Assembly: GCF_964275005.1 (NCBI RefSeq)
Contig: NC_092698.1
Location: 32,047,162 to 32,111,161, forward strand
DNA length: 64,000 nucleotides
Direction of reading: 5' to 3'
Source: Diadema setosum
Taxonomy: Eukaryota; Echinodermata; Echinoidea; Diadematoida; Diadematidae
Shown here one piece after another: positions 1 to 64,000 of this stretch; position 1 is the first letter of the stretch, and every line of letters starts with the position of its first letter. The translations under genes were made by a program, and so were the position numbers. The notes beneath the pieces were generated by a model. That model did no database searches. It was not told the origin of the DNA and saw only the letters and a list, made by a program, of their open reading frames with translations.

Positions 1-1150
1 CACTTCAAGTATTTCAGAAGTGACGACCATTTGAACTTCAGTAAATCAAGTACAATGACTTCCTGAAGAACATCATTTGAATAGTAAATTCAAAAACTAC
101 TAATCCGATGAAAATCACACTTTTTTTAGTTTTCCTCAGATGAAATATTTCTTAGTTTTAAATTTAGATAAAGATACTCTCCCATTTTGAACATCTTCCG
201 ATCTGGTGGTGCATTGACACCACTTGACAAAATTCTCAAGAAAAAAAAAGAGTGAGTGTGTTGTACTTATTCTGCAAAGCAATCAGAGGAGCTATTCACA
301 AAAAGATATTACAGTACTGTACGAGCTGAAATTTTCGCGTACAGATATTTTCGCAAATTGCTACATGTAGGACATTTTCACGTGTTGTTAATTTCGCGGT
401 TTGCGAGGGTCTAACTGAACTCATTTATTCGCGCGTTATTTTCACGTGTTGTTATTTTTGCAGTTCAAAGGCGATTCGCGAAATTCGCGAAAATAAAAAC
501 CACCGCGAAAATTTCAGCTCGTACAGTAAAAGGAGGAGAACAGTTTAATTTTGAATGACTTGCTGATCTGTTGATTTACTTTTCTGTGTTCAGGGAATAG
601 GCATTACCCTGGGGTTAATAATTCTCCCTGGAGAGCTACAACTGTGTTATGTGGAAACCACACTACCTAGACTTGAGAAAGGGAGTTTCATGACACAGCC
701 TGAAACAAGACAGCTTTTGCTTCAGTGCTGGAGGGAAGGTATATAAAATCTGAACTTTCTCCAAAACAATCAATCACACCCTGATACCCCTGTCACCCTG
801 ACTCTATCCTTTCATTACCCGATGAACTCACAGGTGAGCCAGCAGGGAGAAATCTGATTACTGTCACAAATTAATTTCTATACCTACATTTCACTAACAA
901 TTCAAACACCAAGTACGGGGTACCACACATGCTGCACTGCACTAATACAATCACAACCATCCTTTTTGTTTTTGCATGCTTTTGATAACACAAGCATAGC
1001 AGGTGAATCACAGTGTTGGGACATAGAGGGTTTCAAGATTTCACTGAAAATTTGGTCATGTGCACATTTACACTGTATACATTTAGTCTATGACTAGTAT
1101 AAAGAAAAGTATCGCAACATATCTGGTCTGTTACAGATGCTAATTCTTAC
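1..1150 (-). other. PIP5K1 intron 4 (partial)
   Basis: Non-coding. Holds the TA-flanked MITE at 315-528. I saw no further PIP5K1 exon on the minus strand and no other gene. Confidence 0.6.
315..528. mobile_element. MITE with 23-bp perfect TIRs and TA target duplication
   Basis: Left end TACTGTACGAGCTGAAATTT (from 315) is repeated as its exact reverse complement ending at 528. TA at both outer edges suggests a TA target duplication, as for Tc1/mariner-type elements. The inside is rich in TTCGCG and CGCGAAA words and has no coding potential. Confidence 0.8.
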
Positions 1151-1290
1151 CTTGGAAAAAAGACACTTTCCACGACAGTAAAGTCTTGCAGCAGGACATC
1201 GCGCTCCCTTTGGTCCTTTTTGGCCGACAGTCCCCCGACAGAGTGACCAATGCCAAGCTGGATGGCGGCCATAAGGGTGGACGACGAGGT
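1151..1290 (-). CDS. PIP5K1: PIP5K1 coding exon 4 (start of kinase domain)
   Basis: 140 nt, residues 76-121 plus two bases of the next codon. Begins [20 protein letters not shown] and ends [11 protein letters not shown], the conserved opening of the PIP kinase fold. Acceptor TTTCGCCAG, donor GTAAGA. The next exon was not found in 1-1150 and must lie to the left of the window. Confidence 0.95.
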
Positions 1291-4200
1291 CTGGCGAAAG
1301 AGAACACCATTGTCACTTGGCGATTTAATCAACAAGGTCACTGCAGTATGACCAGCACTTGGACTCTCATCTAACAGTACAGCATGAACTTTCATGTTCT
1401 GCTTTCTTTTTTTCCCCTAAGCAAATAGTCTGGCTGCTTCAAAGTGTAACAAAGTCAATCAACCATCAAAAATGTAGCGTAGGATACCCTCAACATGGGT
1501 GACAGTAGGGCTTGCATGCATCTATTTCCAATTTGTTTCAAGAAAATGTATGCAAACAAAGCAAGAGCATGGTACCAGTGCAAATCTGTGCAATCACAGT
1601 ATGCCTGTAACCTTGTTTGAATATGGCACTGTGTACATCATGCATTATTATCTTCAAGGCACAAAATAAAACAGAGCAATGATGCCATCTCTGTTTTCCC
1701 CGTGACGTTCCGAGGCTGATGGTACAGATTAAATCACTTTTCCATGGATGTGGAAAGTGTCTGATGTCCTGGCAGTGCTCTGCATCACAGATGACCTCTA
1801 AGCAGGCAACCCCTCCGCTGGATTGAGACCATCGAGATGCCCAGACTGATAGGGGAGTTTTTTCTTGCATTCGTATCATGACATCCTACACTGATACATA
1901 TGACTGATAATGAGGCTAAGTGAAAAATGTGGACCCTTATGTACAGAGTAATTGAATTTTTTTTCTTTTCTTTTTTCTTTTTTTAAATGATGGCCAATGT
2001 CCCTCCCTGATCAGAAATAAATCTCAGAGTAAAGGCAAAACCTTTTCAGGCTAAAATACAGGTCACAAAAATAGGGTGGACAACTTGAGTAGGAGTGTCA
2101 CAACACCAAATACCTTTCCACTTTCCCATTTTAATACTGACTACATGGTAGAAGCTTTCTGATAGTGTTTAGCTTGCTCATGCAATATGATACAGTCTGA
2201 TACCAATTTACAATGGTGCATTTGTTATACACTTTTACAGTGCCACAGACATTTGAAAATGTTCTCTATTAAAGCACTGAATTTATTCGTTTCCATATTA
2301 ATGGTATCCTTTGGCAAAACATTGAAATTCTGTGTATTCTAATAAAAAACAAACATTTCAGAAAACCAGTTACATTGACATCTCTTATGATACAGCGTAC
2401 TTCCATGCCCACTGTCAGCTGCAGATCAACACGAGAAATGCGACCTTTTGAGAATATGCCGAGACTGATGGCAGTGAATATCAATATGCAACTCTTGTCT
2501 TCTATATTACATTTTTAAGGTCAAAGTGCATTATTTGCCTTTTTCCCTCTTCTTTTTAAGTTATACTGTAGGCTCTATCAGATAGCCAAGACGTACCTTT
2601 TTATATGTAGTCTCGCCATATGTATCCACTCTACGATGTCCAATCTTTTTCTGTCTTGCCATAGTTCCACCTCTCGTCAGCTCATACTCCTGTCCAGTCA
2701 TACTTTGCTGCAATCAATAAGGTGACAAACATACATGTAAAAATAGATCAGGAAATTGGGAGCAATAATTTCAGAGGGTTTATCTATTTACCATTATATA
2801 TATAACACAGTGCTTATATAGCGCATATCACTACCGTGGTGTCTCTATGCGCTTTAAGGGAGAGGGATGAAAGTAGAAAGAGGAAATGTTGTGTACAATG
2901 TATGAACCATAAATGCAAAACCAAACTCATTCATAATACTTTTTGAACAGAAATGTCTTGAGAGCAGTTTTAAATTTTAACACTGTGGGAGCTTCTTTTA
3001 TATAACACGGAACAGCGTTCCACAGTATGGGAGCAGCATGAGCAAAAGATCGCTCACCATAAAACTTTGTTGTGATAGCAGGTCATTGGAGAAGATTTTT
3101 CTGAGTTGATCTTAAATTACGAGAGGGAGCGTACCTTACCAAAAACTTACTGAGATACTCTGGTGCCACTGAATGCCTGCACTGATAAGTCAGTAACAGT
3201 ATCTTAAAAACTACATTGTATATGTGACTGAACAGGAAGAACCATTGTGCCACGCGCAATGAGGAGAGAAGCCAACAACATTCTGGCAAACTATTTTGAG
3301 TCATCATGCAGAAAACATTTTAATGATAATCAAAAACATAAAAAAATAAAAAAGAAGACAAACAGATAAATGACAATGTTATCAAAACAACTAAGAAATG
3401 TTATACAAGTGATGGGATATGCGAAAGTGTCCCTAACATGCAGAGTAGCATAATAACTTGTCATCAAAGTAAAGATTCTGTACCGGTAGGGCCTAAGTTT
3501 AAATGGTACATTCAATATCAATATCACATTCAATGGCTCAATGTTTTCATCTAACGGCATGATTTACTGTCTTCTACTTACGAGTCTTGCCACTTCAACA
3601 GCCTAAATACATTGTATATCTTGCTTTTTCATGCTTTTTAAAGGCAAAAAGTCAACATTGGAATTCTAATCTCACTGTTCATTTTGTTCATCAATATAAT
3701 TTATGTGACCCAGAGGCATATTAGTAGAACACCATTGTTTCCAATTCTTTTTCTCCTCTTTTCATAATTTTGCAAAAAAAAAAGTAAGTAAACAAACAAC
3801 TTAAAGATCACCTACAGAAAGAAAGAATAGATACAAAGATAACTTATAATATATCTTGTTTGTACATGCCTACAGGCCTGTACACATATTTTAGAGCAAC
3901 TATCAACTTTGAGAGATGTCAGAATGTCCCTCTAGATTTGATACTAATGGCACCTACATTGTACATAAGGATGCATTTTAGCACCTCAACTACAATGTAT
4001 GAATTAGGAGCATACTATCAGCACAAATGTACATCTGTTTTGTACTGACAGTATTTGTTCAAACGAGGCATTCTAAGCTGCCAGGAGAGTTACATAAGTT
4101 GGAAAAACTAGATGCAGTCCTGACAAAGCTCCACCCCTAAAGCCCACTCTCCCCACCCCTTTAGGGTTACCAATGTGCAGCCAGCCTGACATCACGCTTC

Positions 4201-7200
4201 AAGAGGCCAGAATGCTGCTGCAGAAATGCACTGCATTCAGACACGCTGGACGGTACTCCTACAATGCAGCAGAACACATACAATGTGTACATGTGCATTA
4301 CAATGTACACACATAATACCACATACCACGTTTCATGACTCAGAACATTTGCAGTTGCATTGATTGGTGTGTACATGGCTGACTGGGCATTAGCTGTCAC
4401 TTGGTAGCAAAAGATTCATACAATGCATAATTTATCACATAATTGGGGCTGGGAATACAAGTGTAATAGTGATTCTTGCCAGGCTTTAATACTGTCTCAG
4501 GGCTCATCTCCTTTTGAGTATGCATGTTTTGGAACTCACACCACTTTTGAGCAAAATTGCACATTTAGATATTTTGACACGAATAAAACATGCAATGTCA
4601 GGAGCTCTTGAGTTATATCATGTGATAGAAAAACAAACAAACTCATGTTCATTCTATTTGTGGGGTTGTTTTCTTTAGTAGGTACAGTGTAACTTGTCAT
4701 ATTTCTTCATCAAATTGAGCCATTTCAGATCTTCAATATGAGGTTCGGGGCATTTTTTTTTCTCTCATGTATTTTTTTCCAAATCAAATAGAATCCTTAC
4801 CCGCTATCTAGAGTTAATCACACAAGTGCCTGTGCAGAAACCCACATGCTCAAAACAATAACAAAACCAATTTACATATGTATTCCCAAAGAGCTAATTC
4901 TTTAAATGAGAAAGAATGGAAGCACTGAGTCTATCAGAGCCACAAAATCAAAGGTTATGTCATCTACATGTACATATTGTAAACCGCATTTCTTTACACC
5001 TTGTATAAATATACATAAATTTAACAGAAAATTTACTACACGTGTGCACACAGTGCATGTACGTACACTGTATGCACATGTAAATGCTAACAATATACTG
5101 ACTGTTAAGGATAAGGTTAATACTTACATCCAGAGGTCTTGTTCTTGACTGCATTTTGATTGATGCATTTTTTGCTGTGAAATACAGAAAACATTTCAAA
5201 AATTTTATATTATCAATGTGTATGATGCGTTTCAAATATATTCAAAGCATTGTTTACACTTTACTACAGTCTCTAGGCTACTGTGTACATGGTCCCACAT
5301 ATATTTCTCCAATACTGCGCAAAATTAAGCTATGAAAACACTGCACTTGAGTATCATAGATATGATCATATTATCAATATGAACATTTTATCTCTGAGGG
5401 ACAGGTACGTTGTACCATCCTACATGTAAACATTTCCCAGACGAAGGACAATGTTGTTAGAATTTAACTACAGAAACAGTTCCCTAGTACAATTTGTATG
5501 TACACTAACGTGTATTGTGATACAATACTGCATTTGTTCACAGTGTACATGTGTACGTACATACCTACATGTAGGTACAGTTGTTGATATGCTTTTTAAA
5601 CATAACTTTCAAAACTTGTGCGCTCATGCATAGGGTAGTTGTACATCATCCTCAATATGACCAAAATTTTATAGTTCATACAGCAAAGTGCAACAATTTG
5701 TACAGAATTGAACCACCACAATGCTTTTAAATTGAATGAGCCATTGATAATGTACACTGTAGGCTAAAATTTCAATGGGGGAACATCATGTGTATATCCC
5801 ATGAAGCACATTCTCCACACCTGCAGTACTAAAGTGCAGTTCCTTTGCATACAAATTCAACTACAGTAGACAAAATTGACACCAAATTTTGTATCTCACA
5901 CCTACATTGTACATGTACACATTGCACCAATGGCAAAGAGCAAAATCAGGATCGTAGAAATACAGTACAATCAGGGACACATTGTAAGTAGAACAAACAG
6001 TGTTGTTTTATTTTTCATTCTGGAGGAAACCTGAACTATTGAGAAGCATAAAATTGATCAACACAAGTTCTGTTACATGTAGGGGCCTATATGCTGTATG
6101 TACATATAAATATGAAAAAGCAGCATACAATTTGTACACTGTCACAATTTACAACCTGTCACTACAATAAAATATTGACTCATTAATTGCAATAAGTTTG
6201 GCAAAAAGGAGTGAGAGTTCAAGATAAGTACATGGCTGATCCCACATGGCCTTGGCACTTTGGCAGAGAGCATTTCATTGATGTTGAGAGACTTAGGACA
6301 AGGAGTATTGAGATTTATCGGATTGCCCTTGTGTTAAGGGTGTGTAGTGCTGTTTGACCTTTTCTACCTTACATGTAAACCCTGTAAAGCACCGTGCATG
6401 CACAGAGAGTCAAACACTAGACCAAAAACCTGTCACATCTGCGGTGACCGGCTTAGCTCCACCTGAGCTCTTACTCAGGAACCACAGACTTCAGAAAAAC
6501 AAGATGAAATTTTGTGGCAACAAATCTGGCATCCCTGGACACCCTCCACACTAGTCATCCATGGTTAATACAGCGACCTCTCAGTGAGAGCTGCTGCATG
6601 CATGAATAATGGGATGTGTACATTCATCACAGGAACTGTGTGACAGCTAAAATCCATGTATGTGTCTGCTCTACCTTTTCATTTGATGCTTTCCTTTGAT
6701 ATTACCTTCCCTCTGTCACTCATAATAAGACATATCAAACATCCTTCCCGAAGTTAGAGAGATACAGTAAAATACATTGTGTAAATTTCAAAATGACAAA
6801 GAAAATCACCATGACATGCTGTACAAGTGTAGGTTTTCTTAATTATTACCGGTGCAGATTTAAAAACAGCAACAAAAAAGAAGAGGTTCAAACACGAAAA
6901 AAAAAAGAGAGAACAAGTTCTGATATTACTGTTTGTACTGACATGTTCTACAAGGTACACCATGTACTGTACATGTAGTCTATGTTGACTTTATGTCTGT
7001 GATACAACAGGTTAATTTGCACATACCCAATACAAACTTTATTAGACTCTGACACCAGCATTATGAAATGGTATACATACAATTGGAATAAAGAGAAATA
7101 ATTCAAATCTATTAATCCTCTGATATCAATGCCTTGTGGCAAGATATCCGATCATTGTTTTTGTTTTCATTTTTGTTTTAAGTACAATAACAGTTCAAGT

Positions 7201-9504
7201 GCATTCTGTGGTTGTTGCTACACTGAGTGACATAAAGTTAAGGCAATGTTCTGTGATTATTATTTCTTTTGATTATTGATTATTATTGATTATTATTGAT
7301 TATTATTTCTTTTGATTATCATTTCTTTCATGTGATTATTATTTCTTTTGAGAAGCATACAATTGTAATTACAATTGTACATTCATTTGAATGCACAGAC
7401 AGTTGTACATGTGCATCACCATTGTGCTATAAATTGTTTGTCACCGCCTGCTCATACAACTGTGTATACACCACATTGGAGATCAGCCAAAATGAAGGAG
7501 CTGTTATTTATTTGGACCTACTCGTACCGTACAATTACAAATGTATTCACAATACTAAAGGTGACTGCCAAGAGGCAGAGGCAATGTATTAGAAAGAAAA
7601 GTACTGAGCCATCAAAACTTCTGAAATTCATGCAGCATTTCCGTTGCCTCACAAGGAAACATATCATTAGTTTGCAATCCTTGTAAAAAGGAAAACAGAA
7701 AATGTGGTGCCAAAATGTATTCTATATTTTGCGATGAAATGCATTCCATATGTTGTAAATTTGGTACCATGACAGTAAAGGGAGTTTTTAGGTACAATTT
7801 CTTTTTGCCAAAGGATTTTGGCAAAAGCTCATTAGAGCTAGATGAAACTTATTTCAATTGCTGTAAATCACAGAATCTCTTTGTTCATATTTTGTCTATA
7901 TTCTCTTGCCCATCTGTTTCTTCTCAATAAAAAAAAAAAAAAAAAAAAAAACTGCCATCTACTATGAAGCCATAAGCAAATAATGCCTCCGGCACCACTT
8001 CGTGGCGGAGGCATAAAAAGGATTACTTTGAGAAATTCGCATGCACTTTTTGTATTTCCAAAAAGGGGTCAATACTCATGTACAAGATGTATTTTAACAA
8101 TGCAAATATTGTACATGCACACACACACAGAGTGTCTTTTTTTTTCTCACTGCTATACAGTGTACAATGTATAGTGCTAAACCACACTGCTTAGATTTAG
8201 ATGGTACTGTAGTGTAGTACGCCATATATTTAGCAAGTCTACAAATGTGTAATTTTTCGCGAATCGGGACTTCCCGACAATTTTGCAAGTGGTTAAATTA
8301 ATGATTGTGGAGAACTGAACTGAAGAGAGAAATGCGGTATGTGTATGTCACATAAATATCGGGATCAGAGTCAATATTTTCGTGTGTCTTTACTTTCGCG
8401 AATAGCACCTGACCCGCGAAATTCGCAAAAATACAAACCTCGACATATATACAGTAGGCTAATGTACATAATATACAATGCACGAAAATCAATGGACATC
8501 TTTCCATTTGGATTTTTCCTAACTAACTACCCAAGTATTAGTTGTTGCTATATTGTACATACTTACAATGTACACTTTTGTAAATTGTACTGTGAAGCAA
8601 AAAATATTCGCAGCCTGAAATTATCACAAATTGGAGCCAATGACCTTTATGGCCGAACTGGAGCCAATGACCTTTATGGCCGAATGAAATTAACACGAAT
8701 CACCACTAATATCCAGTGCAATAGTGTAGACAAAAACTTTCGCATGCATTTAAATTTCACAAATCTTGGCTCTCGCAAAATTCACATATAAAAATGCACA
8801 CAAACATTTCTGGTTTTAGAGTATGTCGGACACATTTCAGTAGGAATATGGTTGTTAAGAACAAATTTTCAGGGTATAATGTAAAACTATGTACCAAACC
8901 AGTCCATTGATAATGTCGGTCTATTAGTTGCACTACACATGTAATTATGCCTACAGTGTATGCAGGTTTGTATGGAAGCTTACTGTACTCTTACTGTACA
9001 CAACCCTACTGTACATGTACAGTACAGAGAAATTTGTTTTCATAATTTACTGTACAGTTGTAGCTACCACACAACAATATGACAATGATTTGATGAGTTT
9101 TATTAAATACAAAATTATACATGTACCACAGTGAGTTCTTCCTTGTTGACTGCTGCTGGAGCAGAAACATTTCATTGAGCTGTGATAAATACATGAAGTG
9201 CATGCTCTATCATGCAACATACATGTAATGGATTATAGAATGACAAATACCAGTACTAAATTACATTTCCTGAGTACCATTTTATTTCACCAAGGCTGCA
9301 GTCCCAGGTGACACAGAATTGCACGAGGGATAACTTACAACTGCATACGTGTAGCTAGCCCAGCATCTACACGCAGTGCAATGTACATGTGCATTGTAGG
9401 TATGCACCACCACTACAACAAAAATAACCTATTTTTTCTTACATTCTAGACTAACTTCATTTTCTTTAAATGGTTTCCAGTTCATTCTCATACCTTTTCT
9501 CCTT

Positions 9505-9536
<32 letters not shown>

Positions 9537-12500
9537 GGTCTCATAGCAAACATTCATCTGTTTAACAGCAAGTTTTCTCGAAGATCTTATTTCTAAACCA
9601 AAAGCCTCAGTTTGGTGCATTCCTTTTCCATGATCGACATCCAACAGCCAGCCAGCCGCACCAGGGCAGCAGTCTGCTTGATGACAGTGCTACTTTGTGG
9701 TTCCTGTACCCTGTACAATACTTGTAGTAATGTACACAATACAAACGCTATTCAGAGAATTTGTACTCTTTCGGTGGTGGTGGTGGTGGCTTACTAACTT
9801 CAGCAGAGAGTATCAGGCAAAGTGCACGCCGATGATGCTAAGCAATCGATGAGCGAGTCTTGGTAATAATAGAGTCTTTATACACTGTTTTTTAATGCAT
9901 TCAGCAATATTCATGGCTATAAATTCATTTTCGACTGCTCAAATTGAAATGTAATGACGGCTATGAGAAGCTATAAACATGTAAGATTCAAGAATACTGT
10001 TACATATTTTACTTATAGTAATACTAACAACATAGCCCTAGGTCTAAATCATTCATAATCACAGACTGTCTATAGTATAGCGAGGTGCCCGCACCTCATC
10101 ACATATCAGGGACCTTAATACCGTCAACCTGCGTAAAACTGCTACAAGCGCAATGAACAAAAATGTAAGCCCAGGACTGTGTTCAGTACGCTTGAAACTT
10201 TGCAGGGTTACCACAACCAAGCCAAGTGAGGTGAAAACCAAAGTTTTTCTAGAAAATCTACTGTATAAGGAATAGATCTCTAACACGTGTTAGAAGTAGT
10301 TTATCATCATCATCATTACCCGCACACATCTTTTACATGCTTTTTCTAAAATTTGAATTGTATATGGAAGCGCGGGGAGACGAGGTGCGGGCCCCTTCTT
10401 CTCTAGCACACAACTATTCCGCATCGTTCGTGTTTGACAACAGCTGCAAATTTCCGGTATCACTGAACTACAGTTATGGTCGTTCCATTGGAATCGTCAG
10501 CATTTTTCCTGTATGCGAGTGGGATTTCATAGAATTTCAGTGACGTAATATGATTCAAACATGCATAAACATTAACTATGACAAGACCAGGCGACCATAA
10601 TGGTGCAGGTCACTCACTGGTAGAGCCTGTAGTAGACCGTTCTACAGTAGGTAGGTCTAGTACAAAATGTAACTACTAGAATTCTATAGGCCTAGAAACT
10701 CTATAGTATCCTAGCGCATTAACTAGGGTCATAACTGCCTTCTGCCCTGCTGCCCCTGAAATCCAGTATGGTAGCCCTACTACATATCGACCACTCTTAT
10801 TGAAACCGACCGCGTATAATTCGCGCACTGAACACTTAGTACGCACTTCTCTGCGCGCAAAGCACATAAAAATGGATTGGCTTTGAATGTAGATGAGGAT
10901 GGTGTGGGAAAACGCGATAATTCACTGTTCATTAATGGTTTTAATCAAGGACAAAATTTCGAATGAATATTTTCACCGAATCGTAATGACAGCACAATGT
11001 AATGTCTATGGAAGTTTCTAAAAGGCTTCTAAAAAGCTTCGTACAACACGGTGTTCAATACAACTCGGTTTGCGTGCATTGTCGATGCAAAAACAGCGGT
11101 CGATCCTAATAACGCGATTTACCACGGGGAGCTGAAATGAGGCCACGCAAGTTCGTCGGCGATATTTTTGCACTGAAACTTCGAATCGAAAAGGGAACAA
11201 CGGCATTTGATAGAGCTGGATTTTCTCAATCACGTAGGTCAAGTTTTTACGTGAATTGCAGTGTTAAATATTCTTATCAAGCAAATAGACATTAGGCGGT
11301 CGATTAGTAGTACTCGTAGGTCCAACCATATCAGTTCGGGAAACCCACTCACAAGGGGGGCCCCTCCTTATAAGTAACCCTTCCCCCTTATAAGTAACCC
11401 CGTCCCCCTTATAAGTAACCCCCGGGGCACCCCTTGTAAGGAGTCTCCACGCTTTTTTTGCAATGCAACGCGAACATGAAAGGACTGCGGCAATTCGCTT
11501 GATTATGTCCATAAAGCTTCACAAGTTTCCTAGTTACTCACGAAATTTGAGCAAAATCGGTTTGAGGCATCATATCTAAAATCATGGATTTAAATGCGAT
11601 GTCAAACGACCCATGCGAATGCTGAAATGCGAGCGATTACTGGCGTGAGTGTCGCCAGGCGCGGCGGCGCGGCAATGCTTGAGTGCAGACGTGGCGACTG
11701 AGTACGGAGGTCAGTCGCCACGTCTGCACTCAAACATTGCCGCGCCGCCGCGCCTGGCGACACTCACGCCAGTAATCGCTCGCATTTCAGCATTCGCATG
11801 GGTTGTTTGACATCGCATTTAAATCCATGATTTTAGATATGATGCCTCAAACCGATTTTGCTCAAATTTCGTGAGTAACTAGGAAACTTGTGAAGCTTTA
11901 TGGACATAATCAAGCGAATTGCCGCAGTCCTTTCATTTTCGCATTGCATTGCAAAAAAGCGTGGAGACTCCTTATAAGGGGTGCCCCGGGGGTTACTTAT
12001 AAGGGGGACGGGGTTACTTATAAGGGGGACGGGTTACTTATAAGGAGGGGCCCCCCTTGTGAGTGGGTTTCCCGAACTGATATATAGCTCTACCTTAATC
12101 AGATTTATCTCTCTTATTGTCAGTTAATAAAAAAAGTTATGTATATGGGTTTGAGTGTACCTAGCCCCGGAACGCTCCTTATACACAGTTGACGAGTTGT
12201 ACTGTGCTGCGTGTTGGGGCTGGTCGCAGTTAGAGTGTACCATGTGCAATGTACATTGTATGTAGGCCCTATTGTAACAACCCCGACTGCTTTGCTGGAC
12301 ACTTTAGTTCAGGCTACTCATAAGTATATGGGTTGCCTATGTATCAGTTACTGTATCACCCGACCGCATCAAAACGGTGAACGCCCGGTCCGATCCATGT
12401 CAGCGCACAGCACAGACAGGCTAGGCACAGCTTTGCCCACAGCTACAGATGCGGTGGGGTAGGACGTCTAGATCTACTCTGTATTGCTAGCTACCGGGCC

Positions 12501-12758
12501 CGCGCCCGGGTACACAGCATCATTGACAGCAATGTACGTCTGTACTATCATACTCTTCCGTACGGTATGTAACACTACTGACTTGTATTCAGGAGAAATA
12601 CTCGCTGTCTTACAAGGTCTCTTTGAAGTCAAAAGTAGCAATTAATACAACCATTTTACACACACTGATATATATAGAAGTTATTACTTACTACTGGATT
12701 CTGAACTGTGCCGTTCCCGCTCACGTTGTTTAGCATTTTCGGTGGCTGTATCCGCCAT
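1151..12758 (-). CDS. PIP5K1: Type I phosphatidylinositol-4-phosphate 5-kinase, 5' part (4 coding exons, runs off left edge)
   Basis: Product: lipid kinase that phosphorylates PI4P at the 5 position to make PI(4,5)P2 at the plasma membrane; it acts in actin, endocytosis and signalling pathways. Coding exons, minus strand: 12758-12692, 5174-5128, 2707-2597, 1290-1151. Together they give about 121 residues in one frame with GT-AG introns and matching phases (1, 0, 0). The start [10 protein letters not shown] is followed by the family-conserved [18 protein letters not shown] and then [13 protein letters not shown] and ERDVLLQDF, which open the kinase domain. The order matches vertebrate PIP5K1A/B/C. 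The catalytic core lies beyond the left edge, so the gene is partial here. Relative to vertebrates there is a short extra stretch (KKDQRER for KPER). Which of the three vertebrate paralogues is closest cannot be said. Intron 1 is unusually long (7.5 kb) and packed with repeats. Confidence 0.9.
1291..2596 (-). other. PIP5K1 intron 3
   Basis: 1.3 kb of AT-rich sequence with a T-rich tract near 1957-1985. I see no gene or clear repeat boundary in it. Confidence 0.6.
2597..2707 (-). CDS. PIP5K1: PIP5K1 coding exon 3
   Basis: 111 nt, phase 0 to 0, residues 39-75. Contains the conserved [16 protein letters not shown] block of type I PIP kinases. Acceptor GATTGCAG, donor GTACGT. Confidence 0.92.
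2708..5127 (-). other. PIP5K1 intron 2
   Basis: 2.4 kb intron. Contains the minus-strand LINE tail at about 2796-3310; beyond 3800 it becomes rich in TACATGTA-type words. No gene seen. Confidence 0.6.
2796..3310 (-). mobile_element. CR1/L2-like LINE 3' fragment
   Basis: On the minus strand, 3307-3083 encodes a decayed reverse-transcriptase C-terminus ([20 protein letters not shown], then RNLRS), the same region as VHSTAPEYL and RRLRSS in the near-intact LINE at 43.2-47.1 kb. It ends with a GCGCATAGAGAC / ATATGCGC hairpin (2811-2857) and a short TA-rich tail. 5'-truncated, non-functional. Confidence 0.8.
5128..5174 (-). CDS. PIP5K1: PIP5K1 coding exon 2
   Basis: 47-nt exon between acceptor TTTCACAG and donor GTAAGTA. 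After completing codon 23 it encodes [15 protein letters not shown] (residues 24-38) and ends on a codon boundary, which fits the phase-0 start of exon 3. Short and poorly conserved, so supported mainly by splice signals and phase on both sides. Confidence 0.65.
7255..7345. repeat. GATTATTATT-type simple repeat
   Basis: Imperfect tandem copies of GATTATTATT(TCTTTT) on the plus strand. Confidence 0.75.
7983..8017. repeat. Terminal hairpin of the GCCTCCGCCA element family (solo end)
   Basis: TGCCTCCGGCACCACTTCG followed by TGGCGGAGGCATA: the same 3' hairpin that closes the element at 39606-40717, here alone after an A-rich tract. Confidence 0.7.
8560..8830. repeat. Dispersed repeat D, copy 1
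   Basis: Shares CAAATCTTGGCTCT(C/T)GCA and a TCTGGTTTTA(C/G)AGTAT end with 53040-53236, together with scattered internal similarity. Boundaries approximate, family unknown. Confidence 0.55.
8630..8686. repeat. 28-bp tandem duplication
   Basis: The word GGAGCCAATGACCTTTATGG with its CCGAA(C/T) continuation occurs twice in direct succession. Confidence 0.85.
10076..10542 (+). repeat. Dispersed repeat C, copy 1
   Basis: Begins TATAGCGAGGTGCCCGCACC and contains GACGAGGTGCGGGCCCC near 10380. The reverse complement of the same sequence, diverged, is found at 61021-61552. The ends look like a short inverted motif (GCGAGGT..CCCGCACCTCGTCA), so it may be a non-autonomous DNA transposon. No ORF. Confidence 0.7.
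10822..11330 (+). repeat. Dispersed repeat A, copy 1
   Basis: About 500 bp shared in the same orientation with 29835-30330, including TTCACTGTTCATTAATGG, CAAGGACAAAATTTCGAATG, ACACGGTGTTCAATACAACT and ATTAGGCGGTCGAT. Both copies stop at CCAACCATA; in this copy the long palindrome follows directly. Short frames in it are not shared cleanly, so it looks non-coding. Confidence 0.8.
11328..12083. mobile_element. 756-bp near-perfect palindrome (foldback-type element)
   Basis: Left arm 11328-11701 and right arm 11711-12083 are reverse complements with only a few differences, around a 9-nt spacer. Each outer part carries three short tandem copies of CCCTTATAAGTAACC and a GC-rich CCCGGGG block; the inner part is GC-rich (GGCGCGGCGGCGCGGC). 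No ORF is shared with any known transposase. Long inverted repeats with short direct repeats near the ends recall foldback elements described in sea urchins, but assignment to one is inference. Confidence 0.85.
12692..12758 (-). CDS. PIP5K1: PIP5K1 coding exon 1
   Basis: Start codon ATG at 12758-12756, in context TTCATAATGGCGG. It codes residues 1-22 plus one base ([19 protein letters not shown] and on). Donor GTAAGT at 12691-12686. The leftover A joins CA of exon 2 to make Thr23. Assigned by phase and donor quality; the N-terminus itself is not a conserved part of the family. Confidence 0.75.
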
Positions 12759-15700
12759 TATGAAATTCCCGATATGGAAACAACGTCACGGAGTTCCACG
12801 GCCTCACGTTTGTACGTTCCAAACGTTCACACTCACAAGCATAAAATATACACACACCTGCCGCCCCGCTGTCTTTGGACCGCAAACAGAAATGTACCGC
12901 AGTAAATATTCTTCGTTAATATTATCCCGAGCGTACGAGAAAACAGATTACATGTTCATATGAACAATAACCCTCCACATACTACATTCTCTCGTTGCAA
13001 AAATCCCATGTTTCCAATAACAAATGTTAGAAAGTTGGATTATCTGCCTCCGCACATGTTTACACATTACAGATAGTCACAGCATTATAGCACTGAGTGC
13101 ATGGTGGCTATAATTTTACACACTGTACTTAGGTACACGTACAAGCATGCACACTGTACTAGCTGGCAGTGCAGTGTGTGGCTCGTGTGTGTGTATCAAT
13201 TTAACCACTGGTGTAGTACTTGCCAGAGCGGGTTGCTTTAGCGCCCTCTACATGGAGTTGCGAGTGTAGCTAATTTTCTCTAATTCCTATTGTCTACTGA
13301 GTATGATAATCAAAATGCAAAATGTTGCATCAAACTTGAGTAGGCCCTATAAGCTTTCCAACTTCTTTGTTATCAATATTGGGGTGCGTTAAGGGGAGAG
13401 TTTATCTCCACCGCTTAGTGAGGGTTTAGATATGTGCTCCTCTCTTGTAAGGGAAAATGAGACATGTGAGTAATGACGTTGCAGGTCTGAAGTAAAAAAA
13501 AGTAATAATAGGTCTAATAATGATAAAAAACTAGTACACCTCATTGTAGAAATACATGTATGTGAACAGCAGAGTCACAAGGATCTAACATGCACAAACA
13601 CACAAACACATGAAAAGACACACAAAGATCTATTGCGTAGGAGTAGTTCTTTTGATGACATCAAAATTACAAATAACCTGCACTTCTTTTTTTTTTATCA
13701 AAAACATGTTTTGATGATTCTCTTGTTCTCGTACATACTAATGTTTACAGAGTTTTTCAACATTCATATGTTTGCATCAATTACTTCATATCATTACACA
13801 GCATATAACTGTGTACATTGGAACATTTAGGGCTTCTGTACATTTTGTATTATTACAATGAATTGCTCAATGCTATGTCACTTTCGGTTATGTTGTTTGT
13901 AGAATATGATCAACTTTTGTTTCATTCCATTCCTCTGTATTAACTGCACAACACATGCGTAAGTAGACAACACTGAGAAAAATACAAAATATGTGGCTGT
14001 CAATTTTACAGATTATCTTTTTACCTTTCTACCACAGTTGACTCCCATCCTAACAAAGTCGAGACTGGCAGTTTTCTTTTATCATCTTGAAATTTTGTTC
14101 TAACCGAACAAATAAACAATTATAGATTCAGAGCTGATAATGTTGGGGCCTGAATTTTTGCTTCGTTTTAACCTGAATTTCATTATAACTATGTTTGTTA
14201 CGACGAGAGTGCACTGTATATACCATTGACTGATATCTGATTTTAAGCAACAGAAGTGCACATGGTCAACTGAAGAGCACATTGCTCAATCATTATTCTG
14301 ACCAAATGGGTCAACACTAAACACAACTGAGATAAAATTACAGACAAAAAACACATCTGTCCACCAAGTTTTATTCTCAAATTGTTTTATGTAACTGCAC
14401 TAGCATCACTTACATATATGCACTCTGATGTGCATTTAATATTCATACAAAATCTCATGCTGGAAATGATTCTTTACAAGGACATCTCAATCATTCTTCA
14501 AAGTTTCATAAAAATCTGTTGAAACAATGTTTTTATTCTTCAGTTCTAGTATATACAAAGCATACTGGCATATGATATTTACAAATATATACTTCACATT
14601 AAGAGATTTATATACATATGTATACCACATGGAAAATGTGGAAAAAAAAAGACTGACTTGAAAAACTTGTGTATACAGTGTATGCTCAGTTGAAATGTTA
14701 TACAAGAGGAGTAATTCCTGAAAACAAAAGCTAAAGAAAACACAAGCACCTCTTCAACAAAGTGTTTTTGGTGTCTTTTAAGAATACAAGGACGATATAT
14801 AACTGGATCATGCAATAAAGAAATAAATATATAATGATCTTTCTGATTCAGTAATTTGAAGCAGACCACAGTGCATGTGCAGCTAAATGATAATTTGTAT
14901 GTATGTGTGTGGGTGTGTGCGTGGGAGTGACACATGTTGTTATTGTTTTTGGGGGCTAGGTACTTGAGAGAGAATTACAACATCTCTCATCACAAGATTG
15001 TAATGCAGATCCTGGTCATATATAGTTGACTGAGAATGAACATAATAACAGCGAGTGTTCATGCTGTCATCCATAAATTTGGGTAGTGGCCAGTGATTTT
15101 GTAGTTTGTTGTTGTTTTCATACCCAAGGTTATCATAGACCAGTAGGCCTACACTTTATGAACCACATAAATTTATGCATAGAACACTTGTGAAACATGC
15201 ATTGTCAATCATGTAGTGACATGTATTTTAATTTTCACTCTGACACCCAAATGACAAATGATGTACATCATTACCCAGCGTATATTTGGAATAATTCCAT
15301 CTCGGGATTATCCAAACCACATCCACCTACATCTTGCATGTTTCAGACTATGCTGAATTACGTATCTCACATGGACAACTGCGTGTTCCTAATGCTACCA
15401 ATGTCACTGCTAATTTAAGGTGGCTTCCATGTAGGCTTTTACAGGGCAGATTTGCCAAGCCATTTTAAAGACAAGTTAAATTTGTCTTTTCTTTTTGTGA
15501 AATTAATAGTACATGTACTGTGCAGAAGACACAGGGACAGGCAAACCAGCAAAACGTGAAAATAAGCTTACTAGTACATGTACTCCATACAGCAGATTTT
15601 AAGTACAAAATTAAACTGATTTTCTTGAAATGATTTAAATGTTTATAAGGGAGTTCATGGTTAGCGCATGTCTCGATCATTTGACCCCTACACCACAGAA

Positions 15701-16364
15701 TTTCAAATAAAATGGACTTGTGTCATGATCAAGAATTCTATGTTGAAGCATGGCATCTTGTATTTAATCAATGTTAATAAAATGTATGGAGATATTTTGC
15801 TTTAAATAGTGTAGATGAATAGCTTACACATGTACGTTCTAATTTAGTGTGAAACAAATACATGGTACTGACAAAATTCAGATTCTCATAGTTGCCTGAG
15901 GATTCTTTTCATTTTAAAGTCAGTGGCAAATATACACACACACTCTCATTTGACCTTTGTTTTGCATATGTGCAAATCACAACCATGAACTCCCTTATTG
16001 TTCATGGCTCAACATGTTGGACTTTCCTGACAAAGTTGTGTTGCACAAGCACGTGCACACACACACACACACACACAAACACAAAACAAGCATGTCAACA
16101 TTTTTACTTGTACCTTATTCTGAACATATAGAACATGTGAAGAATGGAGCTCTGCAGGTTCACATAGAGTTATTCTCATTCTTCATATCTAGTAATCCAT
16201 TAATCTGACTTCAATACCAATCTAGTCCATGATACGAATATCAAAGGTATTTCAGCAATGATGACTGTGTTTGAATGTAACTGCAACAAAACACTGAATG
16301 TTACAGAAATGAGAAGTATACCATCCTGAATTGCTGAGGAATACAGTAAGTGGTGCTCATAATT
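12759..16364. other. Intergenic region: PIP5K1 upstream side and RSPH14 downstream side
   Basis: 3.6 kb between the PIP5K1 start and the RSPH14 poly(A) signal. Sequence around 12560-12960 is richer in CpG than its surroundings and probably holds the PIP5K1 promoter. A CA repeat sits at 16054-16080. No exon, RNA gene or clear transposon found. Confidence 0.5.
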
Positions 16365-16370
16365 TTTATT
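16365..16370 (-). promoter_or_regulatory. RSPH14: Candidate RSPH14 poly(A) signal
   Basis: AATAAA on the minus strand, about 137 nt after the RSPH14 stop codon. It is a strong positional candidate; use is not shown by the sequence. Confidence 0.5.
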
Positions 16371-16506
16371 GACAACTATAACTGCCTGGTCAATTCAGGG
16401 CTTATTGGTTTCGGGCCGGGTAAAACAAGGACAATGTTTTTATGGTAGATGTAAAGCGTATTCCTTTCATGACAGTCTTGAATCAACAAATACGGCCACC
16501 AGCTTT

Positions 16507-16590
16507 TTATGGTTTCCATGTGATGACTCTGACGGCGATTTCTGCTGCTTTTACAACGGCCTCTGATTCATCTTCTGTCCTCTTCTTGAT
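16507..16590 (-). CDS. RSPH14: RSPH14 coding exon 8 and stop
   Basis: 84 nt, residues 314-340 and TAA at 16509-16507. Encodes IKKRTEDESEAVVKAAEIAV and ends ITWKP. Acceptor CACTTTCAG. Confidence 0.95.
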   Translation of the reverse strand: MKKRTEDESEAVVKAAEIAVRVITWKP

Positions 16591-19500
16591 CTGAAAGTGA
16601 AACATGTGAAAAAGGCAGATATGATTTGATGCACACAGTATGACACTGAAACAATTCCTTCTAAATTCACTGATCACAGTGCCATACACACTAGTGAATT
16701 AGGATAAGTGAACATATTATGATTATAGTTGTCATGAATTCAATTCAGAGTTAAATTCACTCTGTAAGCTCAGTGTTATTTGTGCCACCATTTTGCTTAA
16801 AAACAGAAGGCCTTCAGCAAGACTTTGTGGCAGAGGTATAAAAAAAGAATCAACACAGTTCTGTATAAAAACAAAACAAAACAAAGAAAGGCATCTCATT
16901 ACGAGAAATAGAGATCTCAAATAGAAATGTCAAATTCATTTTGTGAAAACTGCGACTATAACTGAAATGAGATCTTCCTGTTGAGCCTAAAAGCTAACTT
17001 GGATTATATTTCAAACATGACATAAGCGTAAAAAGGAAAGCCGGCCTCCGAAATATATATATGTATAAGAATATCATAATTTCACCACCAGCTTTCATTT
17101 CCATACAAAAATTGAAATGCTTCATAACACATCTTACCCTTGTGTATTAACTCTTTATGTGCCATGGTGGAAACCCCCTGTTAGCCACATTATTCTAAGA
17201 CACCAACACAGTTATGCTTTGAGAAAACATTCTGTTTTTCAATTCTTTGTAACTTTTATACACGTTGGTTAAAACCTGGATGTATAGTGAGCAAAGCTGT
17301 AGAGAAAATGCCAAGCCTTGCTTTGACGTAAATTGTATGACAAATCAAGAATTGTTTTAGCTACAATAGCTACAATACTGTCCATACATGACTTTTGCAT
17401 ACAAAACAGTGACAGAAACTGAAAATTTACAAGCAAAGCCAGTAGGAAACGCTGCTTGCTGGTCAATCATTACATAAAATGCAAGATATACTTGAGAGGA
17501 ACAAAATCGCAACAAAAGTTTTCATTATACGTACTGTGGCATTTGGCGATTTATCGATCAGATTGGGCAGGTTTGTGAGTTTGAGCAGAATATGCGAAGT
17601 TGGCACGCCGTCGACTGAGTCGGGCATGCGAACGTGGCACATAAAGAGTTTTTTTTTTAATATAATAAAATGAATTTTCATAAAGTCTCGCATGAATCAT
17701 CACTTCATATTGAAAATGTTGGCTTTGTCCATGAATGCGGCACTATCAACTATATAGCCTAAATTCTAATCACCATTTTCTTAAATTATAATTCTGTCTT
17801 GTAAATTGTAAATTCTGAATTGTAAAGAGATTATGGAAAATGATTTACTTTTTCAACATTCTCCAGAAGCTCCTTACGCCCCTCCGGTGCCTCCGACAGA
17901 GTTGTGATGGCCTTGATGGCATTGAGGCGGACCTCGCTGTTTTCATCGTCAACCAACTTGACCAGCTCAGGGATGGCTCCTGCCTTTAGCGCCGTGTATT
18001 TGCCCTGGGTGGTGATGGTGATGCTACAAGAGATATGAAGGTGAAGCAGGGACACATTAATCCCGAGTATTCACATTGATAATTGAGTATGTTCATTTTT
18101 TTTTTTTCTTGTAGGTTTTTTGGAGACTGCAACAAATTTGTGCTTTGTATCAAACTAACTATCTAAAAAGTACTGCTGGATTCTGGCTTTTCAAATGCAC
18201 TGCATGCTTTTGATACAATTCATAAGCTGTATTATTTTCACCGCTTGCATTTACTGTGAAAATGAGCATAAACTGAACTTATATAAACTGTATCTCTAAC
18301 TTTGTCAATGATGCAGTACTCAACATTTATCTTGTCATTTCTCACCTACATGCATGGTGCACTCAACTTTGGAAGTGGACTTACGTCATGATAGCACCAG
18401 CAGATTTGCACTTGACATCTGGATCCTCGTCCGACAGGAGAGTGACCAGAGCTGGCAGGCTCTCACACTCACAAGCCTTGCGCTTGCCATCGAGGGGAAC
18501 ACTGCAAGAAGAAACAAGGGAGAGAACCATGCACGCTTGTTATGTCATTATTTCTTTGACAGTGTACTAACTGAATGTCTCGATTTTGTTTTGTTTTTTT
18601 TTCCCCCATGCAAGACATGTCCATTGGCTGTCAACAGATATGTATCACTTTGCAGTCTCACACTTTAATCTTTATCAAATTTAAGTCACATATATGAGAG
18701 CTGAACTTGAAACATGTTTGTAGATATACACTGTACACCTGTTTATGTTCCCATTTCCCATGATGTTGTAGCCCCTGTTTGGTGCAACATTAAGTAATAT
18801 AGATAAACTTATTTTGCAATTAAGATAATGTTTTGTATTGTATGTTAAAATAGTCTAAACTATAGCAGGATGATGATTAGGATGTTATAACAAAGTGAAA
18901 GTGGGCAAGCAGCTCACATTCCTAAGCACTATGGTCACTACTGGTCAGTAATGGACCGCTCTAAACACACACCTGTGTGCTGACAGGTTCCGAAGTCCAG
19001 TCAGTGTGGTTGCCATGGTAATGCACATGATATATACCAGCTTCTGGTAGGAGCTTACGTCACTGCCCTCTTCTTTCTCTCTCTCCTCTCTCTTGCTTTA
19101 TCCACTCCCACTCTTGGTTCCCAATCTCCCTCTCTCTCTGTCTCCCCTTACTCTCTTTACCTACCACTTCCTCTCCCTTCCCCTCTCTATTGCCTTTTCT
19201 CGAGAAAGTAGCGTTAGTCATTTCATGAGAAATGGACTCTTCCATCTCAACAGATGAAGGTGGATAAAGGTTATTCAAGTATTTTGAAATTATGATATTT
19301 GAGAGTAATTAGTTTAAGACAATGTGTTTCATGTGTTATGTGTATAAGTGCTAATTACAATGTGGTAAAACAGCACACTATGTAATACAAATATGCTTTA
19401 CCTGAAGACTCCACAACCACCCCCCCCCCCCCCCCTCAGATTACAGTATCCACCCTCTAATTTAGCAAGGTGGTACCGTCCACCTCAACTTGCATCATTT

Positions 19501-22500
19501 TGGCTCAAACTTCCTCCTCTTTTGCTCCCGCTCTTCAAAGAGCGAGGATGTGTTGAGCATCCCAGCTTTTGACAGTCTTCACAACTTTTGGTATTTCAGG
19601 TAAGCTATTTGCACTCAATCCTATTTATGTAGTTATTGATGTGTGTGATTGCTTTTAAGTAATATCATTTAGGATTAATGAGATTTTACTGTAGTTCAAG
19701 TGTTTGAAACAAGTCAAATTGACAACATGTGCTTTTATACTTTATTGATTCCAAGAGTTAAGCTCATTTGTTTTTATGATGATAAGGACTGACACTTTGG
19801 TAAATTGTACATTAGGTCATCTGTTCATCTGTTCAGTGTTGCTAATATACGCCGCACACGATGCTTTGTTTGATGCTTCAGTTACATGACTTTGAAATGA
19901 AAGTCACATTTATTTTGGATTTAAATGAAGTGGTATTGTCAGGACCATCAGATAGACTGCAGCTATCTGTGGCTGCCACATCACATTAGGCTCACAATGC
20001 ATTTATGTAAAGCTTAACTGAACAGATCGTGCACTTGCCATATAATTACTTTGTGTGTATTTATGTATCGAATGTTTTATTCGCGTTTTAACATTACGTT
20101 TTAAGATTAATTGATTCATGTTTGATCCATGAAGTTTTGCTTCATTAATTTTAATAGACGTTTTTGAAGTTAGATAGAAGAAATTATTTGATTATGCTCT
20201 TTTGCTCCCGCTCTTCAAAGAGCGAGGATGTGTTGAGCATCCCAGCTTTTGACAGTCTTCACAACTTTTGGTATTTCAGGTCAACTCGAGTACAGTGACC
20301 TGATACAATGGCTCAAATATAAGTCTGCACTGAAAACTTGCTCAATCTTTGCAATGGCTCTTACTTGGTTAAATTGTTAGGAACAGGTTTACAATGATTT
20401 AAGAAACCGATGAGAAATTGGACAGTAATCCAGACATGTAGGATTTAACTGGGATGCCTTTGGCATAACTGAATCTTATTGTAAATAATGTATATGTGTT
20501 CTTTATATAAACATTAAAGGAAGCTATATATTTCCTTTAAAGACAGTTGTCTTGATAGTTATCGATCAGCAGTCATGGTAGTGAATTTATTTAATCACTC
20601 CTTACTGGTGAGCATAGCATGCATGATGGTGAGTGTAAATGAAAGTGTTTCACCATGCTGCATGTGTGAATAAATTGGTGTGAATGTGTATAGTTGTGAC
20701 TGAGTGATGTTGATGTGACTTGTTGCACACTGTACATATGTTTGAAACCTTCCCGTAGACCGAAAGGTGGGGATATATTTTGAGTGTTAGTGTATGTTAA
20801 CATAATAGTACATACACATAACAATAAGCCCAACAAAAATTCTTCCGCTGCGTATTAATAACTGTGTTTTATGAAAGTCCTCCCCCGCCCGAAAAGTTTC
20901 GGCGCTACAATTGGTAGCAGAGCGAGGTTGTTTAATTTCTAAATGAAATCTTTATTAAATGTTGTTGATTCATTGTTATGAGTCAACTTGTTGCAATTTT
21001 ATTCATTTTTTCCATGAGTGCTACTTGTTTCGGACAGACAGGGCTATAGTTTTACGAGTTATGAATTAGGGCTACTTGCCATAGTTCCCCTAGTTTTACG
21101 ATCGCTTGCTTGTGTTGACGTCATAACACTTGTCAGCCTTGGCTGCTGTTAGTTGGCATTGCCCTGTGTGAACTTTGGACTCACTCTCATTTTTTGTAAG
21201 GAACCACCTCTTTTTGAATGAGGGGGCGATTTTGACTAGGCATTTTGGTTACTCTTTTGCTTTGTTTGTGCTCAGGTATTTTTCGTAGGGAATTAATACC
21301 CGGGTTTTGTTTTGTTTTGTGCCTCTGTTGTTCACAGTTTAATCCTGTGAGACTGAACTGAATTGATTGTATTGTGGTTTGCTAGTGTCAGGCTAGTTTT
21401 GTTATTGATTTTGCTTTGTTTTGGGGTATCTTCTCGGGTGCATAGATATTTCATTGCAATGATTGAAGTTGATCAATAATAGGAAAACCCTGGGTGCGAG
21501 TATCGCACTCCCTGAGGACAAAGTATTTATAAACAAGCTTTCGAAAGAGAGTAGTCGGATCATAGACCATTTTTATAGAAGAACAATAAGAATAAGAAGT
21601 TCTAGGATCAAAAAAGGGTAAGGTCCCTGTCCTGAGTGAGGGTAACAAGGTTCTCGTCAAAAATGTGCACTTTGCGTGGAAAGCACGACTTTGCAAATCA
21701 GTGTGGCGGCGACGTGTATGTAGAGTTATCTAAGGGCGATGACTCCTGAGTATATATCGTCTCCGAAAGGAAAGGAGTACTGATGCTCCTAGAGTCCTCC
21801 ACCAGCATTTGTTACAGTGTACTGCTATGACGGTCCCCTGGCATCTGAGCTCAAGGCAACCCCGCCTCTCCCCCAAAATCCTACCATTAGACAGAGTTTA
21901 AAATTATTTCAATGCCGATTTTACACCTGCTCTTGTTTAACAAGTGAGAGCATTCATAGAGAATCTGTGATGATTCTGAATTTTTTGTTTTGCTTTGTAG
22001 ACGCATAAGTCTATGTGGGGTTTAATTGAATTTTATCCCTATATGATGGATGTGTGGTGTGTTTTGAGATGTTGGCTGAAGCATGGACCATTAGAGTAAA
22101 TGGAATGAGTATGAGCTACCAGCATACAAGTATTAATATTCAGGGTTATGATATAAAAGGAGTAGATGAAATTAAGAGAGAGAAATGTTTTTAGATATTT
22201 TTATGATAGCTTGAATTAAATTTGTAAAAGTAATAATTTGGGTGTAAGGTATAGGCTTAAAGAACATTAAGTTATTAATGTTTTTGTTTGAATCAATACG
22301 AAGTCAAGTATTGCAATATAGAAAGAGCAGTTAGAAGTGCATGATCCATATGAAGCCAAATTAGGGTGACAAGCAGATCAACCATGGCACACCGACTGAC
22401 AGGAAGGCAGATTCACCGGCCAACCACTAAGCAGCCCGGAAGGTTTTTCTGTAGGTGCAGGGCCTTTTTCGCTACGCTGGACCAGATGAGGACAGCGTTT

Positions 22501-25500
22501 GGGCGTTGGTTGCTAGGGTGGACGCTTGGGTGATGATGTTTGGTCAGTCTGGATTGAGATTTCTACTCACCAGCCAACCACAGAGCAGACCACTGAGGTA
22601 TCGCTGTCGTTGCAGGGCCTTTTTCGCACGCTGGACCAGAGGAGGACAGTGTTTTGAGCGAGGGTCGCTAGGGTGGACGCTTGGGTGACGTATGATCAGT
22701 CTTGATTGGGATCTTTAGTCCCATATTCCCTTATCCGACGTAGCAGTAATTGTTATGAATCCTGATGACGAAGCCCATTTATCACCAGAACACTACTGTT
22801 ATGTGTGTGCCAACGGAAATGTGTTGCTACTGTTTCATTTCGAAGGACTGAGTGAACGTCCAAGATGAACTAGTAACTCTTTCAACGAACTGCCTGTGAG
22901 ATGTGTTATCCGGAGAAACATCTGCCCTATGCTGTACGAATACTACGATGTACGGAGAACTATGGTTACTTATATAGGATGGATAGTCATCCTTTGGTAT
23001 ATCCATCCAAATAAAGAAGAAAAGAACATTTTTTATTGGAAGTAAAATTGTTATGAAGTGTTTGCTTAGGTTTATTGTTTTCATATCATTGTCACATCAA
23101 TAATGACAATCATGAAATGTGTTTGAAGGATATGAGCACAGCATATTTTGAGCTAGTGTTTTGTTTGCTAGTTTTTTTTTGTTTGTTTGTTTTTTTAAGG
23201 AGGGAAGAGTATGTAGCCCCTGTTTGGTGCAACATTAAGTAATATAGATAAACTTATTTTGCAATTAAGATAATGTTTTGTATTGTATGTTAAAATAGTC
23301 TAAACTATAGCAGGATGATGATTAGGATGTTATAACAAAGTGAAAGTGGGCAAGCAGCTCACATTCCTAAGCACTATGGTCACTACTGGTCAGTAATGGA
23401 CCGCTCTAAACACACACCTGTGTGCTGACAGGTTCCGAAGTCCAGTCAGTGTGGTTGCCATGGTAATGCACATGATATATACCAGCTTCTGGTAGGAGCT
23501 TACGTCACTGCCCTCTTCTTTCTCTCTCTCCTCTCTCTTGCTTTATCCACTCCCACTCTTGGTTCCCAATCTCCCTCTCTCTCTGTCTCCCCTTACTCTC
23601 TTTACCTACCACTTCCTCTCCCTTCCCCTCTCTATTGCCTTTTCTCGAGAAAGTAGCGTTAGTCATTTCATGAGAAATGGACTCTTCCATCTCAACAGAT
23701 GAAGGTGGATAAAGGTTATTCAAGTATTTTGAAATTATGATATTTGAGAGTAATTAGTTTAAGACAATGTGTTTCATGTGTTATGTGTATAAGTGCTAAT
23801 TACAATGTGGTAAAACAGCACACTATGTAATACAAATATGCTTTACCTGAAGACTCCACAACCACCCCCCCCCCCCCTCAGATTACAGTATCCACCCTCT
23901 AATTTAGCAAGGTGGTACCGTCCACCTCAACTTGCATCATTTTGGCTCAAACTTCCTCCTCTTTTGCTCCCGCTCTTCAAAGAGCGAGGATGTGTTGAGC
24001 ATCCCAGCTTTTGACAGTCTTCACAACTTTTGGTATTTCAGGTAAGCTATTTGCACTCAATCCTATTTATGTAGTTATTGATGTGTGTGATTGCTTTTAA
24101 GTAATATCATTTAGGATTAATGAGATTTTACTGTAGTTCAAGTGTTTGAAACAAGTCAAATTGACAACATGTGCTTTTATACTTTATTGATTCCAAGAGT
24201 TAAGCTCATTTGTTTTTATGATGATAAGGACTGACACTTTGGTAAATTGTACATTAGGTCATCTGTTCATCTGTTCAGTGTTGCTAATATACGCCGCACA
24301 CGATGCTTTGTTTGATGCTTCAGTTACATGACTTTGAAATGAAAGTCACATTTATTTTGGATTTAAATGAAGTGGTATTGTCAGGACCATCAGATAGACT
24401 GCAGCTATCTGTGGCTGCCACATCACATTAGGCTCACAATGCATTTATGTAAAGCTTAACTGAACAGATCGTGCACTTGCCATATAATTACTTTGTGTGT
24501 ATTTATGTATCGAATGTTTTATTCGCGTTTTAACATTACGTTTTAAGATTAATTGATTCATGTTTGATCCATGAAGTTTTGCTTCATTAATTTTAATAGA
24601 CGTTTTTGAAGTTAGATAGAAGAAATTATTTGATTATGCTCTTTTGCTCCCGCTCTTCAAAGAGCGAGGATGTGTTGAGCATCCCAGCTTTTGACAGTCT
24701 TCACAACTTTTGGTATTTCAGGTCAACTCGAGTACAGTGACCTGATACAATGGCTCAAATATAAGTCTGCACTGAAAACTTGCTCAATCTTTGCAATGGC
24801 TCTTACTTGGTTAAATTGTTAGGAACAGGTTTACAATGATTTAAGAAACCGATGAGAAATTGGACAGTAATCCAGACATGTAGGATTTAACTGGGATGCC
24901 TTTGGCATAACTGAATCTTATTGTAAATAATGTATATGTGTTCTTTATATAAACATTAAAGGAAGCTATATATTTCCTTTAAAGACAGTTGTCTTGATAG
25001 TTATCGATCAGCAGTCATGGTAGTGAATTTATTTAATCACTCCTTACTGGTGAGCATAGCATGCATGATGGTGAGTGTAAATGAAAGTGTTTCACCATGC
25101 TGCATGTGTGAATAAATTGGTGTGAATGTGTATAGTTGTGACTGAGTGATGTTGATGTGACTTGTTGCACACTGTACATATGTTTGAAACCTTCCCGTAG
25201 ACCGAAAGGTGGGGATATATTTTGAGTGTTAGTGTATGTTAACATAATAGTACATACACATAACAATAAGCCCAACAAAAATTCTTCCGCTGCGTATTAA
25301 TAACTGTGTTTTATGAAAGTCCTCCCCCACCCGAAAAGTTTCGGCGCTACAATGTCAAGAAATTTGATAACAAAAAGCTGAGAAGACTCATATTAAGGCT
25401 AGAGTACACAACACAATGCACAGTTAACCATACATTAAAAAAAAAAAAATAATGACATAATAAGTGTTACTCATGAGCAAAGGCATATACTTATAGAAGA

Positions 25501-28500
25501 CATGCACTGGTGATATATACACAATTTCATAATTTCACAGCTATATTCTATTTACTGTAAAATGAGCAGAGACCAACTGTAACATTAAAAAAAGTGGGAA
25601 ACATGCTTACCTGAGGTCCATAATATCCCTTGCTGCTTTGGCCCTGATGACAGGTGACTTGTGGACCAGAAGTTCTGTGAAGACCTCCATTGCACCAGCT
25701 ATTAGGGCCTGGACTTGGTCGAGTCTCATGCAGAAATGGAGAGTGTCCAGAATGTACTCCTGTGCACAAAACAAACAGCACAACATGTAAACATTGGTCT
25801 CACAGGATTTCAGAGCCATGAGTTTGTGCAGATGTTGCGAGCATTTAATGCCATTAAAATAGTGAAGAACACATAGTATTTGAGATAATAAGAAATCTTA
25901 CACCATTTACTTTTTATACATTGGAAAGATACTGTATATTACATACCAGTCGCCAACCAACAGAGTTGATTTTCCAAGAAAATGGAATAGACGAAGCATA
26001 CAATAATTATTCCTTCCACAATCTTCAAACCAAGTGCAAAGAACAAACAAGAACAAACAAACAAACAACACACACACACATACTCTATACAAAACATCCT
26101 ACAACAAAACAATAACAAACTAGTAAGATAAACAGACACACCACATCTTTGTAGTGTTTGGCCTTTCTAAGTCAAACATTTGGAGACTAGTCTTATAATT
26201 TCTGAATGCTACTTTTCATTTCATTACTACCAGCACAGCGACAGGGCAATGCACATTTGTGCAAGCACACACACCTTGATCTCGTCAACTTCGATCTTGA
26301 GTTTATCCACCAGAATGGGTATGAGGTGAGTCTCCACCACACCCTCTGCACCGGGGTAGAATTCTGTCAGCATCTCCATGGCCATATGGGTGTTCCGCCG
26401 CACAATATCCAGCTCATCATCAAAGAGCTTTGAAAGGGGGAAGATGATGCTGAATTCGATGAATGCATCTCGACCAATGTTGTGACCTGTAATATTGGTT
26501 GCATAGGGTTAGAAGTATGCGATATATTGGAAAGGCAAATAGCCCACAAAAGTCAATTTATCCAAGTGGTCTACTGCTGTGTAATACTGTTTTGTTACAT
26601 GTAGTGTAGTGTACCAACTTTTGAAATCATAACTCATCTTGGTATTGAAAAGGAAAAGACAGACTTCAGCTTTCGTCTTTAACACGTTTTGTCCAAACTC
26701 TCCTTTACTTCTTGAAATTGGAAGCATTTGCGTCATTGCAGGGAAATTCTGAATCAAACTGAGACCTTTACACCACCAGAGAAATTTCAATTATTGACAT
26801 AAACCTTTGATCCTGACTGTGTTGGATTTGAGCAAAAAGCGTAATGATGAAATAATCTTACGTTCTATCCATTCATGTTTATACAGGAAACTACAATTTG
26901 TACTTTCAACACTACATGAGACATGACTTATTGAGGAAACAGTGTGACAGTTTAACAATTCAATCCTGGAATTTATACTTTTACTCTTCACAAAATGTTT
27001 CTCTCCTCAAAATCTAGATCAGTAGTTGCCATTTACGATAACATCCATGAACTAATTTGCTGACATTTTATAGTGTGATTCTAAAGTCAAAGCATAAGTG
27101 GTAAAATTTTCTACTTTAAGTTGATTTTCACTTGAACTGCACATTTCACAAAAATCATCTGTGAATCATCATTATGCTTAATCTTTCATCCAAGTTTTAC
27201 AAACATTTATTTCATGTGTGAATGAAGCAGTGTTTGTTTAGATTCTCACCACAAGACTGTCATGATACAACTTTTCATAAAATTTTCAAAGCAGTTTTTT
27301 TTTCCTTTTTTTTTTGCAATCAATTGTCATGCAGATGTCATCAGCCTAAAAAATGCTACATAACTGCAAGTTGTGTAGAGTGTGGTCTTTTAGAGCAAAT
27401 CGTTATCATAAGTTTCCTACCTGCAATGATGTACAGTGCTTCTGTTGTTTTGTGCCGAACTGTCCCATCAGCATCTGTTAACAAATCCTTCAAACTTTCT
27501 GCCACACCTACACATGTGATTAGGGAAAAAACATTTATAAACATCACACATTTTCTCTTTCCTACACAAATGTTAGTAACATGTATAGAGTAAAGAAATT
27601 TGCTTTGTTATCATTTTGACATCAAAATTTACAAAGGAAATAACAGTGTTTCTAGCATTGATATAATAAAGAAAAAGCTCTGTATAACTTGTGAAGAATT
27701 GACCCTAAAGTCTGTGAACAATGTATCTTTTTTTTTTTTGTACTCACTTGATCATATCACATAGCATCAAAAATGCAGTTGGAAATACATAATATACAGT
27801 TGGAAATACATAATACACATTATGATCTCAGATTTACAAGAGTTATTTTCATTATATTAAGAATTTCTTTCTTTTTTTTTTTACCATACATGTTGGAAAG
27901 TCATTATCATGAAAAGCAAAGGCTAAAAATAGGCACATTACTATTTCTCAATCCTGTTTTACTTTCTGGTAATTACTAGTACTTTTCCCAAAGCTACAAA
28001 TGTGCCATGATTTCCTACAACACTGAAAGCAAGCAATGACACAAATTTCAAATTTTCTATTGAAGTTTAGTGTTACTTACCCCACTATTCCTTAGCTATT
28101 TCCTGAAGCAATGCCATAAATAGCATATTACTAACAGTCATATTCAGAATTTGCTGCTCTTAAAAATAACACACGATGTAACCCTGAAGAAAGAGCCAAT
28201 CATTTGTATAGCCATGGCTCTCTGAAAGACTCTGTATCTCACATCTGTACTTGGCACAATAATTATCAATTTAACCTGAAATTGGCTGATGATACATATA
28301 TGCACAACGTCTAAAAGCAAAAACAAAGCTCATTCTCCTAGGTCCTCACCAACATGAAGAGCTTCTGCAATGTGTTCAGGATCATGGAGATAATCACACA
28401 GAGTTCGGAGTGCCCTTTGCCGTGTAATGAGTTCTGGATCCTTTAGCTCACGATTCTGAAGCAGTAACAAATCCCAAAAAAACAAAAACAATAAGTAACA

Positions 28501-30762
28501 TGAATACAAAATATATGAGAGGTGACATGACTGTATTTGCTATATGGCTGAGGGTACTATTCCTGGCACCAAAACAAGAATTTAATGAATTGAAGTGCAT
28601 ATCTTTTACTCAGATTTGCTTGTATTTACTTCACAGCCTCACATCATTTCTGAAGGAAAAATTGCAAATGAAATGACAAAGGTTGCTGTCTGACTTGCTT
28701 GGATTTGAAATTAATCATACAGTGCATACAGAAAAAAAAAAATATAGGTGAGCTTACAGTTTTTACCTTTTGATTGTACAAATCATATCTACAGTTTATT
28801 TAGACAGCTCTACTTCTTCAAAATCTCATCTACATCGGTTTACTTCTTACTACAAATCTGTACCAGGATACTACGTAAAACTGCATGTGACCCACATACA
28901 GTAGTATCAGGGCTAATGTAATGTTCACATACTTTTGTATCCACATAGAAATTTCAAATTCCATGGAACCAAATTGCACCAAAAGCACAGAATATATTTG
29001 ATAGCTTATTTACAATTACTCACATGAATTCGAATCAAAAAATGATTGTCAGAAAGTGTCTTTATCAACTTTCATGTCATCACTCAAAACTTGCTCTTTG
29101 CGAGAGATTGCGGCTTATGCTGCCTACCGAATAATTAGCCCATTAATATCAAGCAATCAAGTACAACTGTAATTTTCGTACAATTCTGTCATTTTGCAAT
29201 TACAACATTGTAATTACAAAACTGTCATTTTGGTATAACCACAATTTTGGTTTCCAGAATTCAAGATATCGGCAAGACCTAAGTACAAGTCCACCTTCAT
29301 ATATTATACATGTGGATTGAGTGAATGCAGCAATATTAGTAGAACAAATCAGTGAAAGTTTGGGGAAAAATCGGATGATCCATTCAAAAGTTATGAATTT
29401 TCAAAGTATCTGTGCAATCACTGCTGTATGAGAAGACTACAAGTAACAGGTTGTGATGTCACATGTGTAGAACAACAAAAGAAAATATAAAAGAAAATTC
29501 TACATACAGTATTTTCACTTTTCTCGAATAATAAAAGAACACTTAACTTGCCTCTTTCAGAAGGCCGGGGGAATAACTTTACCCTTAATATATGTTTAGT
29601 AACAAGTCAAGGAAATGTGCATCTTTTTCAAAAAATAACATTTTGTCAAATTCTATTTAGAGGCTACATTTTGGCACTGACAATGATGGCACAAATTGAA
29701 TCGAGTAGCATCGACCACCAAGGAAGCACAGAATAAGCAGCTAACACAATCACAAGTATTTTACGGTGACAGTAGGTGTGTACTGTACTAGGTGCAGTGA
29801 GTCGTAGCAAATGTAGGTCTACAATAATATTTTGGCGCACAGAACGCTTAGTACGCACTGCACTGTGCGCAGAGCACACAAAAATTTACTATTAGTATTG
29901 GCTTTGACCGTTGATGAGGATGTGTGGGAAAACATGGAAATTCACTGTTCATTAATGGTTTAAATCAAGGACAAAATTTCGAATGAATGTTTTAACCGAA
30001 TCGTTATGTGATGTCAATGCATTTTCTAAAAAGCTTTGTACAACACGGTGTTCAATACAACTCGGTTTGTGTGCATTGTCAATACAAAAACAGTGGTCGA
30101 TCTAAAAATGGAGTGGCACCGCGGGGAGCTGTGAGTGAAAAGAGGGCACTCAAGTTCGACAGCGATATTTTTGCACTGAAACTTCGAATTGAAATATATA
30201 ATGGGAACAACAGCATTTGAAAGTGCTGGATTTTCTCAATCACGTCAAGTTTTTATGTGAATGGCAGTGTCAAATATTCTTATCAGGCAAATAGAAATTA
30301 GGCGGTCGATGAGTAGTAGGACCAACCATACTCGAGTCTTGACTCGGTAGTTGTCAGCAGCGGCAGTGGCCAGTGCAGTGCAGTGCACGTGCACTCCAGC
30401 CAGGAGTTTTTAGGCTAGATAAACATAAAGTAGAGTGACACGTACATGTGTTGGTGTTTTTTTTTTACGATAGTATACTTCTAAAGGGGCAGGACATTTT
30501 ACATTTTCGTGCAAAGTGTTGGGAAAATACTGACTTTACAGGTTATTGTGCACTACAAGTGGCGGGATGCGCCGGACAATGCAGTCCCATGCATAGAGAT
30601 ATGTGTTTGCGTTGGCTGCAACTACCAACCGTGTATTAAAATGTTCTTTGTTTGCCCGCTTATACTTACCAATTTGGGAAGAGCTCTGTCTCCATATGCG
30701 AGTGGGGCCTTAGTTACATCTATATTTGGTGGTAACTGTGTCGAAATCCGAGTGGTGGCCAT
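16507..30762 (-). CDS. RSPH14: Radial spoke head 14 homologue (8 coding exons, complete)
   Basis: Product: armadillo-repeat protein of the axonemal radial spoke, needed for motile cilia and flagella (human RSPH14, formerly RTDR1; Chlamydomonas RSP14). Coding exons: 30762-30670, 28455-28350, 27507-27421, 26486-26275, 25759-25611, 18501-18385, 18023-17849, 16590-16507. All introns are GT-AG and phases agree, giving 340 residues plus stop, against about 348 in human. The start ISTQLPPNIDVTKAPLAYG corresponds to the ISMYLPPDIDPTKAAIAYG of vertebrates. Repeated motifs such as LVTLLSDEDPDVK and LVDDENSEVRLNAIKAITTL followed by EAPEGRKELL are typical armadillo helices, and the protein ends VRVITWKP. 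Intron 5 is swollen to 7.1 kb by an antisense LTR element. No frameshift or stop was seen, so the gene looks functional. Confidence 0.97.
16591..17848 (-). other. RSPH14 intron 7
   Basis: 1.26 kb, AT-rich. No gene, transposon boundary or RNA seen. Confidence 0.6.
17849..18023 (-). CDS. RSPH14: RSPH14 coding exon 7
   Basis: 175 nt, residues 255-313. Encodes TTQGKYTALKAGAIPELVKL and SEVRLNAIKAITTLSEAPEG, the best conserved block of the protein. Acceptor CTCTTGTAG, donor GTAAAT. Confidence 0.96.
18385..18501 (-). CDS. RSPH14: RSPH14 coding exon 6
   Basis: 117 nt, residues 216-254 plus two bases. Encodes SVPLDGKRKACECESLPALV and LLSDEDPDVKCKSAGAIM. Acceptor CTTGCAG, donor GTAAGT. Confidence 0.95.
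19517..19601 (+). repeat. 85-bp module in 5' LTR, copy 1
   Basis: Identical over 85 bp to 20197-20281. Contains the palindrome CGCTCTTCAAAGAGCG and ends TTTCAGGT; this copy continues as GTAAGC. Confidence 0.9.
20197..20281 (+). repeat. 85-bp module in 5' LTR, copy 2
   Basis: Second identical copy, offset 680 bp from the first; continues as GTCAACTCG. Confidence 0.9.
20504..20510 (+). promoter_or_regulatory. Candidate TATA box of the LTR
   Basis: TATATAA, about 160 bp upstream of the LTR AATAAA. Its place fits a U3/R boundary. The 3' LTR copy is at 24946. Confidence 0.5.
20669..20674 (+). promoter_or_regulatory. Candidate LTR poly(A) signal
   Basis: AATAAA inside the LTR, downstream of the TATA box. 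Confidence 0.5.
20912..20922 (+). other. Primer-binding site, initiator tRNA-Met type
   Basis: TGGTAGCAGAG is the exact complement of the CTCTGCTACCA 3' end of animal initiator tRNA-Met. It starts 2 nt after the 5' LTR. Confidence 0.85.
22406..22715 (+). repeat. 155-bp imperfect tandem duplication
   Basis: TGCAGGGCCTTTTTCGC recurs at 22456 and 22611, and GCTAGGGTGGACGCTTGGGT recurs at the same offset. Two units with about 80-85% similarity by eye. Confidence 0.85.
23197..23211 (+). other. Polypurine tract
   Basis: AAGGAGGGAAGAGTA directly before the 3' LTR, the usual plus-strand priming site. Confidence 0.8.
23212..25351 (+). repeat. 3' LTR (2140 bp)
   Basis: Near-identical to the 5' LTR. 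The differences I found are a C13 instead of a C16 run and one G/A change near the end (20887 versus 25329). The 85-bp modules are at 23959-24043 and 24639-24723. Confidence 0.95.
25611..25759 (-). CDS. RSPH14: RSPH14 coding exon 5
   Basis: 149 nt, residues 167-215 plus two bases. Encodes EYILDTLHFCMRLD and SPVIRAKAARDIMDL. Acceptor TGTGCACAG, donor GTAAGC. The following intron contains the LTR retrotransposon. Confidence 0.95.
25760..26274 (-). other. RSPH14 intron 4
   Basis: 515 bp, A-rich with a CAAACAAA/CACACA stretch near 26050-26080. Nothing else seen. Confidence 0.6.
26275..26486 (-). CDS. RSPH14: RSPH14 coding exon 4
   Basis: 212 nt, residues 96-166. Encodes NIGRDAFIEFSIIFPLSKLF and HLIPILVDKLKIEVDEIK, two armadillo units; ends on a codon boundary. 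Acceptor ATTACAG, donor GTGTGT. Confidence 0.95.
26487..27420 (-). other. RSPH14 intron 3
   Basis: 934 bp of AT-rich sequence. No gene or repeat boundary seen. Confidence 0.6.
27421..27507 (-). CDS. RSPH14: RSPH14 coding exon 3
   Basis: 87 nt, residues 67-95 plus one base. Encodes ESLKDLLTDADGTVRHKTTE, an armadillo repeat. Acceptor ATGTGTAG, donor GTAGGA. Confidence 0.95.
27508..28349 (-). other. RSPH14 intron 2
   Basis: 842 bp. Contains a direct duplication of CAGTTGGAAATACATAATA (27775-27814). Otherwise nothing. Confidence 0.6.
28350..28455 (-). CDS. RSPH14: RSPH14 coding exon 2
   Basis: 106 nt, residues 32-66 plus one base. Carries NRELKDPELITRQRALRTL and HDPEHIAEAL, matching the TRQKALVALCDLMHDPE block of vertebrates. 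Acceptor CTGCTTCAG, donor GTGAGG. Confidence 0.95.
28456..30669 (-). other. RSPH14 intron 1
   Basis: 2.2 kb. The end nearest exon 1 contains copy 2 of dispersed repeat A (29835-30330). No exon found in the rest. Confidence 0.6.
29835..30330 (+). repeat. Dispersed repeat A, copy 2
   Basis: Same element and orientation as 10822-11330, with scattered substitutions and small indels; ends at CCAACCATA. Unlike copy 1 it is not followed by the palindrome. Confidence 0.8.
30670..30762 (-). CDS. RSPH14: RSPH14 coding exon 1
   Basis: ATG at 30762-30760; 31 codons, residues 1-31 (MATTRISTQLPPNI to RALPKL). Donor GTAAGT directly after Leu31 (phase 0). Identified from the conserved PPNID and RALPKLN words; it is too short to stand out as an ORF. 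Confidence 0.93.
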
Positions 30763-30962
30763 GTTTCTTCAGCGTCTGATGACAGTTTTCTAAAAAACAC
30801 ACGAGACAGCTGTTCACCGCATACGAGGTCGCGTTGTGTTGCTAGGACACTGTACGCGCGTGCGTGCACGTACACAGTACGCTGCCTTCCGTCCCCTATG
30901 CAGTACAAATGTGCTACCGTAGGCCAGACTGCACGCACGCGCGTGCAAGGGAAACTCCCTAA

Positions 30963-32809
30963 AGGTGCGATCACACATCGCCGGTTTAGATGGCGGTTCA
31001 TGGCGGTTCTCAAACCGCCGTGAACCGTGTCCCAATGATGGCGGAAAGCACTTTGACTACGTTCTCAACACGTTCTGAACACGGAGCAAACGCGGATTGA
31101 CGCGGTAGTAACACGGATCTCCCCGGAAGGTGGAGGAGTCCATACCAAGCCCGTGTATTTGGATGCAATCAGATCCCTTTCACTTTTCCTCAATGGGTTT
31201 CAACAAGGAGCGTTTTGCTTTGTTTGGTAAACGCAATTTCAAAGAAATTATGAATCGTTGTAGCCCCCTATGTTTTACAGATTGATATTAGTGATGCTAA
31301 AAGCAATTATCTTCAAGTTTCAACGTGCTTTCTCTCTTTCTCTTTTGATTTTTAAAATATCTGTATTAACTGTCATTAAAAAGACATACATATCAAAGCA
31401 GAATCCAACATAGTTTCCGAAGTTTCCTGTTCATTTGCAGGTTTATTCATCAAGTGACGTACAAGTACTTGCTTGTTTCAACATCTCTCTTTTTCATTTA
31501 GTGTTCACATAGTTATTTCGCGTATTGAATTTAAGATCTTGTTGCTTGTTTATCCATGTTTTCACAAAATTGCTCCTTCTTACCTTTCAGTGCTCCTTGT
31601 GAAATATGAGCCTATGAGAGTTCCTAAATCGTAAGGGGAATCTGTATGTGATACCCTCGATCCATTACAACAAACTACTATGGCAAACGGAGTTTACGCC
31701 GCTCCAGGACTGTGGAACAGCAGTCCAAGAGATAAAACATGCAAGTTCCATCAATAAGTCCAAAATGTTTTTAAAAACCTATCTGTTAAAATAGTAACAT
31801 AGTGTTTGTAGATGATGATTAAAGGAGCGTGTTGCTGTTTCTGAAATTACCTTTTTCCTATTTATCTTTTGTTCCCCCTCTAAAGCGCATAGAGACCTTG
31901 CCAAAGGTATATGCGCTTTATTAGAGCGGCAATGATGATAATAATTATAATAATAATAATTATACCTTTAACAACAGTCAATAAAAAGACATTTATGTAT
32001 ATTATACATTATCAAACAAGCATATACAGTATGTGTGCATAGTTTCCTCTTTACTTACAGGTTCACGTAACATATAATGGTGCCTTTTTTAATTTTCAAC
32101 ATTGCATTTCCCTCTACTCTCTTAAGTTTCAACATAATATTTTTATCTGTATCAACATAACATATTTACATAAGTCTTCTGTGTATAACTTATCAGGTTC
32201 ACGTGGCTGGCCATCTTAAAAGCTCTTAAGCTTAAGTAAAATTATGAAGTTACCTTTTAATGAAAATGATGGTTTTAATGTAAATAAGGTAATTCAACAT
32301 ACCTAACAACTTTTTGAACATTAAACTTATTTGTTACTGTATATGTGTTAAAGAAGTAAGGAAACTATAACATTCAATATATTTATCCGATCTTGAATTA
32401 TGGGTTCATCTTTGCTTTTTTCTCCATTTTTATTGCTCCGCCGCAAAGTGTCTCCGGAGCCATTATTCTCTTTTAAGTTCATTGTTTCTTTTCGCTTGAA
32501 AATTATGGCGGTGTTAACACGGTATTATCACGGATCTTGAGGTGCAAACACGGAGGATGCCGTTCTTTACACGATGAACGGCGATGTGAACACGGTCCAT
32601 TTCAAACCGCCAAGACCGCCACGAAAAATTAAACATGTTTAATTTTTCTGGCGGTTCCCCGCGGTTCCCCGCGGTTCTCGCGGTTCATGGCGGATGAGTG
32701 ACGGATGACCACGGTTTGTGTACGGTGTAGACACGGTCTTTGGCGGAGCACGGCGATTTGCTGAACCGCCATGAACCGCCGTCTAAACCGGCGATGTGTG
32801 ATTGCACCT
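30963..32809. mobile_element. Harbinger-like non-autonomous TIR element (1847 bp)
   Basis: TIRs of about 47 bp start AGGTGC(G/A)ATCACACATCGC at both ends with two mismatches. They are flanked by TAA (30960-30962 and 32810-32812), a 3-bp TWA duplication as in PIF/Harbinger elements. Subterminal DNA is dense in GGCGGTT, AACCGCC and ACACGG words. No transposase ORF. A LINE tail is nested inside at about 31640-31965. Confidence 0.85.
31640..31965 (+). mobile_element. CR1/L2-like LINE 3' fragment
   Basis: Plus-strand decayed C-terminus (NGVYAAPGLWNSSPRD, then KMFLKTYLL and stop at about 31791). It is followed by an AAGCGCATAGAGACC..ATATGCGCTTTA hairpin (31883-31920) and a GATAAT/AATAAT tail. 5'-truncated. 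Confidence 0.8.
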
Positions 32810-32867
32810 TAAGAGATACCCCTCTGGAAACTCCTCAGTCTGAGTCTTGTTTTCGGTTGTAAACATT

Positions 32868-33005
32868 ATGCACGTGTTCGCCATTCAACTGATCGAACTC
32901 CAAAGCCAACTGTTCACGAACTTGCAAAAAAAAGTCAAGGAGCGTATCTATGAGCAGAGGAAAGTCAGGAAACAGTCAAGTCTTCTCAAGCAGAGAAAGA
33001 AATAA
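32868..33005 (+). CDS. Possible small ORF (45 codons), unrecognised
   Basis: ATG at 32868, TAA at 33003-33005, with an in-frame stop upstream at 32841. The peptide starts MHVFAIQLIELQSQLFTNLQ and ends in a Lys/Arg-rich helix-like tail (KERIYEQRKVRKQ and on). A GTAACT donor-like site follows the stop. I do not recognise a family. It could be a short exon, a real small protein or chance; base use looks more gene-like than its surroundings, but that is a visual judgement. Confidence 0.25.
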   Translation: MHVFAIQLIELQSQLFTNLQKKVKERIYEQRKVRKQSSLLKQRKK

Positions 33006-33489
33006 GGTAACTCAGGGTACATTAAAACCCTTCCAATTTAGTCTCATCAGGTTGCATCTGGTTGGGTCTTTACATGTAATTTGCATTGTTAGAATTGTTA
33101 TCAAATATCATAAAAATGTTTCATCTTATCAAAATGTTATCAATGTTAGAATTGTTATCTAATGTTATCAACTCTAGTATGTCTTCTTTGCACCTTTTGA
33201 CAGCATTAGACTTGAAATGTACATCTTAATTCCCTTTTCATTATCTGGATCACACATTAATTTATCTCAAATTTATCTGGAAAGTGGCTCAATTACCAAA
33301 AATATTACCCATAAACTAGAAATAAATTTTAGGGAAAAGGGTCCCTCAAATATGCTCAGATTGCAGGAGAGAGCATCTAATACCCCAAAGCTTCCAGGGC
33401 CCTTAAGCGGGCCCTGGACCCTGGCCGATGGGACTTCGCGCTCGTGATGTGCGCTTCGCGCACATTTTAGCTCACCAAATTTTTTCAGG

Positions 33490-33792
33490 CCCTAGAGCCA
33501 TTTGCCACTGGCATCCCTGATTTATATATTCTTCTTCTGTATTCAAGGGCCAACGTCCTCTAGTGTTGCTATTTGTTGGACCCTTTTACCAAATTTGTAA
33601 ATATGTTTGTACTTTTATATTCATATTGTTGATAAGTTTAATTCTATACTTTCATGTCTTGTATTCCTGTTAATTGCATTATCATTATTGTATTCTCAAT
33701 GATTGTATAAATTATCTGTGATTGTAAACTTGAACTTAATTAAATTTGGTAATAAATTATTCATTCATTCATTCATTCATTCATTCATTCAT
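33490..33792 (+). mobile_element. Probable LINE 3' untranslated tail with ATTC repeat
   Basis: AT-rich stretch ending GGTAATAAATTATTC and then about eight ATTC units (33760-33792), the usual finish of a non-LTR element. No coding part recognised upstream, so the family is unknown. Confidence 0.5.
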
Positions 33793-34180
33793 GTTACTCC
33801 TTGAGAAAGCGCCCAAAGCTCTGTCATTATTATCTCTAGACCTATTGATATCTTAAAAATTGTGATTTTTTGTATCGCCCAAAATCTGTAATATACCCGA
33901 TTTCTTACTAATTGTATGTAGTAATGTAGAAATGCAAAGATCACAATGGTTCAATTGGACAGTTTTCATTAATTACAAGTCAATAGATGGAGAATGATGC
34001 ACATTATGTCTGAAATGGAAAGCAATTAATCAAATGCATATCTCCCACACCGAAGCCTGATTTTGTTTTTAGACAGTGCTTCTATGGGTCTCGGCCAACA
34101 AATGCCAACAAAAGAGCCAAACAAAAATTGCTCAGATATGGAAGTGCTCTTTGGCATAGTTAACAAAAATAATATTGAAG

Positions 34181-34184
<4 letters not shown>

Positions 34185-34236
<52 letters not shown>

Positions 34237-34246
34237 CTCTCTCTCT
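34185..34246. repeat. CT / CTAT microsatellite
   Basis: CT dinucleotide run passing into CTAT tetranucleotides and back to CT. Confidence 0.95.
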
Positions 34247-34627
34247 TTTCTTTGTCTACAAAGGTGAAGAATATATTCACAGTGCCAACTTTTTTCCTCC
34301 TTCATAAGGTAGAAACTGGGTTACTTCATGAGACAGTAGCCCCTTCCCCCCCCCCCCCCCCAATTCTCTATCTCTGTCTTGGTCTCTCTGAAAGACAGAC
34401 ATTGAAAGGACCGACAGATATACATATACCAGTATACACACATACAACACAATAATTAGAAAGGTTTCTTCCCAAGGCAAACTCTATGCAATTAGTGTCT
34501 ACACATTAGTGTTTGAAAAAAGGTCCCTATCAATGTTCTTCTTTCAAGAGAAATCTGCCACTTTGGAGATTTTTTTTTTTTTTCTTCGCCATACGCATGG
34601 TTACCAAGAATTGGTAATTATTAGTGC

Positions 34628-34645
34628 GGGGGGGGGGGGGGGGGG
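34628..34645. repeat. G18 homopolymer
   Basis: Eighteen G in a row; a C16 run lies at 34346-34361. Confidence 0.9.
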
Positions 34646-34911
34646 AACTTTCTTGCGAAAGTATCATAACATGAACACTCATCACACACTACACAGATGA
34701 CCTCAGTGTCATATACAGACACCAGCACCACACTATGCATTACCAGTCCACAGCTATCACAATACTATACATTTGTTACATCTTCTAGAAGACGTAACAA
34801 AAGTATTGTGATAATGGGACAAGCTCTTGGTCTGGAATGGTCTCATTCTGAATTACTGTTCAAAATTGTACTGACATGTTAAAAAAATAATAATAATAAA
34901 TAAATAAATAA

Positions 34912-34915
<4 letters not shown>

Positions 34916-34970
<55 letters not shown>
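34916..34970. repeat. TA microsatellite
   Basis: About 27 TA units after a TAAA run. Confidence 0.95.
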
Positions 34971-34973
<3 letters not shown>

Positions 34974-37139
34974 AAAGTATTATCAGTTATATTTGATTTA
35001 TACAGTTAAAAAAACAAAAAAGAAGGAAAAACAGGGGTGAATTGGCATTGGGATCATTATTGTCAATTGCTAAAATTTGGCTGCCATGATGGCAGTGTAG
35101 AAACTGTACATTTTATGAAAACAAGAAGACATTACACAACACCGTAACCCAGGATATGATGGTTCCCTGGGGTATGGCGTGGTGCATCATGTATTACCAC
35201 TCAAATGCAAATGCACTCTATAAATACACACAATACAGTAATACTATATTTTACAAAGGCTTGTGCCAAAAGCAAATCTCTAAAAATGATGGTGCATTAT
35301 TGCCATTTCTGAAGATCAGAAACTGATAGGGGAGAAAATAATCTTTGGCATTTCCAAGAGATCTTGAAAACTGACCATCCTACTACTTACCACCCCTTCC
35401 CTTCTCCCCATCCCCAATTTAGAGTACAGAAAAGTGGAATAGCTTACAACTATAACATACATTCAAATAAATACAAAACACTGAACTTTCGTTTCACACA
35501 TACGTACACTGACCAGACAGACTGTCACTTTTGATGAACAACTCAGTTCATAATGGCTATTCACACTTGTATGCAAAGCGTCTCATTTATTGCAGCAGCA
35601 TTTCATAACAAAATATGTACATCATTATTATCTCCCCGCACGTTTTTCTTTTACAAACATGGAAATGTACTGGTATATTGGTACAAAGACCTCTTCTATA
35701 CAAAAATAAAATAAAACAAAATAAAAAATAACAAGTAATAATAAGAACAATAGTGGCCTCTTTATAATGCACTGGAGTCTGTCAAAAATGATGCTCATGG
35801 CACTATTACATATCCAACAAGTCACCTCTGCTTAGCTTCTCTTTTTTTCTTTTTCTTTTTTCTTTTTCTTGGAAACAATACCTTTCAGAAGCTACGCACC
35901 TTCTGCTAGTGAGGATTTGTATTGACAATTCTCTCATGCTGGATATTACACCTCCCTCTCTTATCCTTTCAGTTTCTTCAACACTCTAAGTTAATGGTGA
36001 AAAAAAAAAATCTCCACTAACTTGCTTGGAAATACAACTCACAAGTTGCAGAAAGGAAACACTAAATAACACTTCACTTGATTTCGGCTACAAATGCAAC
36101 AGTATACTCTTCTTTGACAGGTTTGTTCTTATCTGTTCTTATTTGGACTTCCCAAAGTAAATCCCAACTCAATAACAGCATCATAAAATTTGCTTATGCA
36201 TCAGTGTTAAGCATGGGTAATAGTTTCATCAGCCTTGGCTAGTGATATGTGGCCTTCCAGGTACACTTTATTTATCTCTGAATGCTGTACAAAAGACAGC
36301 CTGCCATTTGCATTTGATTTTGAATGAAAATTTACAGATGTTTAGCTCGATTCTAAAGCAGTTTGGGGTCATATGCAACAAAGGCCTACAGTTTTCCTTG
36401 CATCCTTCTTGTACACTTTTTGCATCCTTTGTAGAGTCTAATTCATGACCAACCTGAACATTTGTTCAGTTTATTCAAAATCAGCTAATTGTTTGACACA
36501 GGCAGATTCACTATATCACAAGCCATTACATTCTGAACTGAAAATGATAGAATTGAAATGGAGCCCTGAACCTCATAAATGAAATGAAAATCAGCATTTT
36601 TTCCATCAATTCAAATTATGGAAATCTTGTCTGTGTCAAAACTGATTCCATGTGACAAACTTAATAAGTGATTAATTATTTTATACATTAAGTATATAAA
36701 AAATCAACAATTTCACAAAGTGGTTGAATATGCAATCGAAATCAAGAGCCATGGGAATAGACAAATAAGTTGCAATCCCTATTCACAAAGAAAGGTAGTA
36801 CAAGTGTTGTATACAAATTTCAGCCTTTGAGATGGTGTATAGGACATTTTTGTCAGAGGAAGCAATGTCTTTGCAAATCAGTTGGTTCACTCAATTTGAG
36901 AAAATGAAAAAAACAAAACATCTGAATTCAATCTTATTCATGCACCAAAGACGTGTGACAATGATTTGCAACACCAGTGACAACAAAGATTGTGTCAAAC
37001 AGACTATTAAGAGTCAATAATAATATTGAGTTTGAGGAATAGAATGGAGCCAGCTGGGGACAAAAAACAAACAAACAAACAAACATGCTAGAACCCAATT
37101 CATTTTCTGTATTGTAGAGGATAGTTGGCAGATGGGTGT

Positions 37140-37145
37140 TTTATT
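37140..37145 (-). promoter_or_regulatory. INTS10: Candidate INTS10 poly(A) signal
   Basis: AATAAA on the minus strand, about 325 nt past the INTS10 stop. Other AT-rich variants exist nearby, so this is positional only. Confidence 0.4.
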
Positions 37146-37467
37146 AGGGCCACAGTTGGTGAGCACTGTGAGTTGCATCTCCATTGAATGAGCTGTTACT
37201 GAATTAGCATATAAAATGCCCGGGGGGACAAATTATGCTGTATAGTCCTTCAGAAATCAATCAGAATGGGGCTGTGTGCATGTACTGATAAAGGTGTCAA
37301 TAAAATGTCTCAAACTGTGAAAACATCCCATTAAGCTTCAGCAGAGGTAATGTCATGAAGACAAGAAGGCAAGAATAACAGCCCTATCTTTGATCTCCAT
37401 GTAGTCCAACAGTGATGGCGCTGTGTAATATTATAAACCCCCTCGTCACATGATGCCATGATGGCGC

Positions 37468-37630
37468 CTAGCTGTCCGCCAAAGTAAGCTTGATGGAATC
37501 TCGCTCTTCCGACAAGAACTTGAGGATGACGCCCTCCACGTTGTCGTTGCATCGCATCACCTGTCGCTCCATAGCAGCCCGGAAGTCCTCCTTACCTCCC
37601 CTGGTTACCCCTCGGGTCACCGTCCGCTGC
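37468..37630 (-). CDS. INTS10: INTS10 coding exon 16 and stop
   Basis: 163 nt, residues 664-717 and TAG at 37470-37468. QRTVTRGVTRGGKEDFRAAM is the conserved C-terminal block. Acceptor GAATCCAG. Confidence 0.95.
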
Positions 37631-40600
37631 CTGGATTCATATCACCATGGAAGGAAGAAGAGGAGATCAATATCACTGAATTGGAACCCACACAATGCCT
37701 CAGACAGATATGGTTATTATTTCACCAATAAACAATGCCTCCAGCCCCAATCTAGTTGGAGGATTACAACAAACAAAAATATCGTGGTCTTACACAGAAC
37801 TGCACACTAACCCATTTTTCCTACTGGTCCGACTTGTCCCTGTCAGACCAGTACATATCCAGTTTTTCTATTTCTTACTGATCAGGGCACGGTATCGTGA
37901 AAGTTGTCAGCCCTGACAAGTTATCAGTCTCTGACAGTTTAAGTAAAATCCTTGGTTTTGATTGGCTGAGAAGCTCTGGTCACTGACTGTTACTATGGTG
38001 ATCGCCGGAGACTGACAACTTGTCAGGGCTGACAACTTTCATGAAACGGTGCCCTGGACCAAAAATTTACTGGTACTGTTCTGTTTTTTTCGACTGACCC
38101 CGACAATGTTATCTTTTCTTAGTGGTCATGTCAGACCAGTAAATTTGGCAATTCCTGAAAAGTTGCTGGCCCGACAGTGATTTTCACCAGTCCAGTTTTT
38201 GAGCAACAGTATGTCATAACCTTACTGAAGCAGTACAAATTTGCTGGGTATCTGCTTTTCTATGAGACAAACAAAAACAGCAGAAGAGTAAACACTCTGT
38301 TATTTGATTGTGCATTGTACAGTATGCCATGTACAGAAACATCAGGCTTTGTGTGTTGTGATTAAAGTACATATGCATGAAACACATGTATCAAAAATTC
38401 AAATGCAATCATCAGTATGGGTTGCATTATGCACTTGACATCTCTTAAAGTGGTCAATACCTCTGAACACTGGATGAAGATGGGAGGAGATCCAGGTTAA
38501 CTTTCCCTCCATCTTCTGTCTTGAGGTAGGCAAACTCTTCAAGGATGTCAATGTCTGAATGAAGCTGATGTAAGAAACTGACTTTCACAGCACACTAAAA
38601 AAATACTTCTTGCAGCAAGGCAGTTTAGAGGTGTTATAATTGATAAAATAACCTTAAGGATAGCAAAAGAAAAATCCTTCTTTGAACACATACAACATTC
38701 ATGAGAATGCACTTTCTAAGTAAACAATATAGGCATTTTTTTTTCTAGCCCTGTCAGAGGACTTCTCTCACACGATAACAAATCCAAGAAAAACCAAGGA
38801 GCGGTGTAATGTTCCAAATAAATTGACCTGGGATGAGTGCAGAACATTATGCCCCATAATTATTTTTGTGCCTTGGAATAGTTCAAAGAAACACACAGCT
38901 CGTGTGTTCCCCTCATTAATTTAAAATGATATTCTAGTCATGCAATACCTAAATATGATCTTGTTAAAGACATGAAGAAATAAGTTTACCCGTGTAGCTA
39001 CCACACCATTTTTGGCAAGTATCACAGCTCCTCCATATCCTCCTTTAGTGACAAGAGAATTAATAAAAGGATACTGATGATGTAACTGAGAAAAGAGTGG
39101 TAGGAGAAGTGGCCCCTCTTGCGGATTCTGCGGATGGCCTCATTAAAGAGGAGCTCATCTCGTGGCCAGTAGTACTGCATCAGAACAATCAGGTGACCAA
39201 GGCCTGTGTCATTAGAGTCGGCGCGATGCAGGACACGCTTCTGGAATTTCAAATATCATTGCAACAGTGAGCCAGAGCAGTATAAGGACTTTATTTCCCA
39301 GCAGTTGCTTCAGCAGACTATATGAAATACATTTGAGCAAGCCATTGACCTCATGCAATCATTCTGCTTTATCACTGATATCTTTTATGGTGTTGTTTTG
39401 GTTTTCTTTTACATGCCATGATTTCAAGTACACGATAGCTGTTCAGCTGAAATAAAGTATTTGCAATTCTCTTCAAAGATATTGAAATTTAAGACTGACA
39501 ATCTGTTTGGTCAACAGAATGAATATTACCATAAATTTCATTCATACCCTTCTGAAATGAATAAACACAGAAAAAAATAACTAGAAATGTCGCTTTGGCG
39601 ACTGGTATGCCTCCGCCATAATGCATATTTTCCCAATGGGTCTAGATAGTACATGTGGACACTGTGTGATTACATTTTCACAAAATTAGCAAAATACTGG
39701 AATGACAAGTTTGTCACAAATGTGTTGAATGTTCACCTTCCTTGATGTAGGTTTAATTGGATGAATAAGAGAGCATGTATCTAGGGATTTAAGGACTTTA
39801 ACTTGACTTTGACCCATTCATACATTTAGGCATTGAGTAATTTTCAAGGTACAGGTGTGGAGAAAAAGTGAAATTTCTGAATTGAATAGTAAATTGTTAC
39901 CATTTTCATCTGGCCCTTGACCCTAAAATTCATAAGATAATTACTTTCAGGTAGAACATGCATAATATGTACTAAGTTTCAAGGTAACTTGAGCCACTTC
40001 CGAGATATGGAGGAAAAAGTTAGTTCAGCACTTTCACTTGATCTTTGACCTTTTGACCTTTGTGGCAAAAAGAAAAAAAAAAAAAACTTTCCAGAGAATT
40101 CCTATTAGGTTACACACGCATACACCAAGTGTAAAAAAATAACCCTGCTGGCATTGCATAAATATGAGGGTAATAGTAAAATTTTGAAGTCTTGCACTTG
40201 ACCTTTGACCCCTGACCTTTGACCCCATGAACTCTACATTCTCTAGATAATCACTTCTAGTCAGTACATGTATATATTATGTTCCATGAAGATACCTTGA
40301 ACAATTTTCCAAGGTACGGAGAAAAAAAAGAAGTTTTAATATTTTTACTTGACCTTTTGACCTTTGACCTTTGACCTCATGACCCAAACTTTCACCAGAG
40401 AATCTTAATTGGGTAATACATGTATACACTAAGTTTCAAGAAAATATCTTCAGGCATTCAATAGATATGGTGGAAATAGTGAAATTTTATGTATTTGACC
40501 TTGACCTTTTGACCTTTGACCTAGAGCATGTGCACCCAAAAGTTGATAGGCACAACTTCACCCCCTAATACACATACATGCCAAGTTTCATTAGGATACC

Positions 40601-43600
40601 TCAACAGGTTTCGATAGTTACCTTGTCCACAAAATTCATTACGGACGGACGGACGGACGGACGGACGGACAACCTGAAAACATAATGCCTCCGGCACCAC
40701 TTCGTGGCGGAGGCATAATAAAAACAACAGCCTTTGCATCATTTTCATATCCCTCTCAAGAGGCTGATTAAAAAAAAAAACACACACACAAACAGAAGAC
40801 TCTGCAGTGGAGAGCAATGATGAATGAGAGAACGAACCTTAAAAGCCAAGAGTACCAGCTGGATGCAATACGGCAGAAGTGTAGTGGGTGTGGCAGGTAT
40901 GATGTGAAGCACCCTGCCTGACCTGCCTCCTGCGGCAAAGGAGCCCTCGCTCACGATGCCTCTGTTTGAGTTCCCCTCGATGTAATTTTCTCTGAGGATG
41001 CTGATGGCTTCCAGGATGGAGTCACAGGCATCCTGATGAGCAAAATGAACAGAAACTAAGGAATTAAGTTTGGATTATCACTTCCAACAGCACTGTACCT
41101 ACGAACCCAAATCTATTTCCTACACATACAACATCCCCAGCTGTTGTTGATACCTTTAGATGTTGGGGGGGGGGGTGGTTTCATATCAAAGAAAAACTGA
41201 ATTTTTCAACTTCTCTGTCCTTCAGTCTGAGTGGCAGAATACAAACAAGTGAAATTGTAAAGCCTACAAGGAAAAAGAAGGAAAGAAATACGTTTATGTA
41301 TGAAATCAAATAGGGATTAATGAGTCACTGTTGTGGTTCCTGTTCAATAAGGAACTAAGAGTCCATTTCATGACAAGGTCTGTAATTATTCTACGATACA
41401 ATAATTGCTGCTATTATGGCATTAGTTACTAACCAGCTGCTTAGTTGTGAGGATCCAAGTTGTTACCACAGAAGTGACAATTGCTGCACCCTACATTTAA
41501 TGCAAATATCTTTGTGAGCCCATGATAATAGGGCACACATTTAAAAGTCCAGGGTGACTGTGAAAGATTTTACGTATCCTTCAGTACATACAAATGGGAC
41601 ATGCTAATCAACTGACACTCAATGATGTAAGAGACCAAAAGAACTCTTACTACCCTTGCTTATAAAGTATGCAGATAAGCCCACAAGAAACACTCCATCT
41701 ACAGACAAAGAACATATTTCATACAATGCAGAACATGTAGAGATAATATAGAGTTGTCATAATAAAATCAATATAATCTTAAATCAATATACATTATAAT
41801 TGTATTGTATATGAAAACAGAAATACCTTGCCACAAATAAATCAAAGATGAACATGACATGTGAAAAGTTATAAGCAAAACAGAATTAATTTGGCCTGTG
41901 CAAGACAGTTTGCTACAGTAAGTTTTGCATCACTTTAAGTTCCTTTCTTGGGCATATGGCATCCAAAACTCACAGAGAGTCTGCTCATGGAGTGGTAAAT
42001 GCTTGCTAGCTGCACCAGGGTCTTAATGCGCTCCTGGTTGTCAAGGGGTGTGTCATCATGCTCTGTCTTCAATCTTGTCTGCAACATGGCAACTGCCTGC
42101 ACATTTTCACCCTGGAAACATGGAAAAGAGTCAGCTAGTGAGCTGTGCAGAATAGGCTGCCATGTCATGTTGGAGACCAGATAAAACACTTTTGGTTAGG
42201 TACCTGCACAGCATGCAATACACATGTAGGACAAGGTTTTTACAAATGCAGTTGATTAACATATATATTTTCTATCAGATAAATATTTCATTAGTGGAAA
42301 AGTGCAAAGAAAATGGGATTCCATCAGGATTCAAACCCGAGACCTCTGGATTGCTAGCCCGGTGCTCTACGGCTCTACCGACTGAGCTACAGAAAGCCCT
42401 AGTACAGTGTCCATCCCAGAAACCCTTAATTCTCAATGCTCGTAATCCAGAGGTCTCGGGTTCGGAATCCCGATGGAATCCCATTTTCTTTGCTCATTTT
42501 TCACTAATTGATTATATTCCTTTCTGGTAAGTTTCCCTCTTGTTTGTGTTTGTTACATACTCAAAAAGCTGCATCACTTAGGTGATACCTCACATTTATC
42601 CCCAAGTTGAATTATCCTTCGGGTTTATGTTAGGTTTAAGTGTGTGCATGTGTGTCACACATACACATACATACACACACACACACACACTGCTATAGCT
42701 TTGACCACACGAGCATTGAGAATTAAGGGTTTCTGGGACAGACACTATACTAGGGCTTTCTATAGCTTAGTCGGTAGGGCACCCAGATAAATATTTCATT
42801 ATCACTGAAAGGAAAGTAGGATTACACTCAGAGGCCCAAATTCTCAAAGCTGGAATAACTATTCCGCGGAATAGTTATTCCGGGGAATAAGTTATTCCAC
42901 CTTTGAGAATAGATTCCGGGGAATAAATCACGTCATTTTACATCAGGACGGCCTGATTTGCATAAGAGGCGTAATAAATCGGCGGAATAAGCGGTGTAAT
43001 AAAGTAATTCCACCTTTGAGAATTTGGGCCTTCGTATCAACTTTGCTACTTGTTTAGAGATGATTTCTGCACATTGAATTCATCCTTTGTGACTTGTATC
43101 TCCATTTTGGTCAACAAAGAATAACACAGTAATGACATTTTTATCAGTGCAAATCCTTCGATTTCAAGAGCTTCATGTCCTTAATTAAAGAAGTATTAAA
43201 GAAAAATCAATCTCCCTATGTTCATAAAGTAGTGAGTAGTGAGCGCCTGTGTGGTAGCCCTCTCGTCTCTCTCCTCAACTTTCTACTATTTTATGGATTT
43301 TTGACATCTGCAATATACAAATCAACTACTACTGAATTTATTTGTGACTCTGGAATCAGCAGGACCAACTTGAAGCTGAGTGAAGCTAGAGCTGCACTGG
43401 TGTAAGTGATTGCAGTTTTTGGACTTGACTTCTATCTTGTGTGAGCCCTACACAGCCATGTTCTTCTTGTCTCTCACCTGTTCACTCAAGCCTAAAAGTC
43501 TCCCATTGTTTTGGTAAAGAAGCTGAACAGTTCACAATGGAGTTGACCAAGCAGATAGCTATTGTGTGCTTTGTACTTCTTGCAAAAGGAATTTGCCTCG

Positions 43601-46600
43601 GTGTACAGCACAACTGCTACAGCTTTCTTGCACAGCCCAGGTGGAAATTTAACACACTCAAGTACTGTGGACCACGTGTTAGCTATTATGCCAACACAGT
43701 AGCAACTTATCAACTGCTCCTTATGAGATCTGGGGATGTTAGTCCCAATCCTGGACCTTTGGACTCTGCGACTGCCTTGAACGTGTACTCCTCTTCTCAA
43801 CGAAATCAGCATGTTTCATATGATTCGACCGCTCTCCGAAACATGAATCCTTCTGTTTGTCATGGTCCATCGTACAGACTTAGGAAGGAAGTCCATGAAC
43901 GCATCAAGCTTCTGGGTATAAGGAGAAGGCGGACGCATCGAGGAAGAAGGGCAATCGGGCGTAAATCTCAACATGTTGAAAGTGCAGTCTCCTATCCCTC
44001 CTTCAGTGACGTTTTGCCTCGGGTAACAAGCCAAAGGCAAGGTGTAAAATCTTTTTGTCATCTGAAGAAAGTATCTGCTGATCAAAACATCTCTCTCTGC
44101 ATGATGAACGCAAGGTCGCTGAAAAACAAAACATCTGACTTTGTTGACTTTGTGATTGACAACGATCTAGATATCGTTGGTGTTTGTGAGACATGGCTCA
44201 CCACTGATGATGCAGCTCCCATTGCAGATCTTACTCCAAGAGGATTTTCATTCAAGCACATACCAAGAAAGGGTAAAAGAGGTGGAGGTGTTGCACTTCT
44301 CTACAGAAGCAATCTTGACATCAAGATGATTTCTTCAACTAATGTGAAATCTTTTGAGGTAATTCAAGTGGATATCTGTCAATCCTCTAAAACTGTACAT
44401 TTGATTGTGGTATACAGACCTCCAAACTGTAATGCTTTAAAGGAGTTTCTAGAGGAGTTTTCCAATCTTCTGGATGAACAACTCTTTCGATCTTCAAGCC
44501 TTGTTATCTGTGGAGACTTTAACATCCAGATGGACTCTCTCAATGCAAACACTCACAGCTTCTCGGAAATTCTGTCAGCATATAATCTAAAGCAACATGT
44601 AAATGAGCCAACCCACATCCGAGGACACACTCTAGACTTGCTTATCACCCGTTCAGATGACGCAGCAACAATATCTGATGTTTCTGTCAATCATGGTATA
44701 TCTGATCATATGGCAATCATGTGCAATCTGAACATTCCAAAGTGTGCTGCCAAAAGACAACTTATCATGTCTCGGAACATTAAGGCGATAGACCATAACA
44801 AAATCTGCAGCGATCCAATAGTTCTCTTGCTGGATGACAAGTGTACTGCTGCTGAAAGCACTGAGGAAGCTGTTACTGCATATAACTCCACACTTTCTGC
44901 CATCCTGGATGATTATGCTCCCGTAAGACGTCGCTCTGTCGTAGTTCGCCCCATGACTCAATGGTACAGTGACGAAATATGACAAGAAAAGTTAGTTCAA
45001 AGGCAGTTGGAGAGGAAATGGAGATCATCTAAACTTGAGATCCATAGACAACTGTATTGCCAGCAACGACAGCGGGTTCAGGCCTCCATCCGTGCAGCTA
45101 AAGTAGCATATCACTCAAAGAAAATTGAAGACTGTGGGAAAGACTCTAGACAGCTATTTAAAGTTGCAAACAAACTCCTGAGCAGAAAGCAAACGTCCTC
45201 TCTTCCTCAGCATGAATCAAGCAAAGATTTGTCTGATCAATTCAGCAAATACTTCGTCAGTAAGATTATGGACATTCGTTCATCTCTTCCTGTTGTCCAT
45301 ATGACTGACTTCACTGTGAAGACCTCTGAATGCCTGGAATATCTTTCTCCCACATCTATTAATGAGATATCTGAGATCATACAGAAATCACCATGTACGT
45401 CTTGTGAGCTGGACCCAATGCCCTCCACTCTTCTGAAGAAATGTTTGCCTGCATTTGCTCCCTGCATTGCTAAAATAGTTAATCAGAGTTTTTCAACTGG
45501 CATCATCCCACCTGCCCTGAAGACAGCTCTGATTCGTCCAACCCTCAAGAAGCCCAGTTTAGACCCTGAAATCCTGCTGAACTATCGTCCTATATCCAAC
45601 TTACCTTACCTCAGTAAGATAATGGAACGTGTTGCTTTCTCACGGCTTCTTGCACATCTACAAGACAACAATCTCTTGGATTGCTTCCAGTCAGCGTATA
45701 GGCCTCATCATAGTGTTGAAACGCTTCTTGCAAACCTTAGTGATCATATTTTGAAGCAGATGGATCGCGGAAACATCACAGCGCTTGTCCTCCTTGACAT
45801 GTCTGCCGCCTTTGACACTGTCGATCACCGAATCCTCATTCAACGACTAAGATCTGTCGGGATCTCTGGTACTGCATTGCGCTGGTTCACTTCCTATCTA
45901 TCTGGCCGTCTCCAGTACGTCAAGATTGATGATTCAGCGTCAAAACCTGTAGCCACCGAGTTTGGAGTTCCACAAGGATCGGTTGGCGGCCCACTCCTCT
46001 TCTCACTCTATCTTCAGCCCATTAGTCAGATCATTCGGAAGCACAATGTTCATTATCACTGCTATGCTGATGACATTCAATTGTTTGTTTCCTTCCCGCC
46101 ATCTGAAACTATAGCAGCAACAGTGTTAAAACAACTTGAAATTTGTGTTGATGAAATCAAAGGTTGGATGAGCAAAAATCAACTAAAGTTGAACGACAAT
46201 AAAACAGAGTTACTGGTACTTGGGTCAAGACACATGCTGACAAAGGCTAACATGAAGAAGTGTCAATTGAGAATTGGTAACAGTGTTATTAACTCTTCTG
46301 AAAAGGCACGCAATCTTGGTGTTGTTTTTGATAGTACCATGTCCTTCAAATATCATGTTGCGTATGTATCACAATCTGTAAGGTTCCAATTGCGTAATCT
46401 TGGTTTTATTCGGAAATATCTCACTAAAACAGCAGCTGAACAGATTATACATGCTCTTATTTCCTCTCGAATAGATTATTGTAACTCTTTGTTTTTCGGC
46501 ATGTCACAACAACAAATTAACACTCTACAACGTCTTCAAAACTCTGCCGCAAGATTACTGACCTATAGTAGGAAAACTGCTCACATTACGCCAGTGTTAC

Positions 46601-49600
46601 GTTCTCTCCATTGGCTTCCTGTTGAAAAGCGAATTATTTTCAAAATTGCTCTTCTTGTGTATTATGTAGTTCACTCAACTGCACCTGAGTATCTCCAGAA
46701 TTCTTTATATTGTTATAACCCTCCTCGCAGACTTCGATCCTCTACTTCCTTTTCATTTCAGATACCTAAGGTTAAGCATTCATGGGGAACTCGTTCTTTC
46801 TCCCACATAGGACCTAAAGTTTGGAAAGATATCCCTGTCACTGTTCGCCAGTCATCCTCTGTGGAATCATTTAAATCATCCCTAAAAACATATCTGTTTA
46901 ACATGTTGTAGGAAACAAAACAAGAGTGAATATGTCACATAATTCCTTTTTCTCTCTTCCTCTCTCTTCTTTCTTTCTTTCTTCTCCTAACCTTAAGACT
47001 AAAAGCGCCATGAGCATCTTTTGATGGACTGTTGCGCTATAAAAGTATACACTATTATTATTATTATTATTATACTAACATATGATGTAATAATTGTAAA
47101 AACAGCAAAATGGTATTTGCCATTTAGCCATACAACATCAATTAAAATATTTTGCACTAGCTTACAGAATAAAAAAGGCAAATTCCTACACATTATAACT
47201 TCTGCAGTGTACCATATTCAGAAGAGAAAATCAGTCTACAAGTGTTCATGATCAATGTTCATGATCAGTGTTCTGGTACTATTTACTCACCAGGTACAGT
47301 AGTCTATCAGCCTGGAAACTGTTGAACCATAACCATGTCTCAGCTTTCCACCGACGCAACAACCAGTTAAAGTCTAGAAATATTCAGAAAGAGATAGTGA
47401 AAAGTACATTGACCTTCTTTTGTAACATTTCTTTTTCTTCTTTTCTTTATCTCTTTTTATTCGGGGGAGGGGGGGGGGGTGGGGGGGTATTTGTTTTGCT
47501 AAGGCCAAGCTCAAGCTCTAGACATAATATTACCTCCTCCTTATATATCTAAAGGTATAACAAACCAGGTGGTCTTTCGTTGAAGTGCATGTCCAGGTTT
47601 TTAAACACATTGCTACATGAATCTGTGTGTACATAAAGTTTGTATATACTGGCCACAGAATAGAGGGAGGTAGGGGTATCTCCCACCTAGAAATTTGTAC
47701 TTTTCACTTGTAGTCAGCTTCGTCACTTCAGCTTATTTGGGTCTAATATTCCTATAACAAGGCATTTGTCCACACTGCTTCTCTTACACTAAGGTATATC
47801 AAATAGCATGCGTCATCCTGTAGACACCTTGTGTAGAATGATCTTGACATAACCCGCAAGGGAAGGCAGGCAAAAGATATTCTCCACAAAAAGAAGACAT
47901 AGATGGAATTAATGGACATCACTGTACATACTTGCAAGTTCCCCAGTAAGCCAAATGCTTTATTCAAGACTATTACACCAATACTCCTTGAACCCTTTCC
48001 TTTTTTTCAGCTGGGGAGCTTTGATACGGGATTTGCTGGAAGGGATTCCTCACAGTAATTCCTGTAAAAGGCACAAATCAGATACCAAGACATGGAAATC
48101 ATACCTTTCTGAAAGAGCTCATTGGAGTTGAGGAGTTGCCAACAGTTCATGGCAGTGTGGAAGGCCTCGGTGATCTCAGATGAGAGGGCCGTCATTTCAG
48201 AAGGCTGGATGACATCACAGACATCATCAGACTCATCAGAATCCTTCCCACCAATCAAAGAAGATAACAACAGAACAGCATTTACTTGACAGTTTAGTAT
48301 ATGTTAGTCATCCCTGGCATCAGCTTCAAGTACCTATACTAATTCACTTGCTTTCAGATGTGTTCCAACTGCTAACTGTACAAGGCCCTCTTGGAATACT
48401 CACTGACCAACTGAAGACACTTTTCCTCCATATTCCAATGCTACAAAAGAATGTTTTTGACATACATTACTGTAGTGATTGAACAGGCTGACTGGAAAGA
48501 ACAGACATTGTGTCACCAAAACAACCTTATTAAGAAAGAAAGAAAAAGAAACTTTGAAAAGACAAAAAGACAAACAGACAGACAGGCAGGCAGACAATAA
48601 CATAGATGGATACATGTGAGTTAATTCTAGAGGGGGGAAAAGTTTGTATCATCAATGACAAGAAAGAATCAAGAGATAGAATGACACAGACAAATGTAAG
48701 AAAGAGATTTTTTTGTCAACACACATACTATGGTATCAAGGAGCACTTCAAAACTGAAATTGAGTTCTAAAATGACTGTTTTCCATGCATGATCTCAAAT
48801 CCAACAGAATATCATATGGTTGCCAAGCAACTCACAATGTGGCTGTCTTTGTCTGCCTCCAGCTTGCGCTTCTTGTGGGCGTGCTTGTGTTTCTTGGAGC
48901 GTTTCTTTGGCTCCAAGTCCTCCAGGAGCACCTGTGAGTGATGGTGGTGACTGGTGGCCCCTGGGAGGAGAAAAGCAGATACACAAGCATACTAGAGTCT
49001 CACTGTAGAACTGGTGTAGAGTGGTGTGACAGTGATGTGACAGATATAGTGGAGAGGGCATGATAATAAAATAAGTTATTGTTGTTGTTTTGCCTCCTCT
49101 GTGTTTGTTTTGTGTTTGTTTGTTTATTTATTTATTTATTTTTATAGAGACCTGTTGTACAGTTGCATGAAATATCAGGTTGTGGACTCTTTAAAGGCAT
49201 TGATTTACCATTTGCAGATGAAAAAAAGACTGACCTATACTGCTTCAAAATAGTTCTAATATGTGAGCTAGGGATAGAAACAACTAAGTGAAAATTTGAA
49301 TCAGTATGATTAATGTTAAGGATTGTTAAATATACAAAATATGAACAATAGTTATAATAACAAGGAAAAGTAGAAATTACGCGGTGCGTAATATATGTCC
49401 CCGCCGGAAGTAGCATTTTGCAGCAAAATGTACAATACAGGTCAAAAATCAAGGTCAAAGGTCAAAATTCTGTGTAGAAGTTTTGAAGCCCTCACCTAGT
49501 GCCATCACATAAAGCAAACGGAATCGAAATCGGGTTAGAAATGGCAAAGGGGTAGCATTTTGTAGCCAATGCACAATATAGGTCAAAAATCAAGGTCAAA

Positions 49601-52600
49601 GGTCAAAGATCAAAATTCTGTGTAGAAGTTTTGAAGCCCTCACCTAGTGCCATCACATAAAGCAAACGGAATCGAAATCGGGTTAGAAATGGTGAAGGAG
49701 TAGCATTTTGTAGCAAAATGTACAATATAGGTCAAAAATCAAGGTCAAAGGTCAAAGAAGTCAAAGGTCAAAATTCTGTGTAAAAGTTTTGAAGCCCTCA
49801 CCTAGTGCCATCACATAAAGCAAACAGAATCGAAATCGGGTTAGAAATGGCAAGGAGTAGCATTTTGTAGCAAAATGTACAATACAGGTCAAAAATCAAG
49901 GTCAAAGGTCAAAGAAGTCAAAGGTCAAAATTCTGTGTACAAGTTTTGAAGCCCTCACCTAGTGCCATCACATAAAGCAAACGGAATCGAAATCGGGTAA
50001 GAAATGGCGAAGGAGTAGCATTTTGTAGCAAAATGTACAATACAGGTCAAAAATCAAGGTCAAAGAAGTCAAAGGTCAAAATTCTGTGCAGAAGTTTTGA
50101 AGCCCTCACCTAGTGCCATCACATAAAGCAAACGGAATCGAAATCGGGTTAGAAATGGCGAAGGAGTAGCATTTTGTAGCAAAATGTGCAATATAGGTCA
50201 AAGGTCAAGGTCAAAAGTCACAACTGAAATTCTGTGTAGAAGTTTCAAAGCTCCCATGTAGTGCTATCATATAAAGCAAACAGAATCAAAATTGGCTCAT
50301 AAATGACAGAGAAGTAGCAAACTGAACATTTTGATCACACACGGACGCACACACGTACGGAGCCTGTTTCATAGTCCCCTGCTCAAACTCGTTCGGCGGG
50401 GACAAAAATGTTTCTAGACTAAACTGTCTACAGTTATGATTTATTGAGAAAAACAGTGATATCTCCTTATATTTTAGGCTTTATTGCAAAATTTTTACAT
50501 GGTAGGGTGTATTGTGATACAACTGACGTACACAAATGCATCAAATGTGACATCTCAAACATTTTTTAAATCATTGCCCCCAATGGTTCACAGTACCTTT
50601 AAAAGAAGAAAAGTGTTGTGCTGCTTGGTTAAGAAGATTGGAGGAAGAAGTAAAAGAGAAAGAGAGAGAGAATACCACTCCTGCCAACTTACCTGCATGA
50701 TGCTGAGAGTTCATCAGGGCAGCATAGCGGTGGGATGCTCTCAGGAGCAGCACGAGGCTGGCATAGAAGGCAGGTTTGGGGGGAACCCCCTCCTCTGAGT
50801 CTCCATCCTTACCACTGCCGCTGCTGCTAGACTTGTTTAAATGCTTCTGGATGACAGACCAACTTTCGCCCAGTCCACTGACATGTGACATGAGTCGAGA
50901 TGAAACGGCATTGCTGCTATGTTACTTACATGTACATTTGCTCGTAGTCTCTCCCACTCAATTAGAAAGGAGTTTTTAGCATGTAACCCTGACAAAGCAC
51001 TTACAGAAACAGTACTCAGCAGTGTCCAAATGTCACTTTTACATTATCATGTTCTTTCCCAACAATGTATCGCTTCATCTTATTTATTTTTCTTTTCAGT
51101 TGCACTAACCAATATTTTCAAGCAATCAAAAATGACTCCCTTACTGTGGAGAAACAATATGAGATTATAAGAAATTTTCCAAAACGCAGTCGCAGCGGAC
51201 GGGTGCAATTAACTCACTTTTTTCATTTTGACCTGACCTCGCTTTCCTCTTGAATGAACACGTTTCGCACGAAAACCGCTAGGAAAGTGTCGCAGCAAAA
51301 CTGCTGTAACTTTACTATTTATTCATATTTTTTGATAATCCAAACCGTTATGAAAAGTAAACACCTCATTTTAACCTGCCATTATGTTAACTTTTTTAAA
51401 TAACGACGATAAAATATTATAAAATGGAGCATAACTTCACTCTCAAAACGGAAAATAATTGTCAGAAATCGTTGCTAAAATTTCACATTTTGACTTCGTG
51501 AACAACAAAAAACTTTCAAGTATGTTACTAAGTATGTATTTCTTTCCGGAACTCTAAAATATCACATTCGAGAAGTCATGCGTCCGGATATGTCTGGAAA
51601 TAATCGAAAGTGGTGCACTTTCTACCTTCGTTCCGAGCAGGAAATTTCATAGTCATTCGCATACGGGAAGACAGGGTACAGTCCCACGTACCCACATCTT
51701 TGTCGCTCTAACGTCACCTGTACTTCAGTGCCGTACGGCACTGCTGTACTCTCTGCTGATCGTAACTCGTACCGGGAATTCGTAGTTGTAATGTTACTTA
51801 CTATAGTGCAGTAAAATCTGCGTCAAGTCCGAATAATCCAATGTCATGAGGCTATCATGAATTTGCAACTGCATAAATGGTATCATAGCCGATAGATATT
51901 CAAATTTTTGCTACTTTCTTTTTAATAGGCCAGTTCTGATAACGTAAGTGCTTGTCTTTGAGGTGGCGAGGTCCCCATACCCAGCACACTGCTACATTGT
52001 ACTTATCTACACCCCGCTTCCCACTCTCATAGCATGCATGTGTACTAGGCATCCTCAGCAGCCACCTCAGCTCGCATCGCATAGTAACAGTACGCTGCAT
52101 TACATCGACCAATCAGCTCGCTGGATCGAAGCAGCATGGGAACGTCCATTCATTGCGCAAGCGCAAATCAGTTTTTCTTAGAATATGACGTCATTATTCT
52201 GGTTTGCTGCTCCAAGATTTCTGACAAGATACCTCATTTATTTTCACTTGTAACTTCAAAAATAGGTCTTCGGCAAAGCGAACATGGCTACATTAACGTC
52301 CGCACAAGTCTTATGAATATGTATGTCAAGTTTCATGAATGCTAAGTGGTGCGTCAAGATGTGTCTGGAAATAATCAGACAGTAGTTTTCCGAGACAGAA
52401 AAACATGAAATATTGAATAACTTAAAAAGTTCTTGATCATTTCTGGTGACTTTTCGTATGTAGATAGAAATCATGATTTTGCATTGATACTGAAAGTTTG
52501 AGCGATTTTGGTCAATGTATAGCGGAGATATGAGAAGGTGAAATTTTGGTGAAAATGAGAACGCCTGATTCGCACTGCCTCGGTGACGGTTGAAAATTCA

Positions 52601-55543
52601 AAACGTTTCGTGGGTTTCGGGGGAGTTATTTATAGTCGTCCGCTGCGACTGAACTGTGCAAACTTGTTTCAGGGGCACCAATTCCACATTATCATTTCCC
52701 TACTAGTGGCCACCATGGCACAATTTTGTAAGAAATTGAGCACCAGTATAGGAAACAAACTTCACATGTCCTATACCACAAAGTTTCAAACCAATGTAGA
52801 CAGCGTGATGCAGGCTACCACACAAACCCCATCTTAACGAAGGCATAAAGCACAGCAGTTTTTCAGTCGAAACCCCATTTAAGTTCCAATCACTACTACA
52901 GGCCAAAACTATACAATAGATACACATTGTAATACTGAAGCATTATCATAAATGTGTCATGTGACCTGGCTAATAATAGTCTGTAAAGCTCACTGAAATT
53001 CTTAGCAAGTGTGAAATGCACTAGTGTAAGGCAAGATATTTTTGCGCCATGAAATTTTCAGGAATTGTAGCCAACAGGCTTTTTCGCGGCATGAATTTTT
53101 TTGCCAACTGCCACTGGCATTCAATCAATATAGCTCAAACAAAAACTTTCATTAGCCCTATAATTTCACAAATCTTGGCTCTTGCACTATTTGGAAAATT
53201 AAAATGCATTCAAAAATGTCTGGTTTTACAGTATATAAAAAATAGCTATTATTATTATTACTACTACTACTACTACTACTACTATTAATATTATTCCTTA
53301 CAATTTCTACTTCTACTATGTCTGTTGATCATTATATACTTACTCGATCATTGTATAGTCACAGTGCTCACCAAAAATAGAAAAATATACATCATATTAG
53401 CCAGCAACAGGGCTCCAAGAATTGTTCTCACCTCTCTGCAGGAGCAATGAATCCAGTTTCCCAGTGTACACTCTTGGCCAGCAATTTCAGAATGTGCTGC
53501 AGGTTGTCCCACACCGATCCCTCGGGGAGCTCAGTCCCCTCCCCTCCAGCCATTCCGCCTCCTCCTCCCACACCATGGGGAAGGTGCTCACCACCACCAA
53601 CGTGCTTCTGGTGGGGCTGCACTGCCACGGTGACGAAGAACTCGATGGTCTTCTGCAGCCACTTGGAGTACTGCCTGGTGGAGCAGTGTTGGCTGAGCTT
53701 GTCCATGGAGAGAATCACTGGCAGAATCTTATAGACTGGGGAATATTTACGAGTGAAGAGTCATTCTCTGGTTAGTTTGACTGCCTGAAATACATCACAG
53801 CATATATATATGAGTGGCATTACTCAGACAAAACATTGGGAAATATGAACATTGGATAACAAGTAAGCATCCTTTGCCCAATTCTACTTTTATAAATGCA
53901 TAGGATATGGGCCATCATCCTGTCTAAAATTGAAGTAGATGACACTTTAACCCTATTCTAACTGGGCTATTTGAGACCAAGTTTTTACTGAGGGGGGGTC
54001 AATTTGACCCCCCCTTCAGATCTCGGCCGCCGATCGCGCGATCGTCGCGAAATTTTGCCTGAAGATAGAGCTGGATGTCAACTACAAGATTACATGGTCA
54101 TACAATAGAAAAATATTGCCTTTCTATTTTTAATAAATTAATTATGCAAATTTGTGCATGAAATCATATTTTCACCTATAACTCCATTAAAAAGACTGGA
54201 GGATTGCTGAATTTTTGTCTCAGAATTCCTCAAGACACATCAAACAATTTTCATGTAAAAAATAGCACAATCGAAATCAATTTCTTTTGTTTTTTATTGT
54301 TTTGTTAATTTCTAATGTATTTTATTGTTTTTTTGACCTTTTGTTTTCTATTGTTTTTTTGCCAAAATTTGTTGCAGGCACTTTTTCAGGCTTATCTACA
54401 CTAGAATTGATTAATTTCAATGGTTAAAAGTTGAAATAATCTAATTTATATCAATTTAACCAAAAAGCACAATTAGCATTGGATTTGCACACGTTATCAT
54501 GAATTTGAGCTGTTTTTTGGTTGACATGCATATGCAAAACATTACGTAACTTCAAAACTGTGTACCCGGACGTCGCAAATTTGGTGTCAAAATATGCAGG
54601 AGACTTCAATGAAAAAAGTCGTGAAACGACGCGGCAAAATCTTTGCGCGTTGCGAAATCGTGGCGCGAAACGTCGAGGGGGGGGGTCAATTTGACCCCCC
54701 CAGGTAGAATAGGATTAAAGGTTAAATTTCCAACTTTTACATTCTATTTGGAATTGCCTATAAACTCATTTATTTGTTATTCAATTTCTGCAATGGACAG
54801 AATAATTTGTTAAGCTCAAAAAGAAGAGTGGAGCTCACCCATGAGTTTCCTGTAAGGGTTGATGACATGTTTCACACCTTCTGACTTCTCAGTATTCAGG
54901 AGCGTTTCAACAAGAGAAACCTACAAAGACCAGACAAGAACACAATGAGATGTAACAGGTTCTGATTTACAAAGCATTATAAAATGGTTTCAAGAATGAA
55001 GCCAATCAATAGCACTGAAATGAGTCAAGTGTGCGCTTTCGATCTTCTTATTAACATGTAGCCCTATTCATAGATTGGCCTACATTGGAACACTTGTGTA
55101 GCCCTATTTATAGATTGGCCTGCGTTGGAACACATGAAAGCATGCACACAAACACACACACACACATGCATACAAACAAACACTAGACTGCCTTTAATGT
55201 ATAATGCTGTATTATCACAGAGGAAAATCGGTAAAAGCAGTATAGACTTTTAATTCATCCAATTTCTTTGCTTCATTTAAATTTAAAATTATGGTCTAAA
55301 ATTCACCTGGGAATCTTTCTACTTAATTATTATCCCCTCAACATTTTTGTAACTGATGCTAGGCTCAGTTCATTACCTCAATCTTTTAATTGATGAGGCA
55401 GTTCAAATTATTGTGCATGCTTTTCTCTTGTGACAATAAATTGACCACACAGCAATGAAACACAGTCACAAATTCTCTCACAAAAGGAAATGTGATCTTG
55501 GGTTATGTTTGAATGATTGATGATGATGATGATGATGATGATA

Positions 55544-55581
<38 letters not shown>

Positions 55582-58500
55582 ATGATGATGGCTTCTTGTA
55601 TAGCACCAGTATCCACCTCTGAAAGGCGCTCATGGTGCTTGATCTACAATGTCTCAACTTCAACTGTTCAGTCAAAGTACATTTGTATGATGTTGGGATA
55701 TTTAATTTCCATTATCCCGAGTTAAGGATTTGGTGCTATTATAGGGAGGCAGAGCTGGGAAGAGGTAAGTTTTCAGGTAAGTCATGAAGCATGATACAAT
55801 ATCTGCATTTCTAATTCATGGAGAGAGGGCATTCCAAAGCTTGGGTTCAGAGGTCTCAGTCTCCCCGAGCTGTGCGGCTGAGAAATTCCTTCAATTGAGC
55901 TTGGTTCGCTGATCTCAGGCTACGAGCTGGTTGATGCCTCATTAGGAGCTCTGAGATGTAGGATGGAGATTTGCCATGAGGCATTTTAAACACAAGAGCT
56001 CCAAGTTTGGAGGTTATCGTCTCATTAATAAGGAAGCCAATGAAGATCTTGCAAAATGGGGCTAATGGGGACCCTTTTTCTTCAAGAAGTCACAAACTGC
56101 ACAGCCTTATTTTGGGGTCTCTGAAGTCTGTGCAGTCGACTTTGGCTCAAACCCGTCAAAACCGAGTTGCACAAGTCCAGTGGAATTGTCAAGGAGAAAT
56201 ATTGATTAATTCTTCCATTCATTTGATAATCTTAACAAACAAACTTATGAAATATAAAATGCTATGATCCTGGTACACAGCACACATACTGAAACAGGAC
56301 CTGATTGAGACATCCTTTCATAGCAAGGGTAAACGTATTTAATATTCTGTAACAAGCTTTTCATTGAAAGAAAGATATCATTCAGAGGCGTGAAGGTTCA
56401 GGTGTGAGTTTCTTTAATTTGTCTCCCTCTACAAATTAAAATGTTGCGATCTTAACAAATTTAATTTGTAGAGGGAGACAAATTAAAGAAACTCACACCT
56501 GAATCTTTTCATTTGTCCATCAAAGTAATAAAATGGCATATGCATTATATAAAAATATAAAATGGTCGAAAAAAGGTGTGTTTTTTTCTCTCTAACTTAC
56601 CGCTTCCTCGTACCCATTCTTGTTAAATCTCCTGAGTAACAGCATTTGGAGGCATGATTTTTCAAGAACATTCTGGCACTGGTCTAAATGCAAACAGGAT
56701 AACAAACACAAAAAACATACAGAACAATTTCACATTACTAAAACTACTTACATTCCTTCTCTTATAACTTTTATTCTATATATAGAAGACATATGAGATA
56801 AATGGATATAGATTATGTATTTATGATATTGCTCATTGATAAGTACAATGCATTGATATAGTGCTAAATATATTCTTAGTTCTTCTATCAAAAGGTAAAT
56901 GGTAATACAAAAAGTACCACATCTGATAAATATTCAGTGTAAATAAACTGATTACATTTTAGTGTACATTATACAGTACAAATACCTGCTCAATATATGT
57001 CACAAGTAGGTATATAAGAGAAAATAAATGGAGCTAGAAAAGATATATTTCAATAGATACACTAGACATATTCTAAGTAATCAAAGTTGAAAGAATGTAT
57101 GTATTTTGTGAAGGTGCTTGTACGACTATTCTGCCTAAGCTATACAATCTGACTCACAACAATCAGCTATGATTGTGAAGTCAAGGTATATTTTGAGTTT
57201 GTTTTACTGAATGTGAACTGTTCATACATACTAAAAACTAATCCCATTGGCAGATTTTTTACTCACCTATGCACAATACAAGGATTTCCTTCTGGGCAGT
57301 AGTTGGTAGGTGTTCATACACATCTGTCACATAGACAAAGAGCACATCACAAACCTTGGGTAAAAGCCTTTCAGCTATTTAAACCCATTCAGTGTGGGTG
57401 CTGTTTGTACTGTTAATGTATATTTGAGCCATAACTGGGGGGGGGGGGGGGGGGGTTCAGCATTCCTAACTATAGTTGATTATGCACTGACATAGCACTG
57501 CACCCGACTCATTGCATATAACCCACTGAATCATCTCTTTGTGTCCCAATATTTTGGAAACCCCCTGGTTATGGCTGGCATAAGTTACTGTGTTTTAAAA
57601 CCAAACAGGCATCTCATGGTTTACACACAAATAGAAATTTCTTATCGAAGACAGCAATGCATTAATTTAGGTGATACGCTATCAGCATATCACCTATTGC
57701 TTTTTATTCAATCTCCTTCAGCCAACTAGAAAAAATATCACATTGCTATTCATATCTACATTGGGAAGTCAAAACAGTGTGTTGCCCAAAGAATCACACT
57801 GGATCAACTTTGAGCCAATTACTGGCTACAAGTAATGTCCATGAGAGGTTAATTTACATTGTGCTGTACTTGTTCATCCAGCTACCACTTGGTTGCATTT
57901 TGGAACTCTTTTCTCACTGACCTCAGAAATTAAATTCTTTACAGGAAAGTTCAAGACCAACCTCCAAATGCAAGAGATCGGTTGAAAACACCAACAATAA
58001 TTCACCAAGACCTCTTGAATATGTTTCCAGTCTTAAATATTTAATTAATTATCATATTCACAGTGATGTGTAAATCAAAGATTAAGATTGATGAGTCATA
58101 TACACACCAAGAATGTCAGAAATCATAAGTGTGAGAAACTTTGAGCACCTGCAGTATTCATTATCAATATTAAATCACTAAAACCTTTGGATGGTGAATT
58201 AAATTTACAGCTTTCCTTAAGATTTTCAATTCCTTCTTCATGTACACTTTCACATCTGTTACACAACCTGGGACACTGTACACTATGACTGTTTCCTATT
58301 TGCACAATGGTTAGACTTTTAAGATCAATACATTTTACACATTCATATATTTTCCCTACAATATTCAACAGCTTACCTGTGAGGAAAGAAGTTTGAGTGT
58401 CTTTGGAATCACCTTGCAGAGCTTTTGAGATGGCCTGTAGTTCTTCCAGCAACTGTGGTTCTTGCTGGAATTTGTGGAACCTTTGAGTAATTTCAACAAT

Positions 58501-59172
58501 GTAAAGAATTAATGAGGGGAAATACAATGTTCAGCAACTGGACTGACCAAGGGGCATTTAATGAAGGGTTTTGCTAGATATTTCTTCTGACATATTTGCT
58601 CTCAGCCAATCAGATGCAAGGATTTCTGTAGCATATAACAGCTTGTCAGTAAAAATACCTGACAAAGTGCTTCACGAAATGGCCCAGGCCTTTAACTGAT
58701 CACAGATTGCTTAAAGAAATTCAAAGAAATTCATTCTAGGCATAGAACTAATTATCTTCTTCTTCCTTTTTCTTGGGAAAGCTGCAGAATTAATGTTTCA
58801 TCAGTATGCATGTATATATAAAATCAAACACTACTTTCTTTCAAAAACACAGCTGGCACTACTCACTATTAACAGCTGCAATGCCAAATATAGTTCACAC
58901 ATAACCATCTTTTTTATTACATGGCAGAAGCATTAAAAAAAAAAAATGCAAAGAAAGCATTCACTTTGACTCAGATTCACAACATACTCACATTTCAAGC
59001 AGAATAGATGCAGCCTGCTTGACATCTTGGGCTGATTTCTCATAGCAGTAAGCTTGGTACTGTAAAGCATTAGAAGAAAAAGAATACATTGTCCCCTTAT
59101 TTACTACTCCTGCACATTATAGACAATATTCTCACCTAAACATCTGCTCTAGACACTGCCGAGGGTTTAAAA

Positions 59173-59220
<48 letters not shown>

Positions 59221-61832
59221 AAAAAATAAAAAAAAAATATATATATATATATATAATATATGATATAAAAAGACAAACAGAAATCGGCAGCAATGTGATT
59301 TAACATGCTTCTATGCGAACTTAAGATCTATACTAAGTAATAAAACTCAACAAGGTGAAGTTCATAATAACTACATGCTGCTACATACAGGCAATATTCA
59401 AGTGATATCATTGTCCTCTGGTTTTGTAACTAACTTGCCTACCTACCTACCTATGGATACCTATGGATGATTCTGAACACAGACTTTAAGTCTCTGTTCT
59501 GTATTCAGGTCCAGATTTAGTTGATGCTGTAATGCAAGGCACCCATAATTCGACAATAACGCTGTACAAAATTCAACTGCCTGCTACATGTAAAAACTTA
59601 TGCTTTTGCACATGGTAAAATCTTAGCATGGGAGGTCGATCCTTGTTGCGGGTTCCGATACATCGGTTGGATCATGGCCAGGCAGAATGGCATCACCTTT
59701 AGCTTGATACCATGCCATGGTAGTAATCCCATAACATCAATCTAATAATTAAATGCTCCTAGGCACAGCCATGCATGAGAATAATGAGATACATTCACAC
59801 ACTGACAAAAAAGAAGTATCTATAAGATTAACTATACACAGCCCAGTCGCTGTACATGGTACGTCGCGACAGGGCTGTACGAGCGCGACCACCAACCACT
59901 AGGAGAGCCACGTAATCGTATCACGATAGCTTTGACTTTTGATACTTACGATCATTTTTGTCACCTCAAACTCATCGAGTATACGGTACTCTTCAATATT
60001 TACTCTACATCTGATGCTATCAGTATTCAAATGTACGTAATGAAACTTACCGAAATTGATCATCATATCCAGCATGTCCACACCGTACACAATCTTTCAC
60101 GCCAGGCCAAGTTTAGATATCGGGTGGTCACGTGATGTGAATGCCCTTTCAAAAGGTCGCGCTGTCGACCGTGCTGCTACACTCAAGCAGCGTACTCACG
60201 GTTACTAGTATACAGCTATAAACTGTACTGGGCTTGGCGGCGGCTGGTGTCTGGTCGTGCGAGGAACATTGAGCTCCATACCACGGTTATTGTGTAGCAG
60301 ACGCCAAGGTTTGTTCGACACTTTCAACGCACACGCGCTCGCTCTGGAGCACATCCGGTCACGCATGCGCATAAGTCAAGGCGCCATTTTGAATCCTGCA
60401 ACAACGAAGCCCGACGGTCAGGAATTGCGCCAGAAAGTGTCATTTATTTGTTCCACGGACTTATCGCAAGTGGTCTCCATGGACCCAGTGTGGCGAACTA
60501 TTCTTCTGTAATAGAAACATGCATTTAACGTGAGTAAAGTATTCTGTTTAAAGGAGAAAAGTATACATGTTCCTAAGTTTTGTAGTTGTGTTGAGGTTCC
60601 TCACTTCGAGGCTGCATGCCGTGCTCGTCAGACGCTGTTTTCGCATAGCGTAACAGTGTCTGGTCGGGCTATAGTATAAGATCAGACCTCTAGATCTAGG
60701 CCTACACAGAGAAAGAAAATGACAAAGTGAAACAGTACAGGACATAGACCTATAATAGGCCCTATTCATTTATTAATTTTACAAGCCAAATTAAACAAAT
60801 AAATTCACAGGTAGGTTTCTAACCGTTACAGAGTGTTACCGTACTTTTTGTTTGAGATTCATTCTTGAAAATTAAATAGACACCTAAATTTACTTCAACA
60901 GCAGAGTGTGGAAGTGAGTTCCAGAGTTCCAGTCTGGAGAGAGTGAAGTAAATGGATATTGTACTTATGACAAACACTTGGTTACAAGCATATTAAATCA
61001 TAATTCGCTAATGTATACTTGGGTGACCCGCACCTCGTCATAGTTAATGTTTGCGCATATTTGAATCACATTTCGCCACTGAAATTCTTTGAAATCCAAC
61101 TCACATACTGGAAAAATGCTGAAAATTCCAATGGAATCACAAGCTCACTGATCGATATCGAAAATTTGCAGCTATCGTCGTCAAACGCGAACGATGCGAA
61201 ATAGCTGTGCGCTAAGGAAGGGGCCCGCGACTCGTCACCCGCGCTCCCATAGACAAAGCACGTAAAAGACGTGTGCGGGTGACCGTGATGCTCCCATAGA
61301 CATACACGTAAAAGATGCGTGCGGGGACAGTGGTGATACTTACATTGTATAACACGTAGGGTCCTATTCCGATTAAAATTTCCGATTTTCGCGAAAAACT
61401 GTTCGGTTTTCACCAAAATTTGCTTGGCCCTGCCAAGTTTCAAGCATACTGAACACAGTCCCGGGCATAAATTTTTGTTTAGTGCGCTTAAAACAATTTT
61501 AAGCGGGGTGACGGTATTCGGGCCCCTGACGAGGTGCGGGTACCTCGCTATAGTGGGGGAAAGATGCCAATGGCCACGTCCATTACCATGATTACAACGG
61601 TCCCACATGTTATGATTCATGTGGATATTACAGCAGCGCAACAAAGTGTCAAAAGTATACGCACCTGAATCTCAAAATTCTGTGGATAAATCGACTTAGC
61701 AGTCAGGAGAAATGACTTGCATGCAAACCTATCATTCTGTTGCTTTAAGCAGGATTGCGATTTTTCGACAAACCACCGAGATAAAACTTGGGGAGTTTTC
61801 ATCCCCTCGGAACTGTCGGTGCAGGTGTCCAT
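37468..61832 (-). CDS. INTS10: Integrator complex subunit 10 (16 coding exons, complete)
   Basis: Product: subunit of the nuclear Integrator complex, in the INTS10-INTS13-INTS14 arm. The complex cleaves snRNA 3' ends and ends transcription by paused RNA polymerase II. Coding exons: 61832-61665, 59059-58992, 58480-58377, 57323-57267, 56683-56601, 54920-54839, 53735-53432, 50877-50693, 48960-48836, 48243-48105, 47373-47291, 42111-41974, 41032-40838, 39240-39075, 38554-38461, 37630-37468. Phases match at every join, giving 717 residues against 710 in human. Matches to human INTS10 include SFLLTAKSIYP, WKAETWLWF, LLPYCIQLVLLAFK, GLGHLIVLMQYYWPRDELLF, LEEFAYLKTEDGGK and TRGGKEDFRAAMERQV. Residues 369-383 form a basic, likely nuclear-localising stretch after a four-His run. 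Introns carry many mobile elements, including a LINE in the opposite orientation. No break was seen. Confidence 0.97.
37631..38460 (-). other. INTS10 intron 15
   Basis: 830 bp, contains the MITE at 37883-38057. Flanking it are diverged copies of TACTGGT..CAGACCAGTA, perhaps an older element split by the insertion. Confidence 0.6.
37883..38057. mobile_element. Short MITE with about 48-bp TIRs
   Basis: Left CAGGGCACGGTATCGTGAAA and its inverted partner ending CACCGTTTCATGAAAG on the other strand. Both continue GTTGTCAGCCCTGACAAGTT and CAGTCTC. 175 bp, no ORF. CAGGG ends recall hAT MITEs, but I could not find an 8-bp target duplication. Confidence 0.8.
38461..38554 (-). CDS. INTS10: INTS10 coding exon 15
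   Basis: 94 nt, residues 633-663 plus two bases. NIDILEEFAYLKTEDGGKVN matches NIDMLEEFAYLRTQEGGKIH. Acceptor CATTCAG, donor GTATTG. Confidence 0.95.
38555..39074 (-). other. INTS10 intron 14
   Basis: 520 bp, no feature seen. Confidence 0.6.
39075..39240 (-). CDS. INTS10: INTS10 coding exon 14
   Basis: 166 nt, residues 578-632 plus one base. GLGHLIVLMQYYWPRDELLF is nearly the human LGHVIVLLQQEWPRGENLF. Acceptor ATTCCAG, donor GTATCC. Confidence 0.95.
39606..40717. mobile_element. TIR-bounded tandem-repeat element 1 (GACCTTTGACC type)
   Basis: Ends TATGCCTCCGCCA and TGGCGGAGGCATA are exact inverted partners. Inside, diverged units of about 150-160 bp each carry GACCTTTGACC words (near 40035, 40197, 40350, 40500). 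They are followed by an ACGGACGG run (40644-40669) and a terminal hairpin. No ORF. It fills most of INTS10 intron 13. Confidence 0.75.
40838..41032 (-). CDS. INTS10: INTS10 coding exon 13
   Basis: 195 nt, residues 513-577, phase 0 to 0. Ends TTLLPYCIQLVLLAFK, matching AIMPYCLHLMLACFK. The donor GTTCGT is weak but is the only one keeping this end. Confidence 0.93.
41033..41973 (-). other. INTS10 intron 12
   Basis: 941 bp with a G10 run near 41166. Nothing else seen. Confidence 0.6.
41974..42111 (-). CDS. INTS10: INTS10 coding exon 12
   Basis: 138 nt, residues 467-512, phase 0 to 0. Encodes GENVQAVAMLQTRLKTEHDD and IKTLVQLASIYHSMSRLS. Acceptor TTTCCAG, donor GTGAGT. Confidence 0.93.
42294..42783. 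mobile_element. tRNA-derived SINE composite with inverted copies
   Basis: Flanked by an 18-bp direct repeat CAGATAAATATTTCATTA (42276-42293 and 42784-42801), a good target-site duplication. Inside, a tRNA-like body (42392-42327, minus) has an A-box-like TAGCTCAGTCGGTAGAGC and a B-box-like GGGTTTGAATCC. The arms 42304-42352 and 42444-42493 are inverted copies of each other, and 42710-42783 is an inverted copy of about 42366-42443. A CA run lies at 42674-42690. Confidence 0.75.
42833..43030. mobile_element. 198-bp MITE with GGCCCAAATTCTCAAAG ends
   Basis: TIRs of about 28 bp begin GGCCCAAATTCTCAAAG at both ends. It contains a perfect 30-bp palindrome at 42852-42881 whose half is GGAATAACTATTCCG. 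No ORF; target duplication not clear. Confidence 0.85.
43200..47073 (+). mobile_element. Near-full-length CR1/L2-like LINE
   Basis: Single-ORF non-LTR retrotransposon inserted in INTS10 intron 11, opposite to the gene. It has a 5' untranslated part (start approximate), a coding region 43537-46911 with endonuclease and reverse transcriptase, a short 3' untranslated part with an AAAGCGCCATGAGC..GTTGCGCTATAAAA hairpin (47001-47045) and an ATT tail. One internal stop codon at 44980 is the only break seen. Confidence 0.92.
43537..46911 (+). pseudogene. LINE ORF: signal-like leader, 2A-like motif, AP endonuclease, reverse transcriptase; one TGA
   Basis: Starts at the first in-frame ATG after the stop at 43426. 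Residues 1-24 are MELTKQIAIVCFVLLAKGIC and on, hydrophobic and signal-peptide-like. GDVSPNPGP follows at residues 66-74 (43732-43758), a 2A-like motif. Next is an AP-type endonuclease with NARS, CETWL, VVYRPP, GDFN, LDLLIT and SDH all present. The reverse transcriptase has FDTVDH, GVPQGSVGGPLLFSLYL and YADD, and the tail has SLHWLPVEKRI and STAPEYL as in CR1/L2 elements. The TGA at 44980-44982 lies between the two domains; the frame is open on both sides (43441-44982 and 44983-46911), and it looks like a CGA-to-TGA change. About 1124 codons in all. Confidence 0.92.
47291..47373 (-). CDS. INTS10: INTS10 coding exon 11
   Basis: 83 nt, residues 439-466 (LRRWKAETWLWFNSFQADRL), matching AWKTDTWLWLRIFLTD. 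Acceptor TTTCTAG, donor GTGAGT. The next intron contains the plus-strand LINE. Confidence 0.95.
47374..48104 (-). other. INTS10 intron 10
   Basis: 731 bp with a G-rich run at 47463-47488. Nothing else seen. Confidence 0.6.
48105..48243 (-). CDS. INTS10: INTS10 coding exon 10
   Basis: 139 nt, residues 393-438 plus one base. Encodes DSDESDDVCDVIQPSEMTAL and AFHTAMNCWQLLNSNELF. The acceptor (GGGAAG) has a weak pyrimidine tract; AG four codons downstream would keep frame, so the left boundary of this exon is uncertain by 12 nt. Donor GTATGA. Confidence 0.85.
48244..48835 (-). other. INTS10 intron 9
   Basis: 592 bp, purine-rich (GAAAGAAAG, CAGACAGG) on the plus strand. No element boundary seen. 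Confidence 0.6.
48836..48960 (-). CDS. INTS10: INTS10 coding exon 9
   Basis: 125 nt, residues 351-392. QVLLEDLEPKKRSKKHKHAH and KKRKL: conserved VLLED followed by a basic stretch as in human. Acceptor CTCCCAG, donor GTGAGT. Confidence 0.94.
49397..50403. mobile_element. TIR-bounded tandem-repeat element 2 (AGGTCAAAGGTCA type)
   Basis: Ends GTCCCCGCCG (49397) and CGGCGGGGAC (to 50403). Six tandem units of 142-158 bp begin AGTAGCATTTTG at about 49410, 49552, 49700, 49857, 50015 and 50166; the last is degenerate. Perfect AGGTCAAAGGTCA words lie at 49452, 49593, 49742 and 49899. A CACGGACGCACACACGTACGG tract (last base 50359) precedes the right end, like the ACGGACGG run of element 1. No ORF. 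Confidence 0.85.
50693..50877 (-). CDS. INTS10: INTS10 coding exon 8
   Basis: 185 nt, residues 289-350 plus one base. Contains a Ser/Gly/acidic low-complexity part (SSSSGSGKDGDSEEG) and then FYASLVLLLRASHRYAALMN. Acceptor CATGTCAG, donor GTAAGT. Confidence 0.92.
50878..53431 (-). other. INTS10 intron 7
   Basis: 2.55 kb. A CpG-richer part at 51600-52200 has no recognised exon. Dispersed repeat D copy 2 lies at 53040-53236, followed by a TAT/TAC repeat (53244-53295). Confidence 0.5.
53040..53236. repeat. Dispersed repeat D, copy 2
   Basis: Shares CACAAATCTTGGCTCT and GTCTGGTTTTACAGTAT with 8560-8830; diverged. Boundaries approximate. Confidence 0.5.
53432..53735 (-). CDS. INTS10: INTS10 coding exon 7
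   Basis: 304 nt, residues 188-288 plus two bases. Starts VYKILPVILSMDKLSQ and ends HILKLLAKSVHWETGFIAPA; carries a Gly/His-rich low-complexity insert (GGGEHLPHGVGGGGGMAGG). Acceptor TTCCCCAG, donor GTGAGA. Confidence 0.92.
53951..54714. mobile_element. piggyBac-like non-autonomous element (764 bp)
   Basis: TTAA on both sides (53947-53950, 54715-54718). TIRs read (C/T)CCTATTCTA(A/C)CTGGG. The palindrome GGTCAATTTGACC, extended by G and C runs, occurs near each end (about 53992-54015 and 54676-54701). No ORF. TTAA with CCCT-type ends is the piggyBac signature. Confidence 0.85.
54839..54920 (-). CDS. INTS10: INTS10 coding exon 6
   Basis: 82 nt, residues 161-187 plus one base (VSLVETLLNTEKSEGV, then NPYRKLM). 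Acceptor TTTGTAG, donor GTGAGC. Confidence 0.9.
55518..56090 (-). mobile_element. CR1/L2-like LINE 3' fragment with GAT tail
   Basis: On the minus strand, about 55985-55860 encodes MPHGKSPSYISELLMRHQPA and SLRSAN, the RT C-terminal region of L2-type elements, after a decayed LHWLP. A GCACCATGAGCGCC..GGTGCTATA hairpin (about 55598-55641) and an ATC run (55518-55590) form the tail. Confidence 0.8.
56397..56503. repeat. Perfect 44-bp inverted repeat, 19-nt loop
   Basis: Arms 56397-56440 and 56460-56503 are exact reverse complements (TTCAGGTGTGAGTTTCTTTA and on). It could be a very small foldback insertion or a hairpin in the INTS10 pre-mRNA. Confidence 0.95.
56601..56683 (-). CDS. INTS10: INTS10 coding exon 5
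   Basis: 83 nt, residues 133-160. Encodes LEKSCLQMLLLRRFNKNG, matching LERSEMLLLLLRRFPE. Acceptor CATTTAG, donor GTAAGT. Confidence 0.92.
57267..57323 (-). CDS. INTS10: INTS10 coding exon 4
   Basis: 57 nt, residues 114-132 plus one base (DVYEHLPTTAQKEILVLCI). Acceptor ATGTGACAG, donor GTGAGT. Short; placed by phase and weak family similarity. Confidence 0.85.
   Translation of the reverse strand: MCMNTYQLLPRRKSLYCA
57324..58376 (-). other. INTS10 intron 3
   Basis: 1.05 kb with a G21 run at 57437-57457. No element or exon seen. Confidence 0.6.
58377..58480 (-). CDS. INTS10: INTS10 coding exon 3
   Basis: 104 nt, residues 79-113 plus one base. Encodes LQAISKALQGDSKDTQTSFL, matching ITSALRNDSQDKQTQFL. 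Donor GTAAGC. Confidence 0.93.
58481..58991 (-). other. INTS10 intron 2
   Basis: 511 bp, nothing recognised. Confidence 0.6.
58992..59059 (-). CDS. INTS10: INTS10 coding exon 2
   Basis: 68 nt, residues 57-78 plus two bases (YQAYCYEKSAQDVKQAASIL). Acceptor TTTACAG, donor GTGAGT. Confidence 0.92.
59170..59265. repeat. A-rich / TA microsatellite
   Basis: A run, TA run, AAAT stretch and a second TA run. Confidence 0.9.
61021..61552 (-). repeat. Dispersed repeat C, copy 2
   Basis: Reverse-complement relative of 10076-10542, ending GTGCGGGTACCTCGCTATAG. It has an extra tandem duplication of a (C/G)GTGTGCGGG..CTCCCATAGAC block at about 61247-61330. Confidence 0.7.
61665..61832 (-). CDS. INTS10: INTS10 coding exon 1
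   Basis: ATG at 61832-61830, chosen because an in-frame TAG lies four codons upstream. 56 codons; encodes SCLKQQNDRFACKSFLLTAK and ends NFEIQ, like ARSLYPADFNIQ in human. Donor GTGCGT, phase 0. Confidence 0.93.
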
Positions 61833-62050
61833 GCTCACTAGCTAGCCGGTGGCTTCACGTCGCGTCGATCGCCACCGGTACGGTACTCGGGCCCTGTACG
61901 TGGATGGACTGGCGAGCGCGAGCTAGCCGCGGCGGTACGCGGCGGCCACTGCTCTGCACGGCATGCACACTGATCTCACTGATCAGTGGGCATGCACGTA
62001 ACACAGGACACATGCAAAACTGCGCACATGAGGGCGGCCTTCGAGAAAGT
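61833..62050 (-). promoter_or_regulatory. INTS10: Probable INTS10 promoter / 5' untranslated region
   Basis: Directly upstream of the start codon and much richer in CpG than the region (GCCGCGGCGGTACGCGGCGG near 61925). No TATA box seen. Role inferred from position and composition. Confidence 0.5.
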
Positions 62051-62305
62051 TGCTAAAATTATGATTTTATAAGCAAACTCCCATGATGTAGGACATTACC
62101 AAGTTTGCGAGCAAAAATATAATACTAGTACTAGGTGACTACTTTTGAATGATATCATATCAGTAATGCCCATATTTACTGCAAGGATGCTAGATTAACA
62201 TGATCTATTATACATAAATAATGCCAGGTAGATGTCATAGTTGCATCAAACAACTACAGGAAGTAGTTTTGTTGTACGCCTAACACTGGTTCTTTTTATA
62301 CCATT

Positions 62306-63882
62306 GTTATTATTATTATTATTTATTCGACCAGGTAAAGAATATAGGATACATATCACAAACATTACAAACATGAAACAAAAACCAGAATGAACATTAC
62401 AAAGGATACACTGTACTGTACACGTTACACAAAATGAAAAGGAAGTGAATGGAGACTACATGAGGGTCAGGGCACACAAAAGTAAATACATTTACTATTG
62501 CCCATAGGCATGTGAACCCACACATGTTGCCCCTAAGAAACATTTAACAATCATTAAAAAAAAAAAATCATCACTCAACCCCCGATCCCCACCCCTTAAC
62601 ACCATAACCCATATCAAACTTCAAAACATAAAAAAACAATACAATTCCAATATAATCATCCAACCATTAACTTCATTTATAAATATGTTAATACATTAAT
62701 TTCAAAAACTGAAAAAAAAAATGCAACTTCAACATTAGGAGATTCCTGGATTTCCGCCCGACCACCAACCCTAAACCTTTAACCTCTTAAAACATAGTTA
62801 TCATTGTCGTCAGCATAAAAATGAAAGTGAAGCACATGCGTACAAATCAAAACAAAAACTATCACTCAATGTGATTAATACCCCATCAAACACCGAAAAA
62901 GTAAACTCAGCTAACAATTAATTTGTATACTGTTACCATAACAACTCAATGTTCAACATGAACAAGGATGAAATTTGCACACCCACATATCATAGCAGTC
63001 ACATATGCCGAATTTCATATCAATCGCCCAAATTTTGAGAAAATTAATTGAAATCACATTATCATATGATTATCATTCAAAATATGGAGTTACCATGGTC
63101 ACAACAGTAACAACAAAAAAAAAATGAATAGATAAATCTTTCACATTTAGGTAATATAATGGTCACAGATATCAAAATTAATCCGAAACCAAATACTCAA
63201 AAAACTAAGAGAGTTAGCCAAACCAAATTTTTTGTATAATCCTCATCCAAAACACATTGATACCATGGCAGCACTTTGTTCAACAATGACGAAAAAAAAA
63301 AAAAAATTGCGCATAATTTATGCGTATGTACTATACAGCGGTCACATGTGCCAAATCTCAAACCAACACTCAAAAACGCTCAAAAGCTCAGTGAGCTAGC
63401 TAAATCCACAATACTCTTATACGAGTTCTTTGTTCAAAATATGCAGTTATCATGGCAACACACTATTCAACAATACCAAAAGATTAATTAAGTTTGCACA
63501 TCTTTATACTGTAACAGTCATATGTACCATAGTAACACATTGTTAAACAATTTAAAAAAAAAAAATCAATTACACATCTATACGCACCACAGCTGTCACA
63601 TGCGCCAAATTTCAAGCTAAATGCTCAAAGACTAAAGAAAGAATCCATGTAAAATATAGAGAGAAATTGGTGAAGGAATAGATTTCAATGAACGGAAAAA
63701 ATGGCTGATTTCAATGAGTTGAGAAAAGAGGAAAAAGGTGAAAGCACAGCAGCATCCTTGACGGCTGCTGGCAGCGTGTTCCATATTCTAGGAAGAAGAC
63801 GGGAGGGGGAGCAGAAGAAAGCTTGAATTCTAGAAGGAAGGTGACGTAAAGTTACTGTTTCTGGGTGACGTGGATTGATCAT
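62306..63882 (-). mobile_element. LINE 3' fragment with long untranslated tail
   Basis: Minus strand 63882-63685 encodes a decayed RT C-terminus (RIQAFFCSPSRLLPRIWNTL, then SFLNSLKSAIF). It is followed by about 1.4 kb of untranslated sequence with diverged (C/T)GCCAAATTTCAA-type repeats and ends ACCTGGTCGAATAAATAATAA (last base in the AAT run at 62306-62325). It differs from the four hairpin-tailed fragments, so probably another LINE family. Confidence 0.7.
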
Positions 63883-64000
63883 TATGTTCTCAGCAAGATT
63901 CTGTTGTTAAATTTATTACGTGTTTAATTAACGATCTATGATGTGATTTATCCTGAGTAAAACAAGCTGTGTTTTGATTTAGGCTCCCCACTTTGGCTCT

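Follow-up and report, generated by a model that had tools for sequence, protein, structure and literature searches.

Odon et al. are said to have described, in 2013, 2A-like sequences in AP-endonuclease non-LTR retrotransposons, including those of the purple sea urchin, and 2A was reportedly linked with single-ORF elements. For the LINEs of sea urchins, StopGo recoding is also on record in PMC5972666, so that the precedent to which an earlier note on this DNA had appealed does exist. A second urchin system is provided by the NLR leaders of S. purpuratus, which comprise 26 residues with overlapping signal and 2A and carry Glu at position 14 (p14) in the tested form (PMC4981915). As given in that source, the probe for sea-urchin databases was D(V/I)ExNPGP, and such a probe may miss sites without Glu. 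In the viral systems treated in PMC12846837, p14 is almost exclusively Glu among RNA-virus 2A sequences, and L7, D12 and N16 are named as important in the structure of FMDV 2A.

We analyzed a stretch of 64,000 nucleotides of Diadema setosum DNA, hereafter the window, in which a LINE opens with a hydrophobic leader that ends in a 2A-like core. Like the known 2A of urchin LINEs, it combines an AP-endonuclease element with an N-terminal 2A-like motif; unlike it, the window copy has Ser at p14.

Leader and body of the window LINE

The features are, all on the forward strand:

43234..47073: LINE element, 3.84 kb, single ORF; ends agreed among copies (blastn, window 40000-49000)
43537..43608: signal-peptide-like start, residues 1-24, MELTKQIAIVCFVLLAKGICLGVQ (hydrophobicity against shuffles)
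43660..43758: extended 2A-like block, residues 42-74, KYCGPRVSYYANTVATYQLLLMRSGDVSPNPGP (conservation in 26 representative leaders)
43732..43758: 2A-like core GDVSPNPGP, residues 66-74 (translation and genome-wide pattern counts)
43759..44109: post-2A linker (read by eye)
43921-43950: basic motif RRRRTHRGRR, residues 129-138, within the post-2A linker
44110..44709: AP-type endonuclease (EN) domain (Pfam PF03372, PF14529)
44980..44982: in-frame TGA that interrupts the window copy between EN and RT
45556..46323: reverse transcriptase (RT) domain (Pfam PF00078)

With its EN and RT domains and its repeat tail, the element is an AP-endonuclease non-LTR retrotransposon. The endonuclease covers residues 192-391 (PF03372, E 2.4e-15; PF14529, E 2.5e-11) and RVT_1 lies downstream of it (E 6.9e-36), which confirms the AP-endonuclease LINE ORF proposed earlier. 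Seven further copies of this LINE were detected. In blastn against window positions 40000-49000, matches to copies L009-L013 begin at 43229-43238 and reach their 3' limit at 47072-47073 in all of these except L012, for which the retrieved sequence stops short of that end. An ATT-repeat tail near 47052-47073 and the context of the ATG at 43537, with A at -3 and G at +4, were read from the sequence. The 5'UTR is 303 nt long and hence leaves no space for an ORF1. At the position of the TGA, copies L009, L010 and L011 are open, with stop-to-stop lengths of 1160, 1079 and 1030 aa. Several related LINEs have counterparts of the basic motif (read by eye), a segment with a possible role in nuclear targeting or RNA binding.

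The hydrophobic, signal-like start that the earlier note placed at residues 1-24 stands out clearly: when the leader body was shuffled 500 times, no shuffle attained its top 9-residue Kyte-Doolittle mean of 3.57. By this measure the leader has a hydrophobic stretch of the signal-peptide kind. Translation of 43537-43758 likewise puts GDVSPNPGP at residues 66-74, ahead of the endonuclease, as the note had it. Compared with the core D(V/I)ExNPGP, the only mismatch is Ser for Glu14, and the Leu-rich motif ending in (A/S/C)G upstream of the core is present as QLLLMRSG. FMDV-type 2A as described in PMC12846837 shares G11, D12, V13, N16, P17, G18, P19 and a Leu-rich pre-core stretch with the window leader, in contrast to the replaced Glu14.

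We consider it reasonably probable, at roughly 65%, that the leader encoded by the first 74 codons is secretory and ends in a StopGo (2A) site, giving a separate ER-bound leader and a cytosolic EN-RT protein. With Gly73 in the P site, a block of about 33 residues would occupy the ribosome exit tunnel and stall peptide transfer, with the predicted release point between Gly73 and Pro74. Most ribosomes would then let go of a leader of 73 residues and resume synthesis at Pro74, the first residue of the EN-RT protein. By the time of release, about half of the leader, including its hydrophobic start, would be outside the ribosome, where SRP could bind it and deliver it, as a peptide of its own, to the ER. 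The EN-RT protein, which carries the basic motif, would stay cytosolic and be able to enter the nucleus. When skipping fails, EN-RT would instead be carried into the ER, a presumed dead end for retrotransposition.

For an NLR leader of S. purpuratus, a switch was demonstrated (PMC4981915) in which skipping blocks targeting. Applied to the LINE, failed skipping would send EN-RT into the secretory pathway and the partition itself would be the function. Some LINE proteins with short leaders would fit such a switch, e.g., P0065 with 24 residues through NPGP. The window leader resembles the NLR leaders in its hydrophobic N-terminus, NPG/P core and urchin host (PMC4981915). It is not, however, a dual leader of about 26 residues with overlapping signal and 2A: it has 74 residues, separate parts and Ser14. 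As signal and 2A lie about 40 residues apart, the signal would already be exposed outside the ribosome at NPG/P, and delivery of EN-RT to the ER would be without evident use for a LINE. We hence regard such a switch as quite unlikely here. The signal role upon failed skipping suggested in the earlier note has its precedent, but this comes from 26-residue NLR leaders in which signal and 2A coincide. Since the two are apart in the window leader, a separate ER-targeted leader and a cytosolic EN-RT are to be expected instead.

A block shared by diverged leaders and its NPGP

A block of about 33 residues, K(Y/F)xGxR(I/V)xYYxN...(A/S)TFQ..LLx(S/C)GD(I/V)xxNPGP, is common to 26 diverged leaders. Over their last 30 residues these representatives, 23 of them from the Diadema setosum genome including the window copy, share less than 80% identity. 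GD..NPGP was a selection criterion for leaders found by pattern, as was Y[YTSCH]x[NQ] for the representatives. Of the 26, 25 retain the YYxN Asn, in a column partly used in choosing them, p10 is S or C in 21 of 26 and p7 is L or I in 24 of 26. Past Pro19 conservation drops abruptly, with the following 12 columns at 3.27-3.75 bits. A hydrophobic start was found in all 19 representatives with a Met in the open frame (seven have no Met); in 15 of the 19 its shuffle fraction is 0.05 or lower, and in 17 the leader measures 67-84 aa. The extended YYxN block, joined to a separate signal-like start, is described here and looks new. As a conserved glycosylation site, YYxN is not favoured, because only 14 of the 26 representatives have an N-x-S/T sequon.

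Conservation over about 33 residues compares with about 14 in the viral logo, and full FMDV activity needs more than 30 (PMC12846837). A block that is conserved only through Pro19 would suit any arrest peptide acting in the tunnel, such as one that stalls the nascent chain without release, e.g., as a pause that aids docking at the ER or helps EN-RT to bind its own RNA. Against this very unlikely reading, the conserved residues include D12 and N16, which are required for release by FMDV 2A (PMC12846837). We count in favor of StopGo the plan shared by the 26 leaders, the drop in conservation past Pro19 and the match of the FMDV key positions L7, D12 and N16 to conserved ones here.

Genome-wide, G-D-[V/I/M]-x-x-N-P-G-P gave 337 matches and the backwards control none, so a chance origin of the core can be ruled out. 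Freeing N16 added 16 matches to the 337 (23 in the backwards control), and freeing P17 added 14 (15 in the control). Neither residue is thus replaced above background, a constraint that looks new. The earlier note had held that free variation at N-P-G-P would speak against a functional motif; the check, run for N16 and P17, revealed no such variation at these two. Meanwhile the codons under the core do vary, 101 distinct 26-mers encoding 39 distinct octapeptides, and we take background-level N16 and P17 together with varying codons as support for working StopGo sites. A search by homology to residues 1-481, independent of the pattern, supplied 45 loci; 37 of them have an alignable leader, and 36 of these retain NPGP, which also favors StopGo. 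The other eight lack an alignable leader, and among them no leader was seen in L066, L072, L073, L076 and L078.

Position 14 and decaying copies

The earlier note had pointed to the replaced Glu as leaving activity in question. Ser14 is indeed found in the window copy, but the absent Glu is not specific to it, which looks new as well. At 237 of the 337 genome sites, p14 is E 64, H 56, Q 37, N 35, S 22, D 12, A 6, K 4 and L 1. Hence 173 of 237 have a residue other than Glu, in contrast to the known urchin LINE 2A, and 236 of 237 have one of E, H, Q, N, S, D, A or K. Natural sites with His at p14 are reported as more than 95% active and Glu-to-Gln exchanges as 26% or 56% active (PMC12846837). 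An iflavirus MDNPNPGP site that differs at p12-p14 is inactive (PMC2885027), and this site, together with near-universal Glu in RNA viruses, has to be counted against StopGo at Ser14.

One might therefore suppose an active ancestor with Glu14, from which the Ser14 copies lost recoding, leaving the leader as a relic fused to EN-RT. Besides the viral preference for Glu (PMC12846837), decay in old copies agrees with this (L067 reads NSGP, L077 GDVGPNPGP, and one listed genome-wide site DPGP), as do leader dN/dS values within the window family that are not clearly low. These range from 0.29 to 1.0 depending on the cut, and with too few changes we set them aside as a test of the leader. Some close pairs exceed 1, also on few changes: L033/L039 gives 1.53, and L044 gives 2.26 against L079 and 1.32 against L080 before the block, with 0.2 inside it. 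For the part before the block, L048 against L046/L050 gives about 0.18, a value that speaks for the StopGo model. NPGP before EN was absent in 34 of 43 distinct public relatives. This absence, the range of 0.29-1.0 and the pairs above 1 weigh against the StopGo model. A relic would, however, be expected to lose NPGP. Moreover, four diverged Diadema families (window, L014, L065, L070) have Ser14, as do 7 of the 15 public proteins in which NPGP lies near the N-terminus. On a 25-row tree, p14, which stays mostly polar, requires at least 15 changes (Ser vs. rest, five), with N16 and P17 at background. With Ser14 in several families and NPGP kept, we judge a decayed Glu unlikely. Working StopGo sites with a relaxed p14 are the most likely reading of the leader cores.

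More tentatively, sea-urchin LINEs might form a distinct StopGo class, with a tunnel block of about 33 residues, any of several polar residues at p14 (often with Pro15) and no targeting switch. Each ORF would yield two differently addressed proteins, a secreted or ER-resident leader and a cytosolic or nuclear EN-RT, the leader replacing the missing ORF1 and perhaps docking the LINE RNP at the ER. If the leaders skip, a 2A definition that requires Glu14 hides most LINE-borne sites in the Diadema setosum genome, and the natural variants are a ready panel on how the ribosome tunnel reads p14. A signal well upstream of the skip site would also be a route to secreted and nuclear products from one ORF.

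None of the 10 candidates from a leader-only protein search had an E-value of 10 or less. Of the eight loci that lack an alignable leader, L015 is truncated and yet reads DVSPNPGP, and L062 and L064 have a frameshift at the core. About 40 further sites lie outside the 45-locus set, eight of which were viewed in small stretches. In these, no leader was seen for L087-L090, L091 and L092, L093 retains a remnant of NPGP, its frame being broken, and L094 has a similar leader in a stretch that ends before NPGP, with a pattern site GDIEANPGP at C22:3250938. In L087, 936 bases separate the EN match from a GDINPNPGP site upstream.

As a side observation, Pro at p15 accompanies 2 of 20 distinct 26-mers with Glu14 vs. 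59 of 81 without (Fisher 3e-7, ignoring descent). This coupling is only a hint and is weak inside type-i rows (2/4 vs. 16/22, counted by eye).

The element and its copies

The leader opens the ORF of a LINE in the window (G000:C14:32047162-32111161, in a genome of 912.7 Mb), and its first 74 residues translate as MELTKQIAIVCFVLLAKGICLGVQHNCYSFLAQPRWKFNTLKYCGPRVSYYANTVATYQLLLMRSGDVSPNPGP. The element has a single ORF followed by an ATT-repeat tail, and its 5'UTR of 303 nt is too small for an ORF1.

43234-47073, LINE element, ends set by comparing copies
43537, ATG of the ORF
Residues 192-391 of the ORF, AP endonuclease (Pfam), after a linker 3' of the leader
44980-44982, in-frame TGA between endonuclease and reverse transcriptase of the window copy
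3' of this TGA, reverse transcriptase (Pfam)
43293-43304 and 43458-43517, two short upstream ORFs in the 5'UTR (3 and 19 codons)
42298-42860 and 43003-43031, just 5' of the LINE, several inverted repeats (arms 25-72 nt, 91-93% complementary), perhaps small DNA elements

With residues 1-481 as query, the search of the own genome gave 112 matches, among them seven further copies of the window family. L009-L012 are 98-99% and L013 is 93-94% identical to the window copy, and all retain GDVSPNPGP. In L077 (84-88%) the core is GDVGPNPGP and the coding sequence is split between frames; L067 (66-75%) is old, contains stops and reads NSGP. At the position of the window TGA, L009, L010 and L011 are uninterrupted, and therefore open copies of the family exist.

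The core and position 14

Numbered after FMDV 2A, the core reads G11-D12-V13-p14-p15-N16-P17-G18-P19, with Ser at p14 of the window copy. Sequence comparison argues that this core is constrained at N16 and P17, whereas Glu at p14 is not. The pattern GGN-GAY-RTN-NNN-NNN-AAY-CCN-GGN-CC had 337 matches in the whole genome and none when run backwards as control. The earlier note had held that free variation at N-P-G-P would speak against the motif; at N16 and P17 such freedom was not found. Freeing the Asn codon gave 353 matches (control 23) and freeing the Pro codon 351 (control 15), gains that do not exceed the controls, and replacement of N16 and P17 is therefore not above background. The 100 matches listed with N16 freed comprise 98 with Asn, one with Ile and one with Asp; the Asp16 site is a decayed relative.

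Position 14 was left unconstrained in the pattern from the outset. Among the 237 listed out of 337 matches (100 of 110 GGT, 100 of 107 GGA and 37 of the other 120 sites, same-family copies counted separately) it was E 64, H 56, Q 37, N 35, S 22, D 12, A 6, K 4 and L 1; by distinct 26-mers among the matches listed (n = 101) it was H 25, E 20, N 17, Q 15, S 13, D 5, A 3, K 2 and L 1. A tree built from the endonuclease region has 25 rows, several of them fragments, with L044 omitted as too short and four representatives swapped for better copies. On it the minimum number of changes at p14 is 15 across its seven states, five for Ser versus the rest and four for Glu versus the rest.

The same leader plan recurs in other families. 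We examined 45 loci from the own-genome homology search, whose query contained the leader and which did not use the motif pattern. The leader could be aligned in 37 of them, and 36 of these 37 retained NPGP. Besides the window family, the leader-bearing loci form seven families.

Core sequences of the seven families
L014, GDVSPNPGP
L016-L028 and kin, GDVEINPGP, one GDIEINPGP
L065, GDVSTNPGP
L070, GDVSPNPGP
L079/L080/L083, GDVHPNPGP
L081, GDINPNPGP
L082, GDIHPNPGP

Common to all is G-D-(V/I)-x-x-N-P-G-P, with four states at p14. The pattern search added 30 loci, 19 of them with a YYxN-type leader. Counting against a working 2A, NPGP is absent from the first 300 residues in 105 of the 120 proteins from the first public search, and it is absent before the endonuclease in 34 of 43 distinct public relatives (drawn from 165 proteins by a match at the endonuclease start preceded by 60 residues or more, near-duplicates dropped). 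By eye, several of these NPGP-less ORFs appear to begin within the post-2A region; either the leader was lost or the start was chosen by the gene-caller.

A conserved block ahead of the predicted release point

We pooled 79 leaders, 11 of them public and 68 from the window or elsewhere in its genome, and retained 45 representatives less than 80% identical across the last 30 residues. Aligned were the 26 that match Y[YTSCH]x[NQ] 15-18 residues ahead of NPGP; public proteins supply three rows, among them P0008 of the coral Montipora foliosa, which reads GDVSLNPGP. The consensus is K(Y/F)xGxR(I/V)xYYxN...(A/S)TFQxxLLx(S/C)GD(I/V)x(P)NPGP. In columns independent of row choice, conservation was 25/26 for I/V, 26/26 for A/S, 20/26 for F and 24/26 for Leu/Ile at p7, and entropy climbs to 3.27-3.75 bits directly after the final Pro. 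A block of about 33 residues that stops at the predicted release point is what would be expected if the nascent chain were sensed within the exit tunnel.

We read the block as probably under purifying selection, and the remaining leader less securely so. Within families, leader dN/dS was 0.29-1.0 depending on the cut, on too few changes. L048 versus L046/L050 gave about 0.18 ahead of the block, with synonymous change near saturation. Closer pairs, each with few changes, gave 1.53 (L033/L039) and 0.45 (L040/L082), and L068 versus the L017 family 0.41-0.50, also on few changes. For L044 versus L079 and L080, again with few changes, values were 0.63 and 0.54 for the leader minus core, 2.26 and 1.32 ahead of the block, and about 0.2 inside it.

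StopGo in sea-urchin LINEs is known (PMC5972666). Odon et al. reportedly described it in 2013. Judged by title and abstract, our literature search for non-Glu core strings found no LINE paper, and the literature searched contained no description of the block, the genome-wide p14 spectrum or the separate signal, which as far as these searches show are new here.

Predicted leader release and related sites

Judged by hydrophobicity, the leader start appears signal-like. An open-frame Met is absent in 7 of the 26 aligned representatives; the other 19 all have a hydrophobic stretch near Met (best 9-residue mean at least 2.41), in a test that used the best of several Mets and is biased toward a positive result. 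The shuffle fraction was at most 0.05 in 15 of the 19. From Met to Pro19 the span is 67-84 residues in 17 of the 19, the outliers being L016 (90, with the Met chosen) and P0008 (107).

The ribosome tunnel accommodates about 30-40 nascent-chain residues, and therefore the hydrophobic start should be outside when residue 73 is reached. This predicts that the leader would be released and targeted to the ER, with the endonuclease-reverse transcriptase staying cytosolic. 3' of the 2A site lies the basic motif RRRRTHRGRR, which by eye has equivalents in several relatives and might serve to enter the nucleus or to bind RNA.

The structure of FMDV 2A (PMC12846837) shows D12 and N16 bound to 28S rRNA, L7 wedged between bases and E14 stacked on A3640; D12A and N16A abolish activity. 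The leaders analysed here keep D12, N16 and Leu/Ile at p7, whereas E14 varies. The same source gives more than 95% activity for natural sites with His at p14, and 26% or 56% for Glu-to-Gln. Counted against a working 2A here, an iflavirus MDNPNPGP site was inactive (PMC2885027). NLR leaders comprise 26 residues (PMC4981915); the LINE leader is set apart by a hydrophobic start that should already be exposed when residue 73 is reached.

Four public LINE-type proteins (P0007, P0020, P0031, P0134) have a third upstream context, (D/N)(L/I)TI(F/Y)(M/V)D(I/V)xxNPGP, without Gly at p11. L030 and L037 carry a PHD-like zinc finger immediately after NPGP, followed in L030 by the endonuclease; on these matches (E 0.0015 and 5.4e-5, both below the Pfam cut-off) they would represent another LINE architecture, the second that opens with a 2A-like sequence.

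Canonical Glu also occurs at a host-like site, L047, where L047:1297-2370 contains GDIESNPGP on a short open stretch and a Death-domain ORF (PF00531, E 1.5e-8) about 0.4 kb downstream. By analogy with S. purpuratus NLRs, the first exon of a host gene of immune type may carry the 2A-like sequence here. Contig G000:C3 has at least eight GDVESNPGP sites, four within 110 kb, spread over 2.85-4.05 Mb, 14.92 Mb and 21.33-21.44 Mb. Three of these loci, L051, L053 and L056, are 76-80% alike in DNA and code a short stretch starting MD(V/I)L.VGVER and then stops; the sites may belong to the first exons of host genes that form a clustered family.
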